From Salinadaptatus halalkaliphilus (GTDB lineage: Archaea; Halobacteriota; Halobacteria; Halobacteriales; Natrialbaceae), in assembly GCF_006543045.1 (NCBI RefSeq), contig NZ_RBZW01000003.1, positions 1 to 64,000 of the forward strand: a stretch of DNA of 64,000 nt. The letters are read 5' to 3'. Made by a program: the position numbers and the translations under genes. Under the pieces are notes generated by a model. The model did not search any database and had not been told where the DNA came from. It was given only the letters and a program-made list of their open reading frames with translations. This document shows positions 1 to 64,000 of this stretch, piece by piece. Each line of letters begins with the position of its first letter. The stretch's first letter is position 1.

Positions 1-45
1 CCCTACGAAGAACTTCGCCGAGTCGTCAACAACAATGAGATGATC

Positions 46-879
46 TCACGGACTCACGCTGTACCGGCTGTCGAGACTTCGGGGTAAACTCATACCAGTA
101 AAACATTCCACGATGGTGGCGTCTGCGGGATCGACGTCCTCCTCTTCCGTCCGTCTGGCGACGACGTCGTCGACGTAGTACCAGGCGATCGTGTTCCCGT
201 CGATGATCTCTCCGGTGTTCGGGGTCACTTCCAGGGCCACGAAAGTCTCGTCGACGGTCACGTAATACTCGTCGTCCTCACCTCGGGTAGACTCGAGGGG
301 ATCGGTCAGCAGAGAGTAGTTCTGATCGCGGTCTCGCCACCGCTGTAGCTGGTCTTCGTCGACCGCTTCGGCTGCGGTTTCGGCAGCGAGTGCGGCGTCG
401 TCCGGAAGGTCGTCTCCGTCGATCGGCTCGACATCGTCCGGAACCTCTTCTCGCGGTTCGGCGCTGATCGTGACGTCTTTTCTGGTATTCGCCGACCAGA
501 TTGACTGCGTCTCCGCGACGAGCCCCGTCCCCTCCTCTTCGAGATCGTCGACCGACGTGTTCGGGGGAGCGGGAATGTCCCAGCCGTCGTAGGACGCTTC
601 GATGTCTGCCAGCACGTATTCCGATTCGTACTCCTCGAGGAACGAGTCGACTGCGTTTTCGTCGACTTGCGCTGGCGGGGTGACCTCGAGGTCCTGCGTC
701 ACTGGACACTCCCGTGGCGTGTCCGCCTCGTCACTGTCTGCTCGGCCATTCGTCTCGTTGGTGGCTGACACACTCGAGTTGTCGGTCGTGTCGTCCGCTG
801 CACTGTCGTCGAAGACGCATCCAGAAAGGCCGATCGTCGCTCCAGATCCCGCGAGCGCGAGGCAGCCCCGTCTGTTCAT
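46..879 (-). CDS. Hypothetical Tat lipoprotein, acidic, secreted
   Basis: 277-residue protein with no family I recognise. I start at the internal ATG at 879 because it gives MNRRGCLALAGSG followed by a lipobox ending GLSGC. The upstream extension is arginine-rich and unlike a haloarchaeal N-terminus. After the lipid-anchor cysteine there is a low-complexity Asp/Ser/Thr linker (about residues 25-60), then a globular acidic domain to the C-terminus. It probably sits on the outer face of the membrane. It is followed upstream by one of the palindromic elements (1014-1092), which separates it from vapC. Function unknown. Confidence 0.75.
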   Translation of the reverse strand: MNRRGCLALAGSGATIGLSGCVFDDSAADDTTDNSSVSATNETNGRADSDEADTPRECPVTQDLEVTPPAQVDENAVDSFLEEYESEYVLADIEASYDGWDIPAPPNTSVDDLEEEGTGLVAETQSIWSANTRKDVTISAEPREEVPDDVEPIDGDDLPDDAALAAETAAEAVDEDQLQRWRDRDQNYSLLTDPLESTRGEDDEYYVTVDETFVALEVTPNTGEIIDGNTIAWYYVDDVVARRTEEEDVDPADATIVECFTGMSLPRSLDSRYSVSP

Positions 880-1013
880 ATTTCCAACAGATGGTTCGGC
901 AGCCAAGTACTTTCTCCACGTCGGACTGGTCGAAACGGTGGGTGTTTCGCTCCTTCGTGCTGCTGTGTGTCGCCTCGAGTTCACTCTCGAAATCGTTACA
1001 GCAGACCGTCTCA

Positions 1014-1092
1014 TACGGATTGTTGTAGCGTTTTACCGGTGATCACCGACTCCGTCCGGCTGATCACCGGTAAAGAACTACAACGGTCCGTA
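1014..1092. repeat. Palindromic MITE-like element, copy A (79 bp)
   Basis: Imperfect inverted repeat beginning TACGGATTGTTGTAG and ending CTACAACGGTCCGTA, with an inner GTGATCACC / GATCACCGG palindrome. It is flanked by the direct repeat TCA at 1011-1013 and 1093-1095. The right TCA is the reverse complement of the vapC stop codon TGA. It is almost identical to the copy inside tnpB at 62769-62847, which is also 79 bp. Confidence 0.85.
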
Positions 1093-1542
1093 TCAGTGGT
1101 TACTATAGACCCCCTCCTCACGAAAACGAACCACGTCGACGTCGATTGGGAGCGTCTCGAAGTCGTCATCACCGCCGGCGACGAGTGTCGCATCCGTCTC
1201 GTGGGCGAGTGCAACGCCGTGGGCGTCCGCAAACGAGATGTGACCATCTGCCTTCACCTCCGCGGCAAGCCGCCAATCCGCTCGCTCGATGTGGATCCCC
1301 CACCGCTCGAGCGCACGGAGATCGCGATCCGCAGTGCGAAGTGAGTCCATCGTTGGCTCGTCGTCGATCCCTTCGAAGCGAGCAACGAGATAGAGCACTT
1401 CACCGGCGTTTGTCTCTGCCAGCAATCCGTCGACAGTCCCGTCCCGAACATCTCCAAGAAACCGTTCGACGACGTTTCGACCCGGCTCGTCGTAGAGATA
1501 TGCGATGATCGCTTCGGTGTCGAAGACGTACTGGTCGCTCAT
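1093..1542 (-). CDS. vapC: VapC-type PIN-domain ribonuclease toxin
   Basis: 149 residues. The PIN-domain acidic residues are visible: the N-terminal FDTEAII (Asp at about residue 8), a central Glu in AETNAGEV, and the C-terminal SFADAHGVALA motif with a further Asp near GGDDDF. PIN toxins are Mg-dependent RNases that cut tRNA or rRNA. The ATG overlaps the end of the antitoxin gene by 4 bases, the usual coupled arrangement. The stop codon is the TCA repeat that borders element copy A, so the element sits directly on the 3' end of this gene. The exact RNA target cannot be told from sequence. Confidence 0.9.
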   Translation of the reverse strand: MSDQYVFDTEAIIAYLYDEPGRNVVERFLGDVRDGTVDGLLAETNAGEVLYLVARFEGIDDEPTMDSLRTADRDLRALERWGIHIERADWRLAAEVKADGHISFADAHGVALAHETDATLVAGGDDDFETLPIDVDVVRFREEGVYSNH

Positions 1543-1844
1543 TCATCCTCCGTATCGGTCGGCCGGAGTCGATCACCACGGGCATCTTCACGCCGTCGTT
1601 CCTCGTGTTTCAGTTCACGAACTCGTTCGAGTACATCGCCACGCTCGCGGTCAGTATCAGCGTGAATCCCACCCAACTCCTCGAGTGACGGGATCGGTTC
1701 GACGATGATTCGCTCGTCTTCTTCGTAAATGAACACCTCTCCTGGGGTGTCGATCCCAAACTTCTCTCGTAACGCCTTCGGGATCGTCGCCTGCCCCTTC
1801 TGTGAAATACGTACAACTTCTGGGTTACGGGTGCTACTCGACAT
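1539..1844 (-). CDS. vapB: VapB-type AbrB/SpoVT antitoxin
   Basis: 101 residues. The N-terminal half (about residues 8-52) is a SpoVT/AbrB swapped-hairpin DNA-binding domain with the signature RISQKGQATIPKALREKFG. The C-terminal half is charged, helical and probably wraps the toxin. Such proteins neutralise VapC and repress their own promoter. It is the first gene of the vapBC operon, and an imperfect palindrome lies directly before its ATG (1845-1879). Confidence 0.92.
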   Translation of the reverse strand: MSSSTRNPEVVRISQKGQATIPKALREKFGIDTPGEVFIYEEDERIIVEPIPSLEELGGIHADTDRERGDVLERVRELKHEERRREDARGDRLRPTDTEDE

Positions 1845-1879
1845 GTTAGGTTGTACTATGTTATCGGTGTACTACTAAC
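1845..1879. promoter_or_regulatory. Probable vapBC operator palindrome
   Basis: Immediately before the vapB ATG lies GTTAGGTTGTAC, a short spacer, then GTACTACTAAC, an imperfect inverted repeat. A dyad overlapping the start region is the expected binding site for an autoregulating AbrB-type antitoxin. Binding is inferred, not shown. Confidence 0.45.
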
Positions 1880-2041
1880 TGTCGGTGACCCTCTCTTTCC
1901 GGTTCGTTCTACGTACCCACGTACTGGGATCCGGATTCGCGAAACCGATCTCCCCCTCCTCGAGTGTGTTCGTTGTTGTCGTTGCCACTATCGCCACTGG
2001 CCGTTTCCGCAACACCTCGAGAAAATCCGCTCGAGAACCCC

Positions 2042-2989
2042 TCAAACCGAGGGCAACTCGAGTTCCTCGCCGTCGACGAGCACGGTCGGCTCCCGGACGA
2101 TTCCGTCGAGGTGCAGGGGTGCCTCCGTCTCGCCGCCGATGCCGGCGTTGTCGCCGATAGCGATGTGGACGGTGCCGGCAGCTTTCTCGTCTAACAGCAC
2201 CGACCCAATCAGTTCGGTGACGCCGACGTTCGTCCCGATGCCGAGTTCGGCGAGGTTGTAGGCGGCGTCGCCGACCGTTTCGGCTCCCGCCTCGACTTGC
2301 TCTCTGATCTCGTCGTCGGAGATTTCGGTGACGTAGCCGCCCTCGACGACGAACTCGAGTTCCTGTCCCTCCTCGAGCAGGCCGTGGGGTCGCATCGTCC
2401 CGTCGACGACGTAGGTGCCGTCGGCGGATTTCGGGCTGACGAAGACCTCGCCGGCAGGGAGGTTCGAAAAGGAGCCGGGTTCGCTCACGTCGCCGGTATC
2501 GTCGTGCCACTCGCGGTCGCCGATGGTAAACGTGATGTCGGTGCCACGGTCGGTCGTGACCCGAATCTCCTCGGCGTCGGCGACGCGCTCGAGGGTGCGC
2601 TGGCATTCTGTGAGGATACGATCGTAGTCGGTCTCAAGGCCGGTGACGAACACCGCCTCGGTGATGCCCGGCAGCGTCGCGCCCCGGGCGCCGGCCTCGG
2701 TCGCGTCAGAGCGGGCCCGCGTGTGACTCAAGCTCTTGGTCGTCGGCGCGAGGAAGGCGTCGGCGCCCTCGAGGGCAGCTGCGACGGGGGCCGGCGGTTC
2801 TTCGCCGTGCTGGTCGCCCGGCGGGTACCGCACGATAGCGACATCGTCGGTGATCTCGCTCGCGACGTCGTAGAGCACCTCGCCGATGGGTTCGCGCTTG
2901 TCGTCGGTGACGATCACACACGACTCGTCGGCCCCGAGAGCCAGACACTGCTCGACGGCCGTCTCGGCGGCCGGACGAAGGTTGGACAT
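2042..2989 (-). CDS. M29-family aminopeptidase (AmpS-like)
   Basis: 315 residues. The ATG at 2989 gives MSNLRPAAETAVEQCLALGADESC, typical of the archaeal COG2309 aminopeptidase group. The long upstream extension is a spurious frame. Recognisable blocks are DITFTIGDREW, NLPAGEVFVSP, GTYVVDGTM, LAELGIGTNVG and HIAIGDNAGIGG. M29 enzymes are metal-dependent exopeptidases whose ligands include the Glu and His of these C-terminal blocks. Cytoplasmic peptide turnover is the likely role. It diverges from the GAPDH gene, with about 200 bases between them. Confidence 0.85.
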   Translation of the reverse strand: MSNLRPAAETAVEQCLALGADESCVIVTDDKREPIGEVLYDVASEITDDVAIVRYPPGDQHGEEPPAPVAAALEGADAFLAPTTKSLSHTRARSDATEAGARGATLPGITEAVFVTGLETDYDRILTECQRTLERVADAEEIRVTTDRGTDITFTIGDREWHDDTGDVSEPGSFSNLPAGEVFVSPKSADGTYVVDGTMRPHGLLEEGQELEFVVEGGYVTEISDDEIREQVEAGAETVGDAAYNLAELGIGTNVGVTELIGSVLLDEKAAGTVHIAIGDNAGIGGETEAPLHLDGIVREPTVLVDGEELELPSV

Positions 2990-3193
2990 ACCTACGGTTC
3001 CCTCGAGGAGGCCGATAGGTCTTGCTGTCGGCTCGGCGTCGCACTCGATCGGTGAAACGGGACGGCCGTCGTCCGGTCGAGGCGCGGACCACGTCTGGAT
3101 ACCGGCTGCCGTCCGAAAGAACTCTGCGGCGAGTAAATCTCGGCTGAAACACCTCGAAACGATTATCAGCGTCGGTACTGCACATCCGACTAC

Positions 3194-4207
3194 ATGATTC
3201 AGGTCGCGATCAACGGCTACGGAACGATCGGCAAACGGGTCGCGGACGCCGTCCGGCAACAGCCGGATATGGACGTCTTGGGCGTCGCCAAGACCCGTCC
3301 GAACTTCGAAGCCGAGACCGCCCTCGAGAAGGATTTTGCCCTCTATGCGGCCATCGAGGAACGCGCCGACCAGTTCGCCGAAGCCGGCCTCGAGATCGCG
3401 GGGCCCGTCGAGGACCTCGTCGACGAAGCCGACATCGTCGTCGACGCCACACCCTCCGGCATCGGCGCCCAGAATAAGTCGATGTACGAGGCCCACGACA
3501 CCCCCGCGCTCTACCAGGGCGGCGAGGATGCCGACCTCGTCGACACCAGTTTCAACGCTCGCTCGAACTTCGACGACGCGACGGGCGCGGATCACGTCCG
3601 CGTCGTCTCCTGTAATACGACCGGCCTCTCGCGGGTTATCGCGCCGCTACGGGAGGAATACGGCGTCGAAAAGGTCCGTGCGACGCTCGTCCGTCGCGGC
3701 GGCGATCCCGGCCAGACCGATCGCGGCCCGATCAACGACATCCTCCCGAACCCGGTGACGATTCCCTCACACCACGGCCCCGATGTCGAGACCATCTTCG
3801 CCGATCTGGACATCGACACGCTCGGGATGAAGGTCCCCGCCACGCTGATGCACATGCACAGCTTAAATGTCACCCTCGAGGCCGAGCCAGACGCGGCCGA
3901 GGTCCGCGAACTGCTTGCAGACGAATCGCGACTCTTTATCATCCCCGAGCGGATGGCCATCGACGGCAGCGGCAAACTCAAGGAGTACGCGATGGACGTA
4001 GGCCGTCCGCGCGCGGACATCTGGGAGAACTGCATCTGGGAAGAGTCGATCTCGACCGTTGAAGACGATCTCTACCTCTTCCAGGGCATCCACCAAGAAT
4101 CGGATGTCGTTCCCGAAAACGTCGACGCGATCCGTGCCGTACTGGGCGAAGCCGACGCCGCCGAGAGCATCGAGCGGACCAACGAAACAATGGGCATCGG
4201 CCTGTAG
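3194..4207 (+). CDS. gapB: Type II glyceraldehyde-3-phosphate dehydrogenase
   Basis: 337 residues, the standard length of archaeal GAPDH. The N-terminal Rossmann motif is [17 protein letters not shown]. The catalytic cysteine is C140 in [10 protein letters not shown], and the phosphate-binding RRGGDP and HHGPDV blocks follow. In haloarchaea studied so far, the type II (archaeal-type) enzyme serves gluconeogenesis, while a bacterial-type GAPDH serves glycolysis. The symbol follows that usage. It stands alone on the plus strand. Confidence 0.95.
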
Positions 4208-4477
4208 CGTACCCGCTGCCCGCACCCGACGACCCCTCACGGAACCGCTCGAGTAGCGCGTCCGAAACGCCGTCGGAGGTCGTCAAGATCGACTCGACGT
4301 TGATGGCCTCTACACCGAGGTCGAAGAGCCACTCGAGGTGATATCCTCCCCGTGGTGAACTGAGAGGGATCGACGGCGATCCGATCAGCAAACGTGTTCC
4401 CGCCTTCGACAGCGAACCTGATCCACAATTCTACAGCCGTCAGAAAGTTTTTGCCACGTGGCCCCCAAGGTCACCCT

Positions 4478-4879
4478 ATGCGACGAGACGACCGCGACGA
4501 GCCCTTCGACGACCTCTTTCGTGAGATCGAGCGCATGATGAACGAAATGATGAACGGTGCCGACCGAAACGTCGACTTCGACTCCCAACACGGCGCTGAG
4601 AACGGATTCGGCATGGACACTCACGTAGATATTCACGAGACCGACGACGAAGTTCGCGTTATCGCCGACCTCCCCGGGGTCGAAAAAGACCACATCGAAC
4701 TCGAGTGTGACGGCACCGTGTTGACCATCTCCGCCGGCAGCGACCGACGCCAGTACGACGAACGCGTCTCCCTGCCGACCCGGGTCAACGAACACACCGC
4801 CGCCGCGACCTACAACAACGGCGTTCTCGAGGTCGTCTTCGAACCCGCCGAACAGTCCTCGGATATCAGTCTCGAATAA
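4478..4879 (+). CDS. Hsp20/alpha-crystallin small heat-shock protein
   Basis: 133 residues from the ATG at 4478. That start removes a non-homologous leader and yields MRRDDRDEPFDDLFREIERMM, a typical Hsp20 amphipathic N-terminus. The alpha-crystallin domain (about residues 45-130) carries DVHETDDEVRVIADLPGV-like strands and ends with an NNGVLEVVFE block close to the family A-x-x-x-x-G-V-L motif. Small heat-shock proteins form oligomers that hold unfolding proteins. The 270 bases upstream hold no convincing gene. A minus-strand frame there runs into the GAPDH gene and was rejected. Confidence 0.93.
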   Translation: MRRDDRDEPFDDLFREIERMMNEMMNGADRNVDFDSQHGAENGFGMDTHVDIHETDDEVRVIADLPGVEKDHIELECDGTVLTISAGSDRRQYDERVSLPTRVNEHTAAATYNNGVLEVVFEPAEQSSDISLE

Positions 4880-4951
4880 CGTCGTCGCGGTCGCCGCGCT
4901 GTCGGTAGCTGTCCGTCGGTTTCTGGTTTTTGATCCATAGGACGACTCGTC

Positions 4952-5557
4952 TCAGTCCATCAGCGTCCGCTCGAAGAACTCCTGGGCCGCGTCGGCGACC
5001 GGCGCTTCCTGTCCAGCGAAGAAGTGGCCGGCCGACCGCTCGCTGACGTCGTCGCCCCGGTCGGTCGCGCGGTCGACGATCGGTTCCCACTCGACGCTCG
5101 TATCGCGCTCGCCGTACTGAATCTGTACCGGCACCTCGAGCACCTCGAGGGCCTCGAGAGCGTCCAAATCGGCCGCCAGTCGGGCGGTCGGGGCGAGCGC
5201 CGAGACGGCGTCGATCTCGCCATCGGTTTCGAGGTCGGCCGCGGCCAGTAGCGCAAGCGTCGCACCGAAGCTATAGCCGAAGAGTCCAACCCGTTCGTAT
5301 CGCTCGGCGGCCCACCATACGGCGCTGCAAACGTCCTCGCACTCGCCGTAGCCCTCGTCCCACGCGCCGTAATCGAAGCGCAGGCAGGCGATGCCCGAGT
5401 CGGTCAGCGTCTCCGCGAGCGTGACGAGCCGACCGTCGTGTCTCGAGCCGCCGTGTTGGGGATGGGGTGGGGCAGCGACGACGATCACATTCGTCTCGGT
5501 TCCTGGCTGTGCATGCGTCGCACGGACATCGCGATTTCCGGGGATCACCACGCTCAT
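4952..5557 (-). CDS. Alpha/beta hydrolase (dienelactone hydrolase-like)
   Basis: 201 residues if started at MSVVIPGNRDV (5557). An upstream ATG at 5581 would add eight residues. The nucleophile elbow is GYSFG (serine near residue 100). HPQHGGSRHDGR near the N-terminus is the oxyanion-hole region. A late Asp (GERDTSVEW) and a final His (SAGHFFAG) complete a Ser-Asp-His triad. Similar small cytoplasmic hydrolases act on esters or lactones, and the substrate is unknown. Divergent from pspA. Confidence 0.82.
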   Translation of the reverse strand: MSVVIPGNRDVRATHAQPGTETNVIVVAAPPHPQHGGSRHDGRLVTLAETLTDSGIACLRFDYGAWDEGYGECEDVCSAVWWAAERYERVGLFGYSFGATLALLAAADLETDGEIDAVSALAPTARLAADLDALEALEVLEVPVQIQYGERDTSVEWEPIVDRATDRGDDVSERSAGHFFAGQEAPVADAAQEFFERTLMD

Positions 5558-5618
5558 GCGCGCTCGTTGGACCCGATCCATTGCAATCCTTTCGTCGGTG
5601 ACTGTCGTTGATGTGATG

Positions 5619-5626
5619 TTTTTAAG
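5619..5626 (+). promoter_or_regulatory. TATA box of pspA
   Basis: TTTTTAAG centred about 27 bases before the pspA ATG, the spacing expected for a leaderless haloarchaeal transcript. This supports the start at 5650. Confidence 0.55.
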
Positions 5627-5649
5627 GGTGCCCAGCGTTACATACGAGT

Positions 5650-6504
5650 ATGGGCATCCTCTCTCGGACCTCCTACGTCATCCGGTCGAAGATCAACTCG
5701 CTGCTCAACCGGGCCGAGGACCCGACGCAGACGCTCGACTACTCCTACGAGCAGATGCGCGACCAACTCCAGGAGGTCAAACGCGGCATCGCCGATCTCA
5801 CCACGCAGAAAAAGCGCCTCGAGATGCAGAAACGCCGCCTCGAGGACAACGTCGAGAAACACAACGAACAGGCCCGCACGGCGGTCCAGCAGGACCGCGA
5901 GGACCTGGCGCGACGCGCCCTCGAGAAGAAGAAGACGAAGATGAACCAGATCGAGGACCTCGAGCGCCAGATTTCGGAACTCCAGAGCCAGCAAGATCAG
6001 TTGATCGAGCAAAAAGACGAACTCCAGACCCGCATCGAGGAGTTCCGCACCAAAAAGGAGACGATGAAGGCCCGCTACGAGGCCGCCGAAGCGAGTTCGA
6101 CCGTCTCGGAAGCGATGACGGCTACTGGCGAGGAGTTCGAGGATGTCGGTCGCGCCATCGAACGCGCCGAAGAACAGACCGAAGATATGGAGGCTCGCGC
6201 CGCGGCGCTGGACGAACTCCACGAGACCGGCGCCTTCGACGACGTGATGTCGGACAAGGACAACATCGATCGCGAACTCGAGGAGCTGTCGGCTGGCAGC
6301 GGCGTCGAAGCCGAACTCGAGACGCTGAAATCCGACGTCGGTGCCGAGGGCGGCGACGGCGAGACCGAGCCCGAACCGCCGGCGGAGACGGAGGTCGAAG
6401 GAGACATCGACGAATCCGAACTCGAGGACCTCGAGGCCGACGTCGAGGATAGCGAGGTCGAAGCCGAACTCGCGGAGCTGCAGGACGAGGAACGGTCCTC
6501 CTGA
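5650..6504 (+). CDS. pspA: PspA/IM30 (ESCRT-III-like) membrane-stress protein
   Basis: 284 residues. Residues 1-210 are almost continuous coiled coil starting MGILSRTSYVIRSKINSLLN, the conserved amphipathic membrane-binding helix of PspA/Vipp1. AEDPTQTLDYSYEQM and long Glu/Lys/Gln heptads follow. The C-terminal 70 residues are acidic and disordered, typical of halophiles. Family members polymerise on damaged membranes and keep them sealed. It acts at the cytoplasmic membrane face. No bacterial psp operon partners are nearby. A TATA box lies at 5619. Confidence 0.92.
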   Translation: MGILSRTSYVIRSKINSLLNRAEDPTQTLDYSYEQMRDQLQEVKRGIADLTTQKKRLEMQKRRLEDNVEKHNEQARTAVQQDREDLARRALEKKKTKMNQIEDLERQISELQSQQDQLIEQKDELQTRIEEFRTKKETMKARYEAAEASSTVSEAMTATGEEFEDVGRAIERAEEQTEDMEARAAALDELHETGAFDDVMSDKDNIDRELEELSAGSGVEAELETLKSDVGAEGGDGETEPEPPAETEVEGDIDESELEDLEADVEDSEVEAELAELQDEERSS

Positions 6505-6600
6505 CGCGGCGTCTCGGAACGCGATTGGTTCGCCCGCACGGTCGATTCGGCACGTGGCACCGAGGACAAGGATTACCACACTTGAGAACGATAGTCCTGT

Positions 6601-6945
6601 ATGGCAGTCAATTCGATCGAGGATACGTTATCCCGAACTGAGCAGGTGGTCCTCCTCGGCGTCGCATACGCCCACCGAGAGGAACTGACGCCGGTCCAGA
6701 CTCACGACCTGCGCCGGCTCTGTCGATCCAGCCTCGAGACGGGTGAGACCGATCTCGTCGGCACGCTCTCGGAGGCCGACGTCATGCGATCGCTGTACAC
6801 CCTCGAGGCGACGGACGTCGTCGAGGAAGTCGAGACCGACGGGACCTCCCCGACCGGGAAAGGTCGCCCGTCGTATACGCTCGCGGTCGGCATCGACGTG
6901 ATACTCGAGGGCGTCGACGACGATCTCGCCGAGTGGGCGCTGTAA
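6601..6945 (+). CDS. Small winged-helix-like protein, function unknown
   Basis: 114 residues. The pattern is helical (LSRTEQVVLLGVAYAH...), then a second helical block ending DVMRSLYTLEATDVVEEVE, then a glycine turn (GKGRPSYTLAV). This matches a winged helix with a GRPS wing as in the C-terminal domain of Orc1/Cdc6-like proteins, but no ATPase is attached. It may bind DNA. The last codons, GGGCGCTGTAAG, are repeated 24 bases downstream at the ruined start of the HPP gene, hinting at a small tandem duplication. Confidence 0.7.
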   Translation: MAVNSIEDTLSRTEQVVLLGVAYAHREELTPVQTHDLRRLCRSSLETGETDLVGTLSEADVMRSLYTLEATDVVEEVETDGTSPTGKGRPSYTLAVGIDVILEGVDDDLAEWAL

Positions 6946-6966
6946 GTCCCCGTCTGGGCGCTGTAA

Positions 6967-7487
6967 GCACTGGTTGTCGCCGCGGCGTTTATTTTGCACT
7001 TCCTCTTTCTCGGGGGACTCGCCTGGGCGATGGGTCAGCCATTTCTGTTCCCGAGTCTCGGCCCGTCGGCCTATCTCATGGCGACCGGCGAGCAACCGCG
7101 GGCGGAAGGGGCCTACCACGTGGTCGGCGGCCACGCGATCGCGACGGTCTGTGGACTCGTGGCCTATCTCACGATCGCCGACGGACTGCTCGTCGTCGAC
7201 GCGTTCGACCAGGGTAATGTAACGGTGAGCCGTTCGCGACGGAAGTCGCCAGGCTGGTCGTCAGCGCGATCGTCGCGATGGTCCTGACGACCGTCGGCAT
7301 GCTCTGGTCCGATACGAATCACGCAGCGGCCTGTGCGACGACGTTGATCGTCGCGCTTGGGCTGATGTCGACGGTCCCGGAGGGCCTCGTCATCATCGTC
7401 GCGGTGATGCTACTGGTTGGATTTCACGACATCGTCGTCGAACGTATCCAGGACAGTTACGGTATCGAACCGGAGGACGCACGGTGA
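6967..7487 (+). pseudogene. HPP-family membrane protein, frameshifted, no start codon
   Basis: Two frames together make one HPP-family integral membrane protein. Frame 1 (6967 to about 7222) gives LAWAMGQPFLFPSLGPSAY and HVVGGHAIATVCGLVAYLT. A different frame (about 7218-7487) continues with GEPFATEVARLVVSAIVAM, GMLWSDTNHAAACATTLIV and FHDIVVERIQDSYGIEP. The shift falls in GACCAGGGTAATGTAACG near 7215-7224. The first frame also has only TTG or CTG as possible starts after a TAA at 6964. Family members are 4-TM proteins proposed to carry nitrite or other anions. A sequencing error is an alternative for the frameshift but not for the missing start. Confidence 0.8.
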
Positions 7488-7513
7488 GCCGTCCCGAGCG
7501 GGTGTCCTATCGG

Positions 7514-8011
7514 TCACGTCGGCGTTCCCAGAACGGTCACGTCGTAGCTGGCGATGTCCGCGGGCGACTCGAGCAAAATCACCTCGAACGACCACTCGTC
7601 GCTACCCTCGAGGTCGCCCGTCGTATCGAGGTATCGGCCCAGTTGAGCGTCGTCCGCGTCGTAGAGCCGAACGCGGAGCTCGACGAACTGGATGCGATCG
7701 TCGCCCGTGTTTTCGACCGTTCCTTGGACGGTCGGCCCGTTGAAACCGTCCTCGAGAACGAACTCGTGATCGACGATCGTAAGCGCCTCGAGCGGCGTGA
7801 CGCTCTCGTGAATCTCCTGTTCGGCCAGCGCTTCCGCCGCCGTCATCTCTTCGGGTGTGCGGTCATCGCCGTCGACATCCTCGGCGGTGCCGTCTTCGTA
7901 GGCAGGCGATTCCTTGCCGCCGACGCCGGCACAGCCGGAAAGCGTCGAGACGACACCGAGTCCGGACACTGTGAGCAGTCGACGGCGGGTCGTCGACCGG
8001 TGCCGACTCAT
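7514..8011 (-). CDS. Tat lipoprotein with FxLYD domain
   Basis: 165 residues from the ATG at 8011. The N-terminus MSRHRSTTRRRLLTVSGLG has a Tat-like arginine run, and the lipobox is STLSGC. Residues about 85-150 match the FxLYD beta-sandwich (TVQGTVENTGDD, FVELRVRLYDADDAQLG, DEWSFEV), which occurs on secreted lipoproteins and seems to mediate binding. The region between is an acidic linker. Exported and lipid-anchored by inference. Its partner is unknown. Divergent from the membrane protein at 8191. Confidence 0.82.
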   Translation of the reverse strand: MSRHRSTTRRRLLTVSGLGVVSTLSGCAGVGGKESPAYEDGTAEDVDGDDRTPEEMTAAEALAEQEIHESVTPLEALTIVDHEFVLEDGFNGPTVQGTVENTGDDRIQFVELRVRLYDADDAQLGRYLDTTGDLEGSDEWSFEVILLESPADIASYDVTVLGTPT

Positions 8012-8190
8012 CGCCACCGAATTGGGGCGGGCTGGCGGTTGCTGTGGCTGATCATGGACGAGAGGATGGCATGGACGCATTTGAGTCTGGGCCCTGCAGG
8101 CTCGAACGCCGGATACGCGTCAGATCGCGCGGATATACAGCGGGATGTGCAAGGGGGACCTTATCGGTCGTGGAAGATGCGTGAGAGGAT

Positions 8191-9270
8191 ATGGGGTCCG
8201 CAGATAGCGAGGAGACGCTCGAGTCCTACGGGACCGATATCGGCAAACGGAAGCGGTCGCTGTCCCGACTACGGGACTGGGTGCTCGTGGAAGCCGATCG
8301 GTTGTTCGTGTCGACGGTCATCTCGGTGGTTGTGTTTCTCCTCTTTCTGGGGTTGCATGCGGTCGGGATCATCTCGTTCGTCAACGACGATTCGATCACG
8401 CGACTGGCCGGCGGCATGATCGCCGGCACCTTCTCGCTGGTCACCCTCGTCGTCTCGATCAACCAGCTCATCCTCTCCCGGGAGTTCGCCGCCGCCGGCG
8501 AATCCGAAGACCAGATCCAGGGCGTCATGTCGTTTCGATCGGATACCGCCGACGCAGTCGGGGTGCCGGCGACGCCAGCCTCACCGACGCGGATACTCGA
8601 GTTGCTCGTCGAAGCGATTCACGACCGGTCGGAGACGTTGGCAGCTGCAGTCGCCGATCACGATGATCCGGACGCGACGGAGCAGATAACCGCGTACACC
8701 AACCACGTCCAAGAGAGTACCGAGCGAGTCGACGAGACCCTCGAACACACGAAGTTCGGCACGTTTCGCGCCGTCTCGGCCGCGATCGGCTACGACAACG
8801 CCTGGCAGCTGTACGCCGCCAAACATCTGCGCGGGCGCTACGGCGATGGACTCCCCAGAGAGGGGACGGACGCGCTCGAGGGGCTCATCGACACCTTACA
8901 GCTATTCAGCGTCGCCCGCGAACACTTCAAGACCACGTACCTCCAACGCGAACTCACGCGATTCTCGCAGTTGACGATCTACTGTGGCATGCCGGCGATT
9001 CTATCGGCGATGCTCATCGGCTTTCTGTACGCCGACCTCGGCGGAGCCTCGATCAGTCTGGATTATCTACCCTACGTCGTCAGTGCGTTGATCGCCGTCG
9101 TCGTTTCGCCGCTTTCGTTGCTCGCGTCGTTTATCCTCCGAACGGCCACCGTCACGCGGCGGACCGCGTCGGTCGGCCCGATGCTCCCGAAGAAAGATCC
9201 CGACGAAGGCCCCTTCGACGTCAGCTACGGCGCGGAGCCGGGATCCCAAACGCCGACGGGATCGGACTGA
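8191..9270 (+). CDS. Four-helix membrane protein, paralogue 1
   Basis: 359 residues, no recognised domain. There are two hydrophobic helices at about 42-62 and 74-95 (VVFLLFLGLHAVGI; AGTFSLVTLVVSINQLIL), a long soluble helical middle (about 100-265) and two more helices at about 268-320. Blocks shared with the next gene are TLVVSINQLILSREFAA, FGTFRAVSAAIGY, DTLQLFSVAREHFKT and FILRTATVTRRTASVGP. The layout (two helices, cytoplasmic coil, two helices) resembles bestrophin- or mechanosensitive-type proteins in outline only. Probable tandem duplicate of 9360-10379. Confidence 0.8.
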   Translation: MGSADSEETLESYGTDIGKRKRSLSRLRDWVLVEADRLFVSTVISVVVFLLFLGLHAVGIISFVNDDSITRLAGGMIAGTFSLVTLVVSINQLILSREFAAAGESEDQIQGVMSFRSDTADAVGVPATPASPTRILELLVEAIHDRSETLAAAVADHDDPDATEQITAYTNHVQESTERVDETLEHTKFGTFRAVSAAIGYDNAWQLYAAKHLRGRYGDGLPREGTDALEGLIDTLQLFSVAREHFKTTYLQRELTRFSQLTIYCGMPAILSAMLIGFLYADLGGASISLDYLPYVVSALIAVVVSPLSLLASFILRTATVTRRTASVGPMLPKKDPDEGPFDVSYGAEPGSQTPTGSD

Positions 9271-9324
9271 TATCGACGGCGTCGAGGGGACGAACCCCCG
9301 GCGACTAGATCATTCCGGGGGAGG

Positions 9325-9332
9325 TATTTTAT
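9325..9332 (+). promoter_or_regulatory. TATA box of second paralogue
   Basis: TATTTTAT centred about 31 bases before the GTG at 9360. It decides in favour of that GTG over the GTG at 9348, assuming a leaderless transcript. Confidence 0.4.
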
Positions 9333-9359
9333 CAATCGACGTGATGTGTGCTGACAGTC

Positions 9360-10379
9360 GTGAGTGATTCGGACGACGACTCGAGCGAGCAGGATCGGTT
9401 GGGCGGGCCGCGACTGTGGATACTACTGCAACTCAACCGGTGGATCCTCACGGGTGTCGTTTTGTCCGGCGTCTTCGTCGTACTCGTCGCGCTCAGCTTT
9501 CTCGAGTTGACGCCGCTTCGGGAGATTGTCGAGAACCAGGACGGTCTCGAATTCCTCTTTTCGGCCTTTATCGGCGCGATCATCACCGGCACCTCGATCG
9601 TCGTCACGATCAACCAGCTGGTGCTCTCCCAGGAGTTGGGTGCGGTCGGCGAACAACGCGACCGGATGCAGGATGCGATGGCGTTCCGACAGGACGTCGA
9701 GGACACGATCGACGAGGATGCGAGTCCGCCCGAACCCGCAGCCTTCCTCTTCGAGCTCGTCGATGGCGTCCAGGAGCGAGCGACCGAGCTCGAGAACGTC
9801 ATGGAAGACGAGCGCGACAAGGAGCTCCGCGAGAAGATCGCCGACTACGTCGCCGACGTCGACGAAAACGCCGAAAGCGTCAAGAGCGAGCTCGAGAACG
9901 CCCAGTTTGGCAGCTTCGACGTGCTCTGGGCGGCGCTGAACTTCAACTACTCGCGGAAAATCTACGACGCCCGCAAGATCCGTGCCGATTACGGCGACTC
10001 CTTCTCCGAGGAGGCAAGCGAGAAAATCGACCACATGATCGACACGCTGAAACTGTTCAGCCCGGCCCGCGAACACTTCAAGACGCTGTACTTCCAGTGG
10101 GAACTGATCAACCTCTCGCGGGCGCTGTTGTACATTTCGGTGCCCGCCCTGACCCTGATGGCGTTCATGATCATGTACGTCGACGGAAGCGCGTTGCCCG
10201 GATCGGCGCTCGGGGTCGACTACCTGGTCTGGCTGACGAGCGCCGGCTTCGTCGTCGGCATCTCGCCGTTCGTCGTCTTCATCACCTACATCCTCCGGAT
10301 CGCGACCGTCGCGAAGCGAACGCTGGCGATGGGACCGTTCATCCTCCGCGAATCCGAACGCGACGAAGACCTCGGTTAA
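9360..10379 (+). CDS. Four-helix membrane protein, paralogue 2
   Basis: 339 residues from the GTG at 9360 (MSDSDDDSSEQD). A GTG at 9348 would add four residues. Same architecture as the preceding gene. Helices 1-2 include GVFVVLVALSFLEL and ITGTSIVVTINQLVLSQEL. The middle is coiled (ELENVMEDERDKELREKIA). The conserved block DTLKLFSPAREHFKTLYFQ comes next, then two helices before FITYILRIATVAKRT. The pair shares a TSxVVTINQL helix and a REHFKT motif, which marks a family-specific core. Own promoter, same strand, 89 bases downstream of paralogue 1. Function unknown. Confidence 0.8.
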   Translation: MSDSDDDSSEQDRLGGPRLWILLQLNRWILTGVVLSGVFVVLVALSFLELTPLREIVENQDGLEFLFSAFIGAIITGTSIVVTINQLVLSQELGAVGEQRDRMQDAMAFRQDVEDTIDEDASPPEPAAFLFELVDGVQERATELENVMEDERDKELREKIADYVADVDENAESVKSELENAQFGSFDVLWAALNFNYSRKIYDARKIRADYGDSFSEEASEKIDHMIDTLKLFSPAREHFKTLYFQWELINLSRALLYISVPALTLMAFMIMYVDGSALPGSALGVDYLVWLTSAGFVVGISPFVVFITYILRIATVAKRTLAMGPFILRESERDEDLG

Positions 10380-10525
10380 CAACTTCCCCGCGCGAATCGG
10401 GTCACATAGGCGACTCCGCACGAGCAGTGACAAAAACGTGCCTCTCGTAACAGCCGCCCTTACACTCCGTTCGTATGACACTACCGTCCCAAACTCCTAT
10501 ACGGTCGCAGCGGAATTGAGTAGCC

Positions 10526-10948
10526 ATGTATACGGTCGTTATGCCGGTCAAATCCGATCGGAGTCTCGACACAGCAGCGTACGTCGCTGGACTGCCAGAC
10601 AGTGAAACCGATGTCGAGGTCATCGTCCTCAACGTCTTCGAGGAGTTCGAAGTTACCGACGAGACGGGCGTTGTCCGCTCGAAAGACCTCTACGAGGACG
10701 CGACTGTGCCAAACAGCGTGACGGAAGTCGCCGAGTACCTCGAGGACCACGATGTCGATGTCACGGTCCGACGCGAACACGGCGATCCGGTCGAGGAGAT
10801 TCTCCGGGTGAGCAACGAGGCCGACGCCGATACGATCGCAATCGCCGGGAGACGGCGATCCCCAACCGGGAAAGCGATCTTCGGCAGCGTCGCCCAGCGC
10901 GTCCTCCTCGAGTCAGATCGCCCGGTCACCGTGATGACCAGCGACTAA
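10526..10948 (+). CDS. Universal stress protein (UspA family)
   Basis: 140 residues, one UspA domain. It opens MYTVVMPVKSDRS and ends with the nucleotide-binding loop IAGRRRSPTGKAIFGSVAQRVL. That loop keeps the G-x(n)-G-S pattern but replaces the usual second glycine with RRSP, a variant seen in many haloarchaeal UspAs. The protein probably binds ATP and dimerises. Cytoplasmic, monocistronic. Confidence 0.92.
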   Translation: MYTVVMPVKSDRSLDTAAYVAGLPDSETDVEVIVLNVFEEFEVTDETGVVRSKDLYEDATVPNSVTEVAEYLEDHDVDVTVRREHGDPVEEILRVSNEADADTIAIAGRRRSPTGKAIFGSVAQRVLLESDRPVTVMTSD

Positions 10949-11023
10949 TACTGGGGACGACCCGCGTTACGGATCAACGATCACCTTCGGTCGATTTATC
11001 TTCCGGCCCACCCTTGGCCCGGT

Positions 11024-12010
11024 ATGAGCGAGGCCGACGCCGAGGCGGCGGAGCCAACCCCCGGCAAGACCGAAGTCTGGATCGAGAAGTATCGGCCGGA
11101 GCGACTCGACGAGATCAAAGGCCACGAGGATATCGTCCCGCGACTCCAGCGCTACGTCGAGCAAGACGACCTCCCCCACCTCATGTTTTCGGGGCCGGCG
11201 GGTGTCGGAAAGACGGCCAGTTCACAGGCCATCGCTCGCGAAGTCTACGGCGACGACTGGCGCGAGAACTTCCTCGAGCTCAACGCCTCCGACCAGCGGG
11301 GGATCGACGTCGTCCGCGACCGGATCAAGGACTTCGCGCGGTCGTCGTTCGGCGGCTACGATCATCGGGTTATTTTCCTCGACGAGGCCGACGCCCTCAC
11401 GAGCGACGCCCAGTCAGCGCTGCGTCGCACGATGGAGCAGTTCTCGAACAACACCCGCTTTATCCTCTCGTGTAACTACTCGAGTCAGATCATCGATCCG
11501 ATCCAGTCCCGGTGTGCGGTCTTTCGCTTTACGGAACTCGGCGAGGCAGCGATCGAAGCCCAGATCCGCGAGATCGCCGAGATCGAAGGAATCACGGTCA
11601 CCGACGACGGCATCGATGCCCTCGTCTACGCCGCCGACGGCGACATGCGCAAGGCGATCAACGCACTCCAAGCCGCCGCCGTGATGGGCGAAACGGTCGA
11701 CGAGGAGACTGTCTTCGCGATCACCGCGACCGCCCGCCCCGAAGAAGTCGAGGCGATGGTCGAACACGCCATCGGCGGCGACTTTACGGCCGCGAGAGCC
11801 GCCTTGGAGGAACTGCTGACCGATCGCGGACTCGCCGGCGGTGATGTCATCGATCAACTGCACCGGTCGGCCTGGTCGTTCGACATCCCCGAGAAAGAGA
11901 CGGTGCGACTGCTCGAGCGACTCGGCGAGGCCGATTATCGCATCACGGAGGGCGCGAACGAGCGGCTCCAGCTCGAGGCGCTGCTGGCGTCGCTCGCGCT
12001 CGAGAACTGA
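11024..12010 (+). CDS. rfcS: Replication factor C small subunit (clamp loader)
   Basis: 328 residues, normal for archaeal RfcS. It contains the opening [19 protein letters not shown], Walker A GPAGVGKT, Walker [10 protein letters not shown], sensor 1 [17 protein letters not shown] with the SRC arginine finger, and a C-terminal helical collar. With the large subunit it loads the PCNA clamp on primer ends during replication. The large subunit is not in this window. Confidence 0.96.
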
Positions 12011-12047
12011 TCGAATCTGTTTCTACTGGGCGCTCGAGAACGCGACC

Positions 12048-12629
12048 CTACCCCGGCAAGAGGACGTTGATCCCGGCGACGACGATACCGGCCAGTCCCA
12101 TCCGCACGGCCGCGACGTACCACCGCTGGCGCGAGATCGACGCCAGGTAGATGCCAAACGTCGCCAGAAGCAAGACGCCGACGGCGATCGAGGCGAGGAC
12201 GGCCTGGAGCATCGAGAAGACGATTCCCTCGAGTGTCAGCGGGACGAGCGTGAGCCCGATTGCAAGGAGTGGACCCGTCGCACTCGCGATCGCGTGAACG
12301 ATCTGAGCCGCCCGATTCTCGCGCTGGACGCGGGTGTCCTTGAGGTCGGTGAGCATCGCCCGTTCGAGGCGTTGTTGGTCGGCAAGCGCTTCGGCGCGTT
12401 CGATCTCCCAGACGCTCCAGACGCCCGAGGTTCCGAGCCCGACGGCCGCGCCGAGACCGATCGCGACCGCGGTGAGTCCCTCGCCGATGCCCGAGAGATA
12501 CGCGCCGACGACGACGCCGATGCTCGTGAGCGTCCCGTCGAACCCGTTGGCGATGAAGTACCGCCGCGAGATCGAACGGACCTGTTCTTTCTCGAGGACG
12601 CGCCGGAGTCGGTCGAGTCGAGCACCCAT
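12048..12629 (-). CDS. VIT1/CCC1-family membrane protein
   Basis: 193 residues from the ATG at 12629. SRRYFIANGFDGTLTSIGVVVGAY matches the first helix of VIT1/CCC1 transporters. Further helices follow around GLTAVAIGLGAAVGLGTSG, LLAIGLTLVPLTLEG, VLASIAVGVLLLATFG and MGLAGIVVAGINVLL. Eukaryotic members move Fe2+ or Mn2+ into vacuoles, so metal export or sequestration is plausible here. The acidic cytoplasmic metal-binding insert of VIT1 is mostly missing. It lies 2 bases after the DUF211 gene and is almost surely co-transcribed with it. Confidence 0.82.
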   Translation of the reverse strand: MGARLDRLRRVLEKEQVRSISRRYFIANGFDGTLTSIGVVVGAYLSGIGEGLTAVAIGLGAAVGLGTSGVWSVWEIERAEALADQQRLERAMLTDLKDTRVQRENRAAQIVHAIASATGPLLAIGLTLVPLTLEGIVFSMLQAVLASIAVGVLLLATFGIYLASISRQRWYVAAVRMGLAGIVVAGINVLLPG

Positions 12630-12631
12630 TG

Positions 12632-12916
12632 TCAGCGCCCGAGCAAGGGATCCTCGACGATTTGTGAGCCGCAGGCAACCTGATCGACCGAGTGGATCGA
12701 CGCGCTCAGATCCTCGATTTCGGCACGAACGCTCTCGAGATCGAGGTCGCTGCCTGCGATCGTCACCCGGAGGGTCTTGACGCTCTCGTCGACTTCGATA
12801 ACCGTTGCAGTCGCGCCATCGATACCCTCGAGATCGCTTAGTTGCCTCGTGAACGTGACGACGCTCGGATCGTGGGGTTTCAACACGTCGAGAACGAGTC
12901 GCGTAACTGGTGCCAT
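12632..12916 (-). CDS. DUF211 protein
   Basis: 94 residues, the normal size of the archaeal DUF211 family (small ferredoxin-like-fold oligomers). It opens MAPVTRLVLDVLKPHDPSV, continues GIDGATATVIEVDESV and LRVTIAGSDLDLESV, and ends SIHSVDQVACGSQ, all hallmarks of the family. The ATG at 12916 is chosen because the longer frame upstream lies antisense to the OYE gene. First gene of a two-gene operon with the VIT1/CCC1 protein, so a role in metal handling can be guessed but not shown. Confidence 0.88.
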   Translation of the reverse strand: MAPVTRLVLDVLKPHDPSVVTFTRQLSDLEGIDGATATVIEVDESVKTLRVTIAGSDLDLESVRAEIEDLSASIHSVDQVACGSQIVEDPLLGR

Positions 12917-13027
12917 GCCCGTGGAGAGGACAGGGCGACAAAAAGAGCTACGGGAACCGGTGTGACCTCGATCGGCCCTGACCTGGCTGGACGGCAATCT
13001 CTTGTGCGGTCCCGTGATAATCCCGAT

Positions 13028-14422
13028 ATGGCCACCCTCGAAAAGCCGATCGAGATCGGCGGCGTGACGGTTCCAAACCGACTCTACCGCGCGCCGCTGC
13101 TCGAGTGTGCAGGCAACGGACCCGACGCCGTCGACGCGTTGATCGACGACCTCGAGCCGGCCGCTGAATCCGGCGTCGGGCTCGTCTGTCAGGGGGCGAC
13201 GATCGTCCGCGGCGAGGGCGGCTGTGCCGCGCCGGGGATGACCCGCGTCCACGACCCCGCGTTCGTCTCGCGACTCTCGCGGCTGCCCGATCGGATTCAC
13301 GACCACGGGAGCCGAATCTTCCTCCAGCTCGAGCACGGCGGCCTGCGAAGTATGGAAACCTGGCACGCCCAGTACCGCAGCCGCCATCCCGACCTCGAGC
13401 AACTCGCCGTTTCGTCGTTGCCCTGGCAGTTGCGCCTGCTCGATCGGGTCGGCGCACTGTCGTTCGATCCCCGCGTTCTCTCGAACGATGAAGTGTACGA
13501 TCTCGCGGCCGATTTCGGTCGCTCGGCTGCGCTGGCCGTCGAGGCGGGCTACGATGGGATTCACCTCGCCGGGGCGAACATGGGGATCGTCCAGCAGTTT
13601 CTCTCGCCGTTTTACAACCGCCGTGACGACGAGTTCGGCGGCTCCCCCGAAGCCCGCCTCGAGTTCCTCGCGCTCGTCCACGACGAGATTCGGGATCGAG
13701 TGGGCGACGTGCCGTTGATAACGAAAGTTCCCGCCGAGACGCCAGCGCCGCCTGCACCGATCGTCAGCCACAAACTCTCGCTCGACGACGGCATCGAGAT
13801 CGCACGCCGACTCGAACGGATCGGCTACGACGGTCTCGTTCCCGTCCAGACCTCGGTCGTCTGGGATATGAGCATCGTCCGCGGCGAGTACCCCGACCGC
13901 GCCTGGGACAACGCCACACTGCAGGACGGCTACGACGCCGCCTTCGGCGGCCCGTGGCGCAAGCGACTCGTCGCGCTGGGCAACAAACTGCAGTCGCTGC
14001 AATACGACCACGAGCCGGCCTGGAACGAGGACTTCTGTCGGCGGGTTCGCGAGCAGGTGTCCGTTCCCGTCCTCGCCGAGGGCGGCATTCGAGCGCGCAC
14101 CGAGATGGATCGGCTGCTGGGGTGCGATCCGAACGCCGACGCGACGGCGTCGGCCGGAATCGGCTCGAGCGACGATGCGAACGTGGCGACCGATTCGACG
14201 CCAGCATGCGACATGGTCGGTATGGCTCGGCCGTTCTACGCCGAACCACGACTCGCGGCTCGACTGCTCGAGGCCGATACCGCCGACACGCGGGCGCTCT
14301 GTGAGAGCTGTAACAACTGCACCGTCCCACAGGTAACGGGTGCGCCGGGGATCTGTCGGACGCCCGCCGTACTAGGTAACCGCGGCGAGCTCGAGCGGGC
14401 AGGGGCCTACGAAACCGAGTGA
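13028..14422 (+). CDS. NADH:flavin oxidoreductase / Old Yellow Enzyme with Fe-S cysteines
   Basis: 464 residues. OYE TIM-barrel features: IEIGGVTVPNRLYRAPL start, FLQLEHGG, GYDGIHLAGANMGIVQQFLSP with YNRRDDEFGGSPEARLEF, and VLAEGGIRARTEMDRLL for FMN phosphate. A C-terminal CESCNNC, then a further Cys 12 residues on (GICRTP), resembles the 4Fe-4S site of 2,4-dienoyl-CoA reductase and trimethylamine dehydrogenase. The second flavin domain of those enzymes is absent. A Ser/Ala-rich insert (SAGIGSSDDANVATDS) interrupts the phosphate-binding region. Cytoplasmic reductase of an unsaturated carbonyl, substrate unknown. Confidence 0.88.
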   Translation: MATLEKPIEIGGVTVPNRLYRAPLLECAGNGPDAVDALIDDLEPAAESGVGLVCQGATIVRGEGGCAAPGMTRVHDPAFVSRLSRLPDRIHDHGSRIFLQLEHGGLRSMETWHAQYRSRHPDLEQLAVSSLPWQLRLLDRVGALSFDPRVLSNDEVYDLAADFGRSAALAVEAGYDGIHLAGANMGIVQQFLSPFYNRRDDEFGGSPEARLEFLALVHDEIRDRVGDVPLITKVPAETPAPPAPIVSHKLSLDDGIEIARRLERIGYDGLVPVQTSVVWDMSIVRGEYPDRAWDNATLQDGYDAAFGGPWRKRLVALGNKLQSLQYDHEPAWNEDFCRRVREQVSVPVLAEGGIRARTEMDRLLGCDPNADATASAGIGSSDDANVATDSTPACDMVGMARPFYAEPRLAARLLEADTADTRALCESCNNCTVPQVTGAPGICRTPAVLGNRGELERAGAYETE

Positions 14423-14441
14423 TACGGATTCCTGTATCGAG

Positions 14442-15167
14442 TTACGCACGGACCACGTCGTCCGTAAACTCCTCGAGCGACCCTTTCCGCGTTTCCTCGG
14501 GCGTCTTGAGTTCGACGACGGCGTCGGTCGGGGTGTCGACGAAGTGCAACGAGAGTTCGTATCGGCCGTCGTCGCCGATCCGCGAGGCTTCGCGCTGGCC
14601 GGTTTCGGGCTCTCGAACGAGGACCGTCTCGCCGGCGTGGACCGAATCCGTCTGCCCTCGAATCTCGTAGGACGTCAACTCGGCGTCGACGTTGCTCTCG
14701 GTCGCGTAGCCGTTTTCCCGCCACGGATTGAATCCACCTGCGAGGCCGTAGACGTTCGTATATCCCTCCTCGAGCAACGTTGCCCCTCGTTGGCCCGCCT
14801 GCGCGATCGGACAGACGCAGTAGGTGACGATCGGGGTCTCCGTGCTCCACGCTGCGACGGGGTCGTCCGCCTCGAGGCCGTCCGGCGCCGGGCTGAAGAC
14901 TGCGCCGTCGATGTGGGCTTCGTTATACTGTGGTTCGGTTCGAGCGTCGACGAGCTGTACCGCATCTTCGTTCCACCAGTCGTAGACGGTCTCGAGGGGA
15001 ACGAACGGTACCGATCGTTCTCCGAAACTCTCCGTCTCGTACTCGTCTGGCTCCTCGAACTCGCCCGACGTGGGGTTCTCGCCGTCGCTCGAGTCGGAGC
15101 CGAAACAGCCGGCGACGGCGCTGATACTTGCTGTCCCGACCGCCGACAGTACCGTCCGCCGATTCAT
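14442..15167 (-). CDS. Rhodanese-domain lipoprotein
   Basis: 241 residues. The start at 15167 gives MNRRTVLSAVGTASI and lipobox AVAGC, with a TATA box 27 bases upstream. The rhodanese domain spans about residues 55-150: VQLVDARTEPQYNEAHIDGAV, then the active-site loop VTYCVCPIAQAGQRG with the catalytic Cys, and GYTNVYGLAGGFNPWRENG. About 90 further residues form a beta-rich tail of unknown kind. Probably a lipid-anchored extracellular sulfurtransferase or thiol-handling protein. Convergent with the OYE gene. Confidence 0.87.
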   Translation of the reverse strand: MNRRTVLSAVGTASISAVAGCFGSDSSDGENPTSGEFEEPDEYETESFGERSVPFVPLETVYDWWNEDAVQLVDARTEPQYNEAHIDGAVFSPAPDGLEADDPVAAWSTETPIVTYCVCPIAQAGQRGATLLEEGYTNVYGLAGGFNPWRENGYATESNVDAELTSYEIRGQTDSVHAGETVLVREPETGQREASRIGDDGRYELSLHFVDTPTDAVVELKTPEETRKGSLEEFTDDVVRA

Positions 15168-15190
15168 ATTTTGATACAGTATCCAATGAA

Positions 15191-15198
15191 TTATAATA
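15191..15198 (-). promoter_or_regulatory. TATA box of the rhodanese gene
   Basis: TTATAATA (palindromic enough to read on the minus strand as TATTATAA) centred about 27 bases before the ATG at 15167, implying a leaderless mRNA. Confidence 0.55.
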
Positions 15199-15333
15199 GT
15201 ATCGACAGTCGTGGAATTCGATCGAAGACGGCCAGCAGTCGGACGACGACTCGAGTGTCGAACCCCCTTCATTTCGAGTGGAAACCCGGAGAGGGCGTAG
15301 GGAATAGCCTCGAGTCGAACGAACCGAAGAAGT

Positions 15334-15405
15334 AGTCCATGCTGGATTCGAACCAGCGTCTCGAGCCCCAGAAGCTCGAAGGATTGGCCGCTACCCTAAT
15401 GGACT
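15334..15405 (-). tRNA. tRNA-Gln (CUG)
   Basis: Read on the minus strand, the 7-bp acceptor AGTCCAT pairs with ATGGACT. The D-arm contains GGGTAGCGGCC. The anticodon stem TCGAGC/GCTCGA encloses TTCTGGG, giving anticodon CTG. The T-arm is GCTGGTTCGAATCCAGC. The 72-nt length is normal. CCA is not encoded. Confidence 0.95.
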
Positions 15406-15618
15406 TGACACGTTCAGTCGGCCTCCATTACCGACGTACTCATCCGTACTCGGCGTTCGTATTAGAGTGTTACGAACTCGTACGAGAGTGGAGGAGAAGG
15501 CGGGGAAGTCATACTATCGGACAGCAGTCAATACGAAGCCGATCGTGAATTCGGGGTTGTCGCCGACGGTGACGATCCCAGCAGACCGATTGGCTTCACG
15601 TCGTTCTGTCCAACAGTA

Positions 15619-16455
15619 TCAGTTCGTCGGTGCCGTGTAGTGTTCGGCCCGATGGCAGTTCGCACAGGGCACGGTGCATCGTTCCATCTCAGAACGAATG
15701 CGCTGCTTCGATTTGTTGTTGGCGGTCAGTTCCGCGATGGTCGCATCCTTTTCGTCTGTGGTGTGGTGAAAGTCTAAACAGCTAGGATCCGATTCTGAGC
15801 AGCGATCACAGCCACCAGCGTCTCGCTTGCGGCCGTATACCCAGCGTCGGAGTTCACTCTCCGGTGGCGAACGATGAGTTTTCCGATGACAATTTGCACA
15901 CAGTATTTCGCATTTCTCGATTTCGGTACGAATCGCCTCCGTCCCGTATCCGTACGTCACCATTCGTCCGACTGCCAGTAGTTTCTCTTCGTCTTCGACG
16001 TGATGGAAGTCCAGGCAGGCAACAGTATCGGTCCCACATCGGGAACACGCTTCTCCGGACTTCTGATCGTACAGCCAGCACCGAAGCCGGGACCGACGAC
16101 GTAATGTCCGTTCCGTATTCCACTCGACGTTTCGGTAATGCCACCGCTGGTCGACTGTCAATTCGTCCCAGGACGTTCCCGCCGGAAGTTCGACATCGTC
16201 CGGTTTCGGCCCGACGCGGGAACCCCTCGAGTACGCCGTTTCCAATCCTGCCTTTTCCTTCGCGTCGTTCCAGCCGCCACACGTTCGGATGATCGTCGCG
16301 GATGCCGGCGTCAACCCGAGTTCCTCGTACTGTGCTTTCGTCGGCGACTCGCCGAGTTCGTCCGCCGCCCGTTGCAACGCCTCGAGACACTCGCCTTCCG
16401 TCGTCACACCGGTCTTCGCCGCGCTTTCCCGTATAAATCCGTGGTCAGAGCCCAC
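15619..16455 (-). CDS. Tandem HNH zinc-ribbon nuclease-like protein with homing-endonuclease-associated repeat
   Basis: 278 residues from a GTG at 16455 ([11 protein letters not shown]). Residues about 20-65 match the homing-endonuclease-associated repeat ([21 protein letters not shown], then [13 protein letters not shown]). Two successive HNH-like units follow. The first has [17 protein letters not shown] and CANCHRKTH. The second has [22 protein letters not shown] and CANCHRAEH. Each unit has four zinc cysteines and the D-F-H-H catalytic-type pair. It is therefore a probable DNA-binding, possibly DNA-cleaving protein. It is not inside an intron or intein here. The start is uncertain. Confidence 0.8.
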
Positions 16456-16523
16456 GTGAGTCCAGCCACGAGCCTCGAGTCGGAACCGACATCCCTTTTT
16501 CCCGTTCGCGCGCACCGACGAGT

Positions 16524-17114
16524 ATGTACGTCGGACGATTCGTCGTCGTCGGTCCCGAAGTGGGCGCCTACCGCGTCTCCTCACGCTCGTTTCCCAACCG
16601 CGAAATCACGGCTCGAGACGAGGCTCTGACCGTGGGACCCACCGAAGATGCCCCCGAGACGGACAACCCTTACGTCTCCTACAACTGCCTGCGCGTCGTC
16701 GAAACGCCGACGGGCGAGACGGCCGCCTTCGGTAACGGCTCGCACGTCGATCCGATCGCGGAGAAACTCGAGTTGGGCTATCCAGCTCGCGACGCGCTCG
16801 CGGAGTGTTTGCTGGCACTCGATTACGAGAAAGACGACTACGATACGCCCCGCATCGCAGCGACCATCGGCGGCGACGGCGAGGCGATGATCGCTACCGT
16901 TCGCAAGGACGCACTGCTAGTCGAAACCGTCGACGAGCCGACGCTCGTGGCGACCTACGAGAAGGACGCCCCCGAATCGTACGCGTTCGACGCTGAGAAC
17001 GCAGCCGACGCCGCGAGCGAGGCCTACGGCCTCGAGTTCGAACACGCGGTCTGTGCTGCCGGCGTCGCCCGGACCGCCGACGGCTTCGAAACGGCGATCG
17101 AGAACGGGGAGTGA
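16524..17114 (+). CDS. purO: Archaeal IMP cyclohydrolase
   Basis: 196 residues, equal to the PurO family length. The N-terminus [20 protein letters not shown] and blocks [29 protein letters not shown] and TPRIAATI are diagnostic. PurO closes FAICAR to IMP, the last step of purine synthesis. Some haloarchaea carry this activity as part of a PurH-PurO fusion, whereas here it is free-standing. The next gene begins about 50 bases later on the same strand. Confidence 0.94.
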
Positions 17115-17164
17115 ACGCCTCGCTGCCGACCGTTTTATTCGACTGGACGCCGACCGTATTACCG

Positions 17165-17554
17165 ATGGTCGAAGAATCCGTGTCCGACCACCAGACCGAG
17201 ACTGGTGACGAGTCACCGACCCGCTGGGAACTGCTGGTCGCAGCCGTGACCTCGCTGTGGGCAGTCTGGATCCTCGCAACCGCCGACACGGTCGTCTGGA
17301 GTTGGGTTCTCGCCGGGTTCGTCGTGTTCGCCGTCGGGATCGGACTCGGCGCATCTTCGCCGGTCGGTCAGCGATTCGGTGCTTGGTTTCGGGCGATCGG
17401 GGTCGTGGGTCGGGGCGCTGTCGTCGTTCTCGTCGCAACCGTGATCTGGGGAGTACTGGCAGGTTCGGTGCTTCCGGTGGCCGCGACGGCCGGGTTCGGC
17501 GCCGGCGGACTCCTCGGTATCGGCGCGGTCGTGGTCGCTACCCTCCTCCGGTGA
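17165..17554 (+). CDS. Small multi-TM membrane protein, unknown
   Basis: 129 residues from the ATG at 17165, which gives a soluble acidic head (MVEESVSDHQTETGDESP). Four hydrophobic stretches follow: LLVAAVTSLWAVWILA, VLAGFVVFAVGIGLG, AVVVLVATVIWGVLAG and FGAGGLLGIGAVVVATLL. An ATG at 17111 overlapping purO is possible but adds a poor N-terminus. No family recognised. Likely transcribed after purO. Confidence 0.65.
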   Translation: MVEESVSDHQTETGDESPTRWELLVAAVTSLWAVWILATADTVVWSWVLAGFVVFAVGIGLGASSPVGQRFGAWFRAIGVVGRGAVVVLVATVIWGVLAGSVLPVAATAGFGAGGLLGIGAVVVATLLR

Positions 17555-17628
17555 CGGGCCGATGGTCGGACTCGACCAGCACAGGCCGCGGCCAACCTAC
17601 AAATCACTCGCGCCGACTAGCTTCGAGC

Positions 17629-18297
17629 ATGAAAATCGGACTCATTTCGGACGTCCACGGTAACCGGGTCGCCCTCGAGGCCGTTCTCGCGGACATGCCG
17701 CCGGTCGATCGGCTGTGCTGTGCGGGCGACGTCGTCGGCTACAACCCTTGGCCAGCCGACTGCGTCGACGAACTCCGCGACCGGGAGGTACCGACGGTGA
17801 TGGGGAATCACGATGTTGCCACCGCCGACGAGACTGCCTTTCAGTTCAACGGCATGGCGCGGGCGGGTGTCGAACACGCCAGGGCGGAACTCTCGAGCGA
17901 GCAACTCGCGTGGCTGGCCGACCTCCCCGCAGAACGACTGCTGTGTGACGGTCGGCTGAAACTCGTACACGGGAACCCGGACGACCCGAAGCGCTACACC
18001 ACGTATACGTATCCGCGACAGTTTTCGCCCGAGTTACTCGGCGAGGAGGACATCCTGGTACTCGGTCATACGCACGTCCAGTGCGTTCGCGAGTACGACG
18101 AGGGTATCGTCGTCAACCCTGGCAGCGTCGGCCAACCGCGCGACGGCGATCCGCGGGCGAGCTACGCGGTCCTCGACCTCGAGGCGATCACCGTCGACAC
18201 CCACCGCGTCGAGTACGATATCGCGGCCGTCCAGAAAGGGGTCGCCGAGGCGGGCTTGCCGACTCGGATCGGCACCCGACTCGAGCAGGGCAAGTGA
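17629..18297 (+). CDS. Calcineurin-like metallophosphoesterase (YfcE/MJ0936 family)
   Basis: 222 residues. Full set of two-metal phosphoesterase motifs: D-x-H in GLISDVHGN, GD in CCAGDVVGYNPWP, GNHD in VMGNHDVA, then the H in LKLVHGNPDD and G-H-T-H in LVLGHTHVQ. Closest in pattern to small archaeal and bacterial phosphodiesterases of broad specificity. Cytoplasmic. The physiological substrate is unknown. Confidence 0.93.
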   Translation: MKIGLISDVHGNRVALEAVLADMPPVDRLCCAGDVVGYNPWPADCVDELRDREVPTVMGNHDVATADETAFQFNGMARAGVEHARAELSSEQLAWLADLPAERLLCDGRLKLVHGNPDDPKRYTTYTYPRQFSPELLGEEDILVLGHTHVQCVREYDEGIVVNPGSVGQPRDGDPRASYAVLDLEAITVDTHRVEYDIAAVQKGVAEAGLPTRIGTRLEQGK

Positions 18298-18524
18298 CCT
18301 CGTCAGCGGGCGAGACGAGCGTCGCGCGTGTCGCCGCCGGGGCGCACCGGGAACGAACCCTTTTAGACGACCTAGCCAAGAAGTCCCTGGCATGAGAGTC
18401 ACCGGTTACACCGCGTGTACCGAGTGGAACCGACCAGCGCACGCTCCGTACCGGTGTTCGTGTTGCCCGTCGACAGGCGACGGGACCCACGCACGACCTC
18501 TTGCCATCTCACCCCGGAGGACAG

Positions 18525-19037
18525 ATGCTCAGTCGGCTGCGTGAAGATACCCGGGCGATGTGCGATCGAGACCCCGCCGCGACGGGCTGTCTCGAGGTCG
18601 CGCTCTGTTACTCGGGCGTCCACGCCGTGTGGGGTCACCGCCTCGCCCATCGGTGCTGGAACGCCGGCTTTCAGTTACTCGCCCGCTTGCTTTCCCAACT
18701 TGTTCGCTTTCTGACCGGCGTCGAAATCCACCCGGGGGCGACGATCGGTCGGCGCGTGACGATCGATCACGGGATGGGCGTCGTCATCGGTGAGACGGCC
18801 GAGATCGGCGACGATGTCCACATGTATCACGGCGTCACGCTCGGCGGGGACACGAACGAGCCGGTCAAACGCCATCCGACACTCGGCGACGAGGTCACGA
18901 TCGGTGCCAACGCGACGCTACTGGGCGCCATCACGGTCGGCGACGGCGCGACCGTCGGTGCGGGATCGGTTCTCACCGACGACATCGAAGCCGGGAGGAC
19001 CGTCGCCGGCGTCCCGGCACGACCCGTCGACGGCTGA
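18525..19037 (+). CDS. cysE: Serine O-acetyltransferase
   Basis: 170 residues, a short CysE like those of many archaea and Bacillus-type enzymes (no long N-terminal domain). The left-handed beta-helix hexapeptides begin at [14 protein letters not shown] and include [19 protein letters not shown] with the catalytic DHG pair. HGVTLGGD and [13 protein letters not shown] follow. It makes O-acetylserine for cysteine synthesis, fitting a cell that also makes gamma-glutamylcysteine (gshA at 53.6 kb). The start at 18525 is the first ATG giving [12 protein letters not shown]. Confidence 0.93.
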
Positions 19038-19074
19038 CGACAGGCCTAACTCGAGTGCGGTCGAACACTCGGGT

Positions 19075-19710
19075 ATGACCGACGCCGACGCATTTCTCGA
19101 GACCGTCCGCGATCAGAACCAGACCGCCCTCTCACGACTCGGGTCCTCGAAATCGCTCTACGCCGACACCGGCGGCGACATCGACACCGAACCCGTCCTC
19201 GAGGCGACGGCAGACGCCGAATACGCCGCTTGCCAGACGTTTAGCGCGTGGGCCGACGACGAGGACCACGCCGACGCGAGCACGGCCTTCGAGACCACCG
19301 CCGCGGAGGAACGCGAACACTTCGAGACGGTCTGTGACCGCCTCGAGACCGACGACTACGAGCCCGAAACGGTGCCCGCCCTCCACGAGTACCTCCGCGA
19401 GCGCGAGTCGACGGTCGAACGCGTCGGCGCGTTCGTGGGCCGTCTCCTCGCGAGCAAACGCTCGAAAGAACAGGTCGTCGGCTACTTCGTCGGCGACGCC
19501 GACCCCCAAACTGCCGGCGTCTTCCGCGAGTTCGGCGACGATCTGGACGTCCAACTCGAGCGAGCCAGCGAGCTACTCGAGACCGTCTGTGCGAGTGACG
19601 ACGACCGCGAGCGAGCGCTCGAGGCCGCGACGGGGGCGATCGAGGCGGCCTACGGCGAGTACGTCGAGAATCTGGAAGCGATGGGCGCGAATCCGAAACC
19701 GGTCTGTTGA
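19075..19710 (+). CDS. Rubrerythrin/ferritin-like family protein
   Basis: 211 residues, largely helical and highly acidic. TADAEYAACQTFSAWADDEDH and TTAAEEREHFETV supply the E-x(n)-E-x-x-H type pattern of ferritin-like di-iron proteins, and further helices follow. No C-terminal rubredoxin cysteines are present, and the single Cys near the end (KPVC) stands alone. It may handle peroxide or store iron, but the full ligand set is not certain. A palindromic element follows its stop. Confidence 0.75.
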   Translation: MTDADAFLETVRDQNQTALSRLGSSKSLYADTGGDIDTEPVLEATADAEYAACQTFSAWADDEDHADASTAFETTAAEEREHFETVCDRLETDDYEPETVPALHEYLRERESTVERVGAFVGRLLASKRSKEQVVGYFVGDADPQTAGVFREFGDDLDVQLERASELLETVCASDDDRERALEAATGAIEAAYGEYVENLEAMGANPKPVC

Positions 19711-19752
19711 CGACCCGCGGACGATCAGGTGGCCCGTTCGGTGTGCGTTTCA

Positions 19753-19832
19753 TACGGATTACTGTAACGATTTACCGGCCCAGCCGCCGCCCGGGTTGCG
19801 GGTGCGCCGGAACTGACTGACAGTAAACCGTA
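19753..19832. repeat. Palindromic MITE-like element, copy B (80 bp)
   Basis: Starts TACGGATTACTGTAACG and ends TGACAGTAAACCGTA, with a GC-rich centre. Flanked by TCA at 19750-19752 and 19833-19835. The right TCA is the stop codon (TGA on the minus strand) of the next gene. It sits between two convergent genes and could also end their transcripts. Confidence 0.82.
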
Positions 19833-20105
19833 TCAGACGCCTTCGACCGTCTCCCGGTAGGCGCGAATCGACTCGAGAGCGTCCTCGATCGCCGCTTCGA
19901 CCTCGCCGCCGGTATCGTCGGCGATTTCGGTGAGTACGTGCTCGTGGCGGGCGAGTTTCCCGTGGTCCGGTCCGCGTTCGGCGTCGGCAAGCGCCGCGAA
20001 CTGTGCTGATTGCGTCTGGAGCCGATCACGCGTCTCCTCGTCGGTGGCTTCGCCGGCTGCACTCTGCAGTGTGTTGGCTGCTGCTGTGAGCTGGTCTCGC
20101 GTCAT
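19833..20105 (-). CDS. Small helical haloarchaeal protein (DUF7553-like)
   Basis: 90 residues from the ATG at 20105. MTRDQLTAAANTLQSAAGEA, ERGPDHGKLARHEHVL and AALESIRAYRETVEGV-like segments predict an all-helical bundle. The GPDHGKLARH block is the most distinctive. The DUF number is from memory. The stop codon coincides with the flank of element copy B. It lies upstream of nothing obvious and 34 bases downstream of thiM, so it may be the last gene of the thi transcript. Confidence 0.75.
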   Translation of the reverse strand: MTRDQLTAAANTLQSAAGEATDEETRDRLQTQSAQFAALADAERGPDHGKLARHEHVLTEIADDTGGEVEAAIEDALESIRAYRETVEGV

Positions 20106-20139
20106 GTGTGTCCTTTGGCTACCGGCGCTCAAAACAGTT

Positions 20140-20973
20140 TCAGGTGATCCGTTCGATCCGGTCCTCGAGGTCGAACGTGTCGGCGTCCTCGCCAGCCAGT
20201 CCGGCCACGGCGTCGTGGAAGTTCCGGCGGTAGCTCGCCGGGCCATCGTGGGCCATCTCGGCGGCGCGCTCGCCGGCGATACCGAACGCGAGCGTCCCGT
20301 AGAGCGCAGCAGTCAGATCGTCCGAAAGCGCCGCGTCGAACGCCGCGAGGGAGGCCCCGAGCATACAACCGGTGCCGACGACGGCCGCGAGCATCTCGTC
20401 GCCGGCCGATACGCGGTAGGACCCATCCGCGTCCGCGACGATATCCTCTACGCCCGAGGCGACGACGACCGCGTCGGTCGACTCGGCCACTGCCGTAGCA
20501 GTGTGTTCGATCTCGTCGTACTCGCCGACCGATTCGACGCCCTCGACCTCGGCTTCGACGCCCGCGAGGGCGCTGATCTCGCCGTAGTTGCCCTTGATAA
20601 TCGAGAACTCGAGGTCCTCGAGGAGGGTTTCGGCGACCGACTCGCGGGTCGGGGTCGAGCCGACGCCGACCGGATCGAGGACGACGGGAATCTCGCGTTC
20701 GTTCGCGGTTCGGCCGGCCTCGTGCATGGCCTCGACGCGACCGTCGGGTACCTGGCCGATATTGATGAGCAAGCCGGACGCGCCCTGGGCCATCTCCCCG
20801 GCGTCGCCCGGCGAGTCGGCCATCACCGGGAGCGCGCCCCAGTGCAACACCAGGTTCGCGACATCGTTGATCGTCACCGTGTTGGTCAGCGACTGGACGA
20901 GCGGCTTGGACTCGGCGATCGTCCGCAGCGAGTCGGCGAGGTCGTCGCCGGATGGATTGACTGGATCGGTCAT
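20140..20973 (-). CDS. thiM: Hydroxyethylthiazole kinase
   Basis: 277 residues, normal for ThiM. Motifs: VQSLTNTVTINDVAN, MADSPGDAGEM, VVLDPVGVGST, SIIKGNYGEISALAG, and the anion-hole VVGTGCMLGA with the catalytic Cys. It phosphorylates the thiazole alcohol for thiamine salvage. The ATG overlaps the end of thiE by 4 bases, so the two are translationally coupled. Confidence 0.96.
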   Translation of the reverse strand: MTDPVNPSGDDLADSLRTIAESKPLVQSLTNTVTINDVANLVLHWGALPVMADSPGDAGEMAQGASGLLINIGQVPDGRVEAMHEAGRTANEREIPVVLDPVGVGSTPTRESVAETLLEDLEFSIIKGNYGEISALAGVEAEVEGVESVGEYDEIEHTATAVAESTDAVVVASGVEDIVADADGSYRVSAGDEMLAAVVGTGCMLGASLAAFDAALSDDLTAALYGTLAFGIAGERAAEMAHDGPASYRRNFHDAVAGLAGEDADTFDLEDRIERIT

Positions 20974-21635
20974 CGGTCCTGTTGTTCGCCGTCATCGGTC
21001 ATCCCAGTTTCGACGGCTTCGGCGAGCGCTTCGGTCGCTGCACGCGGATCGTCGGCCGCGGTGATCTCGGAGACGACGGCGACGCCGACGGCTCCAGCGT
21101 CGACGACCGGCGCGGCGTTGTCGGCCGTCACACCACCGATCCCGACCACTGGGATCGACACCGCGTCGGCAATATCGGCGACGCGTTCGGGGCCGACGCC
21201 GTCTTTGTACGCTTCGACGTCCTTCGAGGACGTTCCATAGATGGTCCCCACACCCAGATAATCCGCGCCGTCGGCCTCGGCCGCTCGCGCCTCCTCGAGC
21301 GTGCTCGCCGAACAGCCGACGATCGCGTCGGGGCCGAGTAACTCGCGCGCGACGGCGACCGGGAGGTCCGTCTGGCCGACGTGGACGCCGTCGGCGTCGA
21401 TCGCCTCGGCGATATCGACGCGGTCGTTGACGATCAGATCGACGCCCGCCTCGGCCGTGAGTTCCCGGAGTTCGAGGCCGAGTTCGTACCGCCAGCGGGT
21501 GTCGGTCTCTTTCTCGCGCAGTTGCACGACGTCGATGCCGCCGGCGATCGCCTCCCGGACGATCTCGAGGGTCGATCGGCCCGCCGAGATCGACGCCTGG
21601 GTGACAAGGTAGGTCTGCCAGTGATCGGCAATCAT
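20970..21635 (-). CDS. thiE: Thiamine-phosphate synthase
   Basis: 221 residues. ThiE TIM-barrel blocks: TQASISAGRSTLEIV, VDVVQLREKETDTR (as GIDVVQLREKETD), LIVNDRVDIAEAI, GVHVGQTDLPV, YLGVGTIYGTSSK and VVGIGGVTADNA. It joins the pyrimidine diphosphate and thiazole phosphate to give thiamine phosphate, using the product of ThiM. No THI-box riboswitch is seen upstream. Only 24 bases separate it from the upstream acetyltransferase gene. Confidence 0.96.
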   Translation of the reverse strand: MIADHWQTYLVTQASISAGRSTLEIVREAIAGGIDVVQLREKETDTRWRYELGLELRELTAEAGVDLIVNDRVDIAEAIDADGVHVGQTDLPVAVARELLGPDAIVGCSASTLEEARAAEADGADYLGVGTIYGTSSKDVEAYKDGVGPERVADIADAVSIPVVGIGGVTADNAAPVVDAGAVGVAVVSEITAADDPRAATEALAEAVETGMTDDGEQQDR

Positions 21636-21659
21636 ACTCGATACGGTGGGAGAGAGCTA

Positions 21660-22277
21660 CTAAGCGACTTCGATCGCGTCTTCGCCGGTTCGGACGACCG
21701 ACTCGAGGTCGGTGTCGACAGTCGACTGCAGATCGACAAACGGCGTGATCGGCTCGGGATCGGCGGATTTTTCGCCGATCGATCGGCGCCACCAGGCGAC
21801 GTCTCGCCAGTCGTCGTCGCTGTAGCCGATCGCCGGGAAGTCGACCAGTCGATCGAATCCGAGCCGCTCGTGAAAGGCGACGGTCTCGGGGTTGGGCACC
21901 GTCGTAACGGCATAGACGTCACAGATACCCTGGCGCTCGAGGATCGCGAACAGCGACTCGTAGAGACCGCGACCGACGCCGGATCCTCGAGCGTCGTCGG
22001 CCACGTATACCGAGAGTTCGGCGACCCACTGGTAGGCCCGGCGCTTTCGCAACGAACTCGCGTAGGCGTAGCCGACGGCCTGTCCGTCGTGTTCACAGAC
22101 GAGCCACGGATAGGTCTCGAGCGTCGACTCGATGCGGTCTGCGAGTTCGGATTCGGTCGGCGGCGTCTCTTCGAAGGTGACTGCCGTCGACCTACAGAAC
22201 GGTGCGTAGATCTCGCGGGCGGCGGCCGCGTCGGCTGGTTCGGCAACTCGAATTCGGGTCGATGACGCTGTCCCCAT
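21660..22277 (-). CDS. GNAT acetyltransferase, phosphinothricin acetyltransferase-like
   Basis: 205 residues from the ATG at 22277. IRVAEPADAAAAREIYAPF and STAVTFEETPPTE are typical of the Pat/Bar branch of GNAT enzymes. The acetyl-CoA loop is DDARGSGVGRGLYESL. The C-terminal NPETVAFHERLGF is the family signature. It acetylates a small amine such as an amino acid analogue. Close spacing to thiE suggests co-transcription, with no functional link I can see. Confidence 0.88.
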   Translation of the reverse strand: MGTASSTRIRVAEPADAAAAREIYAPFCRSTAVTFEETPPTESELADRIESTLETYPWLVCEHDGQAVGYAYASSLRKRRAYQWVAELSVYVADDARGSGVGRGLYESLFAILERQGICDVYAVTTVPNPETVAFHERLGFDRLVDFPAIGYSDDDWRDVAWWRRSIGEKSADPEPITPFVDLQSTVDTDLESVVRTGEDAIEVA

Positions 22278-22280
22278 CAC

Positions 22281-22583
22281 TGCCTATCGGTCTCGACTCG
22301 AGAACTATAGTAACAACGAGCGTGTCATAGAAAGCGTCACGTACGAAGCAGCAGGGTGCGAAAAGTGTGTCCAGCACCAGCGCAACCCTGCAAGACGTAG
22401 CTTCGGTACAGCGTGTCATAGAATATGTCTTACTCTTGACCGGGCAATTATGCACCTCGCATTTCGCGTGTAACCTGTGGACCTCGCTAGTCGTAGGCTC
22501 TGTTCAAGATCAAGTCATCGGATAATGGCAAGAGAGTCATCGGATGCTAGCGAGATGGGAAATAGAGCGAAAGAACTCCCTGT
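22281..22583. other. Non-coding stretch with hairpins and short direct repeats
   Basis: No credible gene. It contains the direct repeat GCGTGTCATAGAA at 22320-22332 and 22411-22423 bracketing the 69-base hairpin at 22341-22409. It also has a second dyad CTCGCTAG (22483-22490) / CTAGCGAG (22547-22554), which encloses the direct repeat AGTCATCGGAT at 22513-22523 and 22535-22545. AT content is higher than in neighbouring genes. Confidence 0.6.
22341..22409. repeat. Long imperfect hairpin between direct repeats
   Basis: GTACGAAGC and GCAGGGT on the left face ACCCTGC and GCTTCGGTAC on the right, giving an interrupted stem of roughly 25 pairs. Flanked by the 13-base direct repeat noted at 22320 and 22411. 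It could be a structured RNA, a terminator or the remnant of a small mobile element. Confidence 0.5.
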
Positions 22584-22620
22584 ATAGCACCACCTTATGA
22601 CCAGAAGCACTTAAAGAAAC
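22584..22620 (-). repeat. Promoter-like repeat, copy 1
   Basis: Shares TGACCAGAAGCACTTAAAG with copies at 22953 and 24412. On the minus strand it reads TTTCTTTAAGTGCTTCTGG, where TTTAAG fits a haloarchaeal TATA box. It is the most diverged copy. It lies about 90 bases 3' of the small membrane gene. Confidence 0.6.
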
Positions 22621-22710
22621 ACGCCTGTTCGACACGACGTGGTGGGACCGTATGAAGACTCATGGTGGCTATCGTGATACGAACAAACATTGCTTCCGGA
22701 ATATGTGGGT

Positions 22711-22824
22711 TTACGGAGCGGGTCCCAGGAGGAGACCGACCAACTCGAAGTACGTAAGCACGCCACCGATTACGACGGCGATCACGAGGAGGAACGGAAT
22801 TGTATTGCGAATTGGTACGGCCAT
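22711..22824 (-). CDS. 37-residue single-helix membrane protein
   Basis: Too short for ordinary gene calling. It reads MAVPIRNTIPFLL, then VIAVVIGGVLTYFELVGLL, and stops after GPAP. One clear transmembrane helix occupies about residues 9-32, with a positive residue (Arg6) before it. A TATA-like CATAAATATTT sits 28 bases before the ATG, which argues for a real leaderless gene. No homologue known to me. It lies between copies 1 and 2 of the promoter-like repeat and downstream of the orphan binding-protein gene. Confidence 0.55.
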   Translation of the reverse strand: MAVPIRNTIPFLLVIAVVIGGVLTYFELVGLLLGPAP

Positions 22825-22846
22825 ACAGAAAGAGAGTCGACTCGAG

Positions 22847-22857
22847 CATAAATATTT
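22847..22857 (-). promoter_or_regulatory. TATA box of the 37-residue gene
   Basis: CATAAATATTT centred about 28 bases before the ATG at 22824, read leftward. The AT-rich block stands out from the surrounding sequence. Confidence 0.5.
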
Positions 22858-22952
22858 TCCTTGAGTAACAGGTTTCGGTGACAGTACGGCGTCGGTGAAA
22901 GACAGGCTACTCGATAGAAGAGTACTACTCCCGAAAACGTGACGACCAGCGG

Positions 22953-22999
22953 TCTCCCGTCATAGCTCTACCTTGTGACCAGAAGCACTTAAAGGAACG
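22953..22999 (-). repeat. Promoter-like repeat, copy 2
   Basis: 47 bases matching copy 3 (24412-24458) at all but about four positions: TCTCCCGTCATAGCTCTAC, TTGTGACCAGAAGCACTT, then AAAGGAACG. The minus-strand TATA-like element is CTTTAAGTGC. It lies 17 bases after the stop codon of the binding-protein gene. Confidence 0.75.
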
Positions 23000-23016
23000 C
23001 GGCGATCGGGGGTGCT

Positions 23017-24234
23017 TTAGAACTCGTAGCCGTCGACGACCGTGTAGCCGTCCATGTCGTACTCGTAGATGTCGTAGACGACGGCCTCGAGGTCGCCGTT
23101 CTCGTCGAAAACGATGTCGCCGGAGGCGCCCTGATACTGGACGGATTCACCGGCGGCAGCCATCTCGAGGCCCTCCTTGAGCGTGTCGGGCGTCACGACC
23201 TCGCCGTCGGGGTTTGCGACTTCGCGAATCTGGTCGCTCACCGCGGAGCCGGTCAACTCGTCGGCCGCGACGTTTGCGAGCAAGAGCACTGCCGTCGCGT
23301 CGTAGGCTTCGGCGTTGAAGACGCTCGGTGAACTGTCGTACTCGGCCTCGTACAGGTCGGTAAACGTGTCGTGACCCGGCCCAGCGCCGGAGGGAGCCGT
23401 GCCGACGACGTTCTCGAGCGGGTTGTCGACGGCACCCGGCAGGTCGTTATCGATGAGGCCGTCGGGAACGAGGATCTCCGTGCCGTCGTCGAACTCCGAG
23501 TAGAAGTCCCGAAAGATCTGTTCACCGCTGTCGGGATAGCCGACGACGAGCAGCATCTCCGGCTCGCTGGCCAGTGCCGTCTCGAGTTCGGAGTCGTAGG
23601 ACGGCTGCTCGGACTCGAACGCGAGTTCGTCGTAGATCTCGCCGCCCAGGTCCTCGAAACTCTCGACGAACGTGTCGGCCAGTCCTTGCCCGTAGTCGTC
23701 GTTGAGATAGAGCGTCGAGATGGTGTCGACGCCGCGCTCTTCGACGGCGATTTCGGCCATTACCTCGCCCTGCCAGGCGTCGCTCGGACAGGTTCGAAGC
23801 AGATAGTCGCCGTCCATCTCGGTAATCGACGGGGTCGTGCTGGCCGGCGAGATGCCGACGACGTCGTTCGGAAAGAGGACGTCCTCCGCGACGGCGATCG
23901 TCACGCCCGAGGAGAGTGCGCCGTTGATCGCCGGATAACCCGCGTCGACCAGCGATCCGGCCGCGGTGATCCCTGCCTCGGGATCTGTCTCCGTGTCCTC
24001 GACCCGTACGTCGAGTTCGAACTCGGCGCCCGCGTCCTGTAGTTGCGCCTGGGGCAAGATTGCGCCGTCCCGAATCGGACCGCCGACCGAACTCAGATCG
24101 CCGGTGATCGACTGCAGGACGCCCACTCTCGCATCCGGTTCGACGTCGTCACTGCTGAGACAGCCGGCGACGCCGGCTGTAGCCGCTGTACCCATCCCCG
24201 CCAGCAGCGACCGCCGATTGATAGCGTTCTTCAC
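23017..24234 (-). CDS. Branched-chain amino acid-type ABC substrate-binding lipoprotein (orphan)
   Basis: 405 residues. The N-terminus INRRSLLAGMGTAATAGVAGC is a Tat signal with lipobox. The body is a type I periplasmic-binding fold of the LivJ/Leu-binding class: ARVGVLQSITGDLSSVG, the ligand-region SPASTTPSITEMDGDYLLRT, STLYLNDDYGQGLADTFVE, and EAYDATAVLLLANVA. It binds an amino acid, amide or similar ligand outside the cell and normally feeds LivHMGF permease/ATPase genes. None of those is adjacent, so it is either an orphan receptor or serves a distant transporter. Flanked by two 47-base direct repeats. Confidence 0.92.
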   Translation of the reverse strand: MKNAINRRSLLAGMGTAATAGVAGCLSSDDVEPDARVGVLQSITGDLSSVGGPIRDGAILPQAQLQDAGAEFELDVRVEDTETDPEAGITAAGSLVDAGYPAINGALSSGVTIAVAEDVLFPNDVVGISPASTTPSITEMDGDYLLRTCPSDAWQGEVMAEIAVEERGVDTISTLYLNDDYGQGLADTFVESFEDLGGEIYDELAFESEQPSYDSELETALASEPEMLLVVGYPDSGEQIFRDFYSEFDDGTEILVPDGLIDNDLPGAVDNPLENVVGTAPSGAGPGHDTFTDLYEAEYDSSPSVFNAEAYDATAVLLLANVAADELTGSAVSDQIREVANPDGEVVTPDTLKEGLEMAAAGESVQYQGASGDIVFDENGDLEAVVYDIYEYDMDGYTVVDGYEF

Positions 24235-24259
24235 GATACCTGATCACAGTGAGAGGGGT

Positions 24260-24267
24260 GATAAAAA
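24260..24267 (-). promoter_or_regulatory. TATA box of the binding-protein gene
   Basis: Minus-strand TTTTTATC centred 29 bases before the ATG at 24234, consistent with a leaderless mRNA. It means the promoter-like repeat further upstream is not needed for this gene. Confidence 0.55.
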
Positions 24268-24411
24268 GGTATCTCTGTACGAGTGGCTGGTAAAAACTGC
24301 CGGAACGATCACTCGACAGTGCTACCTCGCGTCGTCGATGGACAAACGATCAACTCGGGATGGCTGTGACAGTTCGGAACGACTGCGACTCCAGAACACC
24401 ACCGAGAGTGA

Positions 24412-24458
24412 CTCCCCGTCATAGCTCTACTTTGTGACCAGAAGCACTTAAAGAAACG
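24412..24458 (-). repeat. Promoter-like repeat, copy 3
   Basis: Direct repeat of 22953-22999. The minus-strand TTTAAG (24447-24453 on the plus strand as CTTAAAG) is 28 bases before an ATG at 24422 that would open a 37-codon frame ending at 24309. That frame is not conserved in the other copies, so the repeat more likely marks a promoter or recombination site than a peptide gene. The rest of 24235-24599 holds only this repeat, the TATA box and element copy C. Confidence 0.7.
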
Positions 24459-24502
24459 ATGGCCGGGGGGTCGTGTCTCGAGTGGGGGATCGAGCGGATT
24501 CA

Positions 24503-24581
24503 TACGGTGTACTGTACGTTATTTCCGGCCCAGCCGCGACCCGGGCGGGGGTGTGCCGGTAACTCGGTACAGTAATCCGTA
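24503..24581. repeat. Palindromic MITE-like element, copy C (79 bp)
   Basis: Starts TACGGTGTACTGTACG and ends GGTACAGTAATCCGTA, with a GGCCCAGCCGC centre shared with copy B. Flanked by TCA at 24500-24502 and 24582-24584. It lies 18 bases beyond the stop of the FrhB-like gene. Confidence 0.82.
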
Positions 24582-24599
24582 TCAGCCGCCGAAAAGGGC

Positions 24600-26327
24600 T
24601 TAGTGACCCTGATCGTGGGGGTTCAGCGCCGTCCCGTAGTTCTCGGCGTGGTCGGTGTACTCGATGAATCGCGGCGCGTCCGGCTCGAACGGTCGCTCGA
24701 GACTTTCGAAGGCCTTCTTCTTGTCCCAGCCCTGAAGCTTACCGATCGCGGACTTATCCTCGAGATCGTGGTAATCGAGTTTCGGCTCGGTGAGTTCCCA
24801 GGCGTCGACGCCCGTCTCAGTCCGGAGGATGACGCTCGAATACTCGTCGGAAGAGCCGACGGAGCCGACGGTGATGTCCGAACAGAAGCCGGTGAAGTCG
24901 GCACACTCGTCACAGCCTTTCAAGGCGGCGTCGTGGAAGTTCTCGATGTCTTCCTCGACGATCATCTCGCCGTCGTGATCGTAGACCATCATCTTCCCGT
25001 TGAGGACATCCATCTTGCCGATTTCGGACGGCGATATGCCGCGCTGTTCCTCCAGTTGCTCGCCCATGAGGCTGTGGTAGTTGAAGTTCTTCGTACACAT
25101 CAGCGCGATCGTGTACTCGACGGCCTGGATGCCCTCGTTCTGGGCCTGATAGTCCCAGTCGAAATCCTGGAGCGCGCGGATGCCCTCGATCTCACACGGC
25201 GTGCCGACGATTGCGATACTGAGTTCGTCCCAGGACTTGTCCGGAAGCTTGTGCTCCCACTGCCCGAGGTCGAGGTTGCCGAGCGCCATCGTCTGGTTGT
25301 AGACGGTGCCGGCGTTTTCGATGAGTTCCTCGGTCGTCGTCGCGAGGTAGCTCTCGGCTTTCCACTCTTGTTCGTCGCTCTCGGTCGCGACGAGCGCGCC
25401 GTCGATCTTGCCCTCCTCGAGCAGCGTCGAGAGGATACCGGTGACGACGCCGCCGTCCTGGGCCTGGTCAGTCCAGTCGTCGTCGACCTTCGCGGAGAAC
25501 TCCGTGATCGGGTCGCCAGCACCCTTGACGTTGTCCTCGCCGCCGGTGATCTTCCACTGGCGCTCGTAGCGCAGGCCGCCCCGGGGACAGAAGTCCCAAC
25601 AGAGCGAACAGCCGGTACACATCTTGACGAGTTCCGGCTCGCCGTCGTCGCCGATGCCGATCGAGTCGGACGGACAGGCGGCGACGCAGGTCCCACACTG
25701 GATACAGCGGCCGTCGTCGATGACCGCCTCGTCGAGTTCCATGAACCAGGTCTTCTCGTCCGGCGTCTCGATGTCGTTCATCTGCGACCGAATCGAGTAC
25801 TCGGGGGTGTCGAGGTCGACACCATCCGGAATCCCGACGCGCGTATCGGGTGCGTCGTCGTAGACATCCTGACTGACGTCTTCAGCGGGCTCGGTGAACT
25901 CGAGGTCGCCGAGGTCGCCGGTCTCGTCGACGTTGGCGACGCCCGCACCGTCGGCACGAAGCGTCGACGAGGATCGCGAACCTCCATCGGAACGTTCTGC
26001 GTCCCACTCTGGATCGCGCTTGCTTTGCTCGCGCTCACCGTCGGTTCCCTCACCACCGCCGGTGGCGACGCGCTTGTCGTCGGTGTCGGCCAAGCCTGCG
26101 GACGCGGCCGGTTCGGCCGTCTTTTCGCCGCAGGTGCAGGTATTGGGCGAGCAGCTGTCGTCCTCCGCGTTACCGCCGTTGGTCTCGATGGCGCCCTCGC
26201 GGCCGTGGTTCGTCTCGTCTCGAGACTGCGCACCAGCACCCTCGGGGACCATCACGGCCGCATCGTCATCCGTGTTCGACTCGGGGACACCGGGGAAGAC
26301 GCGCTCGTCCTTGCCGTCAGTCCCCAT
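24600..26327 (-). CDS. FrhB-type coenzyme F420 dehydrogenase/hydrogenase beta-subunit protein
   Basis: 575 residues from the ATG at 26327. Residues 1-195 are an acidic, disordered extension holding an odd C59-x4-C64-x-C66 motif (SCSPNTCTCGE). Then come two 4Fe-4S ferredoxin motifs (C208/211/214/218 in CIQCGTCVAACP and C237/240/243/247 in CTGCSLCWDFCP). The FrhB core follows, with GVVTGILSTLLEEGKIDGAL, IAIVGTPCEIEGIRAL, ALMCTKNFNYHSLM and GCDECADFTGFCSDI. FrhB proteins bind FAD and oxidise F420H2. It overlaps the reductase gene by 11 bases, so the likely job is to pass electrons from F420H2 to that siroheme enzyme. Confidence 0.9.
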   Translation of the reverse strand: MGTDGKDERVFPGVPESNTDDDAAVMVPEGAGAQSRDETNHGREGAIETNGGNAEDDSCSPNTCTCGEKTAEPAASAGLADTDDKRVATGGGEGTDGEREQSKRDPEWDAERSDGGSRSSSTLRADGAGVANVDETGDLGDLEFTEPAEDVSQDVYDDAPDTRVGIPDGVDLDTPEYSIRSQMNDIETPDEKTWFMELDEAVIDDGRCIQCGTCVAACPSDSIGIGDDGEPELVKMCTGCSLCWDFCPRGGLRYERQWKITGGEDNVKGAGDPITEFSAKVDDDWTDQAQDGGVVTGILSTLLEEGKIDGALVATESDEQEWKAESYLATTTEELIENAGTVYNQTMALGNLDLGQWEHKLPDKSWDELSIAIVGTPCEIEGIRALQDFDWDYQAQNEGIQAVEYTIALMCTKNFNYHSLMGEQLEEQRGISPSEIGKMDVLNGKMMVYDHDGEMIVEEDIENFHDAALKGCDECADFTGFCSDITVGSVGSSDEYSSVILRTETGVDAWELTEPKLDYHDLEDKSAIGKLQGWDKKKAFESLERPFEPDAPRFIEYTDHAENYGTALNPHDQGH

Positions 26328-28035
26328 GGGCAACACCTCCGGCGACGGGAGCTTCGGCACCTTGCATAATCGTTCGTAGCCGCTCGTTGTCGACGCGGCG
26401 ACACCACGCGTAGAAGCGTTCGCCGTCGTGACGGTCGTCGGCGTAGGCGTCGAAGAGTTGCTCGAGTGCGGGGATCACGGCGTGGGCCGGGACGGCGCTT
26501 TCGATCCAATCGAGGAACTCGTTGTCCGCCCCGAGCGAGCCGCCAAGGCCGAAGTCCATCCCTTCGACGAGATCCTCGCCTTCCTCGTTCGGTGCGTCGA
26601 TGTGGTCGGGTGCCTCGTCTTCGGACAGCTTGACGGTCTCGCCCCGGAAGCCGATGTCGGCGATCTGGGGCTGGGCACACGAGGCCGAGCAGCCGGACAT
26701 GTGCATCCGGATTGCCTCGATATCGTCGGGGACATCAATGCGCTCGTCGAGTTCGCGAGCCCAGCGCTTGGTCCGCTTTTTCGTCTCGATGATCGCGTAG
26801 TTACAGAACTCGTTGCCCGTACAGCCGACGGCGCCCCGGGAGAATGCGCCCGGATCGGGCTGGTACTCCTGGGCGAACGGTTCGGCGAGCAGATCCTCGA
26901 GGTTCTCGTCGGGAATGTGGGTGACGAGGAAGTTCTGGTCGGTCGCCAAGCGGACGGAGGCGTCCTCGGTGCCGTACTGCTTGGCGGCGCGGGCGGCCGC
27001 GGCGAACTCGTCGCCGCCCATGCGACCGGCGATGACGTTGAAGCCGACGTAGTTGAGGCCGTCCTGTTTCTGCTCGTGGACGCCGACGTGGTCGCCCTGG
27101 TAGCCGACGGTCAGGTTCTCGCCGCCGGTCGGGAGTTCGATCGTCAGGCGGTCGCGGATCGCCTCCTCGAACTTCTCGGGGCCGAGCTGTTCGACGAGAT
27201 AGCGCATGCGACAGACGCCGCGGTTGTTGCGGTCGCCGATCTCCTTGAACGTCTGGGCGACGGCGCGACAGAACTCGACGGCGTCTTCCGGCGGGATGAA
27301 GACGTCGAGTTCGGAGGCCATTCGCGGACCGTCTGAGAGGCCGCCGCCGACGCGGGCGTGGAAGCCGTAGTAGTACTCCCCCTCGATTTCTTTTTTCGCT
27401 GGGACGAGGCCAACGTCGTTGATCTGGGACTGGGCGCAGTCGTGGGCACAGCCCGTGATGGTCATCTTGAACTTCCGCGGGAGGTTTGCGTACTCGCGAT
27501 TGCCGGTGAAGTAGTCGGAGACGGCTTCGATGACCGGCTGGGCGTTGAAACACTCGTGGTCGCTGATGCCGGCTGCGGGGCAACCGAGAACGTTCCGGGC
27601 GGAGTCACCACACCCCTGGACCGTCGTCAGGCCGACCTCGTCGTAGCGCTCCCACATCTCGGGAACGTCTTCGACGCGAATCCAGTGTTTCTGAATGTCC
27701 TGGCGGGTCGTGATGTCGAGATAGGCGTCGCCCCAGAGTTCGTTCTGTTCCGTGCCGCCGTACTCCTCGGGAGCGACGGCCAGGTCGTCGGTGACCTCGC
27801 CGATAACCTCGGCCTGTTCGGGCGTGAGCTTCCCGCCCGGCACCTTGGTCCGGATCATGAAGTAGCCCTCCTGTTTCTGGGCGTACATACCGGCCCACTT
27901 CAGCCGTTCCCACTCGCCGCCCCCGGCGCGCTCCTCGATCTCCTCGAAAGAGAGCCCACCCTCGGCGTACTCGTACACGTCGTCGATCACGTCGAGGGGG
28001 TGTTTGTTCTGTTTGTACTGTTCGGTCGTGTTCAT
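26317..28035 (-). CDS. Siroheme [4Fe-4S] nitrite/sulfite reductase, NirA-like
   Basis: 572 residues from the ATG at 28035. An in-frame GTG lies three codons earlier. The duplicated ferredoxin-like reductase halves are clear (TTVQGCGDSARNVLGCP, TGCAHDCAQSQINDVGL in the first). The metal site is C405-x5-C411 (CTGNEFCNYA) and C449-x3-C453 (SGCSASCAQPQIADIG), which bind the cluster next to siroheme. TGNEFC favours assimilatory nitrite reductase over sulfite reductase, but the substrate is not certain. It makes a six-electron reduction in the cytoplasm. Co-transcribed with the FrhB-like gene rather than with nitrate reductase. Confidence 0.9.
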   Translation of the reverse strand: MNTTEQYKQNKHPLDVIDDVYEYAEGGLSFEEIEERAGGGEWERLKWAGMYAQKQEGYFMIRTKVPGGKLTPEQAEVIGEVTDDLAVAPEEYGGTEQNELWGDAYLDITTRQDIQKHWIRVEDVPEMWERYDEVGLTTVQGCGDSARNVLGCPAAGISDHECFNAQPVIEAVSDYFTGNREYANLPRKFKMTITGCAHDCAQSQINDVGLVPAKKEIEGEYYYGFHARVGGGLSDGPRMASELDVFIPPEDAVEFCRAVAQTFKEIGDRNNRGVCRMRYLVEQLGPEKFEEAIRDRLTIELPTGGENLTVGYQGDHVGVHEQKQDGLNYVGFNVIAGRMGGDEFAAAARAAKQYGTEDASVRLATDQNFLVTHIPDENLEDLLAEPFAQEYQPDPGAFSRGAVGCTGNEFCNYAIIETKKRTKRWARELDERIDVPDDIEAIRMHMSGCSASCAQPQIADIGFRGETVKLSEDEAPDHIDAPNEEGEDLVEGMDFGLGGSLGADNEFLDWIESAVPAHAVIPALEQLFDAYADDRHDGERFYAWCRRVDNERLRTIMQGAEAPVAGGVAHGD

Positions 28036-28383
28036 CGAGACCACCGTGGCTCGAGGTCTCGGTTCGGGGATCGATCCGTAGAACTGCCTTCAAAGCCCAT
28101 TGTTTAGCGGATACAAACACCCCACAAGTATACCTCTCCGTAATGTGGCGAAAGCTGACGACGGTCCCTTTATCCGGTTAGTATTGCCTCGACTATCGCT
28201 CGATCTCACGCGGGAAACTGGCGATCGGTCCGAACACGTTCGAACGCAGCGGTTTCTGAACCGGCCGTCGTACGATCGTCATCGGTCTCGGCAAGTATCT
28301 CCGATGGGGTGCCCTGTGACTCGTTGTGATAGGTCGATCAGCTGACGTTCTGGGCACTGAGCGACCGATTCGTCGTAGCTTCA
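28036..28383. other. Intergenic region upstream of the siroheme reductase operon
   Basis: No gene seen. It should hold the operon promoter. AAGTATACC near 28127-28135 and TTTAGCGG near 28101 are candidate elements, but neither has ideal spacing, so a leader of some tens of bases is likely. The remainder up to the palindromic element is featureless. Confidence 0.4.
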
Positions 28384-28449
28384 TACGGTTTACTGTAAGT
28401 CGTTTCCGGTACAATCCGTCCCGTCCTACGGTTGCACCGGTAAACCGTA
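28384..28449. repeat. Palindromic MITE-like element, copy D (66 bp, short form)
   Basis: Starts TACGGTTTACTGTAAG and ends TGCACCGGTAAACCGTA. Flanked by TCA at 28381-28383 and 28450-28452. Shorter than the other copies, apparently by loss of the right arm's inner part. It lies 11 bases past the stop codon of the NmrA gene. Confidence 0.82.
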
Positions 28450-28460
28450 TCAGTCACGAG

Positions 28461-29306
28461 CTACCACGCTCGCTCGAGGTAGGTCTCGAAGCGGTTGAAC
28501 GGGACGTCGTGATCGGCTCGGAGGTCGTCGATAGGGGAGTCGTAGCCGTGCTCGTTGAACCAGGCGAACATGTCGGCGAACTCCTCGCCCTGACTCGACT
28601 CGACCTCGTCGATCGACAGGTGCTGGGCACGAACGTCGATCCCGAGTTCGTCCGCGAATCTAGCGGCCATCGCCCGGAGGGGGAGTTCGTCGCTCGCGAG
28701 TTCGTAGGCCTCGCTGAGGTAGCGGTCCGGGTTGGCGAACACTTCGGCGACGAACGCTCCCAAATCCTCGATGTCGAGGATCTGCAGCGGCGAGCGGGGC
28801 TCGAGGCCCATCGCGAGCGTCCCGTCTTCGATCGAGTCGCGAAAGCCCTCGAGGTTCTGTGCGAAAAAGACCGGCCGAACGACGGTCGTCGGCAACTCGA
28901 GGTCGGCGAGACGCTGTTCGATCTCCCACTTCGACTCGAAATGGGAGATGCCGGTGTTGCGCTCCGCGCCGCCGACCGAGGAGAAGACGAGGTGGTCGAT
29001 ACCACCCTCGGCCGCGAGTTCGACGACGTTCGTTCCCTGCTCGACCTCGTCGTCGTAGCCGTGTTCCCAGAAGTTCGTCACCAGGAAGACGCCGTCGGCG
29101 TCCTCGAGCAGCGGTTCGATCGTGTTTCGCTCCGCGATGTTCCCCTCGACGAGGGTCCCACCCTGTTCGACCAGCTGGTGGGACTCGTGTTTCGTCGTAT
29201 TTCGGGTCAGGGCCAGTACCTGGACGTCGCGCTCGAGGAGGTGTCTGGCGACTGCGCCGCCTTGGGTTCCGGTCGCGCCGACGACCAGAATTGTCTCTCG
29301 GTTCAC
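28461..29306 (-). CDS. NmrA-family NAD(P)-binding protein
   Basis: 281 residues from a GTG at 29306 giving MNRETILVVGATGTQGGAVARHLL, the Rossmann GxxGxxG motif. A TTG further up would add nine residues that lack homology. ALTRNTTKHES, GVFLVTNFWEHGYDDEV, HLVFSSVGGAER and VVRPVFFAQNL are typical of NmrA/HSCARG-like atypical short-chain dehydrogenases. They sense NAD(P) redox state or reduce quinones. Cytoplasmic. The short palindromic element follows it. Confidence 0.88.
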   Translation of the reverse strand: MNRETILVVGATGTQGGAVARHLLERDVQVLALTRNTTKHESHQLVEQGGTLVEGNIAERNTIEPLLEDADGVFLVTNFWEHGYDDEVEQGTNVVELAAEGGIDHLVFSSVGGAERNTGISHFESKWEIEQRLADLELPTTVVRPVFFAQNLEGFRDSIEDGTLAMGLEPRSPLQILDIEDLGAFVAEVFANPDRYLSEAYELASDELPLRAMAARFADELGIDVRAQHLSIDEVESSQGEEFADMFAWFNEHGYDSPIDDLRADHDVPFNRFETYLERAW

Positions 29307-29400
29307 GGTCGTCGCTTCGACGACGGGGATCAAGAAGCTACCACGGGCAGACGCAACGCCTGTCCGCGTTCCATCGCTGGTCGGAACGGATGGCCGTGGC

Positions 29401-30663
29401 CTACTCGTCCTCGAGCAGCCGATCCACCATCTCGTCGGGATCGAACCGCTCGACGTCGTCGTAGCCCTGGCCGACGCCGAGGAACAGGATCGGCTTCCCG
29501 GTGACGTGGGCGACCGAGATCGCCGCCCCGCCGTTGGAGTCGGCGTCGGCTTTCGTCAGGATCGCGCCGTCGATCTCGGCGGCGTCGTCGAATTCGCGGG
29601 CGCGGTTGACCGCGTCCTGGCCGGCGACGGCCTCGTCGACAAACAGGGTCATGTCGGGATCGACGACCCGATCGATCTTCTCGAGTTGGTCCATCAGCCC
29701 CTCGTCGGTGTGGAGCCGTCCGGCAGTATCCCCGAGGACGACGTCGACGTCGTTGGCTTCGGCGTACTCGACGGCGTCGTAGAGGACGGCAGCGGGGTCG
29801 CCACCCTGTTCGTGGGTGATGAGTTTCGTGTCCAGCGTGTCCGCGTGTTCCTGGATCTGCTCGTTGGCACCCGCCCGATAGGTGTCGCCGTTTGCCATCA
29901 CCGTCGAGTAGCCACGCTCTTCGAAGTAGCGACTCAGCTTGGCGATCGAGGTGGTCTTGCCGACGCCGTTGACGCCGGTAAAGACGATCGTGACCGGCTT
30001 GTCCTCGATCGCGATGCGCTCGTCGAAGTCGAACTGGCCGACGCTGATCACGTCGTAGATTGCGTCCCGCAGCGCTTCCTCGACGACCGCGCCCGTCGAG
30101 GTCGTAAACGTCCGCGTCTCGCCGACTAACTCCTCGCGGATGTTCTCGAGGATCTCTTCGGCGACACCCATCTCCACGTCACTCGAGAGCAGCGCCATCT
30201 CGAGTTCGTGCAGCGGCCCCTCGAGATCCTCTTCTTCGATGACGAACTTCCCTTTGACGAGGGATTTGGCCTTGCGGCCGAACCCGGTCGAGTTGCCGTC
30301 CTCAGCATCCGCCTGGGCGTCGTCGTCGGCCTCGGCGTCGCTCTCGACCGCGTCGTCGACATCCGTCTCGGCCGCGTCGTCAGCGGACTCGAGTGTCGTC
30401 GCCGAGTCCGCCGGGGATTGACCGGCGGCTGGCGAGTCCGTCTCCGACGGCTCGGCCGACACGTCAGTGTCTGCCGTCGATGGTTCGGTACCCGCCGTCG
30501 CCGCGTCGCTCGTCGCGTCGGTAGCGGCCGCGTCGTCGGCGAGATCGGTTTCCGCAGCCGCCTCGAGGTCGTCGTCCTCGTCGACATCTTCGACCTTCGC
30601 GTCGGCGGCTTCTTCGGCGTCTTTGCGGAAGCTTCCGAGTTTTTCTTTTAGGTTGTCAAACAT
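29401..30663 (-). CDS. ftsY: Signal recognition particle receptor FtsY
   Basis: 420 residues. The N-terminal 130 residues are an acidic, low-complexity membrane-targeting region. The NG domain carries G1 GVNGVGKTTSIAKL, DTYRAGANEQ, G3 DTAGRLHTDEG, TKADADSNGG and FLGVGQGYDDVERF. This GTPase docks SRP-bound ribosomes at the membrane. Conserved archaeal neighbourhood: rpl18a-pfdA-ftsY in one transcript, with 21 bases between pfdA and ftsY. Confidence 0.97.
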   Translation of the reverse strand: MFDNLKEKLGSFRKDAEEAADAKVEDVDEDDDLEAAAETDLADDAAATDATSDAATAGTEPSTADTDVSAEPSETDSPAAGQSPADSATTLESADDAAETDVDDAVESDAEADDDAQADAEDGNSTGFGRKAKSLVKGKFVIEEEDLEGPLHELEMALLSSDVEMGVAEEILENIREELVGETRTFTTSTGAVVEEALRDAIYDVISVGQFDFDERIAIEDKPVTIVFTGVNGVGKTTSIAKLSRYFEERGYSTVMANGDTYRAGANEQIQEHADTLDTKLITHEQGGDPAAVLYDAVEYAEANDVDVVLGDTAGRLHTDEGLMDQLEKIDRVVDPDMTLFVDEAVAGQDAVNRAREFDDAAEIDGAILTKADADSNGGAAISVAHVTGKPILFLGVGQGYDDVERFDPDEMVDRLLEDE

Positions 30664-30684
30664 GGCTATCGGTAGCGCCCCGGC

Positions 30685-31128
30685 TTATTCGTCGGGGCCC
30701 TGGCCCATGCCCTGCATCTGCTGTTGCATCGCCTGCTGTTGGAGCTGTTGAGCCTGCTGTTCGAGCTCCGAGCTCTCGGACTCGAGGTCGTCGATCTCGT
30801 CGGTGAGTTCGTCGATGCGGTCGTCGAGGTTGTCCTTCTTGTTGTCGAGGGCGGTGACGGCGCCGTCCTGCTCGAACTCGGCAGCGTAGTCGGCGCCGAG
30901 TTCGACGATCGCTTCGTCGATGTCTTCGATCGTCGCCCGGAGGTACGCGCCGCCGCCGAGTGGGACCTGCACGGTCGAGCCCGATTCGAGCGTCTCGAGC
31001 GCCTCGATGGCCTCGTCGACCTCGTCTTTCTCCTGTCTAACCTCTTCGACTTCGGCTTCGAGGGCTTCGATCTGTTGTTCGAGTTCCTGCAGTTCCTGGG
31101 AGAGCTGCTGCAGTTGCTGCTGGCTCAT
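30685..31128 (-). CDS. pfdA: Prefoldin alpha subunit
   Basis: 147 residues. Two long coiled-coil helices (about 1-45 and 95-135) flank the beta-hairpin region VPLGGGAYLRATIED that builds the hexamer barrel. The Gln/Met-rich tail (QQQAMQQQMQGMGQ) is longer than in non-halophiles. Prefoldin hands unfolded proteins to the thermosome. The ATG overlaps the rpl18a stop by 4 bases. Confidence 0.95.
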   Translation of the reverse strand: MSQQQLQQLSQELQELEQQIEALEAEVEEVRQEKDEVDEAIEALETLESGSTVQVPLGGGAYLRATIEDIDEAIVELGADYAAEFEQDGAVTALDNKKDNLDDRIDELTDEIDDLESESSELEQQAQQLQQQAMQQQMQGMGQGPDE

Positions 31129-31301
31129 TGTGCGGAGACCTCCTCGAGGTCGATCTCCGTTCGCTTGAGCCCGTGCTGGCTGCCGAGTTGGGAAAGGGCG
31201 TGTTCGCGGGCGACGTTTTCGTTTTCGGCGTCGATCGTCGTCTCGAAGTCCGCGAACCCGTCGCGGCTCTTGAACCGGCCGGTGACCGTAAATTGACTCA
31301 T
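31125..31301 (-). CDS. rpl18a: 50S ribosomal protein L18Ae (LX)
   Basis: 58 residues, the normal size of the archaeal LX/L20a protein. MSQFTVTGRFKSRDGFADF, TIDAENENVAREHALSQLGS and HGLKRTEIDLEEV are diagnostic. First gene of the operon with pfdA and ftsY. The ATG at 31301 is preferred because the extra upstream codons are Arg-rich and unlike the family. Confidence 0.94.
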   Translation of the reverse strand: MSQFTVTGRFKSRDGFADFETTIDAENENVAREHALSQLGSQHGLKRTEIDLEEVSAQ

Positions 31302-31388
31302 GGCGTTCACTCCGGCGGGCAGTCGGAAGAATCTTCCCTTCCATCGGAGGCGGAAACGACTTCCGCCCTCGCACCCGTACGACATCCC

Positions 31389-31700
31389 ATGAGCGAACTC
31401 GATCCCGGCGAGTTGCTACCGAACGAACGGATGCAACAGCAGGCCCTCGCGGGCGACGTGACACAGATCCACCGCGGTCACCAGTACGCCGACGCGGGCG
31501 ACACCTTCGACATCGACGGCGAGACGTTCGAACTCACCGACGTGACCGAGCGGACGCTCGGCGATCTGACCGACGAAGACGCCCAGGCCGAAGGCATGGA
31601 CGATCTCGAGGGGTATCGACGACTGCTCGAGCGGGCTCACGACAATTTCGAGTGGGACGACGACAGTGAGGTTGTCCGTCACCGGTTCGAACGGCAGTGA
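31389..31700 (+). CDS. ASCH-domain protein
   Basis: 103 residues from the ATG at 31389. LPNERMQQQALAGDVTQIHRG, DTFDIDGETFELTDVTERTLG and DLEGYRRLLERAHDNFEW fit the compact ASCH/PUA-like fold. ASCH domains bind RNA, and some hydrolyse modified nucleosides. Divergent from rpl18a, with about 87 bases between them. Function not shown. Confidence 0.82.
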   Translation: MSELDPGELLPNERMQQQALAGDVTQIHRGHQYADAGDTFDIDGETFELTDVTERTLGDLTDEDAQAEGMDDLEGYRRLLERAHDNFEWDDDSEVVRHRFERQ

Positions 31701-31719
31701 GCCGGCCACCGTATCCGTG

Positions 31720-32550
31720 TTAGGCAGCCGTAGCTGGGGTAGCCGCGGAGCTGTCGCCGGACTCACCGTCGGTAGCTTCGAGACGGGTGTAGTACGACGT
31801 GTGGACCGCGAACAGGTACGCGTAGCCGATTCCGGTCACGACGGCGGCCGCCAGTAGCGAGAGAGCCTGTCCGATCGTTTGGTCTACGTCCACGAGCCCC
31901 GGTTCGACGAGGACGAGCTCGAGCCCGACCAGTGGCATGAAGGCGACGGACCAGACCACGAACCACAGCAGCGAGTAGCCGACGACGTTCAGGAGGTTCG
32001 CACGGACGAGGCCGAGGCTGTGGGAGAACGCCTCGATCGCCCCCGTCCCGTCGACGACGATCGCCGTGTTGAAAAACTGCAAGAAGAGGTAGACGAGAAA
32101 CATGAACAGCATGATCGCGAGGAACGCGAGCAGTACCACTCCGATGCCGGCCACTGCGCCCGTTTCGCTACCGACCGCTGCGATGACCGCACCGGCACCG
32201 AAGACGACTACGATCATGCTCACGAAGACGATGCCGAACGTGACCACGGCAAACAGGATCGTCGCCGCCAGCAACGTGACGTAGAACGTCGTCCCCGACT
32301 GGACGAGTTGGTCGAGCGATGTCGTCGATCCCTCGAGCGCCTCGAGCGCCATGCCGATCAGCCCGCCGACGAAGAACGGGCCGAGGAGGAACGCGACGAG
32401 CGCGCCGACCCCGGCGACGGCCAGGGAGTCGACGATCTCGCCGGCGGCTGCGACTTGCGAGACGAACGCAAAGAGGAGTCCAGCAAGCAGTATTACGGGA
32501 TTCGATCGGAGGACCGATACGCCGTCTTTGAACGCAGGGACTATTGCCAT
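31720..32550 (-). CDS. Multi-TM haloarchaeal membrane protein (DUF7847-like)
   Basis: 276 residues from the ATG at 32550 (MAIVPAFKDGVSVLRSNPV). About six hydrophobic helices: ILLAGLLFAFVSQVAAAG, VAGVGALVAFLLGPFFVGG, VTLLAATILFAVVTFGIVF, AGIGVVLLAFLAIMLFMFL, SLLWFVVWSVAFMPLVG and LLAAAVVTGIGYAYLFAV. The conserved start, with a soluble FKDGVSVLRSNP segment before helix 1, is shared with the DUF4013-type protein family in haloarchaea. The Ala/Thr tail is cytoplasmic. Role unknown. Confidence 0.78.
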   Translation of the reverse strand: MAIVPAFKDGVSVLRSNPVILLAGLLFAFVSQVAAAGEIVDSLAVAGVGALVAFLLGPFFVGGLIGMALEALEGSTTSLDQLVQSGTTFYVTLLAATILFAVVTFGIVFVSMIVVVFGAGAVIAAVGSETGAVAGIGVVLLAFLAIMLFMFLVYLFLQFFNTAIVVDGTGAIEAFSHSLGLVRANLLNVVGYSLLWFVVWSVAFMPLVGLELVLVEPGLVDVDQTIGQALSLLAAAVVTGIGYAYLFAVHTSYYTRLEATDGESGDSSAATPATAA

Positions 32551-32646
32551 AGCAGTTACTCGTTGGCTGTCACCGGAGTAAGTACTCACGATGGCTCAAA
32601 TTCGATTTTGAGTCTTACCAGGGCGTCTACTTCCGGATACCGACGA

Positions 32647-33060
32647 TCAATCGTCGATCGGCCGGCCGTCTTCGGTCGGCGGCGCGACGTGGTCGACGTA
32701 TTCCTCGAGAGTCGGCTCGAGGACGCGAACGCGGACGGCGATCTCGCCGAGTTCGTCGGGTTCGCCGACCGAGAAGTTGATCCGATCCTCGAAGGCCGCC
32801 TGTTTTTTCAGCGCGAAGGTGAACGTGTCGCCCTCGCGATTCGAGAAGAACTCGCCGCGGGCGGTGTCGAGGATCTCCTGGCGGTGTAGCAGCTCCGAGA
32901 CGTGATCCATCGAGTGGGCTTCCCCGTGGATCTCGCCGAAGGACTCCTCGAGGTCGGCGTTGGGGAAGATATTGGCGACGGCGTCGGCGACCCGGCTCGT
33001 CACCTCGGTGTCGTAGACTGGGGCCGTGATCTCGATGTCGACGCGATAGATGTCGGTCAC
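32647..33060 (-). CDS. UPF0201 RNA-binding-like protein (PH1010 family)
   Basis: 137 residues from a GTG at 33060. YRVDIEITAPVYDTEVTSRVADAV, ANIFPNADLEE and RQEILDTARGEFFSNREGD match the archaeal UPF0201 family, which has an S5-like/exosome-subunit-like fold. The GTG overlaps the end of the UPF0200 kinase gene by 4 bases. The two families are neighbours in many archaea, implying a joint function, perhaps with RNA or nucleotides. Confidence 0.88.
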   Translation of the reverse strand: MTDIYRVDIEITAPVYDTEVTSRVADAVANIFPNADLEESFGEIHGEAHSMDHVSELLHRQEILDTARGEFFSNREGDTFTFALKKQAAFEDRINFSVGEPDELGEIAVRVRVLEPTLEEYVDHVAPPTEDGRPIDD

Positions 33061-33620
33061 GGCTGGGACACCTCCCGGTCCTCGCGGACGATCGCCCGGA
33101 CGCGGTCGTGAAAGGCCTCGAGCGAGTCGGTGTTCTCGAGGACCACGTCGGCGCGATCCATCGCGTCGTCCATCCCGAACCCGCGTTCGCGCTCGTCGCG
33201 GGCGGCAAGTCCCTCGCCGCCGTCTTCGGTGCTGGCATCGCGGCCGCGAGTGTCGATTCGCTCGGCGCGAACCTCGAACGGCGCTTCGATGCTCACCAGC
33301 GTGAACGCCTCGCCGAACCGGTCCTCGAAGACATCGACCTCGGTATCCGAGCGGATGCCGTCGACCAGGACGGCGTCGGTTCGCTCGAGGCGATCTTCGA
33401 TCATCGGGAGCGAGCGCTCGGCGATCGCCGCCGGGCCGTTTTCCTCGCGCAGCGCCTGGGCGACCGTCCCGTGATCTTTCGCCGGATCGAGGCCGCGGTC
33501 GGTCGTCTCCTGGCGGACGACGTCGCCCATCGTCACCACGGGCAGTCCCTCCTCGCGCGCGACGGTGGCGGCCTCGCTCTTCCCGCTGCCGGGCAGCCCC
33601 ACCGTTCCGATGACGTGCAT
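33057..33620 (-). CDS. UPF0200 P-loop nucleotide kinase-like protein
   Basis: 187 residues. Walker A VGLPGSGKSEAA, then GDVVRQET, AVLVDGIRSDTEVDVF and RDASTEDGGEGLAARDERE. This is the UPF0200/dephospho-CoA-kinase-like branch of P-loop kinases. The phosphoryl acceptor is unknown. True dephospho-CoA kinase in archaea is a different family, so I avoid the coaE symbol. Coupled with UPF0201 downstream by a 4-base overlap. Confidence 0.88.
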   Translation of the reverse strand: MHVIGTVGLPGSGKSEAATVAREEGLPVVTMGDVVRQETTDRGLDPAKDHGTVAQALREENGPAAIAERSLPMIEDRLERTDAVLVDGIRSDTEVDVFEDRFGEAFTLVSIEAPFEVRAERIDTRGRDASTEDGGEGLAARDERERGFGMDDAMDRADVVLENTDSLEAFHDRVRAIVREDREVSQP

Positions 33621-33812
33621 CGACTCGAGGTAACACTGAGAGGCGCTTAAGGACTGTGTCTCGCGCCGAGTATCGGGTACCGATACTGTGGGAAAACGGA
33701 GACTGACGCGCGCGGCGTGGCAGCTACCGCAACGTGGTGAATCGAGCCGAAAAATATACGCCAGTGGCAAAGACTATGCGATTGTTACACAAAGAAAGAT
33801 CGTAGGAAACAG

Positions 33813-34265
33813 ATGACGACTAGCAAAATAGTTATCCCGACGGATGGGAGCGAATATGCCGAAAATGCAGCCAAAAACGGATTCGAGATTGCGGAGCGAA
33901 TGGATGCGACCGTCCACGCGTTGGCTGTCGGAGACACGAACCTCACCCACCTCTCGTCGGTCGGCGGTCCCCCGCCGAAAACCGTAGACGACGTCGCCGA
34001 AATCGCCGCCGAGTGGGCCGACGACCTCGTCGACGACGCCGAAGCGGCCGGTCTCGAGGCCGAGGCCGTGGTTCGATCCGGGATTCCCGCCGAGGAGATC
34101 GCCGACTACGCCGAGGCGATCGATGCCGACATGATCGTCATGGGAACCGCGGGCCGCAGCGGGTTCGAACGCATGGTCGTCGGCAGCGTCACGAACAAAG
34201 TCGTTCGAACGGCGCCCGTTCCCGTCGTGACCGTTCGTCCGGACGGAACCGTCGACGCCGCCTGA
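33813..34265 (+). CDS. Universal stress protein (UspA family)
   Basis: 150 residues. SKIVIPTDGSEYAENAAKNGFE opens the fold, and the ATP loop is VMGTAGRSGFERMVVGSVTNKVVR with the complete G-x2-G-x9-G-S pattern, so it should bind ATP. Single gene, divergent from the UPF0200 operon. Confidence 0.93.
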   Translation: MTTSKIVIPTDGSEYAENAAKNGFEIAERMDATVHALAVGDTNLTHLSSVGGPPPKTVDDVAEIAAEWADDLVDDAEAAGLEAEAVVRSGIPAEEIADYAEAIDADMIVMGTAGRSGFERMVVGSVTNKVVRTAPVPVVTVRPDGTVDAA

Positions 34266-34335
34266 GACGCGGGGAGTGACCTGTTCGACCACACCACCCC
34301 TGCACCACTTTGGTCCTCGAGGTGGATCGTTCGAT

Positions 34336-34476
34336 ATGCGCCTCTCCACGAAAGTCCTCGTCGTCGCTGTCCTGCTGATCGTGATCCCGATCCCGATCCT
34401 GCCGCCGCTGGTCGGAGCTGCTATCGGCTTTGCCCTGCTGGTTGTCGGTCTCTTCCTCCGATTCATGGATTTGTGA
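34336..34476 (+). CDS. 46-residue hydrophobic membrane protein
   Basis: From the ATG at 34336: MRLSTKVLVVAVLLIVIPIPIL, then PPLVGAAIGFALLVVGLFL, ending RFMDL. Two transmembrane helices are separated by a Pro-Ile-Pro turn. This type of short proline-turn hairpin is common in haloarchaeal genomes but has no assigned job. Next gene on the same strand is a YccF protein. Confidence 0.65.
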   Translation: MRLSTKVLVVAVLLIVIPIPILPPLVGAAIGFALLVVGLFLRFMDL

Positions 34477-34547
34477 TACGGTCTGATACAGCCGCCAGAC
34501 CGTGGCGGTCCACAAGGCCTATCCCCACCTCGAGCCCCAGTACGGCC

Positions 34548-34925
34548 ATGACACAGCGGTCCCTGTTCGTCCGTGCGATCTGGTTCGTCCTCGTCGGCTG
34601 GTGGCTGACGCCCATCGTCGTCAACCTCGCGTGGGCGTTGACCGTGACCGTCATCCTGGCCCCGGTCGGGATCAAACTGGTCAACCTCGTGCCGACAGTG
34701 TTGACGCTGGCTGCACCGCGGTCGCTCTCGGACCCGAACCTGGGCCGCGAACAATACTCGCTCGTGGTTCGGGCGCTCTACTTCGTGCTCGTGGGCTGGT
34801 GGCTGAGCTTCCTCTGGGCGAACCTAGCTGCGTTCCTGGCCGTGACGATCGTCGGGCTACCCGTTGCCGTTTGGCTCGCGAACCGCCTTCCCTACGTCAC
34901 GTCGCTGTACCGTTTCCACGGATAG
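34548..34925 (+). CDS. YccF-domain membrane protein
   Basis: 125 residues from the ATG at 34548. Two similar halves, each beginning VRAIWFVLVGWWLTPIV / VRALYFVLVGWWLSFLW and ending in IVGLPVAVWLANRL-type helices. This is the duplicated YccF pattern of about four helices. Members are inner-membrane proteins of unknown function. The longer frame from 34473 lacks family similarity at its start. Confidence 0.87.
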   Translation: MTQRSLFVRAIWFVLVGWWLTPIVVNLAWALTVTVILAPVGIKLVNLVPTVLTLAAPRSLSDPNLGREQYSLVVRALYFVLVGWWLSFLWANLAAFLAVTIVGLPVAVWLANRLPYVTSLYRFHG

Positions 34926-34936
34926 CGATAGTAGCC

Positions 34937-35000
34937 ACTGCAATGCAATGCACACCTGATCGCGCGACGGCTGCGCGATCACTGTGTAAATCGTTGCAGT
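34937..35000. repeat. 64-bp palindrome upstream of tRNA-Arg
   Basis: ACTGCAA at the left end faces TTGCAGT at the right, and GATCGCGC faces GCGCGATC around a 7-base loop. The arms are joined by mismatched bases, so the whole is an interrupted cruciform. It lies 11 bases after yccF and 83 before the tRNA. It may be a terminator for yccF or a different small mobile palindrome, since it lacks the TACGG ends of the other family. Confidence 0.6.
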
Positions 35001-35051
35001 TGGTACTAGAGACCGACGACTGGCGAGGATCCGTCCGGAAACCCGCATCGC

Positions 35052-35058
35052 TTATAAT
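35052..35058 (+). promoter_or_regulatory. TATA box of tRNA-Arg
   Basis: TTATAAT centred about 28 bases before the mature 5' end of the tRNA. Confidence 0.55.
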
Positions 35059-35082
35059 GTTCGGTCGTTCACTCGTACTCGA

Positions 35083-35157
35083 GGGCGCGTAGCTCAGTCT
35101 GGACAGAGCGTCGGACTTCTAATCCGATGGTCGTGGGTTCTAATCCCATCGCGCCCG
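35083..35157 (+). tRNA. tRNA-Arg (UCU)
   Basis: Acceptor GGGCGCG pairs with CGCGCCC, and the discriminator is G. The anticodon stem CGGA/TCCG encloses CTTCTAA, so the anticodon is TCT. The T-arm is GTGGGTTCTAATCCCAT, with TTCTAAT in place of the common TTCGAAT. 75 nt, no encoded CCA. Decayed coding sequence starts directly at its 3' end. Confidence 0.95.
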
Positions 35158-35581
35158 TGTAACGAATCAACTGTTCGTGCTCGAGTCGATCGAGGGCGGC
35201 ACACACGGTCTTTGCGAGCACGTCGACGAACTCGAGGTGGGCCGCAGACATCGACTCGTCGCCGTGAGTGGTCTATGTGATGGCGATCGCGACGGGTATC
35301 TCTCGGTCGTCTTCCCGAACGAGCGTAACGTCAGTGGTGACTGCTGTCTCTTCGACTGCGCGCCGTTGGAGGCGGACGAACGTCGGCTGCTGATCGGCCG
35401 GCACCAGGTCGTCGATCGACGACTCGAGCAATTCGCCGGGCCCGTAGCCGAGCAGCTCCGCCGCGGCTCGGTTCGTAAAGAGAATCGCGCCATCGTCTTC
35501 GTAACTGAGGACACACTCGGAGACGACTCTCGTCACGTCCTCGAAAAACGTATCGTCGACTCGAGGTGAAGTGATCCCCAT
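35158..35581 (-). pseudogene. Remnant of a PAS-GAF sensor/regulator gene
   Basis: From 35581 leftward a PAS domain is intact (FFEDVTRVVSECVLSYEDDG, LFTNRAAAELLGYGPGELL, IDDLVPADQQPTF, VREDDREIPVAIAIT), then a TAG at 35273. In the same frame after the stop, MSAAHLEFVDVLAKTVCAAL resembles the last helix of a GAF domain, cut off by the tRNA. A full gene would have GAF plus a kinase or Bat-type HTH output domain. So it is both interrupted by a stop and truncated. The first 102 codons could still be made as a lone PAS protein. Confidence 0.65.
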
Positions 35582-35779
35582 TAGTTGTCACCACGTTCTC
35601 AACCAACATAACTACGCAGTTACGACGACAGAAACTATCCCACCAACCAGAACGAAAGCTGCTAACGACTCGACGGGTCTCTCGTGGGAAGAAGCCCGCA
35701 CCTCTGGCACACGCGCGCCCAGCGTTGAAGTATCGGGTCGGTGTCTGCAACCGTATCGCCGCCACCGGAGTCAGTACCG

Positions 35780-36751
35780 ATGACACAGCTTGGCTACCAC
35801 GCCTCTCACGAGCAGTTCGCACCGAGTGACCTCCTCGAGTACGTCCGCCTCGCCGACGAGGCGGGCTTCGATCACGCGCTCGCCTCGGATCACTTCCACC
35901 CCTGGAGCGAGAACCAGGGCGAGTCGGGACTGGTCTGGTCCTGGCTCGGCTCGGCGCTGGAAGCGACCGACCTGACCTTCGGGACCGTCAACGCGCCGGG
36001 CTATCGCTATCACCCCGCGATCATCGCCCAGGGAGCCGCGACGCTGCGGGAGATGTACCCCGAGCGTTTCTGGCTCGCCGTCGGCAGCGGTCAGTTGCTC
36101 AACGAGGGGATCACCGGCACCGACTGGCCGATCAAGGACGAACGAAACGCCCGCCTCGAAGCGTGTGCCGACGTCATGCGGCGACTCTGGAGCGGCGAGG
36201 AGGTAACCCATCACGGACGGGTCACCGTCGAGCAGGCCCAACTCTACTCCCGCCCCGAGACGCCCCCGCCGCTGATCGGCGCCGCGCTCTCGGAAGCCAC
36301 CGCCGCCTGGCTCGCTGAGTGGGCCGACGGGATGATCACCATCGCGACACCCGACCACGAGGCCGACGCCGCCCGCGTCGAGGCCTTTCGGGAACACGCT
36401 CCCGACAAACCGGTGTACCTCAAGGCTCAACACGCCTACGAGGCCGACGAAGACGCCGCCCTCGAGGAGGCCCACGACCAGTGGAGCACCAACTGCATTC
36501 CGGGGCCGGTGACCCAGGAACTCCGGACGCCCGAGCAGTACGATCAGCTTCGAGAAACGGTCGACTACGGCGAGGTCGAGGCCAACGTCCGCGTCTCGAG
36601 TAGCCTCGAGGACCACGTCGAGTGGCTCGAGACCGACCTCGCGCTCGAGGTCGACCGCGTCTTCGTCCACAACGTCACGACGAATCAGGAAGCGTTCATC
36701 GAGGCGTTTGGGGAGAACGTCCTGCCCGAACTCGAGTTCGGGAAACAGTAG
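35780..36751 (+). CDS. F420-dependent LLM-class oxidoreductase (TIGR03557-like)
   Basis: 323 residues from the ATG at 35780. Luciferase-like TIM barrel: QLGYHASHEQFAPSDLLEYV, ALASDHFHPWSENQGESG, GTVNAPGYRYHPAIIAQGA, FWLAVGSGQLLNEGITG and LIGAALSEATAAWLAEWAD. The HFHPW and GSG features are typical of F420-dependent glucose-6-phosphate dehydrogenase-like members. It uses F420 for hydride transfer, but the substrate is unknown. A second F420 link beside the FrhB operon. Confidence 0.9.
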   Translation: MTQLGYHASHEQFAPSDLLEYVRLADEAGFDHALASDHFHPWSENQGESGLVWSWLGSALEATDLTFGTVNAPGYRYHPAIIAQGAATLREMYPERFWLAVGSGQLLNEGITGTDWPIKDERNARLEACADVMRRLWSGEEVTHHGRVTVEQAQLYSRPETPPPLIGAALSEATAAWLAEWADGMITIATPDHEADAARVEAFREHAPDKPVYLKAQHAYEADEDAALEEAHDQWSTNCIPGPVTQELRTPEQYDQLRETVDYGEVEANVRVSSSLEDHVEWLETDLALEVDRVFVHNVTTNQEAFIEAFGENVLPELEFGKQ

Positions 36752-36861
36752 TGGCGACGCCCCACGGCCACCTGCGTTGGCTCGCTCGTCTCGAGAGACC
36801 GGCCGCGACGAGGATCGTCGTCTGGCCACGTCAGCAACTACTGTGCAGCCACGTGGGGGTG

Positions 36862-37893
36862 TCAACGCTTGCGGAATTCGTTGACGGCTCGTTTCGCATC
36901 CTCCGGTGTCACCTGGAAACTGAGTCGTTCACCGTTCGGAAGGGAGACAAGCAATCCTTCTCGCGGTAGGGCATACAGATAAATCGTCATCAACAACCCG
37001 AGGAGTACGAACCAGCCCGAGACGAGTGACGCCGTATCACTGATAGCGGACGCTCGAGAAATCCCCTGTTCGGCACTGAGCAGCCGCGAGACCCCGATCA
37101 GAATACCGCTGTAATAAGTCAACAGAAATGTCACAGTAATGGCGCTGCGAACGCTATCAAACAGATTTAGCAGTGTCCGGAATTTGAGTATTGGATAACT
37201 ACCGCCGATAAGTAGCACCAGCCCACCGAAATAGACGAGTCCGACGGCTTGTGCGGAGCCATCGACGGTTTGTGCGAACCCAATTGCGGAGAGGATGACA
37301 CCGAGAGAAACACCGACGACTGCCTTCCGAGAGTACAGCGAGGCGCGCTGTTCGACGCTGACGACGTTCGCTTTGACGAAATGATAGGTGTAGTTAACTG
37401 CATACAGCGACGTATTGACCGAGCCGCTCATGCTGATATTGGTCGGTGTCTTCGAGGTGAACTCCGACTCAAGCCGAGCCGGGTCGTCGGTCGTCAAATC
37501 GTCGCGACCGCCGAGCGTCCCGATCGAGAGACCGTTTCTCGGGCTGAGGACGAGCCATACGGCGCCAAGGATCACGAAGACGAGAAGGACGAGCCGAAAG
37601 CCGCCAACGAGTAGTCCGAACAAGATTGCACTGAGTAATAGCATCGCAAGAAACAGTTTGAAACTACGTCGGAGATGAGTGTCGACAATCTCGAAATACG
37701 AGATGGCCTCGAGATTGTAGTGTCGATTTTTCCCGGCCCCGAGATTGAGTGTGATTCGACTCTGTTTTGGTCCCTCTCGAGACGTGTTCCGCCCTCTCCC
37801 GTCTCCGCCACCGTCCTCGAGAGCGGTACCACACGATGAACAAAAGGAATCGCTTGCTGGCACTTGCTCCCCACAGTTCGGACAATATGGCAT
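36862..37893 (-). CDS. Zinc-ribbon membrane protein, unknown
   Basis: 343 residues from the ATG at 37893, supported by a TATA box 27 bases away. Residues 3-24 are a double-CxxC zinc ribbon (YCPNCGEQVPASDSFCSSCG). About six helices follow: FLAMLLLSAILFGLL, LVLLVFVILGAVWLVL, VVGVSLGVILSAIGFA, VGLVYFGGLVLLIGG, ITVTFLLTYYSGILIG and WFVLLGLLMTIYLYA. A cytoplasmic beta-rich domain (GLSIGTLGGRDDLTTDD) lies between. The C-terminus SFQVTPEDAKRAVNEFRKR resembles the end of a PH-like fold. Slightly lower GC than its neighbours, so possibly acquired. Confidence 0.75.
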   Translation of the reverse strand: MPYCPNCGEQVPASDSFCSSCGTALEDGGGDGRGRNTSREGPKQSRITLNLGAGKNRHYNLEAISYFEIVDTHLRRSFKLFLAMLLLSAILFGLLVGGFRLVLLVFVILGAVWLVLSPRNGLSIGTLGGRDDLTTDDPARLESEFTSKTPTNISMSGSVNTSLYAVNYTYHFVKANVVSVEQRASLYSRKAVVGVSLGVILSAIGFAQTVDGSAQAVGLVYFGGLVLLIGGSYPILKFRTLLNLFDSVRSAITVTFLLTYYSGILIGVSRLLSAEQGISRASAISDTASLVSGWFVLLGLLMTIYLYALPREGLLVSLPNGERLSFQVTPEDAKRAVNEFRKR

Positions 37894-37916
37894 TACGCCA
37901 TTTTGCTCCAACAGGG

Positions 37917-37922
37917 TTTAAA
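37917..37922 (-). promoter_or_regulatory. TATA box of zinc-ribbon membrane gene
   Basis: TTTAAA centred 27 bases before the ATG at 37893. It selects this start over the ATG at 37911. Confidence 0.55.
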
Positions 37923-38053
37923 TTCTGATGGCAGTCTGGTACCCGGTACTGTTCAACACCACGATCTCGAATACCAAATACGATCTCGAGACGTTCTCGC
38001 GACGGACCAAGATGGGCAATAAGTATTTTTTTGTGTACTCACATTGAGAGTGT

Positions 38054-39043
38054 ATGCCGGACTCATGGCGATCCAGTCGGAGGGCGTATTTGCGGTACAC
38101 GGCTCCGGTCGCGGTGGGCGTTCTCGCCGGCTGTCTCGACGACGCCAGCGAACTCGTCGGGGAGCAACAAGAGCCTGACACCCTCGTGACTCTGCGGGAG
38201 ACGATATCGTTCTCGGACGGGCTCGATACCTACAGAAGCGACTCGATCTCCTCGCCCTGGGGTAACAACGAACTGGTCACCTTCTATGGGGCCGGAATGA
38301 TGCTTACCGAGCAAATCAAGTACGGTGGTCTACTGGGCATCATCTTCGAGTTCGCCGGTGAGGAGGATATCGATTACAACCGCGGTAAGGAAGACATGCT
38401 GGAGAATTTCGAAGACGCCTTTGAACTCGAGGACGGTGGATTCGACCCAACCGAATACGAGGAGGACGACTTCGGTGAGCAGGTGATCGAAGATGCACTC
38501 GAGTTCGATACCGGTCCGGATTCATTCGAGTTCGACGAGGAAGCATTAGAGGGTGAAGCTGCTGTCGGCGGTGACCCGGAAACGGCCGACGCGAGTGACA
38601 ACCACCGAATTCTCTATAGCGGTGCGGATCGAAATACGCTGGTCGTAAACGAGATAGAGCCGACCACTGGGTCGACGATCGTCGGCCGCGACGGAGAGTG
38701 GCGATTGCTTATGTCCGCGCCCACACACTGGCGGGTCCACGTCGCCTCACTCCAGTACCCACACCCAGAGCCGCCGACTCCACCGGCAACGGTTACCGGG
38801 CAGGGGTCCTCGATCACTGGCGCAGTGGAGGTTGCGGAACCGGTCACGGTCACCGGCGAGTTTTACGGCGATGATCCCGTCCAGGTACGAGCAGTTGAAG
38901 AACGGCATGGTCGAGACGAGTTGATTTTTACCATAAGCGAGTCCGGGCAGAATATCGTCGAGACGGAGATGACACTCGAAGGGCAACTCTGGTTCGACAT
39001 CGACGCACCCCGTGGATGGAGCCTCGAGTTTGAGACCGCCTGA
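38054..39043 (+). CDS. Acidic secreted lipoprotein, unknown
   Basis: 329 residues. The N-terminus RSSRRAYLRYTAPVAVGVLAGC is a Tat signal with a lipobox cysteine. No domain recognised. A very acidic middle (EYEEDDFGEQVIEDALEF) and a beta-rich C-terminal third (TVTGQGSSITGAVEVAEP, VTVTGEFYGDDPVQVRAVE) look like an Ig-like fold. AT-rich GTATTTTT lies about 27 bases before the ATG. Divergent from the zinc-ribbon membrane gene, and the two share lower GC and lack known homologues, so they may have arrived together. Confidence 0.75.
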   Translation: MPDSWRSSRRAYLRYTAPVAVGVLAGCLDDASELVGEQQEPDTLVTLRETISFSDGLDTYRSDSISSPWGNNELVTFYGAGMMLTEQIKYGGLLGIIFEFAGEEDIDYNRGKEDMLENFEDAFELEDGGFDPTEYEEDDFGEQVIEDALEFDTGPDSFEFDEEALEGEAAVGGDPETADASDNHRILYSGADRNTLVVNEIEPTTGSTIVGRDGEWRLLMSAPTHWRVHVASLQYPHPEPPTPPATVTGQGSSITGAVEVAEPVTVTGEFYGDDPVQVRAVEERHGRDELIFTISESGQNIVETEMTLEGQLWFDIDAPRGWSLEFETA

Positions 39044-39166
39044 TCTGGATCGTTGCAATTACCTACTGCTTCGATCACACATAGCACTCTTATTCCCGTT
39101 TGCCTTCGAATCGAGTGACCGCACCATATCCGACAGTATAAGGCCGATCGTAGCAAATTCGCTGTC

Positions 39167-40459
39167 ATGACGACGCTTTCGGTGGCCGGCGGGCAGGTCC
39201 TCGAGCCCGACTTGACGGTCACGCGCGCGGACGTACTGATCGATCAGGACAGCGGCGAGATCCTCGAGATCGGCCCCGATCTCGCGGGCGACGAAACGCT
39301 CGATGCGACGGGCGGGCTCGTCACGCCGGGGTTCGTCAACGGCCACACGCACGTCGCGATGAGCCTGCTTCGGGGCTACGCCGACGACAAGCCCCTCGAC
39401 GCCTGGCTGCAGGAAGATATCTGGCCCGTCGAGGCCGAACTCACGGCCGAGACGATCCGGGCCGGCACCGAACTCGGCGTCCTCGAGTTCATCAAATCCG
39501 GGACGACGTCGTTCGCGGACATGTACTTCTTCGTACCGACGATCGCGGACGTCGTCGAGGAGGCGGGGCTGCGCGCTCGGCTCGGCCACGGTGTGATCTC
39601 CGTCGGCAAGGACGAGGCGACGGTCCACGAAGACGCTCGCGAAGGCCTTCAGGTCGCCAAGGAACTGGACGGGATGGCCGACGGCCGGATCCGGACCGCC
39701 TTCATGCCCCACTCGCTGACGACCGTCGACGGCCAGTACCTCGAGGAATACGTCCCGAAAGCCCGCGATTTGGGCGTCCCGATCCACTACCACGCAAACG
39801 AGACCCGTGACGAAGTGACGCCGATCGTCGACGAACACGGCGTCCGACCGCTCGTCTACGCCGCCGAGAAGGGGATGCTCGAGGCCGGCGACTTTATCGC
39901 CCACGGCGTCCACGTCGACGAGAGCGAGATCGGCTTGCTCGCGGCGGCCGAGACGAGCGTGATCCACTGTCCAGCCTCGAACATGAAACTCGCCAGCGGA
40001 ATGGCGCCCGTCCAGCGCCTGCGCGATGCCGGCGTCACCGTCGGGCTGGGCACCGACGGCGCGGCCTCGAACAACGACCTCTCGATGTTAGACGAGGCCC
40101 GCGACGCGGCCATGCTCGGCAAGCTCGCGGCCGAGGACGCGAGCGCCGTCGACGCCGAAGCGGTTGTCGAACTGCTCACCAGCGCCAGCGCCAACGCGAT
40201 CGGGTTCGAGACGGGGCGCCTCGAGCCCGGCGCGCCCGGAGACCTCGCCGTCATCGACCTCGAGGCGCCCCATCTCACGCCGGCCCACGACCTCGTCAGC
40301 CACCTGACCTACGCAGCCGCCGCGTCGGACGTTCGCCACACTGTCTGTGACGGCCGGGTGCTCATGCGCGACCGCGAGGTGCTGACTCTCGACGAGGATG
40401 CCGTTCTGGAGCGAGCCGGCGAGGCGGCCGAGGCGCTGGTCACTCGAGCCGAATCCTGA
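39167..40459 (+). CDS. Amidohydrolase, S-adenosylhomocysteine/5'-deoxyadenosine deaminase type
   Basis: 430 residues. Metal motif GFVNGHTHVAMSLLRGYADD, then SGTTSFADMYFF, HYHANETRDEV, HGVHVDESEI, HCPASNMKLASG and GTDGAASNNDLSM give the complete H-x-H, H, H, D metal set of the MtaD/SAHD branch. Archaeal relatives deaminate SAH, 5'-deoxyadenosine or methylthioadenosine to the inosine form. Located 1.2 kb before ahcY, which fits SAM by-product recycling. Cytoplasmic. Confidence 0.9.
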   Translation: MTTLSVAGGQVLEPDLTVTRADVLIDQDSGEILEIGPDLAGDETLDATGGLVTPGFVNGHTHVAMSLLRGYADDKPLDAWLQEDIWPVEAELTAETIRAGTELGVLEFIKSGTTSFADMYFFVPTIADVVEEAGLRARLGHGVISVGKDEATVHEDAREGLQVAKELDGMADGRIRTAFMPHSLTTVDGQYLEEYVPKARDLGVPIHYHANETRDEVTPIVDEHGVRPLVYAAEKGMLEAGDFIAHGVHVDESEIGLLAAAETSVIHCPASNMKLASGMAPVQRLRDAGVTVGLGTDGAASNNDLSMLDEARDAAMLGKLAAEDASAVDAEAVVELLTSASANAIGFETGRLEPGAPGDLAVIDLEAPHLTPAHDLVSHLTYAAAASDVRHTVCDGRVLMRDREVLTLDEDAVLERAGEAAEALVTRAES

Positions 40460-40626
40460 GGGCGAACCGTCGTTTCGAACGATTCGTATCAGGTTGTGTG
40501 AACGGTTTTTAAATCCTCAAAACGATCGATAAACGCTCTGAACGGTTTTCGAATGGTTTTACTGGAACCGAACCGTCACAAACTGCCGCGGGGGTTTATT
40601 CACGGATCCGTGAAAGTCTCGACCGG

Positions 40627-41310
40627 ATGTTCAGGCACAGCACCCTCGCAGTGACGATGGCTATCCTGATGGTACTCGCCGCGCTCGCCCCTGCCGGTGC
40701 GGTCGCGGCCCAGCCGGACGACGACGGGCTGTCGCTCGTGGTATCCGACGACGGCGTCGTGACGGTGACATCGAACGGCACCGCCGTCGAGAACGCGACC
40801 GTCGAGGTATCGGCCGCCGATGGAACGTATGCGGGCACGGGTAACTACTCGACCGACGATGACGGCGATGTCGACCTTCCCGACCCCGACAACTCGGTGA
40901 CGGTCACGATTACCGCGTCGACGACCGCCGACAGCGTCACGCTGGAGACCGTTCTCGAGCCCGCCGAGGACGACGAGGACGACAAAGACGACGAGTCGTT
41001 CGAGCCGTTTGGCTCGATAGTCTCGGCGTTCGTACAGAGCGTCCAGACCGACGGGCCGCCCGGACAGATCATCGCTGACTTCGTCACCGCGAACAACCCT
41101 GGTGATTCGTCGGCCGATGCTGGCCAGTCGAACGCGAGCAACGGAACCGATGGCCAACAGGGCCCACCGGACCACGCAGGCCCGTCGAGCAACGCTACCG
41201 ACGGCGACGGTGAGGAGAGCCAGCAGGGTCCGCCGGATCACGCCGGACCGAACGGCAGTTCCGGAACTGACGACAGCGGCGGTGGACCGCCGGACCACGC
41301 TGGCCCGTAG
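40627..41310 (+). CDS. Secreted acidic protein with three GPPDHAGP repeats
   Basis: 227 residues. A Sec signal peptide (MAILMVLAALAPAGAVAA, cleavage near residue 28) precedes an Ig-like domain (SLVVSDDGVVTVTSNGTAV ... SVTVTITASTTADSVTL). Then comes an acidic hinge (AEDDEDDKDDES) and a Gly/Ser/Asn tail with QGPPDHAGP repeated three times, the last at the very C-terminus. At least seven N-x-S/T sequons suggest heavy N-glycosylation at the cell surface. No family recognised. The 170 bases upstream are AT-rich, with GAACGGTTTT repeated near 40502 and 40538. Confidence 0.75.
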   Translation: MFRHSTLAVTMAILMVLAALAPAGAVAAQPDDDGLSLVVSDDGVVTVTSNGTAVENATVEVSAADGTYAGTGNYSTDDDGDVDLPDPDNSVTVTITASTTADSVTLETVLEPAEDDEDDKDDESFEPFGSIVSAFVQSVQTDGPPGQIIADFVTANNPGDSSADAGQSNASNGTDGQQGPPDHAGPSSNATDGDGEESQQGPPDHAGPNGSSGTDDSGGGPPDHAGP

Positions 41311-41663
41311 CGATCGATGCCTGTTCATCCGCGACACTGACGCCGGACGACGACACGATCGGTTTGCTGTCAGAGGCACGGCTCGTCGCCGGCGTCGGGT
41401 TCGATTGTGGCCCTGTCCGTCTCCGTTTGCGGTGATGGGACGCCACGGTGCTGGTCGGTCGTGTACAATCGGTTGGCGTCTACGAGACGTCTCTCCGCGA
41501 CCGACCGATACGGCCCACTGCGCTGCCCAAATCGATCGGCGCTGCGATACGATTTCGTCGACGCGTCCCCCGCCGATCCGAGTGCCGACCGCCGGCGGTC
41601 GGATCGGTTTTCGCTTCGGCCCGCTTCGGTAGGGTTTTGGCGCCTCTCGTGCTTTGTCGAGTC
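41311..41663. other. Intergenic region before ahcY
   Basis: 353 bases without a convincing gene. It holds a perfect 18-base palindrome CCGACCGCCGGCGGTCGG near 41587-41604 and, just before ahcY, GGGTTTTGG, the only T-rich patch at TATA distance. Open frames here on both strands are non-homologous and Arg/Ser-rich. Confidence 0.45.
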
Positions 41664-42953
41664 ATGACCGAATCTGCGTACCCGTCGATCAGTAGCCAAC
41701 TGGACGACGTCGAATCCGCACGCGAGGAGGGCCGTCGGAAGATGGACTGGGCGACCCAGCACATGCCCATCCTCGAGGCCGTCCGCGAGGAGTTCATTGC
41801 CGACCAGCCCTTCGCGGGCGAACGAATCGGGATGGCGATGCACGTCGAAGCAAAGACCGCCGTACTCGTCGAGACGCTCGCCGAGGGCGGTGCCGATGTC
41901 GCCCTCACGGGCTGTAACCCGCTGTCGACCCACGACGACATCTCGGCGGCACTCGACGCCCACGAGTCGATTACCAGCTACGCCAAACGCGGCGTCGACG
42001 ACGAGGAGTACTACGAGGCCATCGAGGCCGTCATCGCTCACGAGCCGACCGTCACCGTCGACGACGGGATGGACCTCGTCGCCGCCATCCACGAGGACTA
42101 CCCCGAACTGATCGACGGCATCGTCGGCGGCGCCGAGGAGACGACGACGGGCGTCCACCGACTGCGCGCGATGGACGCCGACGACGCCCTCGAGTACCCC
42201 GTCTTCGCGGTCAACGATACGCCGATGAAGCGGCTGTTCGACAATATCCACGGCACCGGCGAGTCGTCGCTTGCTTCTATCGCCATGACGACCAACCTCT
42301 CGTGGGCTGGCAAGACGGTTGTCGTCGCGGGCTATGGCTACTGTGGCAAGGGCGTCGCGAAGAAGGCCGCCGGCCAGAACGCGAACGTCATCGTCACCGA
42401 AGTCGAGCCCCGACGCGCGCTCGAGGCCCACATGGAGGGCTACGACGTGATGCCGATGGCCGAGGCCGCCGAGGTCGGCGACGTCTTCATCACGACGACG
42501 GGCAACCGTGACGTCATCGTCGAGGACCACTTCGAGCGGATGCAAGACGGCGTCTTGCTCTCGAACGCCGGCCACTTCGACATCGAGGTCGACCTCGAGG
42601 CCCTCGACGACCTTGCCGTGGATCGGTACGAGGCCAGAGACGGCGTCGAAGCCTACGAGATGGACGACGGCCGCAAGCTGAACGTCATCGCCGAGGGCCG
42701 TCTCGTCAACCTCGCGGCACCGATCTCGCTCGGTCACCCTGTCGAGGTCATGGACCAGAGCTTCGGCATTCAGGCCGTCTGTGTCCGGGAGATTTTGGCC
42801 AATTCCGACGCCTACGACGCGGGCGTCCACGACGTTCCCGACGAACTCGACCAGGAGATCGCCGAGATCAAACTCGAGGCCGAAGGCGTCGAATACGACT
42901 CGCTTTCGGACACCCAGCGCGAGTACATGGACAGCTGGGACCACGGAACCTGA
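41664..42953 (+). CDS. ahcY: Adenosylhomocysteinase
   Basis: 429 residues, standard length. DWATQHMPILEAVREEF, GMAMHVEAKTAVLVETL, CNPLSTHDDISAAL, VDDGMDLVA, GGAEETTTGVHRL, NDTPMKRLFDN and the NAD-binding AGYGYCGKGVAKKA are all present. It splits SAH into adenosine and homocysteine, removing the product inhibitor of methyltransferases. rpiA follows two bases after its stop, so the two are almost surely co-transcribed. Confidence 0.97.
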   Translation: MTESAYPSISSQLDDVESAREEGRRKMDWATQHMPILEAVREEFIADQPFAGERIGMAMHVEAKTAVLVETLAEGGADVALTGCNPLSTHDDISAALDAHESITSYAKRGVDDEEYYEAIEAVIAHEPTVTVDDGMDLVAAIHEDYPELIDGIVGGAEETTTGVHRLRAMDADDALEYPVFAVNDTPMKRLFDNIHGTGESSLASIAMTTNLSWAGKTVVVAGYGYCGKGVAKKAAGQNANVIVTEVEPRRALEAHMEGYDVMPMAEAAEVGDVFITTTGNRDVIVEDHFERMQDGVLLSNAGHFDIEVDLEALDDLAVDRYEARDGVEAYEMDDGRKLNVIAEGRLVNLAAPISLGHPVEVMDQSFGIQAVCVREILANSDAYDAGVHDVPDELDQEIAEIKLEAEGVEYDSLSDTQREYMDSWDHGT

Positions 42954-42955
42954 GC

Positions 42956-43663
42956 ATGAAAACCGACGGTGGAACCGCGGCCGCGAAACGGCGAGCGGGC
43001 GAACGGGCAGCTACGGCCGTCGAAGACGACTTCGTCGTCGGACTCGGCACCGGCTCGACGGCCGCCTACGCGATCGACGCGATCGGTGCCGCCGTCGCCG
43101 ACGGACTCGACGTTCGGGGCATTCCGACCTCGTTTCAGTCCCGACAGCGCGCCCTCGAGGCCGGGATTGCGCTGACGAGTCTCGACGCCGTCGACCGCGT
43201 CGACCTCGCGATCGACGGTGCAGATCAGGTCGTCGACGATCCCGGCGCCGATGCCCACGGTGCGCTGATCAAGGGCGGCGGCGGCGCTCACGCGCGCGAG
43301 AAGTTGGTCGATGCGACGGCCGAGCGGTTCGTCGTCGTCGTCGATCCCTCGAAGTTGACCGCCCGCTTCGATCGGTCGGTACCGGTCGAAGTCCTCCCCG
43401 ACGCCTACACCGTCGTCGCCGATCGAGTTCGCGATCTCGAGGGCGAGCCGACGCTGCGCTCGGCCAAGCATAAGGACGGGCCAGTCGTCACCGACAACGG
43501 GAATCTGGTGCTCGATTGTGAGTTCGACCCGATAGACGATCCCGGGCACCTAGCAGCGACGCTCTCGGGAATCCCCGGCGTCGTCGAACACGGGCTGTTC
43601 GTCGATTTGGCGGATACGATCTACGTCGGTCTCGAGGACGGCGTCGACGTTCGGGAGTACTGA
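42956..43663 (+). CDS. rpiA: Ribose-5-phosphate isomerase A
   Basis: 235 residues. VGLGTGSTAAYAIDAIG, DLAIDGADQVVDD, LIKGGGGAHAREKLVDA and TDNGNLVLDCEF are RpiA motifs, with the catalytic Glu/Lys in the GGGGA...EK region. It interconverts ribose-5-phosphate and ribulose-5-phosphate. Its pairing with ahcY may reflect use of the ribose of adenosine, but co-transcription alone is the evidence. Confidence 0.96.
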   Translation: MKTDGGTAAAKRRAGERAATAVEDDFVVGLGTGSTAAYAIDAIGAAVADGLDVRGIPTSFQSRQRALEAGIALTSLDAVDRVDLAIDGADQVVDDPGADAHGALIKGGGGAHAREKLVDATAERFVVVVDPSKLTARFDRSVPVEVLPDAYTVVADRVRDLEGEPTLRSAKHKDGPVVTDNGNLVLDCEFDPIDDPGHLAATLSGIPGVVEHGLFVDLADTIYVGLEDGVDVREY

Positions 43664-43667
43664 TCGG

Positions 43668-44096
43668 TCAGTCGGGTGTCGCTGGTTCATCAACGTGGTC
43701 GTGGTCGTCCGTCGGCGCATCGACGAGACCGGGAGCCAACCCGAGTACCACGTACAACACCCCGATCACTCGAGTTGCCGGGAGCAGCCAGGGCTTGGCC
43801 TCGAGGTCGAGCGGGTTCTCGTAAGCGATCGCGAGCCCGGCGGCAAGCATCCGTCGCGGAACCGTCGCGAGCAGGATTCCCAGCAGTGCAAACGGTGCCT
43901 GGAGGGGCTTTGGCAACCCACCCCGGAGAACGAGTCCACAGAAAGCCAGCCCCTCGAGTCGCGCAATCGGGAGCGTAATCCGTCGAAGTTGCCCGTCGTC
44001 GGGGTTCTCGAACGCGAACCGTTCCGCCATCTCGACGATCCGTCCCGGAACGACAACCCAGATGAGTCCGACGCAGAGGCCGAGTGCTCGGTTCAT
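43668..44096 (-). CDS. Small membrane protein, paralogue of 44093-44542
   Basis: 142 residues from the ATG at 44096. Helices: LGLCVGLIWVVVPGRIVEMA, ARLEGLAFCGLVLRGG, FALLGILLATVPRRMLAAGL and LLPATRVIGVLYVVLGLAPG. It shares the plan of the upstream gene: a first helix, P-x-x-ARxEG, a central helix pair, then ENPLDLEAKPWLLPATRVIGVLY versus NADDLELKPWVTPAARLLGGVY. The His/Asp tail (DDHDHVDEP) may bind metal. Overlaps the upstream gene by 4 bases. Function unknown. Confidence 0.78.
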   Translation of the reverse strand: MNRALGLCVGLIWVVVPGRIVEMAERFAFENPDDGQLRRITLPIARLEGLAFCGLVLRGGLPKPLQAPFALLGILLATVPRRMLAAGLAIAYENPLDLEAKPWLLPATRVIGVLYVVLGLAPGLVDAPTDDHDHVDEPATPD

Positions 44097-44542
44097 CGGA
44101 CCACCGTTGTGTCGGGGGCGTCCGTCCCGGTACCGTCGACTGATGCTCCCCTCTCGTCGTCGGTCGATCGCATCGAGAGCCCGACGACGAGCAGGTACAC
44201 CCCGCCCAGCAGGCGAGCCGCGGGTGTCACCCACGGCTTCAACTCGAGATCGTCCGCGTTCGTGTAGACCAGCGACTGGCTGAGTTGGATGATCGGCTGT
44301 GGAACGAGGACGATCACGACGCCGGCGACGCCGAGGAGCCCGCTGACGAGCCGCGATCCTGATTCTCGCCGCGCGAGCAGCCAGACGAACAGCACCCCTT
44401 CGACTCGAGCACCCCATAGCACGAGCGGGCGGCGGTCCGCGTTTTCGGGGGTTGCGAGGCCGATACGTTCGCAGGCCTCGATGACCGGTTTCGGTTTGGC
44501 GACCTCGAGGAGCCCGAACGCGATCAGTAGTGGTCTGAGCAT
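44093..44542 (-). CDS. Small membrane protein, paralogue of 43668-44096
   Basis: 149 residues from the ATG at 44542 (MLRPLLIAFGLLEVAKPKPV). It has four helices and the LELKPWVTPAARLLGGVYLLV motif in common with its neighbour, clear evidence of tandem gene duplication. The tail is acidic. The two genes form a coupled pair and may make a heteromer. No family recognised. Confidence 0.78.
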   Translation of the reverse strand: MLRPLLIAFGLLEVAKPKPVIEACERIGLATPENADRRPLVLWGARVEGVLFVWLLARRESGSRLVSGLLGVAGVVIVLVPQPIIQLSQSLVYTNADDLELKPWVTPAARLLGGVYLLVVGLSMRSTDDERGASVDGTGTDAPDTTVVR

Positions 44543-44763
44543 CGTGACGTGGTACGGTGTCAGGGGGCAAAAAACTCGAGTTCCCTCTCGGTACGTGTGT
44601 GGGTCGTCTCTCGAGCGACCCATCGCTGCCTAACAGGGATGATTGGAGGGTGAAATCGGGCACACGTCATCGATTTCACGCATCGGCCGACGGTTGGACC
44701 GGTACGAGCCGTCAATGGACACCTTTTCAATGGTGTTGGACGACGTTCCGAGTGAGAGATTCG

Positions 44764-45819
44764 ATGCCCGAGACATCCGACCGGAAAGACGATCACATTC
44801 GAATCATCGAAGACGAGGACGTCGAGACCTCCGGAACGGGGTTTGCCGAGGTCGAGCTCGTCCACGAGGCACTCCCCGAAATCCATCGTGACGAGATCGA
44901 CACGTCGACGACGCTGTTCGGGCACGAACTCGAAGCCCCCATCGTCATCGAGAGCATGACCGGCGGCCACCCCAACACGACCAAACTCAACCGCGCGCTC
45001 GCGGCGGCCGCCCAGGAGACGGGCGTCGCCATGGGCGTCGGCAGCCAGCGCGCCGGCCTCGACCTCGAGGACGACGCCGTTCTGGAGTCCTACACAGTCG
45101 TTCGGGAGGCCGCACCCGACGCCTTCCTGTACGGCAACGTCGGCGCAGCCCAGTTACTCGAGTACGACATCGGTGATGTCGAGGCGGCCGTCGATATGAT
45201 CGACGCCGACGCGATGGCGGTCCACCTGAACTTCCTCCAAGAGGCGGTCCAGCCGGAAGGTGACGTCGACGCGCGGGGTTGTCTCGCCGAGATCGAACAC
45301 GTTGCCGATCGGTTGTCGGTTCCCGTCGTCGTCAAGGAGACCGGCAACGGAATCTCGCGAGACACCGCCCGGCGACTCGCCGATGCGGGCGTCGACGCCA
45401 TCGATGTCGCCGGGCAGGGCGGGACGACGTGGTCCGGTATCGAGTCCCACCGGGCCGCCGCGGTCGGTGCCGACCGCCAGGCACAGATCGGACAACTATT
45501 TCGCGCCTGGGGCGTCCCGACCGCAGTCAGCACGCTCGAGGCCGCCGGCGAACACGACTGCGTCATCGCGAGCGGCGGCGTCCGCTCCGGACTAGACATC
45601 GCAAAAGCGATCGCACTCGGGGCACGTGCTGGCGGCCTGGCAAAACCGTTCCTGGGTCCTGCCGGCAAGGGCACCGATGCCGTCGTCGATCTCATCGAGA
45701 CGATTATGCTCGAGTTACGGACGGCGATGTTCGTCACCGGCTCGGAATCGGTCACCGATCTCAAGACGGCAGACTACGTCTGTCTCGGGCGGACACGCGA
45801 GTACCTCGATCAGCGATAG
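44764..45819 (+). CDS. fni: Type 2 isopentenyl-diphosphate delta-isomerase
   Basis: 351 residues from the ATG at 44764, which gives [16 protein letters not shown], the family start. [64 protein letters not shown] and [18 protein letters not shown] bind FMN and substrate. It interconverts IPP and DMAPP for archaeal isoprenoid lipids and carotenoids. The protein is FMN- and NADPH-dependent without net redox change. Monocistronic. Confidence 0.96.
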
Positions 45820-45937
45820 CGGTTCGTGTCAACCGCGACGAGTTCGCGTCGTAGTGGCGCTCCTCGGTACGTCGATTCGAGCACAGCGTCGCAACTACCG
45901 AGTGTATCGCGTAAAAAACTGTCTCGAGTGGCGTTCC

Positions 45938-46105
45938 TTACAGGTCGCGCGGCTGGACCGTCTTCCGGTCGTTGGCTTCCGCGCGTCGGGCGGCGTCTTC
46001 GAGCAGCTCGTCGACTTCCTCGTCGAGTGCGTCGTAGAAGTCGGAGGCGACGTTCTTGTCATCGAGCGCTTCTTTCACGGCGGCTTTGACGATAAGGTCT
46101 GCCAT
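45938..46105 (-). CDS. Mini histone-fold protein (DUF1931-like)
   Basis: 55 residues from the ATG at 46105. MADLIVKAAVKEALDDKNVAS, DFYDALDEEVDELLEDAARRAEA and NDRKTVQPRDL follow the histone-fold order: short helix, long central helix, then the RKTVQPRDL strand-turn. Normal DUF1931 proteins contain two such folds in about 150 residues, while this one has a single fold that could dimerise. A TATA box lies 29 bases upstream. It may bind DNA or act in protein complexes. Confidence 0.85.
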   Translation of the reverse strand: MADLIVKAAVKEALDDKNVASDFYDALDEEVDELLEDAARRAEANDRKTVQPRDL

Positions 46106-46130
46106 ACGGTGTATTCGTTCCTCCTTCCAT

Positions 46131-46138
46131 GATATAAG
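46131..46138 (-). promoter_or_regulatory. TATA box of the mini histone-fold gene
   Basis: Plus-strand GATATAAG reads CTTATATC leftward, centred about 29 bases before the ATG at 46105. Confidence 0.5.
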
Positions 46139-46390
46139 TGTTGTGGTTATGGATGGAAATACGGGGGCCACAGCGGTTGATTCGACCGATTCGATGGGGG
46201 TCGCCACCGGAAAGTATATGGCTAATGAGCGATCGAACGGATCGTTTCCCCGATTGAATCGGTAAATCGGGCTCGCGCGCGGTGTGTGGGCCACTAGCGC
46301 CCGTTCTGTCGGTTCGATCCGGACCAGTTCGGGATTACAACCGCGCCCGCCGGTCGACGGATTCGAGTACGATCGACCCGGAGAACGGGT

Positions 46391-47149
46391 ATGCGCGAAC
46401 TCCTCGAGGCCGTCGCCGATGGCTCGCTTTCGCCGGCACAGGCACAGGCACAGTTACAGGGGTACGTGACCGACGATGCGGGTCGGTTCGACGCGGCCCG
46501 TCACGATCGTCGTGGCATTCCCGAAGCGATCCTCGCCGAAGGCAAGTCGGTCGAACAGGTCGTCACACTGGCCGAAACCGCCCTCGAAACCACCGATCGA
46601 GCGTTGCTCACTCGTATCTCGGACCGACAGTACCGCACACTCGCGTCGAGTCTCGAGGAGTCGGCTCCCGACGCGACCCTCGAGCGACGCGGATCGACGG
46701 TTCGTGTCTACACGCCAGCCCACGAGCCACCGACGCTCGAGGCGACGGTCGGGATCGTCACTGCGGGAGCGGTCGACGAAGGGGTCGCCGACGAGGCCCA
46801 CGTCGTCTGTGCGGACGCGGGTGCGACGATCGATCGCGTCGACGACATCGGCGTCGCAGCGCTCGATCGCACGCTGGACCAGGTCGACCGGCTTCGCGAG
46901 GCGGACGTCCTGATCGTCGCTGCCGGCCGCGAGGGCGCACTTCCGACCGTCGTCGCCGGCCTCGTCGATACGCCCGTTATCGGCCTCCCGGTCTCGAGTG
47001 GCTACGGTCACGGCGGCGATGGCGAGGCGGCGCTGGCCGGCATGCTCCAATCGTGTACGGTGCTGTCGGTCGTCAACGTCGACGCCGGCTTCGTCGCCGG
47101 CGGACAGGCGACGCTGATTGCTCGCGCAATCGACGCCGCCCGGAACTGA
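46391..47149 (+). CDS. larB: LarB, nickel-pincer cofactor biosynthesis (AIR carboxylase-like)
   Basis: 252 residues. [22 protein letters not shown] is the LarB helical lead. The C-terminal domain is PurE-like: [69 protein letters not shown] and [19 protein letters not shown]. LarB carboxylates nicotinic acid adenine dinucleotide, the first step in the nickel-pincer cofactor of lactate racemase-type enzymes. larC and larE are not in the window. Confidence 0.93.
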
Positions 47150-47267
47150 GTTGGTACGCGTCTCGAAAACAAATTCTTTCGCTACCACAAAATCAGGGCG
47201 CGTTTGGCAAAGCGCTTTTAAGCTATCGGCGGGTAGATTTTGGTACCGGCCCCGGCCGGTGTGACCA

Positions 47268-47417
47268 ATGCCCACGTGCAATCACTGCAATGGACACGTT
47301 TCCGAGCGCTTTGCGCGCGTCTTCGCGGACGAAAACGGGGAGATTCACGCGTGTACCAACTGTTCGGCGAACGCAGGTATCGCTGAAGCTGCCAAAGAGC
47401 GAGCTCGCAGCGCATAG
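47268..47417 (+). CDS. 49-residue zinc-ribbon protein (DUF7563-like)
   Basis: [20 protein letters not shown], then a CxxC in HACTNCSAN, so two CxxC knuckles bind one zinc. The remainder is a short basic helix ending AKERARSA. Many haloarchaeal genomes carry several such proteins. Likely a nucleic-acid or protein-binding adapter. A TATA-like CTTTTAAG about 50 bases upstream suggests a leader of about 25 bases. Confidence 0.82.
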
Positions 47418-47481
47418 AACCGGCGCCACTGAGGCTGTGCAGTCGAGGCCCTTTTTGGACCCCTATTCGTATCCGCTCACG

Positions 47482-47733
47482 ATGAGCGGCGATCACGTCG
47501 TCTACGTCCTCGAGTGTGCAGATGGAAGCCTCTACACCGGTTATACGACCGATCTCGAGCGTCGCGTCGCCGAACACGACGCCGGTCGCGGCGCGAAGTA
47601 CACCCGCGGACGGACGCCGGTCGAACTTCGGTATCACGAGCGATACGATACCCGATCGGCGGCGATGTCCCGCGAGTACGAGATCAAACAACTGACGCGC
47701 GCGCAGAAAGCCGACCTCGTCGGTCTCGAGTAG
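47482..47733 (+). CDS. GIY-YIG nuclease-domain protein (UPF0213-like)
   Basis: 83 residues. [20 protein letters not shown] is the GIY-YIG motif (YVL...YTG). [20 protein letters not shown] carries the catalytic Arg and the KYT block, and [12 protein letters not shown] the final Glu region. UPF0213/YhbQ proteins are stand-alone GIY-YIG domains able to nick structured DNA. Role in repair is likely but unproven. Confidence 0.92.
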
Positions 47734-47841
47734 TCGTTCGTCGGTTTCGCGTACCGCCACACTCAAGGTGACAGGATAGTCTCGTATTCGAGTCGCTCGA
47801 CCCCGAAAAATACATACCTGCGGTGCTAGTCTCGAGACGAC

Positions 47842-48801
47842 ATGGATATCGACATCGTCGAGGAACTCAAACAACCGGAATACACCGGCGAGAACCGGTG
47901 TGAACCGTGTACGATCGTGAACGTCGCGATCGCCGTCGTCGCCGGATCGCTCGTCGCCCGCCGATCCAGAATCGGCGGTGTACTCGCCGTGGGCGTGTCC
48001 CTCGCGCTCATCTATCTGCGGGGCTATCTCGTCCCCGGCACACCGACGCTGACGAAACGCTATCTGCCGCCGGCAGTCCTGCGCTGGTTCGGCAAGGATC
48101 CCGACCTCGAGACGGCGACCGGGTTCGACGGGCAGGAACTCGTCGCCGAGTCCGCGGCCGAGTCGACGACCGAGGAACCGACGGTCCCACAGTCGGAGAC
48201 GCCACCCGACGAGCACGCTGTCGACGCTCCCGAGACCGAGGAGACGCCGGCTACCGATCCCGAACCCGAGTCGGCACCGATCACCGACCTCGAGACGTAC
48301 TTTCTCGACCGAGACGTTCTCGAGCCCTGTGCCGATCGGGACGACCTCTGTGTGACCGCCGATTTCGAGCGGGCGTGGTTCGCGGAAATCGATGCACTCG
48401 AGGCGTCGGATCTCGATGCGCCGACGGCCATCGAGGCCTTCGGCTTCGACGTCGAGGCCGAGGAATTCTCGCTCGAGTACCGCGAGGACGCCGTCCTTCT
48501 CGTCTCGAAACGAGGGATGGCGGGCCGTTGGCCCTCTCGAGCGGCAATTCTTGCCGATGTCGCCGCGAGTCGTGCCCTCGAAACGTGGGTCAACGACTGG
48601 GAGACTGTCGATGCCGATACCAGGGGCCGGATCTGCAACGCGTTGCGGATGTTCCTCGAGCGCTGTCCGACCGGGGGCGACGTCGAGATGGGCGAGGAGG
48701 TCGTCGAATCCTGCTGTAGTTCTCACGACGTCATCGCGGTGACCTGCGAGGAGAGCGGGGAGCGTCTGTTCGAACAGCGCCTCGATGCGGTCGATCAGTG
48801 A
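47842..48801 (+). CDS. Haloarchaeal membrane-anchored protein, unknown
   Basis: 319 residues. The N-terminus has a CEPC pair (ENRCEPCTIVNVAIAVVAG), then two closely spaced helices (VAIAVVAGSLVA; VLAVGVSLALIYLRGYLV). A Pro/Glu/Thr acidic linker (about residues 100-150) precedes a soluble alpha/beta domain (DLCVTADFERAWFAEID, EYREDAVLLVSKRGMAGRWPS, CSSHDVIAVTCEES). GenBank-type haloarchaeal proteins of this build exist, but I know no function. Probably a membrane-tethered cytoplasmic domain. Confidence 0.78.
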   Translation: MDIDIVEELKQPEYTGENRCEPCTIVNVAIAVVAGSLVARRSRIGGVLAVGVSLALIYLRGYLVPGTPTLTKRYLPPAVLRWFGKDPDLETATGFDGQELVAESAAESTTEEPTVPQSETPPDEHAVDAPETEETPATDPEPESAPITDLETYFLDRDVLEPCADRDDLCVTADFERAWFAEIDALEASDLDAPTAIEAFGFDVEAEEFSLEYREDAVLLVSKRGMAGRWPSRAAILADVAASRALETWVNDWETVDADTRGRICNALRMFLERCPTGGDVEMGEEVVESCCSSHDVIAVTCEESGERLFEQRLDAVDQ

Positions 48802-48883
48802 TCGGGATCGACCGGCGCGCACTCGCCGTAACCCCTCCGTACGGGCGACAGCTTTAGGCGACCGAATGGAGTAGCGACGGTCG

Positions 48884-49393
48884 ATGGCGTTTAGCACCAC
48901 CCCCGACTGGTTTCACATCAGCGACGACGAGGAAATCGTCTGGGAGAGCCGGCCACACCCGATCGAACTGGGGGCCGGCGTCCCGGTCGGGGGCGTGCTG
49001 GCGTTTACCGGTCTGGGGCTGGCCGGTTGGGGACTGACCGAGGGGAGTGCCCTGTTGACGGTACTGGGACTGGTCTGTCTGCTCGGCGGCGCGGCTCTCG
49101 TCGGCGTTCGGTACCTCTTCTGGACGAACACCCGCTACGTGATCACCTCGAGCGAACTCTACAAGAAACACGGCGTCGTCTCGCGGGACGTTACCCAGTT
49201 TCGACTCGAGCGCGTCCAAAACACCAGCCTCAAGCAATCGATGACCGGCCGGGCGCTCGGCTACGGTGATCTGACCGTCTACACTGCCGGCTCGGGCGAC
49301 CCCGAGTTGACGTTCGAGCGCGTCCCCCGGCCCGAACACGCCTCGAGCATACTCAGTACGCAACTGGGGAAGGTCTCGAGTCCGGAGCCGTGA
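48884..49393 (+). CDS. PH-domain (bPH2/YdbS-like) membrane protein
   Basis: 169 residues. EEIVWESRPHPIELGAG begins the YdbS-type fold, two helices follow (VGGVLAFTGLGLAGWGLT; LLTVLGLVCLLGGAALVGV), then the PH core TNTRYVITSSELYKKHGVVS, RLERVQNTSLKQSMTGRALGY and GDLTVYTAGSGD. Bacterial homologues bind membranes and help control envelope stress. An integral membrane protein here. Confidence 0.88.
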   Translation: MAFSTTPDWFHISDDEEIVWESRPHPIELGAGVPVGGVLAFTGLGLAGWGLTEGSALLTVLGLVCLLGGAALVGVRYLFWTNTRYVITSSELYKKHGVVSRDVTQFRLERVQNTSLKQSMTGRALGYGDLTVYTAGSGDPELTFERVPRPEHASSILSTQLGKVSSPEP

Positions 49394-49465
49394 GTGTCGA
49401 GGCGGCGACAATCACTCCTTCAAAACACAAAACCTATTACATCAACGCCGGTCGGCCACTGTACA

Positions 49466-50065
49466 ATGTCACAACAGCGACTCGCAGCCACGGACCGGTC
49501 GGTATCGCGCGCCTCGAGCGTCGCCGCGAGTGCGGGACTGGGAGTGATCGCTGCCGTCGTCGGCTATCTCCTCACGTACGTCCTTGCCGCAAGCCAGGTC
49601 CGTGAGGTCGTCAGTGACAGCGTCCCGGAGTGGATCGGCGTCGCCTGGTTCTACTACAACGCACACTTAGTCGAAATCGAGACCACCGGCGAGTTCGGCG
49701 GTCTCGGTGGGACGACGACCGTCGATTTCCTCGCCGAATCCGAGAGTACACGAACGGTGTTGCTGTATGCCGTGCCGCCGCTCGTACTCGTCGGCGTCGG
49801 CGCGCTGTTGGCCTACCAGCTGGGCGTGACCGACCTCGGTGGGGCCGTCATCGTCGGTGTGCCGGTGACGATCGGATACGTCCTCGTCATGACCATCGGT
49901 GCCGTCGTCGCCGAGACGAGTTCCGAAGGCTCGTTCTTCGGTATCGAGGCGTCGGGCTCGATGTCGCCGGAACTCCTTCCCGCCATCGTCCTCGCTGGCT
50001 TGCTGTACCCGCTCGTGTTCGCTCCCGTCGGAAGCGTTCTGGTGACCGTTATGCGAGATCCATAA
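49466..50065 (+). CDS. Multi-TM membrane protein, unknown
   Basis: 199 residues from the ATG at 49466. An AT-rich CCTATTAC about 30 bases upstream supports this start over the earlier one at 49394. Helices: GLGVIAAVVGYLLTYVLAA, VLLYAVPPLVLVGVGALLA, VIVGVPVTIGYVLVMTIGA and LLPAIVLAGLLYPLVFAPVG. An extracellular loop of about 50 residues lies after helix 1. Such four-helix proteins are widespread in haloarchaea without known function. Confidence 0.72.
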   Translation: MSQQRLAATDRSVSRASSVAASAGLGVIAAVVGYLLTYVLAASQVREVVSDSVPEWIGVAWFYYNAHLVEIETTGEFGGLGGTTTVDFLAESESTRTVLLYAVPPLVLVGVGALLAYQLGVTDLGGAVIVGVPVTIGYVLVMTIGAVVAETSSEGSFFGIEASGSMSPELLPAIVLAGLLYPLVFAPVGSVLVTVMRDP

Positions 50066-50185
50066 CAACTATTTGATTACTTTGCGGACACTCCGGTCGC
50101 CGTCCAGAACGCGGCGACGACGCCGCTCCTGTCTGTTCAATATATTTATGTTGCACAAATATACTATGGTTGTGTAGTGTCAGTC

Positions 50186-50875
50186 ATGATCGAAGACAGC
50201 CTCTCGTATCCCGTCCGCAACGATTGGATTGGTCGTATACTGATCGGTGGCGTACTGACAGCGCTCGGTGTCCTGTTGTTCCCCCTCTTTTTGGTGATGG
50301 GGTACTACGTCCGAGTACTCGAGGCGACGACAAACGGCGACGCCGATCCGCCGGAATTCACCGAGTGGGGTGGACTTTTCGTCGACGGACTCAAGGCCAC
50401 GGTCATCGCATTTGTCTACTCGTTCGTGCCGTTTCTCCTCTGGGGCGTCGTCGTGTTCGGCCTGGTCGGTGCCGGCGGCGCAATCGGCGGTGACGGCGGT
50501 GGTCTCCTCACTGGCCTCGGTCTCGTGTCGATGTTGCTCGTGTTGCCGCTGATGTTGCTAATCTACTACCTCGTCCCAGCGGCCCTTGCGAGCTTTGCAA
50601 GCACCGGCAGCGTCGGCGCGGCCTTCGACGTCGACACGCTGAAGCCGGTCTTGCTCAGCAGCGACTACGTCATCGCCATCTTGATTCCGTTCGTCATCGG
50701 CGTCGTGTTGAACATCGTTGGATTCATCCTCGGGATGACCGTCGTTGGCATCGTGCTCGTTCCCTTCGTGTCGTTCTACGCGTACATGGTCATCTTCCGA
50801 CTGTTCGGCCTCGCGTTCGCAAAGCAAACCAGCCGTGGTCGAACCCGCCAGACCGGTGCGATGGCCGGCCTCTGA
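50186..50875 (+). CDS. DUF4013 membrane protein
   Basis: 229 residues from the ATG at 50186. IEDSLSYPVRNDWIGRILIGG opens the DUF4013 fold, then GYYVRVLEATTNGDADPPEF, the conserved loop between the first helices. About five helices follow (VIAFVYSFVPFLLWG, GLVSMLLVLPLMLLIYYLV, VIAILIPFVIGVVLNIVG, and others). A GTG at 50177 is an alternative start. TATA-like sequences AAATATACT and ATATATTTATG precede it. Function unknown. Confidence 0.87.
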   Translation: MIEDSLSYPVRNDWIGRILIGGVLTALGVLLFPLFLVMGYYVRVLEATTNGDADPPEFTEWGGLFVDGLKATVIAFVYSFVPFLLWGVVVFGLVGAGGAIGGDGGGLLTGLGLVSMLLVLPLMLLIYYLVPAALASFASTGSVGAAFDVDTLKPVLLSSDYVIAILIPFVIGVVLNIVGFILGMTVVGIVLVPFVSFYAYMVIFRLFGLAFAKQTSRGRTRQTGAMAGL

Positions 50876-50972
50876 TCGGACCACGTGATCGTCCGCCACG
50901 CCTCGAGTGATCCGTCCCACCACGGGCCGCGAAGGAAACGCCTTTGTCCCATCGCCCCCCGCTTTCAGCCAG

Positions 50973-53330
50973 ATGGAGGTCGCCGAGGTTCTACCCGAGT
51001 TCGCCGACGCCTTCGCCTTCGAGGAGTTCAATCGGATGCAACGCGAGGCCGTCCCCGCACTGCTCGAGCGCGAGGACAACGTCGTCGCGAGCGCGCCGAC
51101 GGCCTCGGGGAAGACGGCACTGGCCGAACTCGCGATCTGTAAGACGCTCGCCGAGGGCGGTACGGCGCTGTTTATCGCGCCGATGCGAGCCCTGACCAAC
51201 GAGAAAGAAGACGACTGGGACCGGTTCGAGGCGCTTGACTACTCGGTCTACGTCGTCACGGGCGAACGCGAGCTGAACTCACGACGCGCGCGCCGGGCCG
51301 ATATCCTCGTGATGACCCCCGAGAAGCTCGATTCGGCGACCCGCAAACACGATTCGCGACGCTACGACTTCGTCACCGACATCGACGTCTGTGTCATCGA
51401 CGAAGTTCACCTGCTCGACGCCGACCGCCGGGGCTCGGTGCTCGAGGTGACGATCTCCCGGCTGCGCCGGCTCTGTAAGCCCCGGGTCGTCGCGTTGTCG
51501 GCGACGATGCCCAACGTCGACGATGTCGCGGCGTGGCTCGACGCCCCCGCGGAGACGACCTTTGAGTTCGGCGAGGAGTACCGGCCCGTCGACCTCAACG
51601 CTGGCGTGAAAACGTATACGCACGGGGAGAACTCCTTTGCCGACAAGTACCGCCGACTGTATCGGGCACTCGACATCGCCGAACCCCACCTCCGGGAGGA
51701 CGGCCAGACGCTCGTGTTCGTCTCCTCCCGACAAGACACCGTCCGCGCGGCCAAGAAAGCCAGAGACGAGATCGCCGAGCGAGACATCCCGATCGGCGCT
51801 CGAGGCGACTACGACTTTCACACCGACGCCAGTGACCTCGAGAACGACACCCTTCGCCAATCGGTCCTCGACGGCGTGGCCTTTCACCACGCCGGCCTCT
51901 CGAAGAACGATCGCGACCTGGTCGAGGAGTGGTTCAAGGAAGGCCACGTCGAACTCCTCTTTTCGACATCGACGCTGGCCTGGGGCGTCAACCTGCCCGC
52001 CCGCTGTGTCGTCATCCGCGACACGAAACTGCACGATCCCCTCGAGGGCGAAGTCGACATGAGTCCGCTGGACGTCCTCCAGATGCTCGGGCGGGCGGGC
52101 CGGCCCGGCTACGACGACATCGGCTACGGCTGGGTCGTCTGCGACGGGGCCGAGGCCGACAAGTACCGCCGGTTGCTTCAAGAGGGCAAAGAGATCGAGT
52201 CCCGGCTGGCCGAGAGCTTAGAGACCCACCTCAACGCCGAGATCGCGATGGGGACGATCACCGACTTAGAAGACGTGATGGACTGGCTCGAGACGACGTT
52301 TTACTACGTTCGCGGCCAGTCGAAACCCGAGGCCTACGACTTTCCGAACCTGCGCCAGCGCGTCCGGGACTGTCTCGAGGGGCTGGTCGATCGCGGTTTC
52401 GTCGAGACCGGCGAGGACCTCTCGATCGAGGCGACAGCCCGTGGCGTGCTCGCCTCGAAATACTATCTGCGACTCGAGACGGCGGCGACGTTCGCCGATC
52501 TCTGTGACCGTGTCGGCGATGGAGACACAGCCCTCGAGACTGGTGACATCCTCGAGGCGGTCGCGACCGCCGGCGAGTTCGACTCGGTGTCGGCCCGCCA
52601 GGACGAACGCGACGCGATCAGTGCGGTACTGGTCGGCGTCGACACCGAGGATCTCGACGCGGGCGAGCGGAAGGTCCTCGCAATTCTTCGCAGCGCGGCC
52701 GACGGCCGACTCCCCACGGAGTTACGAAGCGACGCCTGGGTCATCCAGCGCAATGCGAGTCGCCTCGTGTCCGCGCTCGGGGCGTTCCTCGATCGGTTCG
52801 TCGGCCCTCACGCCGCAAACCTCGCCCGGCGAGTCGAGGCCCGCATCGAGAACGGCGTCGCCGAGGACGCCGTCGGGCTGACGGCGATCGACGGCGTCGG
52901 CCCCGGTCGGGCGAGCAACCTCTCGAAGGACGGATTAGCGACTCCTGGCGATGTCGTCGACGCCGGCGTCGCAGGACTCGTCGACGCCGGCCTCTCGGAG
53001 GGGGTCGCCGAACGCGTTTACGAGGGTGCCCAGTCCCTGCCCGCGATCGACCTCGAGTGGGGTTCGTTCCCCGAGCGCATCGCCACCGGCGAGAACGAGG
53101 TCTGTGAGGTTACCGTTCGCAACGTCGGCGAACCCGCTCGGGCGGGCATTCGTGTAACGGTCAACGATGTCGAGATGACGAGGACGGCCACCTATCTCCG
53201 CAGCGAGGAGACGGTACCCGTCGGCGTCTTCGGTGCCGACGAAGACGGTCTCGAGTTTAGCGTCAGCGTTGCCTTCCCCGAGGAGCCGCTGCTACCCGTG
53301 ACGGACTCGCGAACCGTCGACGTTCTGTAG
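50973..53330 (+). CDS. Ski2/Hel308-like DEAD/DEAH-box helicase with HhH and Ig-like tail
   Basis: 785 residues. Motif I SAPTASGKTALAE, Ia APMRALTNEK, II CVIDEVHLLD, III LSATMPN, IV-V VFVSSRQDT and STSTLAWGVNLPARCV, VI QMLGRAGRPGYDD. The C-terminal part has a winged-helix/ratchet region, then a helix-hairpin-helix (LTAIDGVGPGRASNL). A final beta-rich domain (NEVCEVTVRNVGEPARAG) follows, which is not found in Hel308 itself. It unwinds DNA or RNA duplexes in repair or RNA turnover. Start at 50973 (MEVAEVLPEFADAFAFEEF) by family fit. Confidence 0.92.
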   Translation: MEVAEVLPEFADAFAFEEFNRMQREAVPALLEREDNVVASAPTASGKTALAELAICKTLAEGGTALFIAPMRALTNEKEDDWDRFEALDYSVYVVTGERELNSRRARRADILVMTPEKLDSATRKHDSRRYDFVTDIDVCVIDEVHLLDADRRGSVLEVTISRLRRLCKPRVVALSATMPNVDDVAAWLDAPAETTFEFGEEYRPVDLNAGVKTYTHGENSFADKYRRLYRALDIAEPHLREDGQTLVFVSSRQDTVRAAKKARDEIAERDIPIGARGDYDFHTDASDLENDTLRQSVLDGVAFHHAGLSKNDRDLVEEWFKEGHVELLFSTSTLAWGVNLPARCVVIRDTKLHDPLEGEVDMSPLDVLQMLGRAGRPGYDDIGYGWVVCDGAEADKYRRLLQEGKEIESRLAESLETHLNAEIAMGTITDLEDVMDWLETTFYYVRGQSKPEAYDFPNLRQRVRDCLEGLVDRGFVETGEDLSIEATARGVLASKYYLRLETAATFADLCDRVGDGDTALETGDILEAVATAGEFDSVSARQDERDAISAVLVGVDTEDLDAGERKVLAILRSAADGRLPTELRSDAWVIQRNASRLVSALGAFLDRFVGPHAANLARRVEARIENGVAEDAVGLTAIDGVGPGRASNLSKDGLATPGDVVDAGVAGLVDAGLSEGVAERVYEGAQSLPAIDLEWGSFPERIATGENEVCEVTVRNVGEPARAGIRVTVNDVEMTRTATYLRSEETVPVGVFGADEDGLEFSVSVAFPEEPLLPVTDSRTVDVL

Positions 53331-53623
53331 GGCGACAGTTCGCTGTCGGCGCTGACGCGGTCTCCGTCGCCCACGCTGAAATTGTTACGTCGTCTTCAAA
53401 TACACCGACGACTGGACGGATGTGTTGTCCCTCGCCCATTAGTAATCTATAACGTGTATTTGGAGCGTACAAGATCCGGTACCCACACGTTTATGAACTG
53501 GGACGGGCACGCCAATATCGTGGTGGGCAATAACACCCATGAACCCGTCACGACGGAACACAGTGAGACAGTGAATACACTCTCTCTCGACAGCCACAGC
53601 CGTCGAATCAAGCGAGGATATCC

Positions 53624-54742
53624 GTGCCACCAAACGAATCTGAACCGATCCGTCGGAGTATCGAGGTCGAATACTGGGTCGTCGACGAAGCGGGTCGACT
53701 CACCGACCCTGGGCCGCTCGTCGACGCAGCACCGGGTGTCGAACGCGAGTTCGTCGAACCGGTCCTCGAGATCAAGACGACTCCCTGCGAGTCGACGGCC
53801 CAACTCCGCACAGAGCTGTTCGATCGGCTTCACCAGGTCCTCGAGCGAGCCGACGAGACGGGGATGGGACTCGTTCCGCTCGCAACGCCGATCAATCACG
53901 AGGAGATTCGGGAACTGGAGAGCGAACGAACGCAGATCCAAAACCGCGCCATCGGCGAGAACTTCGAGTACGTGCGACACTGTGCGGGAACGCACATCCA
54001 CGTCGAACAGCAGCCGGGCCACGTAGTCGACCAGTTGAACACGTTTATCGCACTCGACCCTGCGCTCGCGCTCGTGAACTCGTCGCCGTACTTTCGTGGC
54101 CGACGTGTCACGGCCGGTGCGAGATCCGAACTGTACCGGCGGATGGCCTACGCGGATCTCGAACACCAGGGCCAGCTGTGGCCCTACGTCGACGCTGTCG
54201 ACGACTGGGACCGACGCCTCGAGCAACGCTACGAGGAATTTCTCACTGCAGCCCTCGAGGCGGGCGTCGATCGGACAGCCGTCGAGAAACACTTCGATCC
54301 CGAAAGTGCCGTCTGGACGCCGGTTCAGCTCCGCGCGGAGTTTTCGACCGTCGAGTGGCGTTCACCCGACGCCACGCTGCCGAGCCAGATCGTTCGGGTG
54401 GCCGATCGGCTCGCGACGATCGTCGAACGACTCGTCGACTGCGAGGTCCGTATCGAGGGCGAGCGAGGCGTCGTCACCGACGACGCCATCGTCCTTCCGA
54501 CGTTCGATGCCGTCTGTGACTACGTCGATGCGGCGATCCGGGACGGCCTCACGCCGCCGGTTCGATCCTACCTCGAGCGAATGGGGTTCGACGTCGATGC
54601 CTACGAGCCGGTAACGGCAGCGATCGACGGCAGACGCGACGTCTCGGTCTCGGCGGCACGTCGCATCCGAACCCAGTACGCCGACCGCCTCGAGTCGGAC
54701 GTTCGTAACGGTGTGTCGAATATTGACGAACAATTTGCATAG
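53624..54742 (+). CDS. gshA: Glutamate-cysteine ligase, GCS2 family
   Basis: 372 residues from a GTG at 53624. An AGCGAGGAT purine tract lies about 8 bases upstream. RRSIEVEYWVVDEAGRLTD, FVEPVLEIKTTPCES, LVPLATPINHEEI, CAGTHIHVEQQPGH, NSSPYFRGR and WRSPDATLPSQIVRVAD are GCS2 motifs. It makes gamma-glutamylcysteine, which in haloarchaea is the main low-molecular thiol, without a glutathione synthetase. The amidotransferase gene follows about 97 bases later. Nearby 53331-53623 holds no credible gene. Confidence 0.92.
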   Translation: MPPNESEPIRRSIEVEYWVVDEAGRLTDPGPLVDAAPGVEREFVEPVLEIKTTPCESTAQLRTELFDRLHQVLERADETGMGLVPLATPINHEEIRELESERTQIQNRAIGENFEYVRHCAGTHIHVEQQPGHVVDQLNTFIALDPALALVNSSPYFRGRRVTAGARSELYRRMAYADLEHQGQLWPYVDAVDDWDRRLEQRYEEFLTAALEAGVDRTAVEKHFDPESAVWTPVQLRAEFSTVEWRSPDATLPSQIVRVADRLATIVERLVDCEVRIEGERGVVTDDAIVLPTFDAVCDYVDAAIRDGLTPPVRSYLERMGFDVDAYEPVTAAIDGRRDVSVSAARRIRTQYADRLESDVRNGVSNIDEQFA

Positions 54743-54838
54743 ATGTGCCGATAAAGGCGGACTATTGGTCGCCTATTTGCGGCAAATATCATCAATTCAC
54801 GTTCGCTTTTTCACGTAGTGGATGTGTTATGGTACCGA

Positions 54839-55537
54839 ATGGAACGACCCCGGCTGGCGCTGTTGAACGCCGCTCACGAGCCGACAGATACCCGACGAAA
54901 CTTCCGGCGCGAACTGGACGCCGAACTCGTCGAGTTTCACTGTCCAGACGGTGAGTTTCCCGACGACTTCACCTACGACGGATTCGTCGTGAGCGGCTCA
55001 CGTGCGTCGGTTTACTGGGATCGGGAGTGGATCGGTCGACTCAAGACCTGGGTCGGTGACGCAGTCCAGGCCGGTCTGCCCGCCCTCGGGGTCTGTTATG
55101 GACACCAACTGCTGGCAGACGTCATGGGCGGTCGTGTCGAGGGGATGGGCGAATACGAACTCGGGTACCGAACCGTCGAACAGGACGGCGAGAACCTCCT
55201 CCTCGACGGAATCGACGACACGATGACCGTCTTTACGAGTCACTCTGATCACGTCGTCGAGGCACCGCCCGGAGCGACGATCCTCGCGAAAAACGAGTAC
55301 GGTATCCACGGCTTTCGCAAGGACCACGTCTTCGCTGTCCAGTTTCACCCGGAGTACGACATGGCCACTGCTCGAACCGTCACGACGGGGAAACGAGACG
55401 AACTCTCCGACGAGCGCATCGAACAGGTACTCGAGGGCATCCGTCCCGAGCAGTATCGCGCCGCCTGCGAGGTCACACGGCTGTTCGAGAATTTCCTCAA
55501 CTACATCGACGACACCCAGGACGGACGTGCTGGGTAG
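54839..55537 (+). CDS. Type 1 (class I) glutamine amidotransferase
   Basis: 232 residues from the ATG at 54839. The nucleophile elbow is ALGVCYGHQLLADVMGG, and the His-Glu pair is in VFAVQFHPEYDMATA. SGSRASVYWDREWI and FTSHSDHVVEAPPGA are typical of stand-alone GuaA-N-like amidotransferases (COG0518). It releases ammonia from glutamine, or hydrolyses a gamma-glutamyl bond as in the GATase-like peptidases. The second option is attractive beside gshA, but unproven. Confidence 0.87.
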   Translation: MERPRLALLNAAHEPTDTRRNFRRELDAELVEFHCPDGEFPDDFTYDGFVVSGSRASVYWDREWIGRLKTWVGDAVQAGLPALGVCYGHQLLADVMGGRVEGMGEYELGYRTVEQDGENLLLDGIDDTMTVFTSHSDHVVEAPPGATILAKNEYGIHGFRKDHVFAVQFHPEYDMATARTVTTGKRDELSDERIEQVLEGIRPEQYRAACEVTRLFENFLNYIDDTQDGRAG

Positions 55538-55552
55538 CACTGATACGTCTTA

Positions 55553-55689
55553 TACGGTTTACTGTAAGTCATTACCGTCGCATCCGCGACCCGAGCGGCG
55601 GGTGCACCGGTTGATTCGCTTCGCTCCGCAACCGAGGCTCGTCTCACACAGTTCGACTCACCGCCGGTACATCGTTACAGTAATCCGTC
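55553..55689. repeat. Palindromic MITE-like element, copy E (137 bp, long form)
   Basis: Starts TACGGTTTACTGTAAG and ends GTTACAGTAATCCGTC, the last base differing from the usual A. The flanks are TTA at 55550-55552 and 55690-55692, so the duplication is TTA rather than TCA. The centre carries about 60 extra bases. The right TTA is the TAA stop codon of the HAD gene. Confidence 0.75.
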
Positions 55690-56340
55690 TTAGTCGACCA
55701 GCTCGAGCACCGTCGCTCGAAGTTCGTCGGCCGAATCGACGATCGTGTCGGCCGGCGACAGATCGATGTCGCCGTGGGCGTCGATCCGGTAGGCGACGAC
55801 CGTTGTCCCGGCTCGATCGCCCGCTTCGATGCCGTTTTCGGAGTCTTCGACGACGACGCAGGTATCCGGCGGGACGCCAGCCTTCTCGGCGGCGTACTCG
55901 AAGACATCGGGTTCGGGTTTACTGTGTGCCTCGATGTCGTCTGCGCTGACGACGTGATCGAACTCGCCCTCGAGGTCGAATCGATCGAGGACCAACTCGA
56001 TCCACTCGTGGGGAGAGGACGAGACGAGTGCCCGAGAGACGCCTCGGTCGTCGAGTTCGGCGAGCAGTTCGTGCAGTCCGTCCAGCACCGCCACGCGCTC
56101 GGTGTAGATCTCCTCGGCAGCCGCCTCGAACCGACAAACGAACTCCTCGCGGGAGATCGCAGTCTCGTACGTCGTCGCGAGGTAGTCGTACGTGTCGCGA
56201 TAGTTCATGCCACTCGTTTCGGCGAGATCGACCGTCTCGTCGGGGACGGCGTCGGGGAAGAGCGCCTCGCGTTCGAAGGTCACCCAGTACTCCTCGCTAT
56301 CGACGAGGACGCCGTCCATGTCGAACAGGACTGCGTCCAT
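55690..56340 (-). CDS. HAD-superfamily phosphatase (beta-phosphoglucomutase-like)
   Basis: 216 residues from the ATG at 56340. Motif I VLFDMDGVLVDSEEYW, motif II LVSSSPHEWIELVL, motif III K in SKPEPDVFEYAAEKAG, motif IV VVVEDSENGIEAG. The cap is the helical C1 type of beta-PGM and phosphoglycolate phosphatase-like enzymes. The substrate is open. Its start abuts the DJ-1 stop codon (one base between), so they are co-transcribed. The stop codon coincides with the flank of element copy E. Confidence 0.92.
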   Translation of the reverse strand: MDAVLFDMDGVLVDSEEYWVTFEREALFPDAVPDETVDLAETSGMNYRDTYDYLATTYETAISREEFVCRFEAAAEEIYTERVAVLDGLHELLAELDDRGVSRALVSSSPHEWIELVLDRFDLEGEFDHVVSADDIEAHSKPEPDVFEYAAEKAGVPPDTCVVVEDSENGIEAGDRAGTTVVAYRIDAHGDIDLSPADTIVDSADELRATVLELVD

Positions 56341-56341
56341 C

Positions 56342-56938
56342 CTACCCAAAGACCTCGCCGCGGCGCTCGTGGGCCATCTGCTCGCTGACCTCGTTCGCGA
56401 TTTCCTCGCCGAACTCCCGCTCGAGCAGCCACAGCGCCAGGTCGATACCCGAGGTGACGCCGCCCGCGGTCAGAACGTCGCCGTCGTCGACGACGCGTTC
56501 GTCGACCACGTTTGCCGACGTGGCCTCGAGGTCGTCGACCGCGACCGGGTGCGTCGCCGCGGGGCGCCCCTCGAGCAGGCCCGCTTCGGAAAGCACCATC
56601 GCACCGGTACAGACCGAGGCGACCGTCGCACCCGCGGTGAAACGGCCGTCGACGGCATCGGCTAGCGCGCCGTCGTCGACGGCGGCTCGCACGCCCTCGT
56701 TCGCCGTCGTCCAGCCGCCCCCGGGGACGATCAGGACGTCGGGTTGGCCAAGCGTTCCGTGTGGCTCGACGCGGAGGTCGTGACTCGCGGTGACGATGTC
56801 CGTCTCCTCGAGCGTGACGAGATCCGTCTCGAGCGATGCACCGGCCTGAGCGCCGTTTTCCAGGACCTCGTAGGGGCCAATGGCATCGAGTTCGTCGAAG
56901 CCGTCGAACAGCACGATTTCGGCAGTGGTATCGACCAT
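56342..56938 (-). CDS. DJ-1/PfpI family protein
   Basis: 198 residues. EIVLFDGFDELDAIGPYEVL and DVLIVPGGGWTTAN precede the nucleophile elbow VASVCTGAMVLSEAGLL with the reactive Cys, and ATHPVAVDDLEA and LTAGGVTSGIDLALWL follow. This pattern fits the isocyanide-hydratase/ThiJ-like subgroup. Possible roles are carbonyl (methylglyoxal) repair or a small-molecule hydratase. First gene of a two-gene unit with the HAD phosphatase. Confidence 0.9.
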   Translation of the reverse strand: MVDTTAEIVLFDGFDELDAIGPYEVLENGAQAGASLETDLVTLEETDIVTASHDLRVEPHGTLGQPDVLIVPGGGWTTANEGVRAAVDDGALADAVDGRFTAGATVASVCTGAMVLSEAGLLEGRPAATHPVAVDDLEATSANVVDERVVDDGDVLTAGGVTSGIDLALWLLEREFGEEIANEVSEQMAHERRGEVFG

Positions 56939-57013
56939 GTACGGTAGTCGCCCGGAGCCCGAAAAGGCGTTTCCCCGGAAACGACAGGCGAGATGTCGTC
57001 ACGGCGTGATACG

Positions 57014-57817
57014 TTAGACCCGCGAGACGGTGAGTTCGCGAAGCGACTCGAGCAGCGACGCCGACCGCGCGCCGACGAACCAGTCCTCGCCGCGAGCACG
57101 CTGCAGTCCGCTTTCGGCGGCGAACAGTTCGCCGAGACGCTGCTCCTCGCGATCCGGTCGATAACAGACGACGCCGTCCAGCGTCCCTCGCGCGAGCAGT
57201 CCCCAGTGGACCGTTGGACTCCAGCTCTCGAGGCGGCGTTTGCACCGCTCTTCGATCGCGCGGTTGATCGATTCGGAGACGGCGGCGGACTCGGGCTGGC
57301 GCTTTACGTCGTGGCCGATCACGGAGACGACCGTTGCCGTCGCCGGCTCCCCGCCGGGACCGTCGTCGGTGCGAACGGGCTGGCCGTTGTAGCGAACGCC
57401 ACCGTCGCGGCGCCCGACGTACAGATCGTCGAGCATCGGCACGTAGACGACGCCCAGAACTGGTATCGAGTCGCTCGGGTTCGCCGCTCCGGCGCGCTCG
57501 AGGACCGTCACGGCCGTCGCAAACGACGGCAGGCCGGCCTCGAAGTTGTTCGTCCCGTCGAGCGGGTCGACGATCCACTCGTAGGGACCGTCGCCCTCGT
57601 GGACGCCTGACTCCTCGGCGTCGATTCGGTGGTCGGGATACTGCGAGCGGATCACCTCGAGCAGCTGCGCTTCCGAGCCCGTATCCGCGCTCGATTTCAC
57701 GTCGTGTGCGAGCCGGTCGGCCTCGGTATCGCCGGCTCGGTAGGCGTCTCGGAGGGTGCTCCCGCCGGCCGTACACGCCTCGATCGCCGTCCGCTCGAGC
57801 GTCGCGAGCGTCTCCAT
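57014..57817 (-). CDS. Inositol monophosphatase family protein
   Basis: 267 residues. Metal motifs: DAEESGVHEGDGPYEWIVDP, then DPLDGTNNFEAGLPSFATAV with the second Asp pair. VVYVPMLDDLYVGRRDGGVRYNG and the final AAESGLQRARGEDWFVGARS complete the fold. Archaeal members act as inositol monophosphatase and fructose-1,6-bisphosphatase. Which applies here is uncertain. Divergent from the MazG gene. Confidence 0.92.
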   Translation of the reverse strand: METLATLERTAIEACTAGGSTLRDAYRAGDTEADRLAHDVKSSADTGSEAQLLEVIRSQYPDHRIDAEESGVHEGDGPYEWIVDPLDGTNNFEAGLPSFATAVTVLERAGAANPSDSIPVLGVVYVPMLDDLYVGRRDGGVRYNGQPVRTDDGPGGEPATATVVSVIGHDVKRQPESAAVSESINRAIEERCKRRLESWSPTVHWGLLARGTLDGVVCYRPDREEQRLGELFAAESGLQRARGEDWFVGARSASLLESLRELTVSRV

Positions 57818-57882
57818 ATCCCGAAATGGCGGCGCGGTGCTATTTCGATTTCCTTTTCGGCTGACGGATCGAGGACGACGGT

Positions 57883-58191
57883 ATGGACGATTCCCAACAG
57901 CGCATCGCGGAGTTCGTCGAGCGACACGACCTCGAGACGCCGCCGGCGTACCGCCTGCTCGACCTCGCCAGCGAGGTCGGCGAACTCGCGAAGGATGCCA
58001 ACGAATCGACCGATTACGGGGCCGCGCCCGCGGATCTCGAGATCAACACTGACGAACTCGGCGACGTTCTGTTCGCCACTTTTGCGCTCGCGGACGCGCT
58101 CGAGATCGACGGCGACGACGCGTTGCAGGAGGCGCTGACGAAGTACGAATCGAGGCTCGAGGACGGCGATTCACCGGGATCGGGACAGTAG
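57883..58191 (+). CDS. MazG-like nucleotide pyrophosphohydrolase
   Basis: 102 residues. The all-alpha NTP-PPase core is visible: LLDLASEVGELAKDANES (E-x-x-E) and DELGDVLFATFALADAL (E-x-x-D), which bind Mg2+. The short length fits the MazG-like group that acts on non-canonical NTPs or dCTP. A house-cleaning enzyme in the cytoplasm. Confidence 0.93.
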   Translation: MDDSQQRIAEFVERHDLETPPAYRLLDLASEVGELAKDANESTDYGAAPADLEINTDELGDVLFATFALADALEIDGDDALQEALTKYESRLEDGDSPGSGQ

Positions 58192-58253
58192 TGCCGCGGT
58201 TCCCTTGACACCGAACGTTCGCTACGACCGCGTCCCCCCTCTACTTGAGGCTG

Positions 58254-60131
58254 TTACGGCTGTGTTTCGATCTCGTCGGCACCGTCCTCGAATTTGCTTC
58301 CAGCGCCGCCACTGGACCGTCTGTCCGCGATTTTGTTCCGGCTTCCGCGTCCGAACAGCCGCTCGAAGAACGTCCGATCCGAGGGCCGTTCCGTGAGCAG
58401 TACGGAAGCGTCGATTTCGCTGGTGACTTGCATATGTAGCGAGCCGGAGACGAGTCGCGAGAGAAGTCCCTTTTCGGTCGCGCCGATCAATACCAGCGTG
58501 TTGTCGGCGGCTTCGCGTTTGATAGCCGCCTCGATGTTGCCAGAATCATCGACGGTGCACGTGGCGCCCTCGAGGTTGTGTTCCCGCGCCCACTCCTCGA
58601 GGAACCGCTCGCCGGCGTCCCGGTCGTCGGCACTGTCGACGACGTGGAGCAACTCGACGTCCGCGCCTGCACTCGCCTGGAGCGTGCAAGCGAGCTCTGC
58701 GCTGAGGGTGGAGTCTGGCCCGCCGGCGGTGGGCAGCAGGATCCGCGATGGGTCGAGGCCGCGATCTTTCGCGATGACGAAGTCGCACGGAAGCTTGTTC
58801 GCCAGTTCGTCGATCGGCCGCTCGGCGCGGGCGGAAGACCATATCTGGTCGTCTCCCCATCCCATTACCACGAGGTTAGGTCGGGTACGTCTCGCGCGGT
58901 CGAAAATCTCCTCGAACGACCGCGGCGAGACGATCGTCGAGGTCTCGAACTCGACGTCGTACTCCGCGCCGGTCGCTTCGAGGTCGGCCATGGTACGTTT
59001 GGACTCTGCCGTAATCCGGTCGCGCTGGCCGTGTTCCGCCTCGAGGATAAGTTCTTTGCGTGCCTGGACGATGTGCACGACGTGGACCGTCCCCTTCTCG
59101 CGCTCGCTTGCGATCCTGCAGGCGAGTTCGACGAGCGGGGCTTCCGTCCGCGGGTTCGAGATCGGGACCAGCACGCGATATCTCTCGGAATCCCGGACGA
59201 ACTCCTCGACGGTATCGAGGACGGGGACGTAAGAACGCCCGGCGAGGTTACCGAGCAGCATCTCGCGGACGGAGAGCCGACGGACCCCCTCGAACTGATC
59301 GACTTCGAGCCGGCGCTCGCTGGTCTGGTAGTAGTTGACGACGGTGACCAAGAGCACGCCCCCAATCGTGTTCCCCAACAGGACCGGGAGAATAAAGCCA
59401 AACATCGCCGTCTGGACCGCTAGATCGGCGACGAGCATAAGGTACACTGCCTCGGTAAACGAGACCACGACGTGGAAGAGCTCTCCCAGTGGAATCGCCA
59501 GGAAGGCGAGATAGACCACGACAATACGCGAGATCGTATCCTGGGCAGCGAAGTCCATCCAGACGACGCCGGCAACGATCAGCCCCGCGAAGGCCGCCTT
59601 GAAAAAGAGACTCCAGGGCGACGTATCGACGCCAGCCTGGGCGATATCTGCCGCGTAGACGGCGGCCTCCGGGCTGAAGACGCCGCCGTACGCGAGGACG
59701 ACCGCACCGATGGTCCCCCCCGCGAAGTTCCCCGCGAGGACGATCAGCCAGTGGCGAAGCAGCGTCGGAATCGAGGCGAGCCGTTCTAACGTGAGTGCGA
59801 CCGGCGGCAGCGTGTTCTCGGTGAACAGCTGGTAGCCGCCGATGATGATGTAGATGAACCCGAGCGGATACAGCAACGCGGCGGCGACAGTGCTGTCGGT
59901 CGTGGCTGACATCGAGACATAGAGCAGGAACGTGATCGTGATCGCAAAGCCCGCTGCCAGCCCGCTAAAGAACAATTCACGCGTGCCGCTGGTGACCTCG
60001 TGATCCGCGTCGGCGACGATCCGTTGAAACAGTTCGTCGGAGGAGAACCGATCGGGGACGACCTTTCCTCTGGTGGGAACACCGCTCTCCGACGTCTGTG
60101 ACTCCTGCATGAACGGATCGTCGGCGGTCAT
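58254..60131 (-). CDS. Formate/nitrite transporter (FNT) fused to two UspA domains
   Basis: 625 residues. FNT channel at about 25-275: TSGTRELFFSGLAAGFAITI, ENTLPPVALTLERL, LAGNFAGGTIGAVVLAYGG, AFAGLIVAGVVWMDFAAQD and LPVLLGNTIGGVLLVTVVNYY. Then two cytoplasmic UspA-type domains (about 310-450 and 465-595: RVLVPISNPRTEAPLVELA, NLVVMGWGDDQIWSSA; RILLPTAGGPDSTLSAELA, TLVLIGATEKGLLSRLVSGS). The second keeps a G-A-x2-G-x-Gly/Ser-like ATP loop. The channel would move formate, nitrite or a similar monovalent anion, with the Usp pair a likely nucleotide sensor. Confidence 0.92.
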   Translation of the reverse strand: MTADDPFMQESQTSESGVPTRGKVVPDRFSSDELFQRIVADADHEVTSGTRELFFSGLAAGFAITITFLLYVSMSATTDSTVAAALLYPLGFIYIIIGGYQLFTENTLPPVALTLERLASIPTLLRHWLIVLAGNFAGGTIGAVVLAYGGVFSPEAAVYAADIAQAGVDTSPWSLFFKAAFAGLIVAGVVWMDFAAQDTISRIVVVYLAFLAIPLGELFHVVVSFTEAVYLMLVADLAVQTAMFGFILPVLLGNTIGGVLLVTVVNYYQTSERRLEVDQFEGVRRLSVREMLLGNLAGRSYVPVLDTVEEFVRDSERYRVLVPISNPRTEAPLVELACRIASEREKGTVHVVHIVQARKELILEAEHGQRDRITAESKRTMADLEATGAEYDVEFETSTIVSPRSFEEIFDRARRTRPNLVVMGWGDDQIWSSARAERPIDELANKLPCDFVIAKDRGLDPSRILLPTAGGPDSTLSAELACTLQASAGADVELLHVVDSADDRDAGERFLEEWAREHNLEGATCTVDDSGNIEAAIKREAADNTLVLIGATEKGLLSRLVSGSLHMQVTSEIDASVLLTERPSDRTFFERLFGRGSRNKIADRRSSGGAGSKFEDGADEIETQP

Positions 60132-60408
60132 TGTAAGGTAGCGGTGGCGGAGTCACTAAGAGCTTCTTTTTCAGGAACGGCCAGGTCCTCGACGTCGAGA
60201 GCGCCTCCGCGCCATCACAGGCAGGTGGTGCGGACGATATCGGGATCCGTATCGACGCTGATTCGACGACCGAAACGAACCGATCGACGTCTCTCCCGCC
60301 TGAGACGACGCTTCGGTACGACCACTGGGTCGTCGTCGCACGCGGCCAAAATCGACTTACGAGGCGGGCGTAGTCGACGAATGCCCTGCGAACCGCTCCC
60401 ACCACCAG

Positions 60409-61572
60409 TCAGACCTCAATCTTGAGCACCGACGCCGCGGCCTCGCCGACGGCTTCGAGCTCGTCGTCCGGCGCGTAGACGCCGAGGCGCCACATCTCGC
60501 GGGCACAGGCGTCCAACCCGGCGACGAGCGAGGACCGTTCCTCGAGCCGTCGAACATCGCCGTCGACGACGATTCGAGCCCGCGATTCGGGCGAACTGGG
60601 TTCGGAGGGGCTGTCGACGACGACGACCGCGGGATCGACGCCGGCGATCGCGGCGATTTCACGCTCGAGGGACCGGACGCGGTCGTACTCGAGGCCGACG
60701 AAGCGGTCGGGGACCGTCCGGCGTCGAGCCCAGATTGCTCGCTTGTACAGCCGGCGTTCGCGGAGTCGACTCGCGACATCGGCGGTCGGCTCGTAGTCGG
60801 CGAAGGTCGCGAGCAACTGCGCGTCGGTCAGCCGAGCGAAGCGCTCGGGGGAAACGTGGCCGTCCGCGAGCAGCCGCTCGCTGGCGCGATCCAGCAGCGC
60901 CCCCGCGATCCGGGAGACGTGGTGGCGATAGACGGTCGCGTTCATCAGCGTCCGGGCGATCAGCGCGCTCTCGGCGGTCGCGACGGTGTCTTCCTCGAGG
61001 GCGAGTTCACCGTCGACGATCCGCAGGGCGTACAGCAGACGGGCGTGATCGATCGTGCCGTAGGGAACGCCGGTGTGGTGGGCGTCCCGGACGAGGTAGT
61101 CCATCCGATCGACGTCTAACGCGCCGGAGACGAGTTCGCCCAGGGGCCCGCGACCGTCGACAGTCGCCGCGACCGCGTCGGGTTCGAGGCCCTGTGACTC
61201 GAGGACCGAACCGAGGTCGGTCTCGGCGAGGAGCCACTCGATCTCGTCGTGGTGGCGACCGAGGTGGCGCTCGATCGCAGCCTCGGTCTGGTGGCCGAAG
61301 GGACCGTGGCCGACGTCGTGGACCAGCGCCGCCGCTCGCAGCCGGTCGGCGAGTTCGCCCTCGACCTCGAGTTTCTCGACGGCCTCGCAGGCGAGATGGT
61401 AGACGCCGAGACTGTGTTCGAAGCGAGTGTGATTCGCAGACGGATAGACGAGCTGGACGGTGCTCAACTGGCGGACGTCGCGCAAGCGCTGCATCTCGGG
61501 GGTATCGAGCAGCGCGGCCGCAGTCTCGTCGAGCTCGATGTAATCGTGGACACTGTCCTTGATCGTGGTCAT
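60409..61572 (-). CDS. HD-domain phosphohydrolase (SAMHD1/YdhJ-like)
   Basis: 387 residues from the ATG at 61572. IKDSVHDYIELDETAAALLDT, RLRDVRQLSTVQLVYPSANH and HTRFEHSLGVYHLA start the COG1078 fold. The metal-binding HD is in ALVHDVGHGPFGHQTEA, and the second Asp in SGALDVDRMDYLVRDAHHTG. Relatives hydrolyse dNTPs or other nucleotides. The C-terminal part (RRRTVPDRFVGLEYDRV onward) is variable. Upstream 60132-60408 shows no gene. Confidence 0.92.
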   Translation of the reverse strand: MTTIKDSVHDYIELDETAAALLDTPEMQRLRDVRQLSTVQLVYPSANHTRFEHSLGVYHLACEAVEKLEVEGELADRLRAAALVHDVGHGPFGHQTEAAIERHLGRHHDEIEWLLAETDLGSVLESQGLEPDAVAATVDGRGPLGELVSGALDVDRMDYLVRDAHHTGVPYGTIDHARLLYALRIVDGELALEEDTVATAESALIARTLMNATVYRHHVSRIAGALLDRASERLLADGHVSPERFARLTDAQLLATFADYEPTADVASRLRERRLYKRAIWARRRTVPDRFVGLEYDRVRSLEREIAAIAGVDPAVVVVDSPSEPSSPESRARIVVDGDVRRLEERSSLVAGLDACAREMWRLGVYAPDDELEAVGEAAASVLKIEV

Positions 61573-61596
61573 AGTACATCTCCTCGACAAGTCGTC

Positions 61597-62127
61597 TTAG
61601 CCGCGGTGGTCTCGCTCGAGTCTGGGCTCGACGATCGCGCGGTCGAGCTGTCGGTAGGTCGCCTCGAGGCTCCCGGAGTTGTCGATTTCGACGTGATCGC
61701 GCTCGAAGGACTCGAAGGAGTCCTTGACGAGGTGATACACCCGACGATCGGCGTCGCTGACGGAGTCGGTCCGCTCGGCGAGGCGGCGCTCGACGACGTC
61801 GACGTCACACGTGACGTGAACGAACTGGCGGTCCGCGTCCGTCTCGCGGGCGAGGGTCGCTCCCCGCGAGCGCAACGCCCGCGTCCGAAAGGTCGCATCG
61901 AGGACGACGCTCGAGCCAGCCTCGAGCTCGGATCGAGCGCGCTCGAGTAACTCCTCGTAGGTGGCGTCAGTTTCGGCGGCCGTGTATTCGGGCTCGGGAA
62001 ACAGCTCTTTACGAATCTCGTCGCTTCGATACCGTTTCACAGCCAGTTTCTCAGCCGTGTAGGCCGATGCGACCGATTTGCCGACGCCGGGAAGCCCGCA
62101 GTAGACGAACAACGATGGACGGTCCAC
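61597..62127 (-). CDS. P-loop kinase-like AAA protein
   Basis: 176 residues. Walker A VYCGLPGVGKSVAS at the N-terminus, SSVVLDATFRTRALRSRG (Walker B-like Asp with a lid segment), and FVHVTCDVDVVERRLAER. This is the zeta-toxin/PSK-like kinase class (AAA_33), of unknown substrate. 24 bases downstream of it starts the HD phosphohydrolase, so they are likely co-transcribed. Confidence 0.85.
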   Translation of the reverse strand: MDRPSLFVYCGLPGVGKSVASAYTAEKLAVKRYRSDEIRKELFPEPEYTAAETDATYEELLERARSELEAGSSVVLDATFRTRALRSRGATLARETDADRQFVHVTCDVDVVERRLAERTDSVSDADRRVYHLVKDSFESFERDHVEIDNSGSLEATYRQLDRAIVEPRLERDHRG

Positions 62128-62246
62128 GGCTGGTCATTGCGGGGATTCCTCTTAACTCTTACAGGCTAAGTCCCCGTCCTCAAGGGGCAACGCAACGAGC
62201 GCAGCGAGTGAGTAGCGTTAACGAGAGCGGATCCCTCGTTCGCACA

Positions 62247-62267
62247 TCAGAAATCAAATATTTCTGA
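62247..62267. repeat. Hairpin at the left side of the IS element
   Basis: TCAGAAAT / ATTTCTGA with a 5-base loop CAAAT. IS200/IS605 elements carry imperfect subterminal palindromes recognised as single strands by TnpA, and this is a candidate. Confidence 0.5.
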
Positions 62268-62323
62268 GGACGCAGTAGGGCGGGGATACAGCCGTACGCT
62301 ATCGCCACTCTCCACCGAAAAGA

Positions 62324-62334
62324 CCAAATATATA
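62324..62334 (+). promoter_or_regulatory. TATA box of the IS element
   Basis: CCAAATATATA, centred about 25 bases before the ATG at 62353. Confidence 0.5.
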
Positions 62335-62352
62335 CTGAATATATAGTCGTGT

Positions 62353-62508
62353 ATGGGCACGTTCGAATTAGAAGGCGAAGAAATCCTCGACCGCGAAGCG
62401 AAAGAGTTCGGTGGGAGTGCCCACGTCACCGTTCCCAAAGACTGGCGTGGTGCGGACGTGAAAGTCATCCGCGTCAGCGACCCCGACGAAACCGACGACG
62501 AAGAGTGA
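62353..62508 (+). CDS. DUF2080-family transposon-associated small protein
   Basis: 51 residues, below normal gene-calling length. EEILDREAKEFGGSAHVTVPK and DWRGADVKVIRVSDPDE are characteristic of the short DUF2080 proteins that precede tnpB in haloarchaeal IS1341-type elements. The fold resembles an AbrB-type beta barrel (HVTVPKDW). Only 4 bases separate it from the tnpB GTG, so they form one transcript. Possibly a regulator of the element. Confidence 0.85.
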   Translation: MGTFELEGEEILDREAKEFGGSAHVTVPKDWRGADVKVIRVSDPDETDDEE

Positions 62509-62512
62509 CACG

Positions 62513-63563
62513 GTGAACTACAACTACAGGTATCGCATCGAGCCGAGCGAAGCCGTCGAAGCCGCGTTAGAACGGCATAGCGATACCTGTAGACAACTCT
62601 ACAACCACTTCCTGTACGAACTCAGCAACACCGACGAGTACCTCTCGTACACGGCGATCCAGAATATGGTCCCCGACCTGAAAGACTGGTGGGACGAATT
62701 GAACGACGTGTACTCGAAGGTGTTGCAGATGGTTGCCCGCCGCGTCAGCGATAACCTCGACCGTCTCATACGGATTGTTGTAGCGTTTTACCGGTGATCA
62801 CCCGGACGGGGTCGATGATCACCGGTAAAGAACTACAACGGTCCGTATCAAAGAAAAGAAGGAGAACGGGCGCAAGGTCGGGATGCTCAAGTGGAAGCCA
62901 CCGCGAGAGTATCGGAGCCTCACCTACAACCAGTCTGGTTTCGAACTCAAGAACACGAGTGACCAGACCATCCTTGAACTTTCCAAGATAGGCGAGATGC
63001 CGATACACTTCCACCGCGACATCCCTGACGATGTTCATGTGAAACAGGTCACGGTCAAGCAAGAGGAAACGGGCGAGTGGTACGCCACCTTCGGCATCGA
63101 AACCGAAGACGACGCACCCGAGAAACCCGCACTGGATGCGGTTGACCGCGAGGATATGGTCGGCATTGACGTGGGCATCATCAAGTACGCCCACGACACC
63201 GACAGCACGATGGTCGGCAGTCTCGACCTCGAAGACGAGTACGAGCGGCTTGAACGCGAGCAACGGGCGTTGAGCCGCAAAGAGGAAGGATCGCAGAATT
63301 GGCACGAGCAACGCCGTCGCGCGGCTCGAATCCACGCTCGCATCGTACGGAAGCGCCGAGACTTCTTGCACAAACTTTCGGCGTACTACGCTCGGGAGTA
63401 CGACCTTGTAGCCGTGGAAGACCTCAACGTTCACATTTGCACGGAACGTCGTCCTCGGCGGTTGTGGACGGACCAGCGACTCTGTCGGTCTGTTGAACCG
63501 ACGGACGGACCCGACCGCCGTGTCCAAACGATTCGTGTGGGGGTATCTCCGAGACGTATGTAG
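62513..63563 (+). pseudogene. tnpB: TnpB (RNA-guided nuclease ancestor) pseudogene
   Basis: The N-terminal part starts at a GTG (MNYNYRYRIEPSEAVEAAL) and reads to NLDRL, where the 79-bp element plus a 3-bp duplication shifts the frame by one. Deleting those 82 bases restores NLDRLKEKKENGRKVGMLKWK and the frame to about 63431. RuvC I Asp (GIDVGIIKYAHD) and RuvC II Glu (AVEDLNV) are present. The zinc-ribbon and RuvC III Asp are gone, replaced by unrelated codons ending at 63563. It cannot cut DNA. Confidence 0.92.
62769..62847. repeat. Palindromic MITE-like element, copy F (79 bp) inserted in tnpB
   Basis: Starts TACGGATTGTTGTAGCG and ends CTACAACGGTCCGTA, nearly identical to copy A. The duplicated target TCA is at 62766-62768 and 62848-62850. 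Because the host frame is a known protein family, the insertion point and the 3-bp duplication can be read directly. Confidence 0.92.
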
Positions 63564-63606
63564 CTGTATATTGTGATTTAGTGCCCAATTGACCTGCTAT
63601 CAGTGA

Positions 63607-63615
63607 ATTTATAAT
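63607..63615 (+). promoter_or_regulatory. TATA box of the PhnD-like gene
   Basis: ATTTATAAT centred about 26 bases before the ATG at 63637. It favours that start over the in-frame ATG at 63625. Confidence 0.5.
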
Positions 63616-63636
63616 GAATCAATTATGGTTGTACGT

Positions 63637-64000
63637 ATGGTCCGACAGTCAGACTGTGGGGACAGTTCGCGACGAACGTTTTTGAAAGCATCCGGCGGGG
63701 TCGCAGTCACAACCGCCATCGCCGGTTGTCTCGGTGGTACTGGGAACGGCAACGGCAACGGCAACGGTACCAGCAGCGACGATGGGAACGGCGGAAACGG
63801 AGACGGTGACCAGACCGTCGAGTTCATTCTGAATCCGGCCGAAGCCGACGTCGCGATCGAAGAACAGTACTCGCCCATCTTCGACTATCTCGAGGAAGAG
63901 ACGGGTGCGACAATCGAGTCGACGCGGACCGAATCGTACACCGAGACGCTGACGGCCATGCGGGACGGACACGGTGAAATCGCGGACATCTCGCCGTCGG
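63637..64000 (+). CDS. PhnD-like phosphate/phosphonate ABC substrate-binding lipoprotein (partial, 5' end)
   Basis: 121 codons seen, and the gene runs off the window. SSRRTFLKASGGVAVTTAIAGC is a clear Tat signal with lipobox. A Gly-Asn repeat linker (GNGNGNGNG) follows. Then comes VEFILNPAEADVAIEEQYSPIF and DYLEEETGATIESTRTESY, the start of the phosphonate/phosphite/phosphate binding (PhnD) fold. It would deliver a phosphorus compound to an ABC importer, probably encoded beyond the window edge. Start at 63637 chosen from TATA spacing. Confidence 0.88.
   Translation, partial: MVRQSDCGDSSRRTFLKASGGVAVTTAIAGCLGGTGNGNGNGNGTSSDDGNGGNGDGDQTVEFILNPAEADVAIEEQYSPIFDYLEEETGATIESTRTESYTETLTAMRDGHGEIADISPS

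Follow-up and report, generated by a model that had tools for sequence, protein, structure and literature searches.

The two adjoining genes at positions 24600-28035 of the window, by which we mean the whole 64,000-nucleotide stretch of Salinadaptatus halalkaliphilus DNA that was analysed, are probably those of aFsr, a heteromeric enzyme that makes sulfide as an F420H2-dependent assimilatory sulfite reductase. From their sequences we infer that the two proteins form a physical complex, that F420H2 is its electron donor, and that sulfite is its main physiological substrate. Both genes lie on the reverse strand. The upstream one (26317-28035), an open reading frame starting with ATG, codes for aFsr-alpha, a siroheme/[4Fe-4S] reductase of the NirA/aSir type of 572 aa, which displays two NIR_SIR and two NIR_SIR_ferr repeats in domain searches and whose assignment is also borne out by the tree. 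The downstream one (24600-26327), which likewise starts with ATG, codes for aFsr-beta, a predicted F420H2-oxidase subunit of 575 aa, assigned from its domains and solved relatives, and comprising FrhB_FdhB_N/C domains together with a 2x[4Fe-4S] ferredoxin domain at about residues 200-250. A previous sequence-only reading of this DNA had described a NirA-like siroheme/4Fe-4S reductase beside an FrhB-type protein with two ferredoxin clusters, with which our domain searches agree, and an overlap of 11 bases between the two genes, which is borne out by the coordinates: the TGA of the reductase occupies positions 26319-26317 and the ATG of aFsr-beta positions 26327-26325, leaving exactly 11 bases in common (26317-26327, reverse strand). 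Moreover, a Shine-Dalgarno-like site for aFsr-beta, GGAGGTG, can be read directly at positions 26334-26340 of the same strand, and since it precedes the aFsr-beta ATG inside the end of aFsr-alpha, it suggests translational coupling of the two genes. The proposal that the two activities of Fsr, F420H2 oxidase and siroheme reductase, occur here on separate, probably co-translated proteins in a halophile is supported.

The pairing of these genes is far beyond chance. With only the FrhB protein as query, 76 loci were retrieved, all but one titled haloarchaeal, and the reductase lies immediately upstream of the FrhB gene in 72 of the 73 loci holding upstream DNA (71 of these reductases are full-length, and one is cut by the contig end). 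The single exception is an extra solo FrhB copy without adjoining reductase in Halobacteriales archaeon YIM A00010 (locus L059, 9986-11398), which has a normal pair too (locus L043). With start codons chosen by script, the offset between the two genes is -11 in 27 other loci, -20 in 11, and -8 in 11. Within the window's type, the pairwise distances of the alpha and beta proteins are correlated (r=0.83, 71 loci, Mantel p=0.0005). Conserved neighbours give no functional clue, nearly all loci sharing only the two genes themselves, and the FtsY and prefoldin-type neighbours that we considered look like local synteny. The pair is carried by 64 of the 244 haloarchaeal genomes sampled, and no viral copies were found in our search. 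In Haloferax mediterranei it is located on plasmid pHME505 (E6P09_RS15580/15575), likewise with an 11-base overlap, and is publicly annotated as ‘ferredoxin--nitrite reductase’. An unannotated FrhB-like stretch at the end of the Halopiger xanaduensis plasmid pHALXA01 (locus L123, 4001-5143; 69% identical over residues 192-572) is possibly a remnant.

In our phylogeny, haloarchaeal reductases fall into four supported clades. Group A gathers the FrhB-paired reductases, including that of the window (support 100/100); group B consists of reductases fused to a double rhodanese, with their own FrhB next door (100/99); group C includes reductases for which no adjoining FrhB gene was seen at the loci inspected (95/98); and group D corresponds to NasA-linked reductases (100/100), among which is a second copy in the S. 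halalkaliphilus genome, on contig C25. Groups C and D are sister groups (100/99), while A and B join weakly (85/55). As to the reductase side of the phylogeny check that had been proposed, the paired group is a clade apart from NasD (100/100). NasA adjoins the group D reductase in S. halalkaliphilus (the C25 paralogue), and does so at six of eight further loci; no match to NasA was found beside the FrhB-paired loci L005-L077.

We surveyed the taxonomic distribution of these groups in the 244 genomes, using E-value thresholds read by hand for group assignment, and co-occurrence statistics that ignore phylogeny. A group C reductase is present in about 168 of the 244 genomes, and is probably the common haloarchaeal sulfite reductase; an example of about 590 aa (locus L096, 6911-8686) has a sulfite-type RKWK and the Tyr/Cys residues discussed below, and lies near DUF6360 and DUF7119 genes. 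Group C occurs in 28 of the 64 genomes with the pair versus 140 of the 180 without it (odds ratio 0.22, p=1.4e-6, phylogeny being ignored), a complementarity that would fit two alternative ways of meeting the same requirement, and 13 genomes have the pair and neither group C nor group D. NasD occurs in 47 of the 64 genomes with the pair versus 60 of the 180 without it, again ignoring phylogeny. This co-occurrence of groups A and D is the main distribution fact not favouring a sulfite substrate, and is probably a family effect, as the window's family often has both.

Concerning the substrate, sulfite is bound in MjFsr by a set of two Arg and two Lys residues shared throughout the sulfite reductases (PMC10229431), and all four positions are kept in aFsr-alpha (R62, R147, K188, and K190, within the motifs FMIR, GDSARN, and LPRKFK). 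Every one of the 71 full-length paired reductases has the motif LPRK(F/Y)K, in agreement with sulfite reductases. At the last substrate position, groups A and B and all members of group C examined have Lys, whereas wild-type tobacco NiR (RKWN) and the nine group D proteins examined (PRKFN in 9/9) have Asn. Moreover, Tyr51 and Cys142 of aFsr-alpha correspond to the covalent Tyr-Cys pair reported for Mycobacterium tuberculosis NirA, a sulfite reductase, the Cys being matched by alignment. Both residues are kept in groups A and C, replaced in group D, and absent in tobacco NiR. Because of these differences (Lys versus Asn, and Tyr/Cys), we regard group D as nitrite-type and the window's enzyme as sulfite-type; aFsr-alpha is in fact the only sulfite-type NIR_SIR protein found in the S. 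halalkaliphilus genome. The motif CTGNEFC, which is indeed found in aFsr-alpha and had been taken as a nitrite-type signature, varies within the paired group (N, S, or T), has T (CTGTEFC) in nearly all members of group C and of the NasA group, and does not separate the groups. The leaning of the sequence-only reading towards nitrite is likewise at odds with Lys, not Asn, at the second substrate Lys, and with the location of NasA away from the pair. Siroheme sulfite reductases often reduce nitrite too, and nitrite reduction may be a side activity of aFsr.

The rhodanese-type pair of group B is present in 23 of the 244 genomes. At locus L083 (7053-10766), as well as at loci L084-L094, a protein of about 800 aa has two rhodanese domains at its N-terminus, joined to a siroheme reductase of the sulfite type. 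Right after it comes an FrhB subunit with about 42% identity to aFsr-beta, which at some loci starts at the very next base. In four genomes (G205:C1:2413517-2414857, G005:C1, G133:C3, and G182:C1), the tblastn frames across the rhodanese-type pair hold one in-frame stop. This appears to be the stop of the reductase, with FrhB continuing in the same frame, which would place these loci one codon short of a Sir-FrhB fusion. On plasmid 2 of Natronococcus occultus (locus L122, 2598-6236), a rhodanese-type pair lies directly upstream of the nitrous oxide reductase genes nosZ and nosD. Rhodanese is thiosulfate sulfurtransferase-like, and the fusion in group B independently supports a predicted sulfur substrate. 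Fusions of rhodanese with NirA in Halobacteria had been pointed out in 2024, no FrhB partner being mentioned in the passage concerned (PMC11237513).

F420H2 is the likely donor to aFsr, because of the nearest solved relatives of aFsr-beta, its ranking in fold searches, its invariant FAD and cluster motifs, CofD, and the known synthesis of F420 in haloarchaea. By sequence, the closest solved relatives of aFsr-beta are a subunit of the F420-reducing CODH, Fsr, and FrhB (E 1e-40 to 1e-25), and a fold search with its weak AlphaFold model (pLDDT 51) ranked the same three above HCAR. The FAD motif (QDGGVVT), the cysteines of the third cluster, or motif C (C378, C411, C472, and C475), and ferredoxin motifs A and B are all intact; Q290, G292, G293, V295, T296, the four motif-C cysteines, C208-C218, and C237-C247 are invariant among 17 relatives. 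The S. halalkaliphilus genome has only one FrhB_C gene. Haloarchaea encode F420 synthesis (PMC8305020), and F420 is very likely available in S. halalkaliphilus because its genome encodes CofD (347 bits versus a cut-off of 257). The first 190 residues of aFsr-beta (window positions 25758-26327) form an acidic N-terminal extension of about 190 aa, whose clustered cysteines (CSPNTCTCGE here, CGCGSSCGCG in other relatives) might be a metal or Fe-S site. This extension is present in 62 of 73 relatives, and absent from the compared Fsr and 8RIU sequences and from the rhodanese-type partners.

We propose that aFsr-beta would oxidise F420H2 at its FAD, and that electrons would then pass singly from its [4Fe-4S] cluster (motif C) to the two ferredoxin clusters (motifs A and B) and on to the siroheme-[4Fe-4S] of aFsr-alpha, where sulfite would be reduced to sulfide with six electrons for cysteine synthesis. 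The enzyme would also remove toxic sulfite. Based on searches for PF01747 and PF01507, the classical sulfate-to-sulfite pathway is not evident in S. halalkaliphilus. Its genome has no member of the ATP-sulfurylase family PF01747, which occurs in only 6 of the 244 haloarchaeal genomes; matches to PAPS-reductase/CysD-like proteins are weak, and the PF01507 matches, considered as a sulfate-assimilation context, look like DndC-type, CysD/CysH-like (below cut-offs), and tRNA-thiolation-type proteins. The sulfate-APS-PAPS-sulfite route is viewed as absent from sequenced haloarchaea, and thiosulfate sulfurtransferase together with sulfite reductase may supply their sulfide (PMC3402447). A broader scenario can be put forward only tentatively, in which there would be two F420H2-driven sulfide-making versions, the Sir-FrhB pair acting on sulfite and the rhodanese-fused complex converting thiosulfate to sulfite and then to sulfide; both versions, together with group C, would make up for the missing APS/PAPS route, and F420 would be central in the sulfur metabolism of halophiles.

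It is unlikely that the pair is instead an F420H2-dependent assimilatory nitrite reductase, with sulfite as a secondary substrate. The nearest solved structures of aFsr-alpha are plant nitrite reductases, its best NCBIfam match is ferredoxin-nitrite reductase (below the cut-off of that model), the public annotation of the H. mediterranei copy points the same way, genomes containing NasD are enriched for the pair, and an F420-dependent relative of Fsr, the ANME FsrII, uses F420H2 for nitrite and not for sulfite (PMC9295563). However, all 71 full-length paired reductases have the sulfite-type Lys, the S. halalkaliphilus genome has an Asn-type reductase beside NasA, which was not found beside the pair, NasD is missing from 17 of the 64 genomes with the pair, and the sister reductases are fused to rhodanese.

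The grouping of aFsr-beta with Fsr, FrhB, and F420-CODH in both sequence and fold, well above HCAR, its retention of the FAD motif and of all cluster cysteines, and the presence of CofD also speak against the possibility, which we consider quite unlikely, that this subunit relays electrons from ferredoxin or another donor, and not from F420, in the way that the FrhB-fold HCAR uses ferredoxin. In favour of such a relay are the fold common to HCAR, the reductases of group C, which have no adjoining FrhB gene in the loci read and are presumably ferredoxin users, and the report of only one F420-dependent reaction in halophilic archaea (PMC8305020). A different setting, where the enzyme would serve sulfite detoxification, or the reduction of another sulfur or nitrogen oxyanion, and not assimilation, is unlikely as well. 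It would fit with the lack of an evident sulfate-to-sulfite pathway, with the role of methanogen Fsr, which is chiefly a sulfite detoxifier (PMC10229431), and with a group C reductase being also present in 28 of the 64 genomes with the pair, but less well with aFsr-alpha as the only sulfite-type protein of its family found in the genome, with the complementarity of the pair and group C (computed ignoring phylogeny), or with Natrinema sp. J7-2, whose genus carries the pair and which grows with sulfate as its only source of sulfur (PMC3402447). An F420H2-dependent assimilatory sulfite reductase remains the reading that we prefer.

The pair is already known as a prediction: aFsr was named in 2012 by Susanti and Mukhopadhyay as a putative F420H2-dependent assimilatory sulfite reductase of haloarchaea, with Haloterrigena turkmenica among the carriers (PMC3448663). 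The pair is thus not new, nor is it unique to the window, as 72 of 73 haloarchaeal loci have it. In Natronomonas, NP_4006A was described by Pfeiffer and Dyall-Smith (2021) as a distant relative of Fsr, ‘too distant to assume isofunctionality’ (PMC8305020), and NP4004A was called sulfite reductase (PMC3402447); from their gene numbers, these two are probably the same Sir-FrhB pair. A literature search, with most subscription journals outside it, found no assay of any haloarchaeal aFsr member. To this we add the evidence from substrate residues, a phyletic survey of the four groups, and a sister type in which rhodanese is fused to the reductase and which has an FrhB of its own. Little is said to be known about the production of sulfide for cysteine in haloarchaea (PMC3402447), and F420, with a single reported reaction in these organisms, has been called enigmatic in its role there (PMC8305020). 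If confirmed, an F420H2:sulfite reductase would partly answer both questions and correct the annotation of the H. mediterranei copy, whose location on a plasmid makes a test of the pair practical.

The aFsr described in 2012 has a separate aSir-type alpha and an Fsr-N-type beta, and the window pair belongs to it in every sequence feature that we tested, with a two-repeat siroheme reductase and an adjoining FrhB homologue with two extra N-terminal ferredoxin [4Fe-4S] clusters. Methanogen Fsr (PDB 7NP8 and 7NPA; PMC10229431) is alike in having an FrhB-type F420H2 oxidase, an N-terminal ferredoxin domain, and a siroheme sulfite reductase, as well as Arg, Arg, Lys, and Lys at the four substrate positions. 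However, Fsr joins both parts in a single chain, FrhB first and Sir second, and its reductase has only one repeat, whereas the window has two genes in the order Sir-FrhB and two repeats. Moreover, ferredoxin motif B of aFsr-beta keeps its second Cys as FpoF/FqoF do, unlike Fsr. The earlier description of the pair as a ‘split Fsr’ does not hold, given its two-repeat NirA/aSir type (E=4e-81 of aFsr-alpha with plant NiR versus 5e-8 with Fsr), and a gene order opposite to that of the fusion. NirA/SirA enzymes (tobacco NiR, 3B0G; M. tuberculosis NirA, 1ZJ8) belong likewise to the two-repeat family (E about 1e-80 and 1e-70, respectively), but their electron donor is ferredoxin and they lack an FrhB partner, and tobacco NiR has Asn where aFsr-alpha has Lys. 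The nearest solved relative of aFsr-beta is the zeta subunit of F420-reducing CODH (PDB 8RIU; PMC11493965), also a stand-alone FrhB-type protein with two N-terminal ferredoxin clusters that docks on another metalloenzyme, as aFsr-beta is predicted to do; there, however, the partner is CODH, and electrons flow towards F420.
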